DNA from: a virus
Direction: 5' to 3' (one strand)
IMG/VR virus record: IMGVR_UViG_3300049483_000049
Span: 1-26,389 of that record
DNA: 26,389 bases
The translations under genes and the position numbers were made by a program. The notes beneath the pieces were generated by a model, which ran no database searches, was not told where the DNA came from, and saw nothing but the letters and a program-made list of their open reading frames with translations. Of the stretch, positions 1-26,389 are shown one piece after another (position 1 is the first letter of the stretch; each line of letters starts with the position of its first letter).

Positions 1-23
1 GCCCTATTATAGAAGAACCTATA

Positions 24-81
24 CTGAGGGAGGAGGGAGAACCTCCACTCCGTTCCATCTCCTCTCCCTCCCTAACTCAGT
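24..81 (-). terminator. Hairpin terminator candidate of the leftward operon
   Basis: Read on the minus strand, ACUGAG near position 81 pairs with CUCAGU near 24. Purine-rich GGGAGGGAG then pairs imperfectly with the CUCCCUCC tract, giving a long GC-rich stem with a UUA bulge and a loop of about 15 nt. It lies just past the last leftward gene. No U-run follows, so it is not a textbook intrinsic terminator; it could instead protect the 3' end of the RNA. Confidence 0.5.
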
Positions 82-89
82 AGCCACGC

Positions 90-129
90 AATTGAGGCCC
101 CTCAGAGGCCCTCAGAGCCCTCGCTGAGG
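90..129 (-). terminator. Short hairpin cluster after the last leftward gene
   Basis: On the minus strand, CCUCAG and CUGAGG form a 6-bp stem with an 8-nt loop starting a few bases after the stop codon at 134. A repeated CUGAGGG unit follows and allows alternative pairings. With the larger hairpin at 24-81 this looks like a transcription-end region. There is no poly-U tail. Confidence 0.35.
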
Positions 130-133
130 CTGT

Positions 134-349
134 TCAGGCACTGCGCCACGCCGAGTCCATGGGTGCCTGCCGGATCTCCTGTGGGAGGTACAGGGTGTCG
201 GCTGGCGCTGGCTGGACCGGAGCCGGTCGAGGGCTCTGGAGCTTGGTGAGGACGGCGACACTGATGCCGGTGAAGATGAGAATCAGGCCGATCAGCAGGA
301 GCAGGTCCCGGATGATCGAGGAGACACGATCAGAAGGGAAGGTCTTCAT
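134..349 (-). CDS. Small single-pass membrane protein, last gene of the leftward operon
   Basis: 71 residues. The ATG at 349 is chosen because GAGGA lies just upstream and the start then overlaps the end of the previous gene by 20 nt, as elsewhere in this operon; a longer reading frame begins at 430 but would overlap much more. A short cytoplasmic head (about residues 1-14) is followed by a strong hydrophobic segment at about 15-34 (LLLLIGLILIFTGISVAVL). A Pro/Ala-rich tail (PRPAPVQPAPAD) follows and would lie outside the inner membrane if the orientation is N-in. No family is recognised. A membrane-remodelling, superinfection-exclusion or lysis-accessory role is possible but unsupported. Confidence 0.65.
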   Translation of the reverse strand: MKTFPSDRVSSIIRDLLLLIGLILIFTGISVAVLTKLQSPRPAPVQPAPADTLYLPQEIRQAPMDSAWRSA

Positions 350-599
350 TGGGGTCCTCAGGTTCGATGATGATGATGTCGTCCTCTTCCTCGTCGCAGA
401 CGCCATCGTTGAAACCTTCGTTGTACTCACGGGCGAGAGCCTCCTTTAGGTCGATGCGAACTTGGACAGCGAGTGACGCGAAGCTGATCTGACCCTCGTC
501 GTACAAGTTAACCCATCGCATGACACGCTCGGTGGCTGTGTTGTACCGGGCTTCCGCTGCGGCTACGGCTTCGGGGTCCGGCTTCTCAGGATGTTCCAC
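330..599 (-). CDS. Hypothetical acidic protein
   Basis: 89 residues, GTG start at 599. The start overlaps the 3' end of the upstream gene by 37 nt, consistent with translational coupling. The N-terminal two thirds are predicted helical (AAAEARYNTATERVMRW), with a central region at residues 35-60. The C-terminus is very acidic, DEEEDDIIIIEPEDPNED at about 70-87. Acidic tails like this occur in many small phage proteins, including DNA mimics and inhibitors of host enzymes, but nothing here identifies a target. No family is recognised. Confidence 0.7.
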   Translation of the reverse strand: MEHPEKPDPEAVAAAEARYNTATERVMRWVNLYDEGQISFASLAVQVRIDLKEALAREYNEGFNDGVCDEEEDDIIIIEPEDPNEDLPF

Positions 600-889
600 A
601 AGTCCCTCGCGTTTCCGAAGTGAGTGCGGTCGTAGAGACCAACGGTGACTCGGCCGTACATGGCCGGACCGGAAGGCTCACTGGTTGTCGTGTTGAACAG
701 CAGGGTCACGTACTTATTGGGGTGAGTTTCAGTGAAGAGCAGTAGAGCTTGCTCCATCTCATGGTAGGCAGCGACGAATCGAGCACGAGCCTCGATGGCA
801 GCAGTCTCATCCTTGGCTGCCTGACAGGTGCACCCACAGAGGGGCACGTGGCAATGTGGACACTCGGTGGAACAACAGGAGTAGCTCAC
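563..889 (-). CDS. Hypothetical protein with N-terminal Cys-rich zinc-binding cluster
   Basis: 108 residues. The GTG at 889 is chosen because it overlaps the upstream stop as GTGA and has GGGGAAGAA before it; an upstream extension would run into the previous gene. The N-terminus contains CPHCHVPLCGCTC (about residues 8-20) after an earlier CC pair. That is enough Cys and His to bind one zinc ion in a small knuckle or ribbon. The remaining 85 residues look like a compact alpha/beta domain (YVTLLFNTTTSEPSGPAMYG, then GRVTVGLYDRTHFGNARDLW). No family is recognised. It is the second zinc-finger-like protein in a row, after the knuckle protein encoded upstream. Confidence 0.7.
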   Translation of the reverse strand: MSYSCCSTECPHCHVPLCGCTCQAAKDETAAIEARARFVAAYHEMEQALLLFTETHPNKYVTLLFNTTTSEPSGPAMYGRVTVGLYDRTHFGNARDLWNILRSRTPKP

Positions 890-1287
890 TTCTTCCCCTT
901 TCTCGCAGCCTTGTACGCCTTGTCGGCCTGAGGGCACGTGGTCTTACGATGACCGGGCACGCCACAGATGCTGCAGTTCCGCTTACGTTTTCCACGAGAC
1001 ATCGCATCGAGTTCTCGTGCAGTATCGTAGTCTCCGTCCTTGACCAGTGCAGCAACTTCACTCTGGTCTTTGGTGTAGATCACGTCCTTCTTCTTCCGTG
1101 TACCACGCTGTGCCTCACGCTCGTCCATCACGGCAGGCATCATCCGGTCGGCGTACTCGATCAACTTGTTGATGACGAGGTCACCCTTGGCGGTGAAGCC
1201 CTTCAGTTCGGCGCGAAGCTCGTGCCCAAGCTGGATCATGGCACGCGCGATTAGCATCAGTTCCTGACGATCTTCGATCTCGCCCAT
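886..1287 (-). CDS. CCHC zinc-knuckle protein
   Basis: 133 residues. ATG at 1287 overlaps the upstream stop (TGATG), with AAAGGGGAAG before it; a GTG one codon earlier is an alternative. Residues 1-55 look helical. The middle is basic and charged (REAQRGTRKKKD). Near the C-terminus CSICGVPGHRKTTC fits C-x2-C-x4-H-x4-C exactly (about residues 105-118), framed by RGKRKRN and KAARKGKK. This spacing defines the retroviral-type zinc knuckle, which binds single-stranded RNA or DNA in known families. Nucleic-acid binding is therefore a reasonable inference; the target is unknown. The motif is uncommon in phage proteins. Confidence 0.8.
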   Translation of the reverse strand: MGEIEDRQELMLIARAMIQLGHELRAELKGFTAKGDLVINKLIEYADRMMPAVMDEREAQRGTRKKKDVIYTKDQSEVAALVKDGDYDTARELDAMSRGKRKRNCSICGVPGHRKTTCPQADKAYKAARKGKK

Positions 1288-1706
1288 CACTTCCCCTTTC
1301 GTATGATCAAGCCCATGGCGAGGTCGTTCTTGTGCCGGAGAGCCATTAGCTCCTCTTGCTTCCAGCGACCACGCTTGCAGTAGTATTCTCGTGCGACCTT
1401 CAACGTTGCGGGCTTCGGGACGTCACGCTTCTTGTACGCCCCGATAGGCTCTCCCTTCATGGAAGTGCGGGGCCAACAGGATGATACCTCTTCCATGATG
1501 CTGAAGCCAGTGAGCGATGAGCCCGGGCGTCCAAGCTGGTCGTCAACTGACGGGCAGAGAAACCTGTCGATGTCAGTGTCAATGGGACACTCTCGTGGTG
1601 CACCTTCGCTCTCAAGTGGCTCACGCTTCGGTGTCGGCTTCCCAAAGTGCCCAAGCTCTCGTCCTCGCTGCTCCATCAACAGCTTCTTGGCGAGCCGGTT
1701 GCTCAC
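1287..1706 (-). CDS. Hypothetical basic protein
   Basis: 139 residues. The GTG at 1706 is preferred: GAGGGAG precedes it and it forms a GTGA overlap with the gene upstream. A longer frame from 1820 would lie inside that gene. The N-terminal part (SNRLAKKLLMEQRGRELG) is helical and basic, the middle is polar and Pro-rich, and the C-terminal 50 residues are strongly basic and helical (KPATLKVAREYYCKRGRWKQ). The charge pattern suggests nucleic-acid or ribosome contact, but no motif is recognised. Confidence 0.65.
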   Translation of the reverse strand: MSNRLAKKLLMEQRGRELGHFGKPTPKREPLESEGAPRECPIDTDIDRFLCPSVDDQLGRPGSSLTGFSIMEEVSSCWPRTSMKGEPIGAYKKRDVPKPATLKVAREYYCKRGRWKQEELMALRHKNDLAMGLIIRKGK

Positions 1707-1951
1707 GATTTCTCCCTCACATGGAGGAACATCCGCTCCCCGGTGTTCAATACGTAGAACCATTCCTTGTCCTCCACTTCGATGTTCGGGAACTCTTTCT
1801 CGCTGGAAGCGAATGAGCACAGGCTCACAGCCTCGTCGGGCGACACGAACAGGCCAACTACCTTCTCACGGAGGTCGGTGTCTCGGACCCCGAGGACTAG
1901 GCACGATTCACCCCGGGGCTGCTCTACGGCAGTCACTCGGAGCTTGATCAT
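1703..1951 (-). CDS. Hypothetical protein
   Basis: 82 residues. ATG at 1951 overlaps the preceding stop as ATGA. The sequence alternates short beta-like stretches (MIKLRVTAVEQ, SCLVLGVRD, KVVGLFV, KEWFYVLNTG) with charged turns, consistent with a small beta-rich domain. No catalytic or metal-binding motif is visible and no family is recognised. Its tight coupling on both sides makes it a confident gene. Confidence 0.7.
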   Translation of the reverse strand: MIKLRVTAVEQPRGESCLVLGVRDTDLREKVVGLFVSPDEAVSLCSFASSEKEFPNIEVEDKEWFYVLNTGERMFLHVREKS

Positions 1952-2340
1952 ACGCTGTCCGGGATCAGCATAGCAGAGCCAGCGAGGGATCGCCGTACGG
2001 CCCGTTTGCGTGCACCCCGACCATGGGGAGATTCCTTCACGACGCGAATGGGATTGGGCCGTGAGAGGATCGCTTCAATGCGAGGGTCCTTGCCGAACTT
2101 CTCGATGACCTTGTTGATCGCACGCGTTGCGGCCCGAGACTTGAGCTTGATTGCGTAGTAGGTACGCTGATCGATCTTGCCAGCGTAGGTGTAGGTGAAG
2201 GGTCCGATCTCCACGGTATCCTCACCTGCACGGATCAGGTGAGTCTCACCATGAGCAGGACCACCAGCGAGGTAGATCTCGATCTTGCGGGTCTTGTCGG
2301 GGAGTTTGCCCTTCTTGCTGAGCTTCGTCTTACGCTTCAT
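1948..2340 (-). CDS. Hypothetical basic protein with conserved-looking C-terminus
   Basis: 130 residues. The ATG at 2340 is chosen because the upstream gene occupies the sequence before it; the two overlap by 11 nt. It opens with a very basic tract (MKRKTKLSKKGKLPDKTRK). A beta-rich middle follows, with IEIYLAGGPAHGETHLI and TVEIGPFTYTYAGKID, and then YYAIKLKSRAATRAINKVIEKFG. The tail RGARKRAVRRSLAG is again basic. The GGPAHGE segment resembles small phage proteins of unknown function that form a minimal beta domain with a 'GGPxdG' turn. A nucleic-acid contact is plausible from the charge, not proven. Confidence 0.65.
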   Translation of the reverse strand: MKRKTKLSKKGKLPDKTRKIEIYLAGGPAHGETHLIRAGEDTVEIGPFTYTYAGKIDQRTYYAIKLKSRAATRAINKVIEKFGKDPRIEAILSRPNPIRVVKESPHGRGARKRAVRRSLAGSAMLIPDSV

Positions 2341-2521
2341 CGTCGTAGTCCTCATTGTACCCGACGTAGCCGAGATACCCAGTTTTTTCAGAGATCTCAT
2401 CGTGCATATCCTGTGCAGCAGCAAGCCCGAAGATGGGGAAGATGGCGAAGTGAGAGAACACGCCTGCTGTCGCCTCCTCACCTTCCTCGATCTCGATCTC
2501 GATTACAAATCTCTTGGTCAT
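2330..2521 (-). CDS. Hypothetical small acidic protein
   Basis: 63 residues. ATG at 2521 follows an excellent ribosome site, CTAGGAGGAACAAC. The protein starts with a beta strand (KRFVIEIEIEEGEEA), has a mildly hydrophobic middle (VFSHFAIFPIFGLAAAQ) and ends acidic with many Tyr (YLGYVGYNEDYDDEA). It is too short and generic to assign. The start context, CCTAGGAGG, is shared with the next gene upstream. Confidence 0.7.
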   Translation of the reverse strand: MTKRFVIEIEIEEGEEATAGVFSHFAIFPIFGLAAAQDMHDEISEKTGYLGYVGYNEDYDDEA

Positions 2522-2531
2522 GTTGTTCCTC

Positions 2532-3086
2532 CTAGGGGGCGTCGATGTCGATGCTGGTGAACTCTTCGAGCTTCTCTTGCCAGCACTGCTGTATGTACTC
2601 TTCTTTCAGATTGTCGAGCCTATTTTCGTACTCATCATCTGGCTCATCTTCCTCCTGCGGGTGTTCACTCGGGTCAAAGTCTTGCTCTGGATCGTTATCA
2701 AGTTCGAGATTGCTGAACTCATCGATGGCTGTGTCAAGAGCACTGACTCGCTCTTGAAGAAGCTCACCACTAGAACCCGACTGAAGAGACTCGGGGATGT
2801 TGTCGAAGTTAGACTCACACTCTGACTTCAGGTCTTCCAGCGTGCTGACGACATCGTCGCGTAGGTCACGCAACGACTCATCGGGTGATGCCCCACCGAT
2901 TTGGTCCTGAAGATCGTAGACCGCACTGTAGAACGCTGACTGGGTAAGTTGTGACCGTTTGGGTGGCGTCTTACTGTAGTGCTTGCCTCCGTATCGGAAC
3001 TTCCACCAGTAATACGACTCGCCTGCTTTGATACCTGCACTAGGGATGTCCTTACGAGCCTTCATCACGTGCGTGACACGTGCCAT
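2532..3086 (-). CDS. Conserved phage hypothetical protein (MARVTHV family)
   Basis: 184 residues, ATG at 3086 after CCTAGGAGGATAACC. The N-terminus reads MARVTHVMKARKDIPSAG, then GESYYWWKFRYGGKHYSKTPP, then KRSQLTQSAFY. From memory this strongly basic, Tyr/Trp-rich opening recurs in small proteins of many phages and environmental viral contigs, with no assigned function. The rest is a long charged, coiled-coil-like helical region (residues about 70-120) and a very acidic segment (about 125-160). A basic head on an acidic helical tail is compatible with a nucleic-acid-binding or decoy role, which is inference only. Confidence 0.75.
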   Translation of the reverse strand: MARVTHVMKARKDIPSAGIKAGESYYWWKFRYGGKHYSKTPPKRSQLTQSAFYSAVYDLQDQIGGASPDESLRDLRDDVVSTLEDLKSECESNFDNIPESLQSGSSGELLQERVSALDTAIDEFSNLELDNDPEQDFDPSEHPQEEDEPDDEYENRLDNLKEEYIQQCWQEKLEEFTSIDIDAP

Positions 3087-3096
3087 GGTTATCCTC

Positions 3097-3654
3097 CTAG
3101 GTGGGGAATACGTTAACGGCTTCTGGCTTGGAGACGCGCTTTACGGTCTTGGGCTCATCGATCAGTGGATTGCCATCTGCATCAAAGGAGTCCGGGGGCC
3201 ATGTCTCTCCTTCTAGGAGGGCCTGATACAGGGTGAAATCATCATCGAGTTGGCGAAGACGCAGTCGCTTCTGCGCCCTTGGTGACAGGGCACCACACCG
3301 ATCGTAGTAGAAGACGAAGTACTTGGGGCGGAAGTTAACACCTTCGATCAGCTTATCGAGGGTGTGGCCGCTGTTGGCGAAGTCGTCGATGGCGATGGTA
3401 TTCTCGGGTTTTGCAAACAGGCGCCATCCCTCAGGACCTTCTACACGTTCACCATGAGAGGTTTCTTTCGCCTTCCTTACGATGATCATCTGCTTGTTCA
3501 TCGCATACGCTACGACACTGGCGGGGACGATACCACTGTGACCAGTGACGAGGAGGTACTGAATCTCGTCCATGATCGGATTCAGGGATCGTAACAGCCT
3601 ATCCACACTCTGACGCAATCCCTGCGGCTTATGGTGCATGTGGTAGTCGGACAT
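3097..3654 (-). CDS. Phosphoribosyltransferase-like protein
   Basis: 185 residues. ATG at 3654 follows GGGAGGAAG and overlaps the upstream stop as TGATG. The core resembles type I phosphoribosyltransferases. A strand and loop reading LLVTGHSGIVPASVVAYAM (about 34-52) is followed by MIIVRKAKETSHG (56-68). Then comes the PRPP-binding segment AIDDFANSGHTL (88-99), matching the family signature of hydrophobics-D-D-x3-S/T-G-x-T. Known members transfer ribose-5-phosphate from PRPP to a base in purine or pyrimidine salvage, or sense PRPP. The substrate cannot be read from the sequence. It could serve nucleotide scavenging during infection. The C-terminal 70 residues show no known motif. Confidence 0.7.
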   Translation of the reverse strand: MSDYHMHHKPQGLRQSVDRLLRSLNPIMDEIQYLLVTGHSGIVPASVVAYAMNKQMIIVRKAKETSHGERVEGPEGWRLFAKPENTIAIDDFANSGHTLDKLIEGVNFRPKYFVFYYDRCGALSPRAQKRLRLRQLDDDFTLYQALLEGETWPPDSFDADGNPLIDEPKTVKRVSKPEAVNVFPT

Positions 3655-3836
3655 CACTTCCTCCCTGTCGAGCCCAGTGCACGCCCCTGCTTGTAGACTG
3701 CAGGCGTCGTGACCATGCAGGTCTCGTACTCATTGGTCTCGGGGTTGAGGATGACCTTACGCTCGGCCACCTCAGGGGTGACGAGGATACGCTCGACAGG
3801 CTGCTTGGTGCCCTTGGTGTTGTGCTTGCGTGCCAT
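3654..3836 (-). CDS. Hypothetical small protein
   Basis: 60 residues, ATG at 3836 after GAGGAGGAACACC. It opens basic (MARKHNTKGTKQPVERI) and carries a short beta hairpin-like centre (RKVILNPETNEYETCMVTTP). No family is recognised. It is coupled to the phosphoribosyltransferase-like gene that follows by a TGATG overlap, so the two are likely made together. Confidence 0.65.
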   Translation of the reverse strand: MARKHNTKGTKQPVERILVTPEVAERKVILNPETNEYETCMVTTPAVYKQGRALGSTGRK

Positions 3837-3847
3837 GGTGTTCCTCC

Positions 3848-4033
3848 TCAGCGGGTGATTGCCTCGATCTTGCGAATCTGGTCACGTACGCGCTTGGCCT
3901 TGTGGGGCTGTCCGGCCTGTTCGTAGTAGGTAGCCATGAATCGAAGATGCTCAATGCCCTTGACAGCTTCGGATTTGGCATCCTCGATGCGGCGTATCTT
4001 GGCAAACTGGTCGATAATGGTAGAAGAGGTCAC
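3848..4033 (-). CDS. Hypothetical small helical protein
   Basis: 61 residues, GTG start at 4033 inside a GTGA overlap with the previous gene and preceded by CGGAGGAC. Nearly the whole chain looks helical and charged (IDQFAKIRRIEDAKSEAVKG, then KAKRVRDQIRKIEAIT), as in a helical hairpin or small coiled coil. No family is recognised. Confidence 0.65.
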   Translation of the reverse strand: MTSSTIIDQFAKIRRIEDAKSEAVKGIEHLRFMATYYEQAGQPHKAKRVRDQIRKIEAITR

Positions 4034-4335
4034 ACGTCCTCCGGGTAGTTGTGCATGGCGCGGTCGTACTCTGCAGCGAGATTGTCGTCTTCGATCTCGA
4101 TTGCCTTGACGCGCATCTCTTCGATGAAGTCCTCCGTCACTTCATCGGTGATGTCGAGGAATCCCGGACCCATTGGGTATGCAGCGAGTACTTGAATCTC
4201 GACGTCACGGTACTCTGGGGGACTCATCGCACTGGAACTCCATGGCGTGTCCTTGCCGCTTACGTTCGCCATGATGAGCACAGTCTGCCCAGTGAGAAGC
4301 TCTGTCTCCCATTCATACGCTCGGGGCTTACTCAT
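4030..4335 (-). CDS. Hypothetical acidic protein
   Basis: 101 residues. The ATG at 4335 is chosen because the longer frame lies within the preceding gene; the remaining overlap is 8 nt (CATGAGTAA). A predicted beta-rich N-terminal half (WETELLTGQTVLIMANVSG, RDVEIQVLAAYPMG) is followed by an acidic helix (DEVTEDFIEEMRVKAIEIED). No motif is recognised. Confidence 0.65.
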   Translation of the reverse strand: MSKPRAYEWETELLTGQTVLIMANVSGKDTPWSSSAMSPPEYRDVEIQVLAAYPMGPGFLDITDEVTEDFIEEMRVKAIEIEDDNLAAEYDRAMHNYPEDV

Positions 4336-4558
4336 GGGCTGCTTCCCCGATTTGCACCATGATCGTACGTGCATTGCCAGAGGCACCACCCATCTCTACT
4401 ACGGTTTGCATCTGATACGCAAACGTACCAGCCCATCTCTGGCTTAGCGTGTAGATGTGCTCAAACATAGCGGCCTGCTCGCTCGCGTTCATCTCACAGA
4501 ACGCTTCTGCCACCAGTTCTGGGGTCAGTTCAACACTCACGCTCTTGGTGATGATCAT
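4328..4558 (-). CDS. Hypothetical small protein
   Basis: 76 residues, ATG at 4558 with a perfect AAGGAGGACC ribosome site. The sequence reads as a short strand followed by helices (SVSVELTPELVAEAFCEMNA, then EQAAMFEHIYTLSQRW). No family is recognised. It is the first gene after one of the few intergenic gaps in the operon (69 nt, 4559-4627), so a processing site or secondary promoter could precede it; no clear promoter was seen there. Confidence 0.65.
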   Translation of the reverse strand: MIITKSVSVELTPELVAEAFCEMNASEQAAMFEHIYTLSQRWAGTFAYQMQTVVEMGGASGNARTIMVQIGEAAHE

Positions 4559-4627
4559 TGGTCCTCCTTATGATTGCGATGTGTAGTGCCCTAATCACTT
4601 TGACAGGATGCCAGATCAGCTTGAGTC

Positions 4628-4825
4628 TTAGAAGCAGGTGTCGCACGTACAGTACTCATACCCTCCTGACTTACAAGAAGGCATCGCATGCTTGTGCGGT
4701 CCGAACGGGCGGTCACCAATGACCTTACTTGCAGCGTACTCTTGACCGGGCTGCTTCAGGTCAAAGCCCTTCTCCTCGGCCAGCTTGTCCCATGCATACA
4801 CGTCCGTGCTCGGGTCACCTGTCAT
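4628..4825 (-). CDS. Hypothetical small Cys-rich protein
   Basis: 65 residues. ATG at 4825 follows AAGGAGGTTGC and overlaps the kinase-like gene as ATGA; a longer frame to 4870 lies inside that gene. The C-terminus holds four Cys (MPSCKSGGYEYCTCDTCF), a pattern able to bind one metal ion. The rest is polar (WDKLAEEKGFDLKQPGQEYA). No family is recognised. Confidence 0.65.
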   Translation of the reverse strand: MTGDPSTDVYAWDKLAEEKGFDLKQPGQEYAASKVIGDRPFGPHKHAMPSCKSGGYEYCTCDTCF

Positions 4826-5289
4826 GCAACCTCCTTGAAGAGTTTGTGTCGCGTGATCTCTCGGATGCATCCGTAATCATGCAGCACCGGTTTCCCGTCG
4901 ATCATCATGTATTGTCCGTTGAACAGGTCTGTGATGTCGTAGTCCGCAGATACCTCATCGAGGAGGCTCCAATATTTCCCATCGGGGTCACGCTCTCCGT
5001 CCAGATATTCCTGCACCACGTAGTCGATGTACCCGTTGACCTGCCCGTAGTCGTACACCTTCGCGAAGTACTTTTCGTGATCGGGGTGCAGCTTCAGGTA
5101 GGTGAATGCCTCACTCTTGTTCTGGTTGAGGTCACTGTCATACGTACAGTCCAGCTTCACGACGTACTCACCACAGCGCCAGACTCGACGTGAAGATGAC
5201 CCGACGAAGTTGCACAGCACGCCGTTGAGGTACACAGCGTAGATGTCGTGCAGGAGGGTTGCGTTGCCGGGCTCGATTTCGACGCGCAT
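4822..5289 (-). CDS. Protein-kinase-fold-like protein, compact
   Basis: 155 residues, ATG at 5289 after GAGGATC. Several kinase landmarks appear in order. A Gly/Ser-rich loop GSSSRRVWR (30-38) leads into EYVVKLD with Lys45. Then come Glu60 in KSEAFTYL, a hinge-like VVQEYLDG (91-98), DITDLFN (118-124) and VLHDYGC (135-141), like the metal-binding DFG segment. It is about half the usual kinase length and the catalytic loop has an extra residue between Asp118 and Asn124. It may be a minimal phage kinase or an inactive pseudokinase. Possible targets would be host transcription or translation proteins, as in other phages; that is inference. Confidence 0.55.
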   Translation of the reverse strand: MRVEIEPGNATLLHDIYAVYLNGVLCNFVGSSSRRVWRCGEYVVKLDCTYDSDLNQNKSEAFTYLKLHPDHEKYFAKVYDYGQVNGYIDYVVQEYLDGERDPDGKYWSLLDEVSADYDITDLFNGQYMMIDGKPVLHDYGCIREITRHKLFKEVA

Positions 5290-5291
5290 GA

Positions 5292-5483
5292 TCAGGATCC
5301 TCTTGTGTAGTTGATCGTTTCCGGGGCGATGGCGTTCGCAAGAAGCGTCACATGGTTCCGAGGCGCTCCAAGTAGGTCTTGCATTGCCTTTGACGCCCTG
5401 TCTCCCCGCTCGGGGTCGTGGGGCCAGTTCGTCATGAGCCGGTACACGCGTTCCGCTGATTCGACAGCTTCCTGACGTGTCAT
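5292..5483 (-). CDS. Hypothetical small helical protein
   Basis: 63 residues, ATG at 5483 after GGAAGGAGTCAAG. The start overlaps the stop of the tiny membrane-protein gene upstream as ATGA. The sequence is mostly helical (MTRQEAVESAERVYRLMTNW, then RASKAMQDLLGAPRNHVTL). No family or motif is recognised. Confidence 0.65.
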   Translation of the reverse strand: MTRQEAVESAERVYRLMTNWPHDPERGDRASKAMQDLLGAPRNHVTLLANAIAPETINYTRGS

Positions 5484-5584
5484 CTTGACTCCTTCCTAAG
5501 CAGGGGTGAGAGTAGCATCAGCAGGACGGCCAGCGCGACAGCCACGATCCAGTCGAGAACAGCAGCGAAGGCTCTCGTAATCAC
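5480..5584 (-). CDS. 34-residue single-pass membrane peptide
   Basis: Short gene filling the apparent gap between two larger genes. GTG at 5584 overlaps the upstream stop as GTGA, with AGGAGGACGA before it, and the TGA at 5480 overlaps the next ATG as ATGA. The product begins with a short polar head (ITRAFAAVLD) and has one hydrophobic stretch (WIVAVALAVLLMLLSPLL, residues about 12-29). It ends in RKESR, so the positive-inside rule suggests the C-terminus is cytoplasmic. The double coupling and ribosome site argue that it is translated. Function is unknown; small phage membrane peptides act in membrane disruption or exclusion in other systems. Confidence 0.7.
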   Translation of the reverse strand: MITRAFAAVLDWIVAVALAVLLMLLSPLLRKESR

Positions 5585-5958
5585 TCGTCCTCCTCACTCT
5601 CCTCTTCGTCTTCCATGTAGGGCTCGACCAGTGTGGCACAGCAGTCGTCGCAAGAGCACCCGTCTTCACTGAAGTTCTCGTCCAGAGTGTACTGGATGAT
5701 CTCTTCCAAGTCGAGCGCGTCCGTTGCCCGATTGAGAAACTCCTCTTCCACGTCCCTGTAGAGGTCGCTCATCTTCCACCGGTCGGGCACGCTGCCATGT
5801 TCTTCCTTCCAGTCGGCAACGGCTTGTTCCATGGCGGTATCGAAGTCGTAGCCGTTGTCCACGTTCCAATCGTCGATGCGCTTGTTCGCACAGTCCGGGC
5901 AGATGATCCCGCCGTCCGTCATGTACGCAGCAGTACGGCACTGTCCACTGGTCAGCAT
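5581..5958 (-). CDS. Hypothetical acidic protein with two Cys clusters
   Basis: 125 residues, ATG at 5958 after CGGAGGCGTGCC. An N-terminal CRTAAYMTDGGIICPDCANK contains Cys7 and a CxxC pair at about 20-23. A second cluster CSCDDCC lies at about 101-107. Together they could hold zinc. Between them is a helical acidic region (DTAMEQAVADWKEEHG, MSDLYRDVEEEFLNRA). The tail MEDEEESEEDE is extremely acidic. It looks like phage proteins with a terminal zinc ribbon and a helical body; no function is known to me. Confidence 0.7.
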   Translation of the reverse strand: MLTSGQCRTAAYMTDGGIICPDCANKRIDDWNVDNGYDFDTAMEQAVADWKEEHGSVPDRWKMSDLYRDVEEEFLNRATDALDLEEIIQYTLDENFSEDGCSCDDCCATLVEPYMEDEEESEEDE

Positions 5959-5982
5959 GGCACGCCTCCGTTGAGTTGTGGG

Positions 5983-6366
5983 TTATCCGAAGATGATTTC
6001 ACCGAACAGGCAGCACTGCAGGAACACGTCACCGGTTTCGGCGTCCTCATTCTCGGCGAGGAAGTTGGCAAAGTGGTACGGATACGCGTTCGCCATGATG
6101 TTGATACCCTTGACCATGGCGACCCAGTTCAGCTTGAACTGCGTTTCTCCATGGTGTTGGAAGTTGTATTCACCGTCATCACCACACGCGGTGAACATGA
6201 TCCAACCACCGGAGTACGGGACAGCGTCGTAGTACGCTTTACCGGCGCTCACGTCGTGTATCATGTACCAGTAGTTGCTCCCACCTTCCAGTGCACAGCA
6301 GAGGAGGTCGTTGAGGCGCGTGGCATCGAACTCTACTTCGGTGCGAACAGTCAGTTTCTTGTTCAT
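5983..6366 (-). CDS. Hypothetical protein
   Basis: 127 residues. ATG at 6366 overlaps the previous stop as ATGA; an upstream extension would lie inside that gene. It starts MNKKLTVRTEVEFDATRLND, then LLCCALEGGSNYWYMIHD, then beta-rich segments (KAYYDAVPYSGGWIMFTACG) and a helical C-terminal region (VAMVKGINIMANAYPYHFAN) ending LQCCLFGEIIFG. Similar phage proteins with 'ALEGGSNYW' and 'YxxHxxxxL.E..DAETGDVxLQ.xLFGEIVYG' pattern are common and uncharacterised, as I recall them. Two CC pairs are notable but lack a clear metal-site layout. Confidence 0.75.
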   Translation of the reverse strand: MNKKLTVRTEVEFDATRLNDLLCCALEGGSNYWYMIHDVSAGKAYYDAVPYSGGWIMFTACGDDGEYNFQHHGETQFKLNWVAMVKGINIMANAYPYHFANFLAENEDAETGDVFLQCCLFGEIIFG

Positions 6367-6710
6367 CGCATCACCGCCTTCTGTGCGTTGTTGCGGCGCT
6401 TGACCATCTTGTGGTGCCAGTTGGTCATCACGCGGGTGCTGAACTGTCGCCACGTGTCCATGGCGACGTTCGTGTGGAGTCCGATGCGCTTCTCGATGTC
6501 ATCGAGCGTCAGGTTGCAGGGACCATCTGGGCCTACCATGGTCGGACCTTCCAGCTTCTGGATCAGTTCAACACGGGCGAAAAACTCGGCCGCATTCTTT
6601 TCGGTGATCTCGCCCATGCCGACTACGATTGTCATGTAGATGATCGTGTCGGTGACACCGTCGAGGGGCGTGAGTGGATTCATCTTCGTTGCGTTCCAGT
6701 TTAGTGGCAT
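6363..6710 (-). CDS. Hypothetical protein
   Basis: 115 residues. ATG at 6710 is supported by CAGGAGG 10 nt upstream, while a longer frame to 6851 would overlie the preceding gene. The first half is a hydrophobic strand and helix (GVTDTIIYMTIVVGMGEITE, then KNAAEFFARVELIQKLEGPT). The second half is basic (HKMVKRRNNAQKAVMR). No recognised motif. Confidence 0.65.
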   Translation of the reverse strand: MPLNWNATKMNPLTPLDGVTDTIIYMTIVVGMGEITEKNAAEFFARVELIQKLEGPTMVGPDGPCNLTLDDIEKRIGLHTNVAMDTWRQFSTRVMTNWHHKMVKRRNNAQKAVMR

Positions 6711-6711
6711 G

Positions 6712-6924
6712 TTACGCAACCTCCTGATGGGAAACGATCTGCCAGTCTTCCACATCGACTTCGACGGGCTCGTCGTGCTTCGCCCACCGCATGGCCTCAC
6801 CGATGTGACGCATCGGGCGATGGTCGCCGATGAACTTGACCTCGTTGCCATTGTCGTCGATGCCAGTTCCGTAGCCGATTGTGGACATCGCGGGGATACT
6901 GACCTTCGTCACGGTGAGCAGCAT
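6712..6924 (-). CDS. Hypothetical small protein
   Basis: 70 residues, ATG at 6924 overlapping the upstream stop as TAATG, with AAGGAGGTGCTG as ribosome site. It reads as a small beta-rich domain (LLTVTKVSIPAMSTIGYGTG, then DNGNEVKFIGDHRPM) followed by a helix and strand (RHIGEAMRWAKHDEPVEVDV). No family is recognised. Confidence 0.65.
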   Translation of the reverse strand: MLLTVTKVSIPAMSTIGYGTGIDDNGNEVKFIGDHRPMRHIGEAMRWAKHDEPVEVDVEDWQIVSHQEVA

Positions 6925-7079
6925 TACAGCACCTCCTTGACGGTTAGGCTCTGCCAGTTGGGATACCGGGCTTTGACGATGTCACGGGTGAGAGCTTCGG
7001 TGTACAGATTGCGTTCGCGCCATTGGATCGGCTGCCCACCCCACTCTGTCAGGGTGATCAACCAGACTCGCATCCCCAT
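6924..7079 (-). CDS. Hypothetical 51-residue protein
   Basis: Short gene filling the space between its neighbours: ATG at 7079, one base past the upstream TAG, and TAA at 6924 shared with the next ATG. Product: MGMRVWLITLTEWGGQPIQW then a basic amphipathic region (RERNLYTEALTRDIVKARYP). The N-terminal half looks like beta strands and the rest like a helix. GAGGG lies about 10 nt upstream. No family recognised; the tight junctions on both sides are the main support. Confidence 0.65.
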   Translation of the reverse strand: MGMRVWLITLTEWGGQPIQWRERNLYTEALTRDIVKARYPNWQSLTVKEVL

Positions 7080-7080
7080 G

Positions 7081-7251
7081 CTAGTACCCTCGACAGGTGA
7101 CGACGAAGCCAGCCGCCGTGCGGTAGATGGTGTGCGTGTTCAGGTCGCGCATGGCGCGGCGACACATCTCGATTGCCTTGTCGCGGTCAGCGAAGATGCC
7201 AAAGACATCACCGACACGGGCGAGCGGGTTGTAATAGTGGACGCGTGGCAT
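7081..7251 (-). CDS. First gene of the leftward operon, hypothetical
   Basis: 56 residues. ATG at 7251 follows GGAGGACAC; a longer frame to 7293 would run into the ribozyme core and is rejected. The sequence is MPRVHYYNPLARVGDVFGIF, then ADRDKAIEMCRRAMRDLN, then THTIYRTAAGFVVTCRGY, a compact alpha/beta pattern with no recognised motif. What matters is context: its Shine-Dalgarno site lies 5-16 nt past the 3' edge of the hammerhead ribozyme core. Translation of the whole operon may therefore depend on that RNA. A UCCUCC element upstream could pair with the GGAGGA. Confidence 0.7.
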   Translation of the reverse strand: MPRVHYYNPLARVGDVFGIFADRDKAIEMCRRAMRDLNTHTIYRTAAGFVVTCRGY

Positions 7252-7264
7252 GTGTCCTCCAGTT

Positions 7265-7442
7265 CGTTTCGTCCTTACGGACTCATCAGGCAAGCGGGGT
7301 GGGCACTGACAAGACGGCTACGCTAGCGTGCTCGGATTCTGGATAGATGGTGCTCCAGCGGAGTCCACTGTCGGCGCGTTGTACCGACTGGCAACCTTTA
7401 CGGTTAGCTCCGTCGTACTCGCCCACCCCTTAGCTTGCTACG
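7265..7442 (-). ncRNA. Hammerhead self-cleaving ribozyme (type III layout, extended stem I)
   Basis: Read on the minus strand. The core is CUGAUGA (7289-7283), stem II GUCC-GUAA-GGAC (7282-7271), then GAAA (7270-7267). The third core strand, GUA (7441-7439), lies upstream. Predicted cleavage is after A7439. Stem I follows the cut directly: GCAAGC (7438-7433) pairs with GCUUGC (7295-7290). A UAA bulge (7432-7430) comes next, then GGGGUGGGC (7429-7421) pairing with GCCCACCCC (7304-7296). All essential core bases of the known family are present. A bulge on stem I plus a GUAA loop on stem II suits the loop-loop contact that natural hammerheads need. Stem III is short: A-U plus two G-C pairs, then mismatches. 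A 116-nt insertion caps stem I. Cleavage would leave the early mRNA with a 5' hydroxyl. Confidence 0.9.
7305..7420 (-). other. Structured insertion capping ribozyme stem I
   Basis: The 116 nt between the two stem I arms can fold further. GACGG (7414-7410) pairs with CCGUC (7317-7313), extending the stem. AACC and GGUU form a hairpin with a GUAAA loop (7405-7393). CUGGA and UCCAG form a 5-bp stem with a 10-nt loop (7358-7339). ACGCTAGCGT (7320-7329) is a perfect palindrome. No coding potential is convincing. It could be a ligand or protein sensor, or simply a long stem; nothing identifies a ligand. Confidence 0.6.
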
Positions 7443-7630
7443 GGTTGACGGGAGGAAGCTGGCTCGGTTGTCGCGTTGTCGGCGTACTGCTGCCGCCATG
7501 GCATCCGCTTTCGCGGTAGTCTGTTCGCCATGGGTTCGCTTTGCTGCTATCCCGTTCCCTTTATTGCCAGCATGTTGATCCGCATCTGTCCCGTAGGCTC
7601 TTGCGGTCGCTGTGGTGAGCGGCTTTGCGT

Positions 7631-7666
7631 CAGTGCCGGGAACCGAAGTCCGCCCGGCTCGCACTG
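7631..7666 (-). ncRNA. Stable hairpin with UUCG tetraloop
   Basis: On the minus strand CAGU pairs with ACUG, a GCGA bulge follows, GCCGGG pairs with CCCGGC, and an AC/GU pair closes a UUCG loop. UUCG is an extra-stable RNA tetraloop, so the minus strand is the likely functional one. It lies about 190 nt upstream of the ribozyme cleavage site, in the RNA piece that cleavage would release. It may be part of a structured leader or a free small RNA. Confidence 0.5.
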
Positions 7667-7821
7667 TAAGAGGTTCGCGCCTGTCCAGCCCTAAGAGCAC
7701 TGGCGCTTGCCTTCCGTTTCGCTGCTGCTGTCCGCGACACCGCTTGTTCTGTCGTCCGCTGGCCTTCGACGCGTAGCCTCAGGCACTGGGCTCTCGATGC
7801 GGTGCTGCGTGCTTCTGTGCT

Positions 7822-7838
7822 GATCATTGTGCATGATC
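7822..7838. promoter_or_regulatory. Operator-like dyad GATCAT-n5-ATGATC
   Basis: Perfect 6-bp inverted repeat with a 5-bp spacer (7822-7827 and 7833-7838). GATCAT occurs again at 7942-7947. Half-site size and spacing suit a dimeric repressor, but the binding protein is unknown. Confidence 0.35.
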
Positions 7839-7918
7839 CGGGCCAAGATGTACAGAGAAAAGAAGCGTTGGCCCGCAACGACTTACGCTGGCGCAGCGCT
7901 CAGCGAGGGCTCCAAAGC

Positions 7919-7954
7919 GTTGCAGCGTGCAACTATTGCACGATCATTTTGCAA
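7919..7954. promoter_or_regulatory. Cluster of TTGCA elements, operator or iteron candidate
   Basis: GTTGCA-gcg-TGCAAC is a perfect 6-bp dyad at 7919-7933. TTGCA repeats at 7936-7940 and TTGCAA at 7949-7954. Four copies in 36 bp, alternating orientation, look like binding sites for a phage regulator or replication initiator. They lie about 100 bp upstream of the divergent promoter candidates. Confidence 0.4.
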
Positions 7955-8034
7955 CACTTCTGCATGGTGGGCTGCTGCGCCTTCGCTGTCAGTCTCGGAG
8001 CGCCGCGCGTCCTAAGCGCTTGGCTCTAGGCCGC

Positions 8035-8063
8035 TTGACACAGAGTTGACTAAAGTGTACCAT
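8035..8063 (+). promoter_or_regulatory. Sigma70-like promoter candidate, rightward
   Basis: TTGACA (8035-8040) is a perfect -35 box. After a 17-bp spacer, TACCAT (8058-8063) matches the -10 consensus at four of six positions. It faces the virion genes and would give a leader of about 450 nt before the first gene. Confidence 0.5.
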
Positions 8064-8083
8064 GGTTGGGGAGGCTGTAGCAA
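8054..8083 (-). promoter_or_regulatory. Weak sigma70-like promoter candidate, leftward
   Basis: On the minus strand TTGCTA (8083-8078), an 18-bp spacer and TACACT (8059-8054) each match consensus at four of six positions. It overlaps the rightward promoter, so polymerase could use only one at a time. It would place the ribozyme about 600 nt into the leftward transcript. Confidence is low because both boxes are imperfect. Confidence 0.3.
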
Positions 8084-8121
8084 GGATCGTGCCAACGAGC
8101 ACTGTTGCAGATTGGAACGCG

Positions 8122-8264
8122 CTAGGATCGCTCAGGACGGGCGACCAGCGGCGCGATCAGGGGCGCGATTTCGGGCTGTAACGCGGTGCGCCGCAACGAG
8201 TTGAACAAAGGCTGGACAGTGCACAGAGGTCCTCGGCCTAGTGCGGGGGTCCACGCGATCCTAG
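8122..8264 (+). repeat. 10-bp perfect inverted repeat in the rightward leader
   Basis: CTAGGATCGC (8122-8131) is the exact reverse complement of GCGATCCTAG (8255-8264), 123 bp apart. In RNA it would close a large multi-hairpin domain. Between the arms GGCGCGAT-like sequence occurs twice (about 8150-8169). Confidence 0.4.
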
Positions 8265-8345
8265 GGCAAGTGTGGAAGCGTGGCGCGAAATGGCGTAAGT
8301 CATTGGCGCGCAAGCGCTTGGCGGGAAATGCACCCTGAGTGTAGG

Positions 8346-8396
8346 GCGTGCCCTCGCTGTGCTGAGTGTGAGCACAGGGCAGCGCCGAGGGTGCGC
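8346..8396 (+). ncRNA. Long leader hairpin before the rightward genes
   Basis: GCGTGCCCTCG (8346-8356) pairs with CGAGGGTGCGC (8386-8396) over 11 bp, two of them G-U on the plus strand. Inside, CTGTGCT (8357-8363) and AGCACAG (8371-8377) form a perfect 7-bp stem with a 7-nt loop, leaving an 8-nt bulge on one side. No U-run follows. It may be an attenuator, antiterminator or stability element. A second stem, GGTGGG/CCCACC, can form near 8420-8447. Confidence 0.45.
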
Positions 8397-8520
8397 GTGC
8401 TGGCACGTGGCGCAGCGTGGTGGGCACGTACGCTTGCACCCCCACCCGGTACGACCCCATGAGTTGTCAAGGAGTTGTGGGCAGGGTACGAGGCACTAAA
8501 AAATGAAAGGGGTATGCCAA

Positions 8521-8730
8521 ATGAAAGAGGTCTATGATCGCCTGAAGGAGGCATTCCCCGGGTGGGAGATCAGGCTGTTCCTACACGCTGATGGTCGTGC
8601 TACTGCTCAGCTAGTTCGTAATCAGGCGGATAATGGTGGATCTGCTGGTTTCAGTGCTCACGGAACACTCGAAGAAGTAGAAAAGTCAGTCATGGAGACT
8701 GGCCGAACGTGCGGGATCATCCATGGCTAA
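8521..8730 (+). CDS. Hypothetical protein, first rightward gene
   Basis: 69 residues from the ATG at 8521, which has AAAGGGG upstream; an in-frame ATG at 8503 is an alternative but lacks a ribosome site. Sequence: MKEVYDRLKEAFPGWEIRLF, then beta strands (HADGRATAQLVRNQAD) and a helix (TLEEVEKSVMETGRTCG). No family recognised. It overlaps the probable small terminase gene by 8 nt, so it likely belongs to the packaging transcript. Confidence 0.65.
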   Translation: MKEVYDRLKEAFPGWEIRLFLHADGRATAQLVRNQADNGGSAGFSAHGTLEEVEKSVMETGRTCGIIHG

Positions 8731-9433
8731 GACATCAAAGTTCGACTCAATAGAGAAGGCCAAAGAGTATATCCTCGCTCATCCCGATGAATCCAAGATG
8801 GAGCAGGCCGTAGCCACAGGCTTCGGAGATCGTACGATTGCCCGAGCCCGGGCAGAACTCGTCTATGAGGGAAAACTCGCGCCCTCCCGGAAGAAGGTAG
8901 CGCCTGCGAAGGATGCACCTTCTCCCCCGGCATCAGTAGCACCAGAAGCGGAGCCCGCTGGACCGCCCGCGCCGGAGTCTACGGCCCCCGGACCGGCCCC
9001 TACTGGCGGGCTCCTTGATAACCTCGCGATGCAGCAACTAGCTAACCTGATCGACACTGCTGCCTCTGAGGAAGACGACACCACAGTCCACAAGCGCCTA
9101 CTCAAACAGTGTCTACTCTTCGCCTTCGATACTCGCCTGCACCCTGACACTCGTATGTCGGCCTCGCAGATGTGGTCCAAGCTCAGGGACCAATCCAAGG
9201 CGAGGGAGCTAGGGCCGGGTAAGCCGAAGACACGCGCTGACGCCGTGGTCCGTCTACGTGACATGAACGCTGCTGTTGGGGTCAGCATCTGGTTCGAGGC
9301 TGGCATCGCAGCTTTCGGTGTCCCCACTCTCATCCAGTTCTTGACTGACCTGCAAAAGGAGCCAGCCGATGCCACAGAAGTTGACGAAGCTGCGCCTCCT
9401 CGGCCATCTGAGGAAGCTCCTAGCGCGTCCTGA
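8723..9433 (+). CDS. Probable small terminase subunit
   Basis: 236 residues, ATG at 8723 overlapping the previous gene. Residues about 5-52 look like a helix-turn-helix unit (KAKEYILAHPDESKMEQAVA, then GFGDRTIARARAELVYEGKL). A long Pro/Ala-rich linker covers about 53-95, and a helical body with LLKQCLLFAFDTRLHPDTRM follows at about 125-145. An N-terminal DNA-binding unit, a linker and a helical body placed at the start of the virion gene series fit TerS, which recognises the packaging site and feeds DNA to the large terminase. The sequence similarity is weak; it could also be a transcription regulator. About 2.3 kb separates it from TerL. Confidence 0.55.
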   Translation: MAKTSKFDSIEKAKEYILAHPDESKMEQAVATGFGDRTIARARAELVYEGKLAPSRKKVAPAKDAPSPPASVAPEAEPAGPPAPESTAPGPAPTGGLLDNLAMQQLANLIDTAASEEDDTTVHKRLLKQCLLFAFDTRLHPDTRMSASQMWSKLRDQSKARELGPGKPKTRADAVVRLRDMNAAVGVSIWFEAGIAAFGVPTLIQFLTDLQKEPADATEVDEAAPPRPSEEAPSAS

Positions 9434-9734
9434 TACACGCGTCATCAACCGCCGACTGAAGACCTGTGGACACTCAACATGGGACTACGACACTGAGTCC
9501 GGTGAGATCACGAACATCACCATCTACGTTGACTTCCGTCGTGACGGTCGCGTACGCCTCGTCCTCCACGAACTGCTCCATATGCTCATGAAGCTCGATT
9601 CAAGCATGGTCTACGAACTTGAAGAGAGCGCCATCCTCGCATGGGAGTCTCTCATCTACTCATGGTTACACGACTCGAAACGAGCAAAGGAACTGGAGTC
9701 TTGGGATAAGGCCATAGAAAGGAAGATGCGATGA
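9369..9734 (+). CDS. Small HExxH metallopeptidase-like protein
   Basis: 121 residues. ATG at 9369 follows AAAGGAGCCAGCCG, so it begins inside the end of the probable TerS gene and overlaps it by 65 nt. HELLH at residues 67-71 (context RVRLVLHELLHMLMKLDSS) is the zinc-binding signature of zincin peptidases, and downstream LEESAILAWESLIY (84-97) offers a Glu as possible third ligand. The N-terminal part is basic, followed by beta strands (ITNITIYVDFRRDG). Known small SprT-like and phage zincins are either peptidases or inactive scaffolds. Target unknown; prohead processing or host protein cleavage are guesses. Confidence 0.6.
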   Translation: MPQKLTKLRLLGHLRKLLARPDTRVINRRLKTCGHSTWDYDTESGEITNITIYVDFRRDGRVRLVLHELLHMLMKLDSSMVYELEESAILAWESLIYSWLHDSKRAKELESWDKAIERKMR

Positions 9735-10000
9735 GGCCCAGTATGGAACGTAATGAGGTCCATCTGATCAACACAACGAGCAACGGTGACCAGACTCTGT
9801 TGAGCGAAAATCATGGTCACAATCTTTCTACTGACTGTTGGTGCGAGCCGGTCAAGGTCTACTGGTACACCAACAAACACGGTATCACGATGCTCGTAGT
9901 CGAGCACACTGACGACGGGACACCTCACTCTGCAGTTCTTTACTCTCGCGAAACTGGGCGTGACTGGATCACTGTCCTCTTCGACTCACTCTTCCGCTAA
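9731..10000 (+). CDS. Hypothetical protein
   Basis: 89 residues, ATG at 9731 overlapping the previous stop as ATGA and preceded by GGAAG; a second ATG at 9743 is also possible. The sequence is beta-rich (VKVYWYTNKHGITMLVVEHT, then SAVLYSRETGRDWITVLFDS) and contains CWC with several His near the front (SENHGHNLSTDCWC), which could form a metal site. No family is recognised. Confidence 0.65.
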   Translation: MRPSMERNEVHLINTTSNGDQTLLSENHGHNLSTDCWCEPVKVYWYTNKHGITMLVVEHTDDGTPHSAVLYSRETGRDWITVLFDSLFR

Positions 10001-10010
10001 GGAGACACAC

Positions 10011-10409
10011 ATGTTTGGTGCCAAGACCCGCTTCCGTGCTTACCTCAACCAGATCCGTCCGTACGCCATGGGCATTGATAACCGTGGTTGGCTCCCCGCT
10101 GACTTTGACTCTGCTGCCGTCCGCGAGGCTCGCCTCGATCCTACCCATGTGATCTTCAATCTCCCCGAGCCCCCGATGTCGTGGTTCGATTCTCTATTCC
10201 TGACGAAGACCCAGTACACCGCGTACATCAATCTCCGTCAGACGATCTCGAACTTCAACTCGTCCCTCGCTGCAGTCAACAACTCCCGTCGTGATCTTCA
10301 GGACACCTACTACGGTCTCATCGTTCTTCTCCACGCCTTCACCATCGGGTGCCTCGGTTCTGGTGGACTCTTTGACGCCTTCCGCTTCGCTGAGGAAGCC
10401 TTCAAGTGA
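10011..10409 (+). CDS. Hypothetical protein with hydrophobic C-terminal segment
   Basis: 132 residues. ATG at 10011 follows TAAGGAGACACAC, a much better start than the upstream in-frame ATG at 9960 that lies in the previous gene. The chain contains a helical central part (YTAYINLRQTISNFNSSLAA, then NNSRRDLQDTYYG) followed by a hydrophobic stretch (LIVLLHAFTIGCLGSGGL, about 103-120) that might be membrane-associated. Helical body plus one hydrophobic segment is consistent with a virion or lysis-accessory role; no family recognised. Confidence 0.65.
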   Translation: MFGAKTRFRAYLNQIRPYAMGIDNRGWLPADFDSAAVREARLDPTHVIFNLPEPPMSWFDSLFLTKTQYTAYINLRQTISNFNSSLAAVNNSRRDLQDTYYGLIVLLHAFTIGCLGSGGLFDAFRFAEEAFK

Positions 10410-10633
10410 AACTCTTCCGTGGTCCCACACTTGCAGTCGTAAATGATCCAACCTACGCTGACAAAGGAAACTACGCTGTCGTATTTGTGATGGAGCCCGA
10501 ACTCGGTGACATCCAGCGCTCTGATTTCTTCGTCCCCGTGAACGCCACCGCTGCTGAGACGATCACCCTGATCGCCCGGCACATGAAGAACCTGAAAAAG
10601 GGCCTTGAAGGAGAAGAGTTTAATGCTTCGTGA
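10406..10633 (+). CDS. Hypothetical small protein
   Basis: 75 residues, GTG at 10406 overlapping the previous stop as GTGA. Beta-rich N-terminal two thirds (NYAVVFVMEPELGDIQRSD, then FFVPVNATAAETI) and a C-terminal helix (TLIARHMKNLKKGLEGEEF). No motif recognised. The 3' end overlaps the next gene by 11 nt. Confidence 0.65.
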   Translation: MKLFRGPTLAVVNDPTYADKGNYAVVFVMEPELGDIQRSDFFVPVNATAAETITLIARHMKNLKKGLEGEEFNAS

Positions 10634-10874
10634 TAAGTGCACCCGCTGTCTTCGTCCGATGCCGGTCTCTACCGGTGAACTCTGCCCCGAGTGTGATGCT
10701 TACCGTGAGGCCGTGAAGCTCGACATCAAGTCTAAGAACCCGGAAGCCACGGCTGACCAAGTTCTTTACGCGGCTCGTCGCCACCTCGAAGCTACTGGCT
10801 GGCATTCTCGTGGCAACTACACGGACCCGCGTGAGTTCTCCCGTTCCGTCCCTAACCCTCCGAAGGTGAACTAG
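10623..10874 (+). CDS. Zinc-ribbon protein
   Basis: 83 residues, ATG at 10623, with GGAG about 12 nt upstream. The N-terminus has two Cys pairs, CTRC (about 5-8) and CPEC (about 21-24), separated by 12 residues (LRPMPVSTGELC), a classic zinc-ribbon layout. The rest is a basic helix (EAVKLDIKSKNPEATADQVL, YAARRHLEATGW). Zinc ribbons of this size bind nucleic acid or protein partners; no specific role can be read. Confidence 0.65.
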   Translation: MLRDKCTRCLRPMPVSTGELCPECDAYREAVKLDIKSKNPEATADQVLYAARRHLEATGWHSRGNYTDPREFSRSVPNPPKVN

Positions 10875-11047
10875 TGCGAATCCTCCTCCTGACCGTCCTT
10901 CTCCTCTGCCTTGCGTCCTGCTCCACCAAGGACCACTACTACTACTTCCCGACTGCGCCTGACACAGTGTACGTCCCGTCTCCCCCGGACACTACGCACT
11001 GCCCCGGTCATCCGCACCGTCACCCCCGAGGGAACCATGGCCGCTGA
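10874..11047 (+). CDS. Small lipoprotein, possible outer spanin-like or other lysis accessory
   Basis: 57 residues. GTG at 10874 overlaps the previous stop as TAGTG. The start MRILLLTVLLLCLASC is a complete lipoprotein signal: Arg, a hydrophobic core and the lipobox LASC, so Cys16 would be lipidated after signal peptidase II cleavage. The mature part is short and Pro/Tyr-rich (STKDHYYYFPTAPDTVYVPS, then PPDTTHCPG) with a His/Arg tail. Small Pro-rich lipoproteins are typical outer spanins (Rz1), which help disrupt the Gram-negative outer membrane, but no inner spanin gene was recognised beside it. Entry exclusion is another option. Confidence 0.65.
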   Translation: MRILLLTVLLLCLASCSTKDHYYYFPTAPDTVYVPSPPDTTHCPGHPHRHPRGNHGR

Positions 11048-11138
11048 CACGAACAACGATCATTCGCTCTTCTGGCGCGCAGTCTTCATCACAATCGAAG
11101 TGATCTCCCTCGCCATCTGGGGCGAGCCCCTCTACTGA
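11037..11138 (+). CDS. 33-residue membrane peptide
   Basis: ATG at 11037 follows CGAGGGAACC and overlaps the end of the lipoprotein gene by 11 nt. Product: a polar head (MAADTNNDHS), then one hydrophobic segment (LFWRAVFITIEVISLAIWG, about 11-29), ending EPLY. It could be a small holin-like, spanin-partner or virion membrane peptide. Its coupling to the lipoprotein gene suggests they act together at the membrane. A longer reading frame upstream lies within the lipoprotein gene and is rejected. Confidence 0.6.
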   Translation: MAADTNNDHSLFWRAVFITIEVISLAIWGEPLY

Positions 11139-11148
11139 AAGGACTCAT

Positions 11149-11568
11149 ATGTCCCTGACTCCTAACGATCCGATTGTCCCAGTCCCGCCTGCCCTCGTGC
11201 AGATCCACACGGAAGAGCAGATCAAACGTGCTGCCGAGAAGGGTCCCCGAGAACACAAGCTAATCCCGTCTGCTGCAGTCGAGACCCTCCGTCAGTGGGA
11301 CGAGTACCGTGCTGAACAGCAGGCGATGTTTGCGAAGATGTCCCCCACAGAGAAACGCGCGCACATCCTCGGCAGTCAGGGTATCCCGTCTGATGATAAG
11401 TCCTTCCGTGATCTGGTCCGTAATCTCCCGGATCTTGATGAGATCGACCGGGCTACTGAGAAGGCACGCAAGGAAGCTGTCGAGCGTTCGAAGGCGCTGC
11501 ATAAGAAGAACAACAAGTGGTATCGCAAGCTCGCCCGTAGTCTGACGGCGCTCGTCCGGAAGAAGTAA
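11149..11568 (+). CDS. Hypothetical helical protein
   Basis: 139 residues, ATG at 11149 after GAAAGGACTCAT. A Pro-rich start (MSLTPNDPIVPVPPALVQ) leads into a charged, mostly helical chain (ETLRQWDEYRAEQQAMFAKM, then DEIDRATEKARKEAVERS) and a basic C-terminus (KKNNKWYRKLARSLTALVRK). No motif recognised. Position directly before the terminase region suggests a packaging- or virion-related role, but a regulator is equally possible. Confidence 0.65.
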   Translation: MSLTPNDPIVPVPPALVQIHTEEQIKRAAEKGPREHKLIPSAAVETLRQWDEYRAEQQAMFAKMSPTEKRAHILGSQGIPSDDKSFRDLVRNLPDLDEIDRATEKARKEAVERSKALHKKNNKWYRKLARSLTALVRKK

Positions 11569-11810
11569 TGAAGCTCACCGAACACATGATCAAGATCGAA
11601 CTCGATAGTCTCTACGAGAAAGGTTCTCCACCGGACATCATTTACGTCCCCTTGGAGAGTGCCTATCGTCGTGGAGCTATCGGGTACTGGGAGTATACAT
11701 GGCGAAGATTGCTGCGTCTGCTCCGGACTGGGATCTGGAAGCTGAGCGCGAACTCTGGCGCTCTATCTGTGCGCCTAACTCGTGGCATGAAGAAGATGGG
11801 ACCTCAGTAG
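11568..11810 (+). CDS. Hypothetical protein overlapping the start of terL
   Basis: 80 residues, ATG at 11568 overlapping the previous stop as TAATG. The first 44 residues (MKLTEHMIKIELDSLYEKGS, then PPDIIYVPLESAYRRGAIG) look like real protein sequence. The last third is basic, because its final 112 nt also encode the start of the large terminase in another frame. Either both products are made from this stretch, or the real functional part is the non-overlapping region. No family recognised. Confidence 0.55.
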   Translation: MKLTEHMIKIELDSLYEKGSPPDIIYVPLESAYRRGAIGYWEYTWRRLLRLLRTGIWKLSANSGALSVRLTRGMKKMGPQ

Positions 11811-13639
11811 GTACCCATCCCTACTCCTACTACTACTTCCTGAAGAAGGCGTGGGGAGCAGAGTCCTACCTCAAGTCACATCCTGCTGAGCCCCAGTGGC
11901 TCTACGATCCGATTCACAAGCCATACACTTCGTGGTTGCAGAAGCACCTACTCGCATGGAAGCGGGCGTCACTAACCGGCAAGCCGGGGCGCTACCACAT
12001 CGCAAGCGTGCTGCCGCGTGGCTACGGCAAGACAGTCACCTCCACGAAGTGTGCACCACTCTGGACTACCCTAGACGACTGCGACATGACGATTCTCATG
12101 CAGTCAGCCACTGGCAAGCTCTCCGAAGACATCCTTGCTTCCCAGATCGCCGTCATGAATGGCGACGATGAGGACTCATGGTTCGTCTGGCTCTACGGTA
12201 ACTGGATTCAGGGCGCGAAAGAGAAGAGTAAGTCAGCGATCAAACACGCCTACCGTCGAGCGGGAAACATCTCTGAGCCCTCGATTGATATCTCTTCGGC
12301 GAACGTTGGTGCCACCGGTTACCATCCCCGGCAGAACTGGTGGGATGACCCGCTAGAAAAGAACAAGCTCCGTCAGGATCGAGACGCCTACCTTCGTGCA
12401 CAGCACGACGGTGTAAACGCCTCGTACAACTCACTCCACGTCAACGGCCTTATGGCCCTGACGTTGACCCGCTACCTTGACGACGATATTGCAGGACGTC
12501 ACTTCCGCAACGAAGGTATCAAGACGTGGGAGGGCATGGAGTGTCCTCACATGGCACTCTTTGACCGAGTCGCCTTCGGCAAGGGCATCTGGCACGTCTT
12601 CTTCTACCAGACTGAGGATGAACTCACTGGTGAGCCTACACATCCGGGCATGTGGACGCGCGAAACCATTGAGCAGGCAAAGGCCCGCGATCCTGAAGAC
12701 TTCGCGTGTCAGCATCAGAACAATCCGGGGTCAGGTGAACGTGCCCCGCTTGTAGAGTCTCAGATCCCATACCTATATCTCGGCTACCATGACTTCTTGT
12801 GGGACGTGCAGATCAAGTGGGCAACCATCCACATCGACACGGCCTTCAAGAACAAGGACAACATCGGTCGAGGTGATGATTCTGCCATCGTGGTGTGGCT
12901 GGCTGACGCGCGAAATAACGGTGTCCTCTACCTCGACACTGACCTACTCGTGGCTTCCAATGAGTGGCGTGAAGAGGACTTCAACAAGGAACTAGTCAAG
13001 GTCTGCCTCAATCTACGAAGGCGAGGTATCTTCATTCGTGCGATCACGGATGAGACCGAACCCGGTGGTAAGGAAGGCACATACAAGAATCGAGTACTGG
13101 GTATCCTTCGCACTTCTGGTTTCCAGATGGGCGAAGAACAGTTCATCCAGTTGAACCGAACAGCGAACAAGAAGGCGCGTATCCGCACTGGTGCAGGTCA
13201 CTGGGCGGAAGGTTACGCGAGAATCCTTCTCAACAAGTCGGCTTGTGATTGTCCTCCTCCTCACTACGACCCCATACTGAAGAGAGAAGTCACAGTCCGG
13301 TGTCCCCACTTCATCGTCCCTCAGGTAGTGAAGAAGATGATCTATCAGATCGTCAAAGTGGATACCACACAGCACGACGATCTCGCTGATGCAGCAACTG
13401 ACGGTTTCGCACGGCAACTCTGGACACCGCCAGATTCCAATCCCGGTATACCGAGCGAGGGAGCAGAAGTTCGACGTCCGGGTGACGATGAGCTTAAGTC
13501 CTTTGGTCGGCCGATGACTAACGAAGAAATCTTTGCCCTCATCGACGAACGCAATGAACTTCGTGATGCAGGGTACGACGACGGTATTCGCGGATGGGGA
13601 GATGACGATGAGTCAGTGCTCCCTCGTGAACCAGTCTAG
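11699..13639 (+). CDS. terL: Terminase large subunit (packaging ATPase-nuclease)
   Basis: 646 residues, ATG at 11699 after GGGAG. The motor packages DNA into the prohead by ATP hydrolysis and cuts it. The ATPase half shows a Walker A-like VLPRGYGKT (104-112) and a Walker B-like acidic pair in NWWDDPLE (212-219). The RNase H-like nuclease half begins with IHIDTAF (377-382) and continues to DDSAIVVWL, with HDDLADAATDGF (558-569) supplying the usual late acidic residues. Length is slightly above typical because of a polar insertion near 515-540 with CDCPPPHYD and CPHF that might hold metal. A GC-rich N-terminal extension precedes the ATPase core. Position, motifs and length make this a firm call. 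Confidence 0.92.
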   Translation: MAKIAASAPDWDLEAERELWRSICAPNSWHEEDGTSVGTHPYSYYYFLKKAWGAESYLKSHPAEPQWLYDPIHKPYTSWLQKHLLAWKRASLTGKPGRYHIASVLPRGYGKTVTSTKCAPLWTTLDDCDMTILMQSATGKLSEDILASQIAVMNGDDEDSWFVWLYGNWIQGAKEKSKSAIKHAYRRAGNISEPSIDISSANVGATGYHPRQNWWDDPLEKNKLRQDRDAYLRAQHDGVNASYNSLHVNGLMALTLTRYLDDDIAGRHFRNEGIKTWEGMECPHMALFDRVAFGKGIWHVFFYQTEDELTGEPTHPGMWTRETIEQAKARDPEDFACQHQNNPGSGERAPLVESQIPYLYLGYHDFLWDVQIKWATIHIDTAFKNKDNIGRGDDSAIVVWLADARNNGVLYLDTDLLVASNEWREEDFNKELVKVCLNLRRRGIFIRAITDETEPGGKEGTYKNRVLGILRTSGFQMGEEQFIQLNRTANKKARIRTGAGHWAEGYARILLNKSACDCPPPHYDPILKREVTVRCPHFIVPQVVKKMIYQIVKVDTTQHDDLADAATDGFARQLWTPPDSNPGIPSEGAEVRRPGDDELKSFGRPMTNEEIFALIDERNELRDAGYDDGIRGWGDDDESVLPREPV

Positions 13640-13649
13640 TGAGGACATA

Positions 13650-13889
13650 ATGAGCAATCCTTCTTCCGCACCAACTGTTCTTGCCGAACTCAATACGCTC
13701 ATCACCAGTTTGATCTTTGAGCGTGATCGTCTTTCGACCCTGACGAAGCCGTCTCTCCCGGGTAATGTGTCTATCTGGGCGGCGATTGATTTCACTGTAC
13801 GTCAGGCCGTTCTTACTGACGCTGACGGTAATCTTGCGGACGGTCTAGTTTTGCTCCAGACCATCAAAGACAACTTCCCCGCCGTATGA
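13650..13889 (+). CDS. Hypothetical small protein
   Basis: 79 residues. ATG at 13650 follows GTGAGGACATA, 8 nt after the terminase stop; a longer frame to 13533 lies within the terminase gene. Predicted helical (SAPTVLAELNTLITSLIFER, then DRLSTLTKP) with a second helix-strand unit (SIWAAIDFTVRQAVLTDADG). No family recognised. It is coupled to the next gene by an ATGA overlap and probably works with the fibre protein cassette that follows. Confidence 0.65.
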   Translation: MSNPSSAPTVLAELNTLITSLIFERDRLSTLTKPSLPGNVSIWAAIDFTVRQAVLTDADGNLADGLVLLQTIKDNFPAV

Positions 13890-14125
13890 CTGTCACTATC
13901 GTTTCCGACGAAGGAAAGAAGGTTGTCTACCAAAAGGTAACTGATCTTTACGTCGCTGTCAGACAAGAAGTCCAGTCATCGCGTGACTCGAAACTGGTTC
14001 ACGAACTCGTTACCTCCTCTCAGTCATGGGGTCCTAACGTCCGCGAACTCGTGAAGGAAGTCCAGCAGTCGCTCGTCGAACTGCAAGATTTCCTGAGGAG
14101 CTACCGGAATGGCAATCCCAAGTAA
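13886..14125 (+). CDS. Hypothetical small helical protein
   Basis: 79 residues, ATG at 13886 (ATGA overlap). A short beta start (MTVTIVSDEGKKVVYQKVTD) is followed by a long charged helix (RELVKEVQQSLVELQDFLRS) that could form a coiled coil. Its end overlaps the collar-like protein gene by 17 nt. A role in fibre assembly is possible from position only. Confidence 0.6.
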   Translation: MTVTIVSDEGKKVVYQKVTDLYVAVRQEVQSSRDSKLVHELVTSSQSWGPNVRELVKEVQQSLVELQDFLRSYRNGNPK

Positions 14126-15458
14126 TGTCGTCATAGGCTGGGCCGGTTCAGCCGCTTCCATCCCCGTTGGTTGGGTGCGGGAAACTCGTCTTGATAGTAT
14201 GTACGTAGTAGGCGCTGCCACGTCGGCTGATGCAGATCCGACGACCTCTAGGGGAAACGCTAGCCACATCCACACATCACCAGCGCACGCACCTATACAG
14301 GATGCACATACACACAACTTCTTTACCATCGCCATTGCTGGTAATGTCCGCCCGTTGACTGGTGGTTCGCCACTCTACACCTCGGCGCGTAATCTTCATG
14401 ATCACACGGGTACGTCGTCTGCTGCTACAGCAGTTAACGACTCAGTCACGATCACAGTTGACGCTACGGCGAATGACCTAGCGTATACAAGTGTCATCTG
14501 GATCAAGAGTACGGGCATTGATGCGACATTCCCGGTAGGGTGCGTTGCCTTCTGGATGGACGATGCTATCCCGGTAAACTGGTCGCGAACTCTTGGTGGC
14601 AAATACTTGAAGGGCGCTTCGGCTGCTGCTGATGGTGGGAGTTCTGGTGGCTCGAATACGCACACGCACACTTCTCCAGCACACACGCATACGATTCAAG
14701 ATCACCAGCACGTTGCTGCAGCGTCTAGTGGTCCAGACTTCACTTCAGATTTTCGAGCCAGTGCTACTACTGTCTCGATTACTGACACCAACCACTACCA
14801 CAATGTGTCGCTTGATTTTGGATCTGGTGCGACCAACCAATCGACGACCACGACAATCAGTACTAGTAACCACGAACCTCCGTACATTGTAGTAAATGCC
14901 ATTACGGCTATCGCCCCAGATCTACCCATCGGTATCGTAGCGCTATGGTTGGGTGCAAACGCTAGCATCCCTTCTGGATGGTCGCGTGTTACGGCGCTAG
15001 ATGGTAAATGGATCAAGGCGGCTTCCGCCAATGGACAGGTTACGACTACTGGTGGCGCAACTGCACATACACATACTGCCTCGTCGTGTCAACCGGTACA
15101 AGATCCGCATAACCATCTTGCTTTTGGTAGTGCCCCTCAACCTTCAGGGACAAAAGTTGCATCTGGGACTGGATTCTCTGCTACCATCACGCACACGCAT
15201 GACTGGGACACTGACGTAACTACTGCAACAAATCAAGCTGCTTCAGTGTCCATCGACAATAGTGCGGACGGAGATGCTTACCCACCGTACCGAACTGCTA
15301 TCTTCATCCGATTTGCTTCGTCTGGACCCACTGTGAGTATCACTGGGGCGACGTCTTATGACATCCCACAGTGGCAGTCGATTGAAGGCAAGGTACTACC
15401 TGAGGTGGCTGCCCGTATCGCGCATGGCGACCGCCGTTTCTACCCGGAGGCACTGTGA
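14109..15458 (+). CDS. Collar-like fibre protein with three His-rich repeats
   Basis: 449 residues, ATG at 14109 after GAGGAGCTACCGG. Three tandem copies of one module are visible. Each opens with a W-containing beta unit: GWAGSAASIPVGWVRETRLD (10-29), VAFWMDDAIPVNWSRTLGGK (146-165) and VALWLGANASIPSGWSRVTA (277-296). Each then has a His cluster: HIHTSPAHAPIQDAHTHN (53-70), HTHTSPAHTHTIQDHQH (185-201), HTHTASSCQPVQDPHNH (320-336). Modules two and three close with PPY and a hydrophobic strand; module one ends in a similar strand at about 125-133. The pattern recalls the phage tail-collar fold of short tail fibres, where HxH residues bind metal in a trimer. The host receptor is unknown. A C-terminal tail (QWQSIEGKVLPEVAARIAHG) may attach it to the virion. 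Confidence 0.75.
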   Translation: MAIPSNVVIGWAGSAASIPVGWVRETRLDSMYVVGAATSADADPTTSRGNASHIHTSPAHAPIQDAHTHNFFTIAIAGNVRPLTGGSPLYTSARNLHDHTGTSSAATAVNDSVTITVDATANDLAYTSVIWIKSTGIDATFPVGCVAFWMDDAIPVNWSRTLGGKYLKGASAAADGGSSGGSNTHTHTSPAHTHTIQDHQHVAAASSGPDFTSDFRASATTVSITDTNHYHNVSLDFGSGATNQSTTTTISTSNHEPPYIVVNAITAIAPDLPIGIVALWLGANASIPSGWSRVTALDGKWIKAASANGQVTTTGGATAHTHTASSCQPVQDPHNHLAFGSAPQPSGTKVASGTGFSATITHTHDWDTDVTTATNQAASVSIDNSADGDAYPPYRTAIFIRFASSGPTVSITGATSYDIPQWQSIEGKVLPEVAARIAHGDRRFYPEAL

Positions 15459-15691
15459 GCAAGAAGACACTCAAGCCACTGATTCACGTGAAGATCACTG
15501 GCACTGGTGTCAACGATGAGTTCGATGCAGTCTCACACGAGATCGTCGGACTCCCCGCTGGCACTTATCACAAGTTCGACTTCGTCAATGGCGTTACTGC
15601 CTACTGGAACGACTTCGGTATCCGCTGTGTCTACATCGCCAAGTACGGTGAGACTACTGTGATGGAGTCGGAGGAAACGTACCACAACTAG
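15455..15691 (+). CDS. Hypothetical small beta-rich protein
   Basis: 78 residues, GTG at 15455 overlapping the previous stop as GTGA, with CGGAGG upstream. Sequence MSKKTLKPLIHVKITGTGVN, then EIVGLPAGTYHKFDFVNGVT, then IRCVYIAKYGETTVMESEET: alternating strands of a small beta domain. It could be a fibre chaperone or accessory because it is coupled to the collar-like gene. Unknown family. Confidence 0.65.
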   Translation: MSKKTLKPLIHVKITGTGVNDEFDAVSHEIVGLPAGTYHKFDFVNGVTAYWNDFGIRCVYIAKYGETTVMESEETYHN

Positions 15692-15723
15692 TGTCGAAAC
15701 ATCGACACTTCTACATAAGTGTC
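15690..15723 (+). promoter_or_regulatory. Two mutually exclusive hairpins before the exonuclease gene
   Basis: AGTGTCG (15690-15696) pairs with CGACACT (15703-15709) around a 6-nt loop. GACACTT (15704-15710) also pairs with AAGTGTC (15717-15723), again around a 6-nt loop. The middle strand is shared, so only one can form. The first begins on the stop codon of the preceding gene. Such an arrangement is used in attenuators and translational switches, but as DNA it could also be three half-sites for a regulator. Confidence 0.5.
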
Positions 15724-15752
15724 AACCGTTTGCCACAACGAAAGGACGTCCC

Positions 15753-16334
15753 ATGAAGCGGATCATTTTCTTCGATATTGAGTCGAGGAAGTGGGCAAAG
15801 GACTTGCGTCCGGATGATGAAGATGCCGGATGGGACGAACTTCGCGACGGAAAAGGCGGGGCGTCGGCCATTGCAGTATACGACTCCCGCGACAACTGGC
15901 TTTACCTCTACGATGACCACGAAGCTGAACAATGTGCTCGACACCTAGAAGCTGCTGACCTAGTTGTTGGTTACTGCTCTGAGAAGTTCGACATCCCGTG
16001 TATGGAAGGTCTCGTGAATCGACGCCTTCGGATACGATCATCCTATGACATCTACGTAGAGATCGTCAGAGCGTACGCAAGTATTGGACGACGAGGACAG
16101 AAAGGTGATTTCACGCTCGATGCGATGAGCAAACGCAATCTTGGTCGTGGCAAAATCGACCATGGGTCCAACGCCAAGGAACTCGCTCAGCGAGGGCGGT
16201 GGGGCAAGCTATTCAACTACTGCGCTGACGACGTTCATTTGACTTACGACCTATTCCAGAAGCTCCGCACTGACGGCGGGCTGATCGGGTTAAGGGGACA
16301 GTTCATATCCCTTCCCGTTCCTGAGGGCCTCTAA
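15753..16334 (+). CDS. DEDDy-type 3'-5' exonuclease
   Basis: 193 residues, ATG at 15753 after GAAAGGACG. The RNase H-like exonuclease motifs are in order: FFDIES with Asp8 and Glu10, VVGYCSEKFD with Asp80, and the YxxxD signature FNYCADD with Tyr156 and Asp160. Members of the family trim single-stranded DNA or RNA 3' ends using two metal ions. The closest general types are the PolB-related exonuclease domain and YprB-like proteins. Finding it between the fibre cassette and the portal gene is unusual. It could process packaged DNA ends or join replication; location alone does not decide. Confidence 0.75.
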   Translation: MKRIIFFDIESRKWAKDLRPDDEDAGWDELRDGKGGASAIAVYDSRDNWLYLYDDHEAEQCARHLEAADLVVGYCSEKFDIPCMEGLVNRRLRIRSSYDIYVEIVRAYASIGRRGQKGDFTLDAMSKRNLGRGKIDHGSNAKELAQRGRWGKLFNYCADDVHLTYDLFQKLRTDGGLIGLRGQFISLPVPEGL

Positions 16335-18304
16335 TGTACATCAACCCGATCTTCGAGCGTGCACAGGGTGCCTCGGCCTTCCGTGAACAACTTGTTCAGA
16401 TGGTCGTAGACTGTATGCGCTACTCAGAGAGCCACTTCATTGGCATCCGAGCCAAGTGGCCTCGTCTCTACGAACTGTGGCGTGGTACGTGGTCTGGTAG
16501 ATTCCATCCACACAAGAACAACGTCCACATCCCGCTGATCTACTCGGCGGTATGGGCTGATGCATCGCGCAAGGCTGCGTCCTCGCTCTCTACATATCCG
16601 ATTGTCTCGTTCATGGGTTACGGCCCTGACGATATGAAGATCGCGCGTAAGCAGGAGGCACTGTGCGCTGCTCAGATGAAGGACGACGGGACGTTCCTGA
16701 AGCAGGTTGACGCTATCGTCGGTGCTGACCTGTATGGAGTCTCTGTCATGCAGGTCGGTTGGAAGCGTGAAGAGCCAATGCGTATCCTTGAGCAGATCGA
16801 CCGGATGCCACTCTCTGGTAAGGTCGTCCGCCACATCCGCAAGGGCAAGGTCGTCACGTTTGACGGTCCTGAGTCGATCAACATCGACCTACTCGATTTC
16901 TTCCCTCAGCCCTGTGTTCCGCGTCTGAAGGACATGAAGTGGGTCATCCGCCGATACTTCCTTGACCTTGATGACATCCGTTACCTCGTCTCGATTGGAA
17001 CCTTTGATGCTACTGAACTCAAACGACTCGAAACTGAAGGTTCTTTTGGAGCTAACGCAACTACGTTAGCAGCTTCCATCCGCCGATTCCAGACTCGAAC
17101 CGGAATGGACGATGAGACTGCCCGCTTTCAGAACAAGTATGCTAGACCGGTTGAGATCCTTGAGTTCTGGGGAGTTGTCCCGTCCGAGTACGCCACTGAC
17201 GGAGTCCTCTCCAGAGTAATCACGGTCGCAAATCGGCGCTACATGATGAGGAACCGCCCGAATCCTTACAACCATGGGCAGCTTCCGTTCATCTCGTACT
17301 CGCCCACGCTGGACCTTCACTACTTCTACGCTCCCGGCAAGGCCGAGGTTGTTGAGAAGCTCCAGATCGTTGGTAACCGCTACCTGAACCAGTCGCTCGA
17401 CGCAGCAGATCTGATGATCGATCCGATGACGTTCTACAATCGTGCTTCTGGTCTGATCACTCGCAATCTATACTCGCGTCCGGGACGCTTCATCGGCCTC
17501 AATGGCAATCCCTCAGAGATGATCCAGCCGTTCCAGCAGAACCTTCAGGGCCTGACTGTAGCGGACCAAAAGATCTCACAGATGCGTGAGTTCCTCCAGA
17601 TGGGAACTGGCATCGTAGACGACGCCGTTCAGGGCATGGGTGGCGACAGCCGACAGACGGCCCGAGAGTTCGTCGGACGCCGAGAGGCTGCTGGCACACG
17701 GCTCATGCTGGAGTCCCGCATCTACGAAGAGATGATGCTGGAGCCTCTGGCGAACATGATGATGGCACTCAACAAGCAGTTCCTTGATCCCCCGGTTGAG
17801 GTCCTGATCCTTGGTGATGGCTCCTCGCTCGATCCGGTTACCGGTGAGCCGGTCCCGAGCACGCGAGACGTGCTTACCGGCTACGACTTGTACCCGTCCT
17901 ACAGTGCAAGAGCCCTCGGGGCGACTATGGGTCTGTCGAAGCAGACGCAGCAGCAGACGCTGATGCAGCTTCTTCAGGCAATGTCGTCTCCGATTGGTCA
18001 GGCACTCATGGGTCAGATCAACGCTGTGAACTTCTTCCGTGGTCTCTTCCGCGTATTTGAGGTCCCGAACATCAACGAGATCTTCATGAAGAACTCACAA
18101 CTTGGTGAACTGGCGAACGCTGCCAATGGCGGTATGGGTCCGAGCCCGCAAGGCGTCCCGACTCCGTCACAGATCATTGGCGGTGGCCCATCTGTCCTTC
18201 CGGGTATGCCGGGCTCTGCTCGTCAGGGTGCCGGGGCTGCCTCTGGGCTGATGGTTCCTCCGAGTATTGCTGGTCTCCCCACGCAGCTTACTGGGGTAGC
18301 GTAA
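16334..18304 (+). CDS. Portal protein
   Basis: 656 residues, ATG at 16334 overlapping the previous stop as TAATG. Portals form the dodecameric ring at one capsid vertex through which DNA enters. Evidence is length, position between terminase and scaffold/capsid, and typical sequence. The opening has WPRLYELWRGTWSGRFHPHK (43-62). The central part contains PFISYSPTLDLHYFYAPGKA (about 318-337), a loop common in portals of short-tailed phages. The later QMREFLQMGTGI and RQTAREFVGRREAAG region fits the crown and stem. The C-terminus is a flexible Gly/Pro-rich tail (GGMGPSPQGVPTPSQIIGGG). Neighbouring genes are structural, which supports this. Confidence 0.85.
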   Translation: MYINPIFERAQGASAFREQLVQMVVDCMRYSESHFIGIRAKWPRLYELWRGTWSGRFHPHKNNVHIPLIYSAVWADASRKAASSLSTYPIVSFMGYGPDDMKIARKQEALCAAQMKDDGTFLKQVDAIVGADLYGVSVMQVGWKREEPMRILEQIDRMPLSGKVVRHIRKGKVVTFDGPESINIDLLDFFPQPCVPRLKDMKWVIRRYFLDLDDIRYLVSIGTFDATELKRLETEGSFGANATTLAASIRRFQTRTGMDDETARFQNKYARPVEILEFWGVVPSEYATDGVLSRVITVANRRYMMRNRPNPYNHGQLPFISYSPTLDLHYFYAPGKAEVVEKLQIVGNRYLNQSLDAADLMIDPMTFYNRASGLITRNLYSRPGRFIGLNGNPSEMIQPFQQNLQGLTVADQKISQMREFLQMGTGIVDDAVQGMGGDSRQTAREFVGRREAAGTRLMLESRIYEEMMLEPLANMMMALNKQFLDPPVEVLILGDGSSLDPVTGEPVPSTRDVLTGYDLYPSYSARALGATMGLSKQTQQQTLMQLLQAMSSPIGQALMGQINAVNFFRGLFRVFEVPNINEIFMKNSQLGELANAANGGMGPSPQGVPTPSQIIGGGPSVLPGMPGSARQGAGAASGLMVPPSIAGLPTQLTGVA

Positions 18305-18321
18305 CCTAGAAAGGCGGTCGT

Positions 18322-18729
18322 ATGGCTGGTGACCTCAAACGGTTCTTCGACGTAGGCCGATTGGACGAGCAGCAACTTGGGATGATCGAGTTCGTCTTGA
18401 ACTCTCCTGCGTACACTGACTCATTCAAGCCGTATCTACTGTCGATCCGTGATAACATGAACGACCTATGGCTAGATCGTTCACAGAAACGTAAGGACAT
18501 GTTCCCTGATGACTATCTCGCTGGAATGATCGCCGCAATCGATGGACTACTCAAACTGTTCACGATCTTGATCCACGAGACTAGCGTCGAACGAATCCAC
18601 AGTGCAATGTCCAACGCGTCTTCTGATCAACAGTACGATCAGTACGTCAAGGACGGTAGGAATCAACCGGTGGTCGGCATCAATCAGAATGCAGTACCCG
18701 ACCGATTTGAACCTACGGAGTTTGACTAA
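18322..18729 (+). CDS. Hypothetical protein between portal and scaffold
   Basis: 135 residues, ATG at 18322 after AGAAAGGCGG. Helical throughout (MAGDLKRFFDVGRLDEQQLG, SPAYTDSFKPYLLSIRDN, then DYLAGMIAAIDGLLKLFTIL). The hydrophobic helix at about 73-91 seems to be packed rather than membrane-spanning. The C-terminal 30 residues are polar and likely disordered. Position suggests a head accessory or internal virion protein; no family recognised. Confidence 0.65.
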   Translation: MAGDLKRFFDVGRLDEQQLGMIEFVLNSPAYTDSFKPYLLSIRDNMNDLWLDRSQKRKDMFPDDYLAGMIAAIDGLLKLFTILIHETSVERIHSAMSNASSDQQYDQYVKDGRNQPVVGINQNAVPDRFEPTEFD

Positions 18730-18932
18730 TGCCCAGTAGTGAAGTTATGCACAAGTTCAAAGAGGGCAAACTGAAGAGCGGTGGTTCCGGTAAGGCAGTT
18801 AAGAACCGGAAGCAGGCTATCGCGATCATGTTGTCTGAGAAACGTAATGAAGCTGCCCATGGTGGTGAATACGTGAGCGGCTCCGAACGTAGTAACCCTC
18901 TTGCCGGTACTCGCCGGAGCAAGAGCAAGTAG
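18729..18932 (+). CDS. Small basic protein, DUF6496-like
   Basis: 67 residues, ATG at 18729 overlapping the previous stop as TAATG. Sequence MPSSEVMHKFKEGKLKSGGS, then VKNRKQAIAIMLSEKRNEAA. As far as I recall this matches the DUF6496-type phage and bacterial small proteins that start 'MPSSEVMHKFKxGxLxSG' and contain 'RKQAIAIxLSE'. Its function is unknown; it usually lies in head gene clusters. The C-terminus is basic (LAGTRRSKSK). It could bind DNA in the head or on the portal. Confidence 0.65.
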   Translation: MPSSEVMHKFKEGKLKSGGSGKAVKNRKQAIAIMLSEKRNEAAHGGEYVSGSERSNPLAGTRRSKSK

Positions 18933-18980
18933 TACACCCCCGCCCGTGTTGGACAACCCTTCACGGAAAGGAGAGCAACG

Positions 18981-20174
18981 ATGAATATCGGACGTAATAG
19001 AGAAGAGCAGGAACTTACTCGACTGTTGGCTGCCACCCTAGTGCAGAAGGAGGTCATGGAGCCGATGGCGAAGATCGGGTGGGGTCATGGTACCCCACCG
19101 CCCCCGGACTATAGTGGACAACCCACCACCGAGGGAGCACCGGCTGCCCCGGCGTCACCGGCACCTGCAGCGTCTCCGAGCGGACCACCCGCTTCTGCCG
19201 CTACTGGTAAGCCCGCGACCCCTGCAGCCAAGGCGGACGCCCCTACGTTCTCGTTTAATATCGAGGACTTCAAGAATCCCATCACTGGCATGTACTTTGA
19301 TAAGTACCCGTCAGCTAATGAGGCTCTTAAGGGGTTGGGCCACCTCGCAAACATGGCGAAGACTTCGTTCTCCGAAAGGGATGCTGCCAAGGCTCGGCTT
19401 GCCGAGATCGAGGCCGAGAATCAGCGTCTTCGCTCTACGCCGGTCAGGGACCCCCTGACTGCTTCGACTGCTGCCGTTCCCTCCGCTTCGCGAGTGGATG
19501 TGGACCGGGCACAGCAGGCCCTCGACGCGGTGCTGTCGCAGGTTGCTGAGGACGGAGGCGTCCTCAACGAAGACTACGCAAAGAAGCTCAGTACGGCTCA
19601 GCGCGAACTGAGTCGGGCTGAAGCTCGCTTTGCAGTTGCGGAATCTCAGGAACAGGAGCGCAGGGCTTCTGCTGCCGAGAATGCGCGCTGGAGTCGCGTG
19701 AACGAGTACATGGATGAAAAGTACCCGAACGCTTCTAAGTTCGCGGCTGAGATCGGTCTGCATGTGCAGTCCGACCCACTGCTCTCCAAGGCAGTCGCAG
19801 CCTTGGTGTCGCGGGGTGAAGAGGTTGAGGCGTCAGAACTCGCATGGCTTGCTTATAGCAGGGCCGTGCAGATGTCTGGCGACTCGGTCGCTCGCGCCGA
19901 AGCCCAGATGACCGAAGAGGAACTCAAGGCTCGTGAGCAGGTTCGCAATGAAGCCGTGGCTCGCGCCCGCGTTGATGCGGGTGTGATTCAGGGCTCACCC
20001 GGTGGCGCAGGTATCCACCAGAACGCTGACGTTGGTCCCGGTCGTGAGGAGATCGAACTCCTCGCTGCTGAGATGCGTCGTCAGGGTGATGCACCCGGTT
20101 CTCCGGCTGCTGCTGCGTGGCGTCATGCTGTCATTGGGCGCTTCCTCCCGCATGATCTTTTCCCTAATCAGTAA
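18981..20174 (+). CDS. Scaffolding or capsid-assembly protein
   Basis: 397 residues, ATG at 18981 after GGAAAGGAGAGCAACG. Scaffolds guide capsid shell assembly and then leave. Evidence: directly before the major capsid gene, low-complexity Pro/Ala-rich N-terminal third (about 37-85), long charged helices with coiled-coil character (KTSFSERDAAKARLAEIEAE and TAQRELSRAEARFAVAES), and a basic/hydrophobic C-terminus that could contact the shell (AAAAWRHAVIGRFLPHDLFP). A conserved-looking block, FNIEDFKNPITGMYFDKYPS at about 92-111, precedes the helices. No protease domain was seen. Confidence 0.75.
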   Translation: MNIGRNREEQELTRLLAATLVQKEVMEPMAKIGWGHGTPPPPDYSGQPTTEGAPAAPASPAPAASPSGPPASAATGKPATPAAKADAPTFSFNIEDFKNPITGMYFDKYPSANEALKGLGHLANMAKTSFSERDAAKARLAEIEAENQRLRSTPVRDPLTASTAAVPSASRVDVDRAQQALDAVLSQVAEDGGVLNEDYAKKLSTAQRELSRAEARFAVAESQEQERRASAAENARWSRVNEYMDEKYPNASKFAAEIGLHVQSDPLLSKAVAALVSRGEEVEASELAWLAYSRAVQMSGDSVARAEAQMTEEELKAREQVRNEAVARARVDAGVIQGSPGGAGIHQNADVGPGREEIELLAAEMRRQGDAPGSPAAAAWRHAVIGRFLPHDLFPNQ

Positions 20175-20198
20175 GAAAGGCGGGTCCACAATCAACTT

Positions 20199-20219
20199 CC
20201 CCCTATAATAGGGGAGAGG
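20199..20219 (+). promoter_or_regulatory. Hairpin or late promoter element in front of the capsid gene
   Basis: CCCCTA-TAA-TAGGGG forms a 6-bp stem with a 3-nt loop in the 5' leader of the major capsid gene. Its centre holds a perfect TATAAT, but no -35 box lies 16-18 bp upstream. It may be an mRNA-stabilising hairpin or a promoter read by a phage factor. The 11-mer CTATAATAGGG also occurs on the minus strand at the left edge of the window (positions 12-2). Confidence 0.35.
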
Positions 20220-20229
20220 AAACAACACC

Positions 20230-21270
20230 ATGGCTGGTACTGCCCCCGGTGATTTCGGCACCTATCGTTTCGATGGTACCGATCTCATCTCCGGCGTCGC
20301 TAAGGAAGATCTGCTTGAGCAGATCACGAACATCTCGCCTTACGATACGCCGTTCGTTTCGCAGGCCCCGAAGGTTGGGTGCCGTCACATCTATCACCAG
20401 TGGCTGCTCGACTCCCTCGCTGCTGTCGGCACGGCTCCTAATGACCTGACCGGCGCTATCGAAGGCGCTGACTGGGCCTATCAGGCTACCACGCAGGCTT
20501 CCCGTTCGTTCAACGTCACGATGATTCTTCGTAAGGACCTCGGTCTTTCGGAGTCGCAGCGTGCGGTGAACACGGCTGGCTTCGCGGATCAGTATGCCTA
20601 CGAGGTTCAGAAGGCCACGAAGGAACTCGCCATCAAGCTGGAGCGTTGCGTCTTCGGTGCCCTGACCACGGCGACCGGTACTTCCGGTACGGCGCGTGTC
20701 ATGAAGGGTCTGCAGGCGTTCACTGTTACCAACACGGCCCTCGCTGGCGCGATTGGTGGCACCGTTGGTGATGCTACCCACGACGGTCAGCTTACGGTCT
20801 ACGACTTCAACGAGATGCTCAACGTGATCTACTCGGCTGGTGGTAACCCCGAGCAGGTGTACGTGTCGCCTCGTATCAAGCGTCAGATCAGCGGCTTTGG
20901 CGTCCCGGGTGCTGCGGCCGGTAATGTCTACGCCAAGAACATCGCGGCTGTGGACAAGAAGCTCGTCGGTGCGATTGACTTCTATGACTCGGACTTCGGT
21001 CTGATTCAGGTTGTCCTCGACCGGTGGGTTCCTGAGAGCACGAACACCACGACCGCTACGGCTTCGGCTACGGCAACTGGTGGTGGTCTGTTCTTCCTGT
21101 CGCGTGCCATCAACCGCCTCGCGTGGCTGCGCCCTGTCAAGCACGAGCTTGTTGGTAAGCGTGGTGACTCGGTCGCCGGTCTTGTGGTCGGTGAGGTGAC
21201 GATGGAGGTGCTCGCTGAGAAGGCCAATGGCTGGATCAAGAGCGCTAACAACAAGAGTGCCATCACCTAA
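20230..21270 (+). CDS. Major capsid protein, DUF5309-like
   Basis: 346 residues, ATG at 20230 with GAGAGGAAACAACACC before it. It forms the icosahedral shell. The sequence is Ala/Gly/Thr-rich without Cys clusters. Its N-terminal block reads EDLLEQITNISPYDTPFVSQ (about 26-45) and is followed by YHQWLLDSLAAVG. Later comes an HK97-like series of segments (AIKLERCVFGALTTATGT, then VMKGLQAFTVTN, then NPEQVYVSPRIKRQ). The 'ISPYDTPF' motif with a downstream 'hxxWxxDxL' is, from memory, characteristic of the DUF5309 group of HK97-fold capsid proteins. The downstream hairpin and high-quality leader fit a strongly expressed gene. Long antisense frames here are shadows. Confidence 0.88.
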   Translation: MAGTAPGDFGTYRFDGTDLISGVAKEDLLEQITNISPYDTPFVSQAPKVGCRHIYHQWLLDSLAAVGTAPNDLTGAIEGADWAYQATTQASRSFNVTMILRKDLGLSESQRAVNTAGFADQYAYEVQKATKELAIKLERCVFGALTTATGTSGTARVMKGLQAFTVTNTALAGAIGGTVGDATHDGQLTVYDFNEMLNVIYSAGGNPEQVYVSPRIKRQISGFGVPGAAAGNVYAKNIAAVDKKLVGAIDFYDSDFGLIQVVLDRWVPESTNTTTATASATATGGGLFFLSRAINRLAWLRPVKHELVGKRGDSVAGLVVGEVTMEVLAEKANGWIKSANNKSAIT

Positions 21271-21291
21271 TCAGTGATGTACTCCAACCCA

Positions 21292-21320
21292 GTAGGGGAG
21301 GGCCTCCGGGTCCTCCCTAC
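21292..21320 (+). terminator. GC-rich hairpin after the capsid gene
   Basis: GTAGGG and AGG pair with CCT and CCCTAC, with one bulged G and a loop of about 10 nt. CAGT/ACTG can extend the base imperfectly. It lies 22 nt after the capsid stop. No U-run follows, so partial termination or mRNA 3' end protection is more likely than a full stop. Confidence 0.45.
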
Positions 21321-21340
21321 ACTGGTCTACGAGGTATTGA

Positions 21341-21589
21341 ATGGCAAAGCCGAATCCGGTCACTGACAAGGACCCGGGTACTCGTGATCTTGGGAATGGT
21401 CTCACTGCGCTTCACCGCAAGGAGATTGTCCGCTCGACTATGGAGATGCCGGATGTCAGCATGAAGACCAACGACGGGGATAACCCGACGGTGGCGAGTG
21501 CTCCGTTTGCTACGGGCACTGACAATCGAAATCGTGAGGGTGGTGGCAAGACCAACCCCTATCCGGCCATGCCCGGAGCGAACTCCTAA
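21341..21589 (+). CDS. Small polar protein, Asn-Pro motif group
   Basis: 82 residues, ATG at 21341 with GAGG about 8 nt upstream. Polar and poor in hydrophobics (MAKPNPVTDKDPGTRDLGNG, then MKTNDGDNPTVASAPFATG), with NP motifs at about 5-6, 47-48 and 72-73. Likely extended or disordered. It is the first of four consecutive small proteins sharing NP-containing polar sequence right after the capsid gene, which suggests head decoration or DNA-associated structural roles. No family recognised. Confidence 0.65.
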   Translation: MAKPNPVTDKDPGTRDLGNGLTALHRKEIVRSTMEMPDVSMKTNDGDNPTVASAPFATGTDNRNREGGGKTNPYPAMPGANS

Positions 21590-21798
21590 TGGCTTCCCCC
21601 CGTCGTAATCCCACGAAGGGTATGGCAATCGTTAAGGCGGGAAACTACGCGGCTCCAATCGATACGACGGGGATGGACCCGAGCGACATGCCTCCGGGTA
21701 CAGTCCGTCAGACGCAGTTGGGTCGCGTGAATCAGAGTCTCATTAAGAAAGGGCGAAAGCCCCTGATCGACCCTGCTTCTAAGGAAGCTCGGCGATAA
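21589..21798 (+). CDS. Small basic protein, Asn-Pro motif group
   Basis: 69 residues, ATG at 21589 overlapping the previous stop as TAATG. It begins MASPRRNPTKGMAIVKAGNY, followed by AAPIDTTGMDPSDMPPGTVR, and ends basic (SLIKKGRKPLIDPASKEARR). Low hydrophobicity and high Lys/Arg suggest a flexible nucleic-acid-contacting tail or disordered linker protein. No family recognised. Confidence 0.65.
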   Translation: MASPRRNPTKGMAIVKAGNYAAPIDTTGMDPSDMPPGTVRQTQLGRVNQSLIKKGRKPLIDPASKEARR

Positions 21799-21810
21799 CG
21801 GAGGAATAGA

Positions 21811-22050
21811 ATGTCCAAGGGTCGTGGTAATCCGGTTCAGTCCCTTATTAGTCGCAAGGTTCTGTCGCAGTCGGTCGCTAATCCGGTTGCTAGCAACGAG
21901 AATACGGACAAGGGGAACCCGGCGAAGATGCGTGGTGGTGTGAAGCAGAATCCTTCGAAGACGCTGAACCAGAAGGTCGGCAATCCGTCCGATGGTTTTG
22001 CTCAGGCTAGCAAGCCCATTCCCGGTCTCGCTGGCAAGCGGGGCAAGTAA
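21811..22050 (+). CDS. Small basic protein with repeated GNP-like motif
   Basis: 79 residues, ATG at 21811 after CGGAGGAATAGA. NP occurs five times, mostly as GNP, QNP or ANP followed by a polar or basic run (SKGRGNPVQS, ANPVAS, KGNPAKMRGG, QNPSKTLN, GNPSDGF), about every 10-20 residues. The protein is strongly basic and probably unfolded by itself. The irregular internal repeat resembles short peptide linkers that bind along a surface, such as the capsid or DNA. No known family. Confidence 0.65.
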   Translation: MSKGRGNPVQSLISRKVLSQSVANPVASNENTDKGNPAKMRGGVKQNPSKTLNQKVGNPSDGFAQASKPIPGLAGKRGK

Positions 22051-22051
22051 G

Positions 22052-22234
22052 ATGCCTCGCGGGAATCCAGCGCTTCAGCACTCCAAACGTGAAGCTGCTC
22101 GTGGAAAAGAAGATTCAGCACGGGAAGAGAGTGCTGAGTCTAAGGCTTTCGAGAGTGCTGAGAAGGAAGACAAGAGCCTGCACAAGACAGTGAATAAGAT
22201 GGCGAAAAAGATCGGCGTTAAGTCCAAGAAGTGA
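22052..22234 (+). CDS. Small charged helical protein
   Basis: 60 residues. ATG at 22052 is chosen because the longer frame from 21992 lies within the previous gene; GGGG is about 11 nt upstream. It begins MPRGNPALQHSKREAARGKE, sharing the RGNP start with its neighbours. A long alternating-charge helix follows (ESAESKAFESAEKEDKSLHK) and then a basic end (KMAKKIGVKSKK). The charge pattern suggests a single stable helix or coiled coil. No family recognised. Confidence 0.6.
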   Translation: MPRGNPALQHSKREAARGKEDSAREESAESKAFESAEKEDKSLHKTVNKMAKKIGVKSKK

Positions 22235-22263
22235 TGATAACGCCGTAATAAAAAGGAGAGACT

Positions 22264-22707
22264 ATGGACGCAAAGGACTTCAGAGTGACCCGTGTGAAGG
22301 GGACAGGGAATGCCAGTCAGGGGTCACTCGCTCTGCTCGGGGAGACCGTCCGTCTCGCTCAGGAACACGTACCGAAGCTGCGTGCTTCTGCTCAAAATCG
22401 CATCGAGTTCCGGAACATGGAGGACTCGATGTCACAGCTTGGGGCTTACTGTCGAGCTAACGGATTCGATCCGACTCGTTCGTTCCAGCACGTAGCTAAC
22501 CTCGACACTGAGATCTGGGCGCTCATCCTCAAAATGTTCGCCAAGGAAGACGACGATGGTAACATGATGGACGATGGTCTTCTTTATAAGACCGATCCAA
22601 GAACTAACGCCCTCGCCCTGAACAAAGAGTTTTTCTACGCGTTGATCGGTTATCTAGAGTCCTGTGGTGTGCCGTGTGACATGCGTGGTAAAATCAAGGT
22701 AAACTGA
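22264..22707 (+). CDS. Hypothetical helical protein
   Basis: 147 residues, ATG at 22264 after AAAAAGGAGAGACT. Mostly helical: GSLALLGETVRLAQEHVPKL (about 20-39), then MEDSMSQLGAYCRANGF, then HVANLDTEIWALILKMFAKE (about 76-95), then YALIGYLESCGVPCDMRGK. It reads like a soluble all-alpha domain. No motif recognised. It sits between the head genes and the glycosyltransferase, so a structural or assembly role is plausible. Confidence 0.6.
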   Translation: MDAKDFRVTRVKGTGNASQGSLALLGETVRLAQEHVPKLRASAQNRIEFRNMEDSMSQLGAYCRANGFDPTRSFQHVANLDTEIWALILKMFAKEDDDGNMMDDGLLYKTDPRTNALALNKEFFYALIGYLESCGVPCDMRGKIKVN

Positions 22708-22719
22708 AAGGAGCCCACC

Positions 22720-24012
22720 GTGGCCTCAAACTTCTACGTCTGGTCGTTCATGCACGGACATCGTAGCGCCTGTTCCTACTACCGTATCGAGGTTCCACAG
22801 TCGCTTCTTCGCGACATGGATTACACGAATCTCTACATGGACAATGGAGAAGTTGACCAGAACGAATCCAATATGGCGCGAATGTACTCTGACATCGCCC
22901 ATTTCTACGCTATTGGTGGCGCACAACCTCTACATCTACTCAGAACCCTTAAGGGAATCAAGCCTGCTGTCCGTGATGGACACGATATTTATCCCCCTGC
23001 TCTCATCTATGACATCGACGACAACAACGACTTCGTCCATCCATTCAACATGGTCTTCGTTAGTCAGGGTGTCCGTGGGTACCCCGACGCTAGATTCCTG
23101 AAGCCCGGCGAGGGATTGGACATCACTGATCACACTGGTAAGGTCATCGCTCAGTGGGTGGATGGTGCTACTAGGTGCAACGGGCAGATCTTCAATATCC
23201 AGAGAAATCTCACGGAAATGAAGCTCCGGCATCAGATTATCCGTGAGTCGCATGGTGTCACTGTTACGACCCCGACACTAGCTAAGTACATGAAGGACGT
23301 CATTGGTGTGAAGAATGTTCATGTCTTCCCCAACACGATTGTCCCAGAACACTTTGAGACTGTACGTGCAGTCCGGACTGACGATAAGATCCGAATCCTC
23401 TGGCAGGGAGGTATGAGCCACTGGATCGACTGGTATCCTCTCCGAGACGCATTGAAGATTCTCTCGCAGAAGTACCGTGACAAGATCACGTGGGTAATCT
23501 TCGGAGAGTGGTTCAAGTGGATTCACGAGAACATCCCCGACGACATGGTCGAGCATCACCAGTGGGTTGAGTATAGCGCGTACAAGCTCAAGCGAGGGCT
23601 CTTGAACGTCGACATCAACCTGTGTCCGCTCACCAATAACGTGTTCAATTCGTGTAAGTCGGCGATCAAGTGGTACGAAGCCTCAATCTGGGAAAAGCCC
23701 GAGGCCACCCTCGCGGCAGTTTCCCCTGTTCACTCTGAGATCGTAGACGGCGAATCTGGTTTGCTGTACCGAACGCCAGAAGAGTTTGTCGAGAAGCTCA
23801 GCTTACTGATCGAGAACGCCGATCTTCGTACGAAGGTGGCGCAAGGTGCGAAAGAATGGGTGCTGGCTAACCGTACGCCTAAGGCTACGATCCCAGCACT
23901 TTTCGATTTCTATTCTGAGACTCGTGCCCGTCAGCGGCGAGAACTCGGAAAGCCCCTGATCAAGACCCCCTCCATGGATCAGATCAAGAAGCTAGCGATC
24001 CCACTGAGGTAG
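22720..24012 (+). CDS. GT-B glycosyltransferase (GT4-like)
   Basis: 430 residues, GTG at 22720 after AAAGGAGCCCACC. The C-terminal half has the expected GT-B nucleotide-sugar domain. RILWQGGMSHWIDWYPLRDA (225-244) starts a Rossmann unit, and DINLCPLTNNVFNSCKSAIK (298-317) leads into KWYEASIWEKP. Then AAVSPVHSEIVDGESGLLYR (332-351) resembles the usual GT4 'g...eiv.dg.tGll...' end motif. TVTTPTLAKYMKD (181-193) and VHVFPNTIV fit the interdomain part. The N-terminal half has SACSYYRIEVP, a typical acceptor-side start. It would move a sugar from a nucleotide donor to an unknown acceptor: virion protein, DNA or host surface. Confidence 0.75.
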   Translation: MASNFYVWSFMHGHRSACSYYRIEVPQSLLRDMDYTNLYMDNGEVDQNESNMARMYSDIAHFYAIGGAQPLHLLRTLKGIKPAVRDGHDIYPPALIYDIDDNNDFVHPFNMVFVSQGVRGYPDARFLKPGEGLDITDHTGKVIAQWVDGATRCNGQIFNIQRNLTEMKLRHQIIRESHGVTVTTPTLAKYMKDVIGVKNVHVFPNTIVPEHFETVRAVRTDDKIRILWQGGMSHWIDWYPLRDALKILSQKYRDKITWVIFGEWFKWIHENIPDDMVEHHQWVEYSAYKLKRGLLNVDINLCPLTNNVFNSCKSAIKWYEASIWEKPEATLAAVSPVHSEIVDGESGLLYRTPEEFVEKLSLLIENADLRTKVAQGAKEWVLANRTPKATIPALFDFYSETRARQRRELGKPLIKTPSMDQIKKLAIPLR

Positions 24013-24015
24013 ACT

Positions 24016-24987
24016 ATGAGTATGACGTTGGCAAATGCGAAGATCTACGTAGCGCGAATCATCGCTGGTGGCAACACCGCCACAGTGCTTGATATGGCTG
24101 GAGAAGCCATCATTCGCGCGTACGAAGAGTGGCAGTCCAAGCGGTATTGGCGTTTCCTATTGAAGGACTCCACCAATGGATTCCGCGTAGCCTCACTGAC
24201 TCTCACAGCCACATCGTCCTCAGTACTTGCTTCAACTGCAGGAGCCCTCGACGGGGTTAACCCGGGCGTCGGTGTAACTATCCTCACGGGCAGTACCGCT
24301 ACATTGGCAGCAGGTACTACTGTTTCTAGTGTGGCGTACAATCCTGTTGACGGTACGATCTCATCGATCACCTTGTCGAATACTATCGGTGGTACAACCG
24401 ATACCAACGCGACACTGATCTTCTCTGGAGATATCCCGATCATCGCTGGACAGCGGACGTACAACGTTCCTCCAGACTTTGACCGTCCCTCTGGGGCTCG
24501 TATGGTCGGAACACCGACGTATAGCCTGACTTGGAAAGATCCTCGCGCATGGGACCGTACCATCATCAACCAGACAGTACAGGGGAACCCACAGGAGTAC
24601 ACAGTTTTCAACTCCTACAGTCCTCTGACTCAGAACTTTGGAACTAAGAAGTTGATGCTTGACGTCATCCCATATTTGAACAACACGATGACGATGAAAT
24701 ACTTCCGTAAGTTCAACATCACCGCTACTACAATCGATATCCCCGACGAGTTCCTCTACATGTTCCTAGACTACGCGAGGGCTCGCCTGCTTGAAGCTAA
24801 GCGGGCGCAGGACAATCCTGAGGGGTATATCGCTGCAGCCGAAAAAGCTCAGGAGACCGCGTCTGAGAAAGACGAACAACCTTCTGACGATGACGACGCT
24901 GATCAGTGTCTCAAGACGGTATACGAGGCAGGTGCCTACCGGCCTCTTTGGGGCAACGGTGAGTTCACTCCTTTCCGCGATTGGTAA
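24016..24987 (+). CDS. Head-tail adaptor (T7 gp11-like) with inserted beta module
   Basis: 323 residues, ATG at 24016. Residues 1-57 are helical (ARIIAGGNTATVLDMAGEAI, then IRAYEEWQSKRYWRFLL), typical of tail tubular protein A or adaptor proteins that join portal to tail. A beta-rich insertion fills about 58-137 (LTLTATSSSVLASTAGALDG to NATLIFSG). The original fold then resumes with GQRTYNVPPDFDRPSGARM and DEFLYMFLDYARARLLEAKR (about 243-262). The C-terminus is acidic then polar. A similar module is present in the next protein. Function inferred from gene order and fold pattern. Confidence 0.65.
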   Translation: MSMTLANAKIYVARIIAGGNTATVLDMAGEAIIRAYEEWQSKRYWRFLLKDSTNGFRVASLTLTATSSSVLASTAGALDGVNPGVGVTILTGSTATLAAGTTVSSVAYNPVDGTISSITLSNTIGGTTDTNATLIFSGDIPIIAGQRTYNVPPDFDRPSGARMVGTPTYSLTWKDPRAWDRTIINQTVQGNPQEYTVFNSYSPLTQNFGTKKLMLDVIPYLNNTMTMKYFRKFNITATTIDIPDEFLYMFLDYARARLLEAKRAQDNPEGYIAAAEKAQETASEKDEQPSDDDDADQCLKTVYEAGAYRPLWGNGEFTPFRDW

Positions 24988-24996
24988 GAGGTCCAC

Positions 24997-26389
24997 ATGT
25001 CTGCTTTCCTCACCGAACTCTTCACGGGTGGCGTCTGCAACCTGAAGCACCCTGCTCTTCTCAAGGAGGGTGAACTTCAGCGTGGCGACGACTGCGTTTA
25101 CCGTGACAAGGATGAAGCGATCTGGAGAGCGCCGGGTCGCACCGCGATGCTCTCCGCCGCTATCGCTGGTGGGATCAAAGGCATCGGACATTTCTCTTTC
25201 GATGCCGGCTACGTTGATCAGTTCGTAGCTCTGGGTCGCCAGACTACTGGTAGCCCTACGTGGATACCGGCACCAGATCCGGCATACCCGGCAAATCATC
25301 TGTATGGAGCGAACTTCACTGCAGTCAGTGGCCTAACACTCTCTGAGATCGGAGGGCAAGGTCTCTGGACTGGTGTACTGACCAATGGTGGATCTGGTGT
25401 CGCTACCATGGAGTCCCAGATCCAAGTTGCTTCTGTTGTGATCAGTGGTTCTACGCTGACCATGGCGTCTACGACCGGGCTCACCGTTGGGATGGTCGTC
25501 ACCTTTGTCTCTGGTACCGGTAGTATCGCGGCAAACACGAGCATCCAATCAGTAGATTCTGCAACTGCTGTAACGATGACTAACGCCGGGACGGCCGGTA
25601 CTGCGACGCTTAACTTCACTCAGTACCCGTTCCTTGCATCAGCCATTGGTTCCCGTTTGATCGGTACTGGTCTCGGTGCAGAAGTCCGGATCACTGCAGT
25701 GTCGAATCAGGACGGGACGTCGGGTCGTTACCGTACCGCTACTTTAACCGTTTCCACTGGTTCTGCTCCGACCAACGGCACATATACTTATGTGATCACG
25801 TGGGGTGGAGTGTACAACCTGAACAACACGGGGACGGAAAGTTTCGACTTCATCCAGTACGGAGCAAGAAAGTACTACTTCTGGGATGGAGTAGGGACTC
25901 TTCAGGTCGCGGAATGGAAGTCCCGAGCTTCAGCATCTGACGCCACACTTGGGGCAGTACTCTCGATTCGTCCTGCTGCCATGAAGCCGGTAGAGGCTGC
26001 GCCTACAGTTGTTAAGCAGACTGGTACCACGGGTTGGAACACTGTAAAAGGTGCTGGCACCTACTGGATTTTGATCACGGAGATTTTTTCTCCTGAAGCT
26101 AACATCGCTACGGCTCTCAAAGACCCCGTCCTGAAAACTCAAATCGTGGAGTCAGCATATCTGGCCGCTAATCCCGCGACTACTGCTGACACTGGTTCTC
26201 AGTCCGGAGTTGGTCTCCCGATCTCGGTTAACATCACGACTGTTGCTACCGACCAGATATTGATCACGTTCCCCGCTGTCACGAACAATGGTACAGACGG
26301 ATTCATCGCAACGCACTGGGGAGTGTATATCTACGGGCCGTCGTCTGACATGCCTTCTCTGGCTTCGATGCGCCGTTGTGCAACTATCC
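24997..26389 (+). CDS. Tail tubular protein B-like protein (partial, runs off the window)
   Basis: At least 464 residues; ATG at 24997 after AAGAGGTCCAC, open to the right edge with no stop. It begins MSAFLTELFTGGVCNLKHPA, LLKEGELQRGDDCVYRDKDE, then AIWRAPGRTAMLSAAIAGGI, the usual N-terminus of gp12-like tail tube or stopper proteins, which start by listing 'xGGxN...L..GE......D' and a position 40-50 'R.PGR'. A beta module fills about 146-208 (VVISGSTLTMASTTGLTVGM, then IAANTSIQSVDSATAVTMTN), and a related stretch follows at about 212-270. The rest is beta-rich. Identity is inferred from gene order and N-terminal pattern. Confidence 0.65.
   Translation, partial: MSAFLTELFTGGVCNLKHPALLKEGELQRGDDCVYRDKDEAIWRAPGRTAMLSAAIAGGIKGIGHFSFDAGYVDQFVALGRQTTGSPTWIPAPDPAYPANHLYGANFTAVSGLTLSEIGGQGLWTGVLTNGGSGVATMESQIQVASVVISGSTLTMASTTGLTVGMVVTFVSGTGSIAANTSIQSVDSATAVTMTNAGTAGTATLNFTQYPFLASAIGSRLIGTGLGAEVRITAVSNQDGTSGRYRTATLTVSTGSAPTNGTYTYVITWGGVYNLNNTGTESFDFIQYGARKYYFWDGVGTLQVAEWKSRASASDATLGAVLSIRPAAMKPVEAAPTVVKQTGTTGWNTVKGAGTYWILITEIFSPEANIATALKDPVLKTQIVESAYLAANPATTADTGSQSGVGLPISVNITTVATDQILITFPAVTNNGTDGFIATHWGVYIYGPSSDMPSLASMRRCATI

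Follow-up and report, generated by a model that had tools for sequence, protein, structure and literature searches.

The hammerhead and its place in the window

The window, a virus record of 26,389 bases, carries on its minus strand a complete type III hammerhead (7442-7265). The leftward operon begins immediately after it, with a gene whose protein of 56 residues has no Pfam or PHROG match (Table 1). By sequence, the CUGANGA core, the GAAA, the three stems and the NUH triplet that define the structure are all present, and their order (GUA, stem I, CUGAUGA, stem II, GAAA, with the ends in stem III) corresponds to the type III permutation. Stem I consists of 6 bp, a UAA bulge and 9 further bp and, with the insert that caps it, forms a domain of 149 nt; a fold z of about -2.9 was obtained for a 149-base stretch offset by one base from this domain. 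Stem III has two pairs (C-G and G-C) beyond U16.1-A15.1, and its shortness could result in a slow ribozyme. An earlier note on this DNA had assigned a hammerhead to the operon's 5' leader, and its coordinates and predicted cut site proved exact to the base on re-reading the sequence; two features were absent from it, the shortness of stem III and the 116-nt insert within stem I.

Table 1. Positions of the ribozyme parts, the leader elements and the first gene in the window, followed by sites in relatives
Feature	Position	Strand	Basis or remark
sigma54-type promoter TTGGCACGATCCTTGC	8080..8095	-	TGGCACG-N4-TTGC (-24/-12), 0 mismatches
Leader hairpin CCGCA-A-GAGCCUACGGGACA-GA-UGCGG	7580..7606	-	copy of repeated leader motif
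UCCUCC, complementary to Shine-Dalgarno, just 5' of cut	7451..7456	-	sequence
Stem III upstream strand C16.3, G16.2, U16.1	7440..7442	-	sequence; NUH register same in all relatives
Cleavage triplet GUA, preceded by C7442	G7441 U7440 A7439	-	sequence
Position 17; predicted cut 7439/7438	A7439	-	sequence
Stem I inner 5' arm GCAAGC	7438-7433	-	sequence
UAA bulge of stem I 5' side	7432-7430	-	sequence
Stem I outer 5' arm GGGGUGGGC	7429-7421	-	sequence, chance test
Structured insert capping stem I, 116 nt	7305..7420	-	multi-branched by prediction
Stem I outer 3' arm GCCCACCCC	7304-7296	-	sequence, chance test
Stem I inner 3' arm GCUUGC	7295-7290	-	sequence, chance test
Catalytic core CUGAUGA	7289-7283	-	sequence, Rfam match
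Stem II GUCC, loop GUAA, GGAC	7282-7279, 7278-7275, 7274-7271	-	sequence, covariation
Core GAAA, then stem III downstream strand	7270-7267, C7266 G7265	-	sequence, covariation
Shine-Dalgarno GGAGG, 4 nt past stem III	7256..7260	-	sequence; RBS adjoins ribozyme in most relatives
First gene of leftward operon, 56 aa	7081..7251	-	without known family
Ribozyme of L144	4961	-	core CCGAAGA (U4C), stems otherwise good
Ribozyme of L140	6037	-	core CUGAACGA (one base extra), stems otherwise good
Ribozyme of L310	4001	-	core CUGAAUGA (one base extra), stems otherwise good
sigma54-type sites, L003	6341, 6450, 6660	-	
sigma54-type sites, L184	8691-9656		
sigma54-type sites, L140	6665-7295		
sigma54-type sites, L141	6641-7259		
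sigma54-type sites, L220	8969-9304		
Hairpin copies, L003	6300, 6152		
Hairpin copies, L129	1687, 1640, 1518	-	
Hairpin copies, L220	9340, 9381, 9503	+	
Hairpin copies, L184; L141; L180	9979; 6344; 1269		

The same note had argued that the stem I pairing cannot be chance. For the chance estimate the 3' arm was held and the 685 bases upstream were randomised under a first-order Markov model in 100,000 rounds, taking as a success a UH followed by at least 6 bp, a bulge and at least 8 bp, together with a stem III of at least 2 bp. An equally good stem I appeared in 1 of the 100,000 shuffles, which upholds the argument; the 6 bp by themselves appear in 8.6% of shuffles, so the significance is held by the distal 9 bp. 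Comparison with the Rfam hammerhead III model, the check that had been proposed, gave a divided outcome. At the gathering cut-off neither the window nor any of eight relatives gave a match, and with no limit on the E-value RF00008, the type III model, matched 7315-7261, that is the 3' half, at 24.8 bits against a gathering cut-off of 48.5, wrongly taking a nearer unpaired GUC as the cleavage strand. Scores of relatives are also under the cut-off (29.5 bits for L129, 25.7 for L003, a compact form, and 19.3 for L220). Both the low score and the wrong strand arise because the profile has no room for a long insert. The sub-threshold score reflects what the profile can capture and does not count against the fold, and long-insert hammerheads escape present RNA profiles.

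Conservation of the ribozyme and exchange of its stem I

Relatives were collected by kin searches with the large terminase, which gave four and later 29 contigs, and with the portal, which gave 80 contigs. At least 14 lineages, the window included, have a type III hammerhead immediately upstream of the gene that opens the leftward operon. By terminase or portal kinship, the carriers are L003/L004, L129 and L148/L149; L274, L304 and L314 are carriers too, as are L284, with a longer stem II, and L144, L140 and L310, with variant cores (Table 1). Moreover, L180, L184 and L220 were found by the pattern of a ribozyme plus ribosome binding site (RBS), with no kinship criterion, and their terminase kinship emerged later. 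The variants of L140, L310 and L144 are candidate slow or condition-dependent ribozymes; low activity is reported for an insertion after A6 (PMC3088659). The first genes 3' of the ribozyme are mostly unlike between lineages, with L184 and L284 starting alike, and therefore the ribozyme goes with its place in the leader and not with a gene. Also, the ribozyme is dispensable, because a close lineage in which the leader is present (L141/L150) and several distant lineages are without it. An alternative ribozyme was sought in L141 with Rfam at E<=1 and gave no match. For the wider surroundings of the group, a phage collection showed no DNA similarity to the window, genome contigs searched for terminase relatives, with the host in question, gave none, and the small protein at 9369-9734 yielded no loci as a query.

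Covariation was evaluated over 15 pairs in 12 condensed sequences, with the inserts removed and L310 left out. Paired cells amount to 96.7%, both-side changes occur in 10 of the 15 pairs, and all measures lie above every shuffle (0/500), with slid-structure controls reaching at most 47% paired. Compensatory changes are seen in all three stems across lineages, with the core intact; it is through such changes that stem I, whose conservation in related phages had been set as a refuting test, is kept. Core, chance test, syntenic relatives and covariation agree, and the element of the window, to judge from these comparisons, is a real type III hammerhead for which cleavage is predicted. That it would instead be an inactive relic, or bear a chance likeness to a hammerhead, could be argued from the short stem III and from the Rfam score under the curated threshold; nonetheless, with compensatory changes in every stem, an intact core, a stem I found so rarely in shuffles and a position held before differing genes, this is extremely improbable.

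The length of stem I is bimodal, with 18-21 nt in eight lineages and 81-149 nt in six. In five of the six long forms there are six pairs, a 5' UA or UAA bulge and at least 8 further pairs; the bulge after the 6 bp is UA in L129, L220, L274 and L304 and UAA in the window, and the five forms carry GUAA, GUUA, GUGA, GCGA and GCGA (G-N-N-A) as stem II loops. According to PMC3088659, contact of the stem II loop with a loop or bulge of stem I leads to activity at physiological Mg2+; if such a contact forms in the window, the UAA bulge would be the probable partner of the GUAA loop.

A comparison of the inserts between relatives, near ones included, reveals no sequence in common. For example, in L129 and L220, with a terminase identity of 81%, the outermost 15 nt at each end of the domain are identical, and nothing detectable is shared between these ends. 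A conserved insert sequence or ligand domain was rejected, nothing being shared beyond these terminal 15 nt. Mapped on the portal tree, lineages with a long stem I are interspersed among compact ones; there are at least 4-5 switches, at least four of them forced by well-supported branches, in a mapping where recombination between portal and leader could also mix the forms. Thus the ribozyme core is retained and the stem I cap exchanged. Among 124 RBS-linked cores, 108 have a compact stem I, and the well-supported long-insert cases are all within this phage group. The insert of L148 (3852-3954, minus strand) contains a GGGUUCGAAGCCC hairpin that resembles the T arm of a tRNA. A tRNA within the insert was considered and rejected, since ARAGORN, run on the window and six relatives, predicts none.

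This kind of ribozyme is already known, and what is new is its group-wide keeping in the leader, often together with a large, exchangeable stem I domain; no report of long-stem type III forms in phage leaders was found in the open-licence literature searched. Across the group, the ribozyme stays at a fixed position in front of genes that mostly differ, and its stem I gets rebuilt repeatedly. The compact, long, core-variant and missing forms make up a natural series for testing leader removal, mRNA stability and translation.

Leader RNA and sigma54-type promoters

Transcription from the sigma54-type promoter of the window would start the leader about 630-640 nt upstream of the cut. In most relatives whose contigs cover the divergent region, sites of this type cluster there, and they are rare in the remainder of the contigs; with this pattern, none was found in L129 and L274. 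The clusters (TGGCACG-N4/5-TTGC or TGCA) occur in both orientations and are nearly confined to the stretch between the terminase and leftward operons. Given these sites, phages of this group may depend on the RpoN of the host. Between the divergent operons there are also repeated conserved blocks, such as CTTGCGCGCCAATGACTTACGCC, in the window (8245-8319, minus strand), L184, L140 and L141, which are possibly activator-binding sites.

The stretch from promoter to cut gave no protein match in relatives. Most leaders contain from one to three or more copies of the motif GAGCCC-loop-GGGACR, to which the leader hairpin of the window belongs. The sense strand of the leaders has 15 copies in 11.9 kb, versus 4 in 350 kb elsewhere. 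The outer stem that flanks the motif varies in sequence from copy to copy, and the flanking pairs sum to 58 Watson-Crick pairs against a shuffled mean of 42.7, with 0 of 500 shuffles as high. Leader blocks are 76-92% identical among some lineages. Because protein matches are absent and the hairpin motif is enriched, the leader itself is probably a structured RNA.

These observations bear on a reading in which the upstream product is what matters, where the leader of ~300-650 nt would act as a noncoding RNA, by binding protein or in an antitermination-like role, and cutting by the hammerhead would make its 3' end and separate it from the mRNA. Enrichment of the motif, its flanking pairing, the similar blocks between lineages and the occurrence of the motif in L141, a lineage without the ribozyme, are all consistent with a functional leader RNA. 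However, the motif does not adjoin the ribozyme, and Rfam at E<=1 finds the hammerhead as the sole family in the leaders, with the hairpin unmatched. Moreover, motif and ribozyme are separable, because L144 and L140 have the ribozyme without the motif and L141 has the motif without the ribozyme. With this evidence on both sides, it is unlikely that the hammerhead serves mainly to finish such an RNA.

Predicted cleavage before the first ribosome site

Stem III overlaps or abuts the Shine-Dalgarno in L140, L129, L180, L314 and L274. In the window, folding models suggest that the UCCUCC may lengthen stem III on its outer side, with pairing that would be lost on cleavage. With a leader of 60 nt, the predicted pairing of the Shine-Dalgarno with the upstream fragment is 0.95, and its unpaired probability would go from 0.01 before to 0.53 after the cut; with 150 nt, the pairing is 0.07 and the change is from 0.41 to 0.53. 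The values for 60 nt, together with the position of stem III in those relatives, would fit a translation switch, in which cutting frees a Shine-Dalgarno held by the pairing of UCCUCC (7456-7451) with GGAGGA and the stem I domain might tune the ribozyme in an aptazyme-like way. Nonetheless, the effect is almost gone with the longer leader, and in most relatives the Shine-Dalgarno pairing is predicted to be unaltered by cutting. A pairing of UCCUCC type to the Shine-Dalgarno is not general among relatives, and the inserts are unrelated, which leaves no common ligand site. A general unmasking of the Shine-Dalgarno holds in part only, for the window in short context, and a switch of this sort is very unlikely.

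The arrangement itself is not particular to this group. In 60 phage type III hammerheads sampled regardless of RBS, an RBS and a start lie within 50 nt downstream in 24, compared with 2-14 of about 60 when other offsets are taken, and therefore the layout is common in phages. The earlier note had considered a link to the first ribosome site of an early operon to be rarely shown, which is fair for experiments but passes over both the abundance of the layout in metagenomic phages and a precedent in the HF1/HF2 haloviruses. In the latter (Perreault et al. 2011, PMC3088659), a hammerhead precedes the first ORF of the early operon by 13 nt, and a 5' end was mapped at most 3 nt from the cut. The window resembles this HHphage in that, in a tailed virus, the ribozyme precedes the first ORF of a polycistronic operon, with a few nt between it and the start codon, whereas the haloviruses have an archaeal host and a variant core with insertions near C3 tied to high salt; a long stem I domain, present in the window, is not mentioned for them in the text consulted.

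The reading preferred here, with a probability of about 0.6, is a leader-removal hammerhead, RiboJ-like, that would give a stable message with a clean ribosome site. The transcript would probably start at the sigma54-type promoter with the noncoding leader first, and the hammerhead at the 3' end of this leader would cut between 7439 and 7438. Cleavage would drop the leader; the ribozyme ends a few nt before the RBS of the first gene. The mRNA would be left with a 5'-OH and with its first base already paired in stem I, as a 5'-terminal hairpin, and the former stem III strand beside the Shine-Dalgarno would become single-stranded. In bacteria, an mRNA that carries a 5'-OH and a hairpin at its 5' terminus decays more slowly by the 5'-end-dependent route. 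By analogy with RiboJ, the likely benefit of cleavage would be stability and insulation, with a ribosome site independent of promoter and leader. A wider proposal, in which a sigma54-type start, a functional GAGCCC/GGGACR leader and stem I as a port for exchangeable domains would form a natural modular leader-release or insulator system, is quite speculative; if true, the exchangeable domains would tune or add function at the 5' end of the message.

The likeness to RiboJ lies in a hammerhead that would take off a leader before the RBS in a bacterial-type 5' UTR, with extra hairpin structure present. The helper hairpin of RiboJ sits after the ribozyme and not within stem I. In contrast to this synthetic device, the element of the window is natural and carries its extra structure inside stem I. 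RiboJ is an engineered insulator made of a hammerhead plus a hairpin (PMC7536230), and in E. coli it raises the transcript about 2-fold and the protein 2-10-fold (PMC6206723). For stem I, the nearest parallel is found in the Clec2 mRNAs, where the discontinuous type III hammerhead has a helix I of 150-1500 nt (Martick et al. 2008, cited after PMC6155905). The window shares with it the type III permutation, a substrate strand remote from the enzyme strand and a very large helix I (149-nt domain). However, the Clec2 form belongs to mammalian 3' UTRs and the window element to the 5' leader of a phage operon, with a predicted cut before the gene; hence it is not a member of that type.

Finally, the element is like the type I, II and III hammerheads of phages and prophages in core, fold and setting, including neighbour genes that change identity (PMC3088659). 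In viral contigs at large (loci L006-L125 and L151-L253), hammerhead cores of types I and III are very common, and metagenomic phage contigs often hold several of them each.
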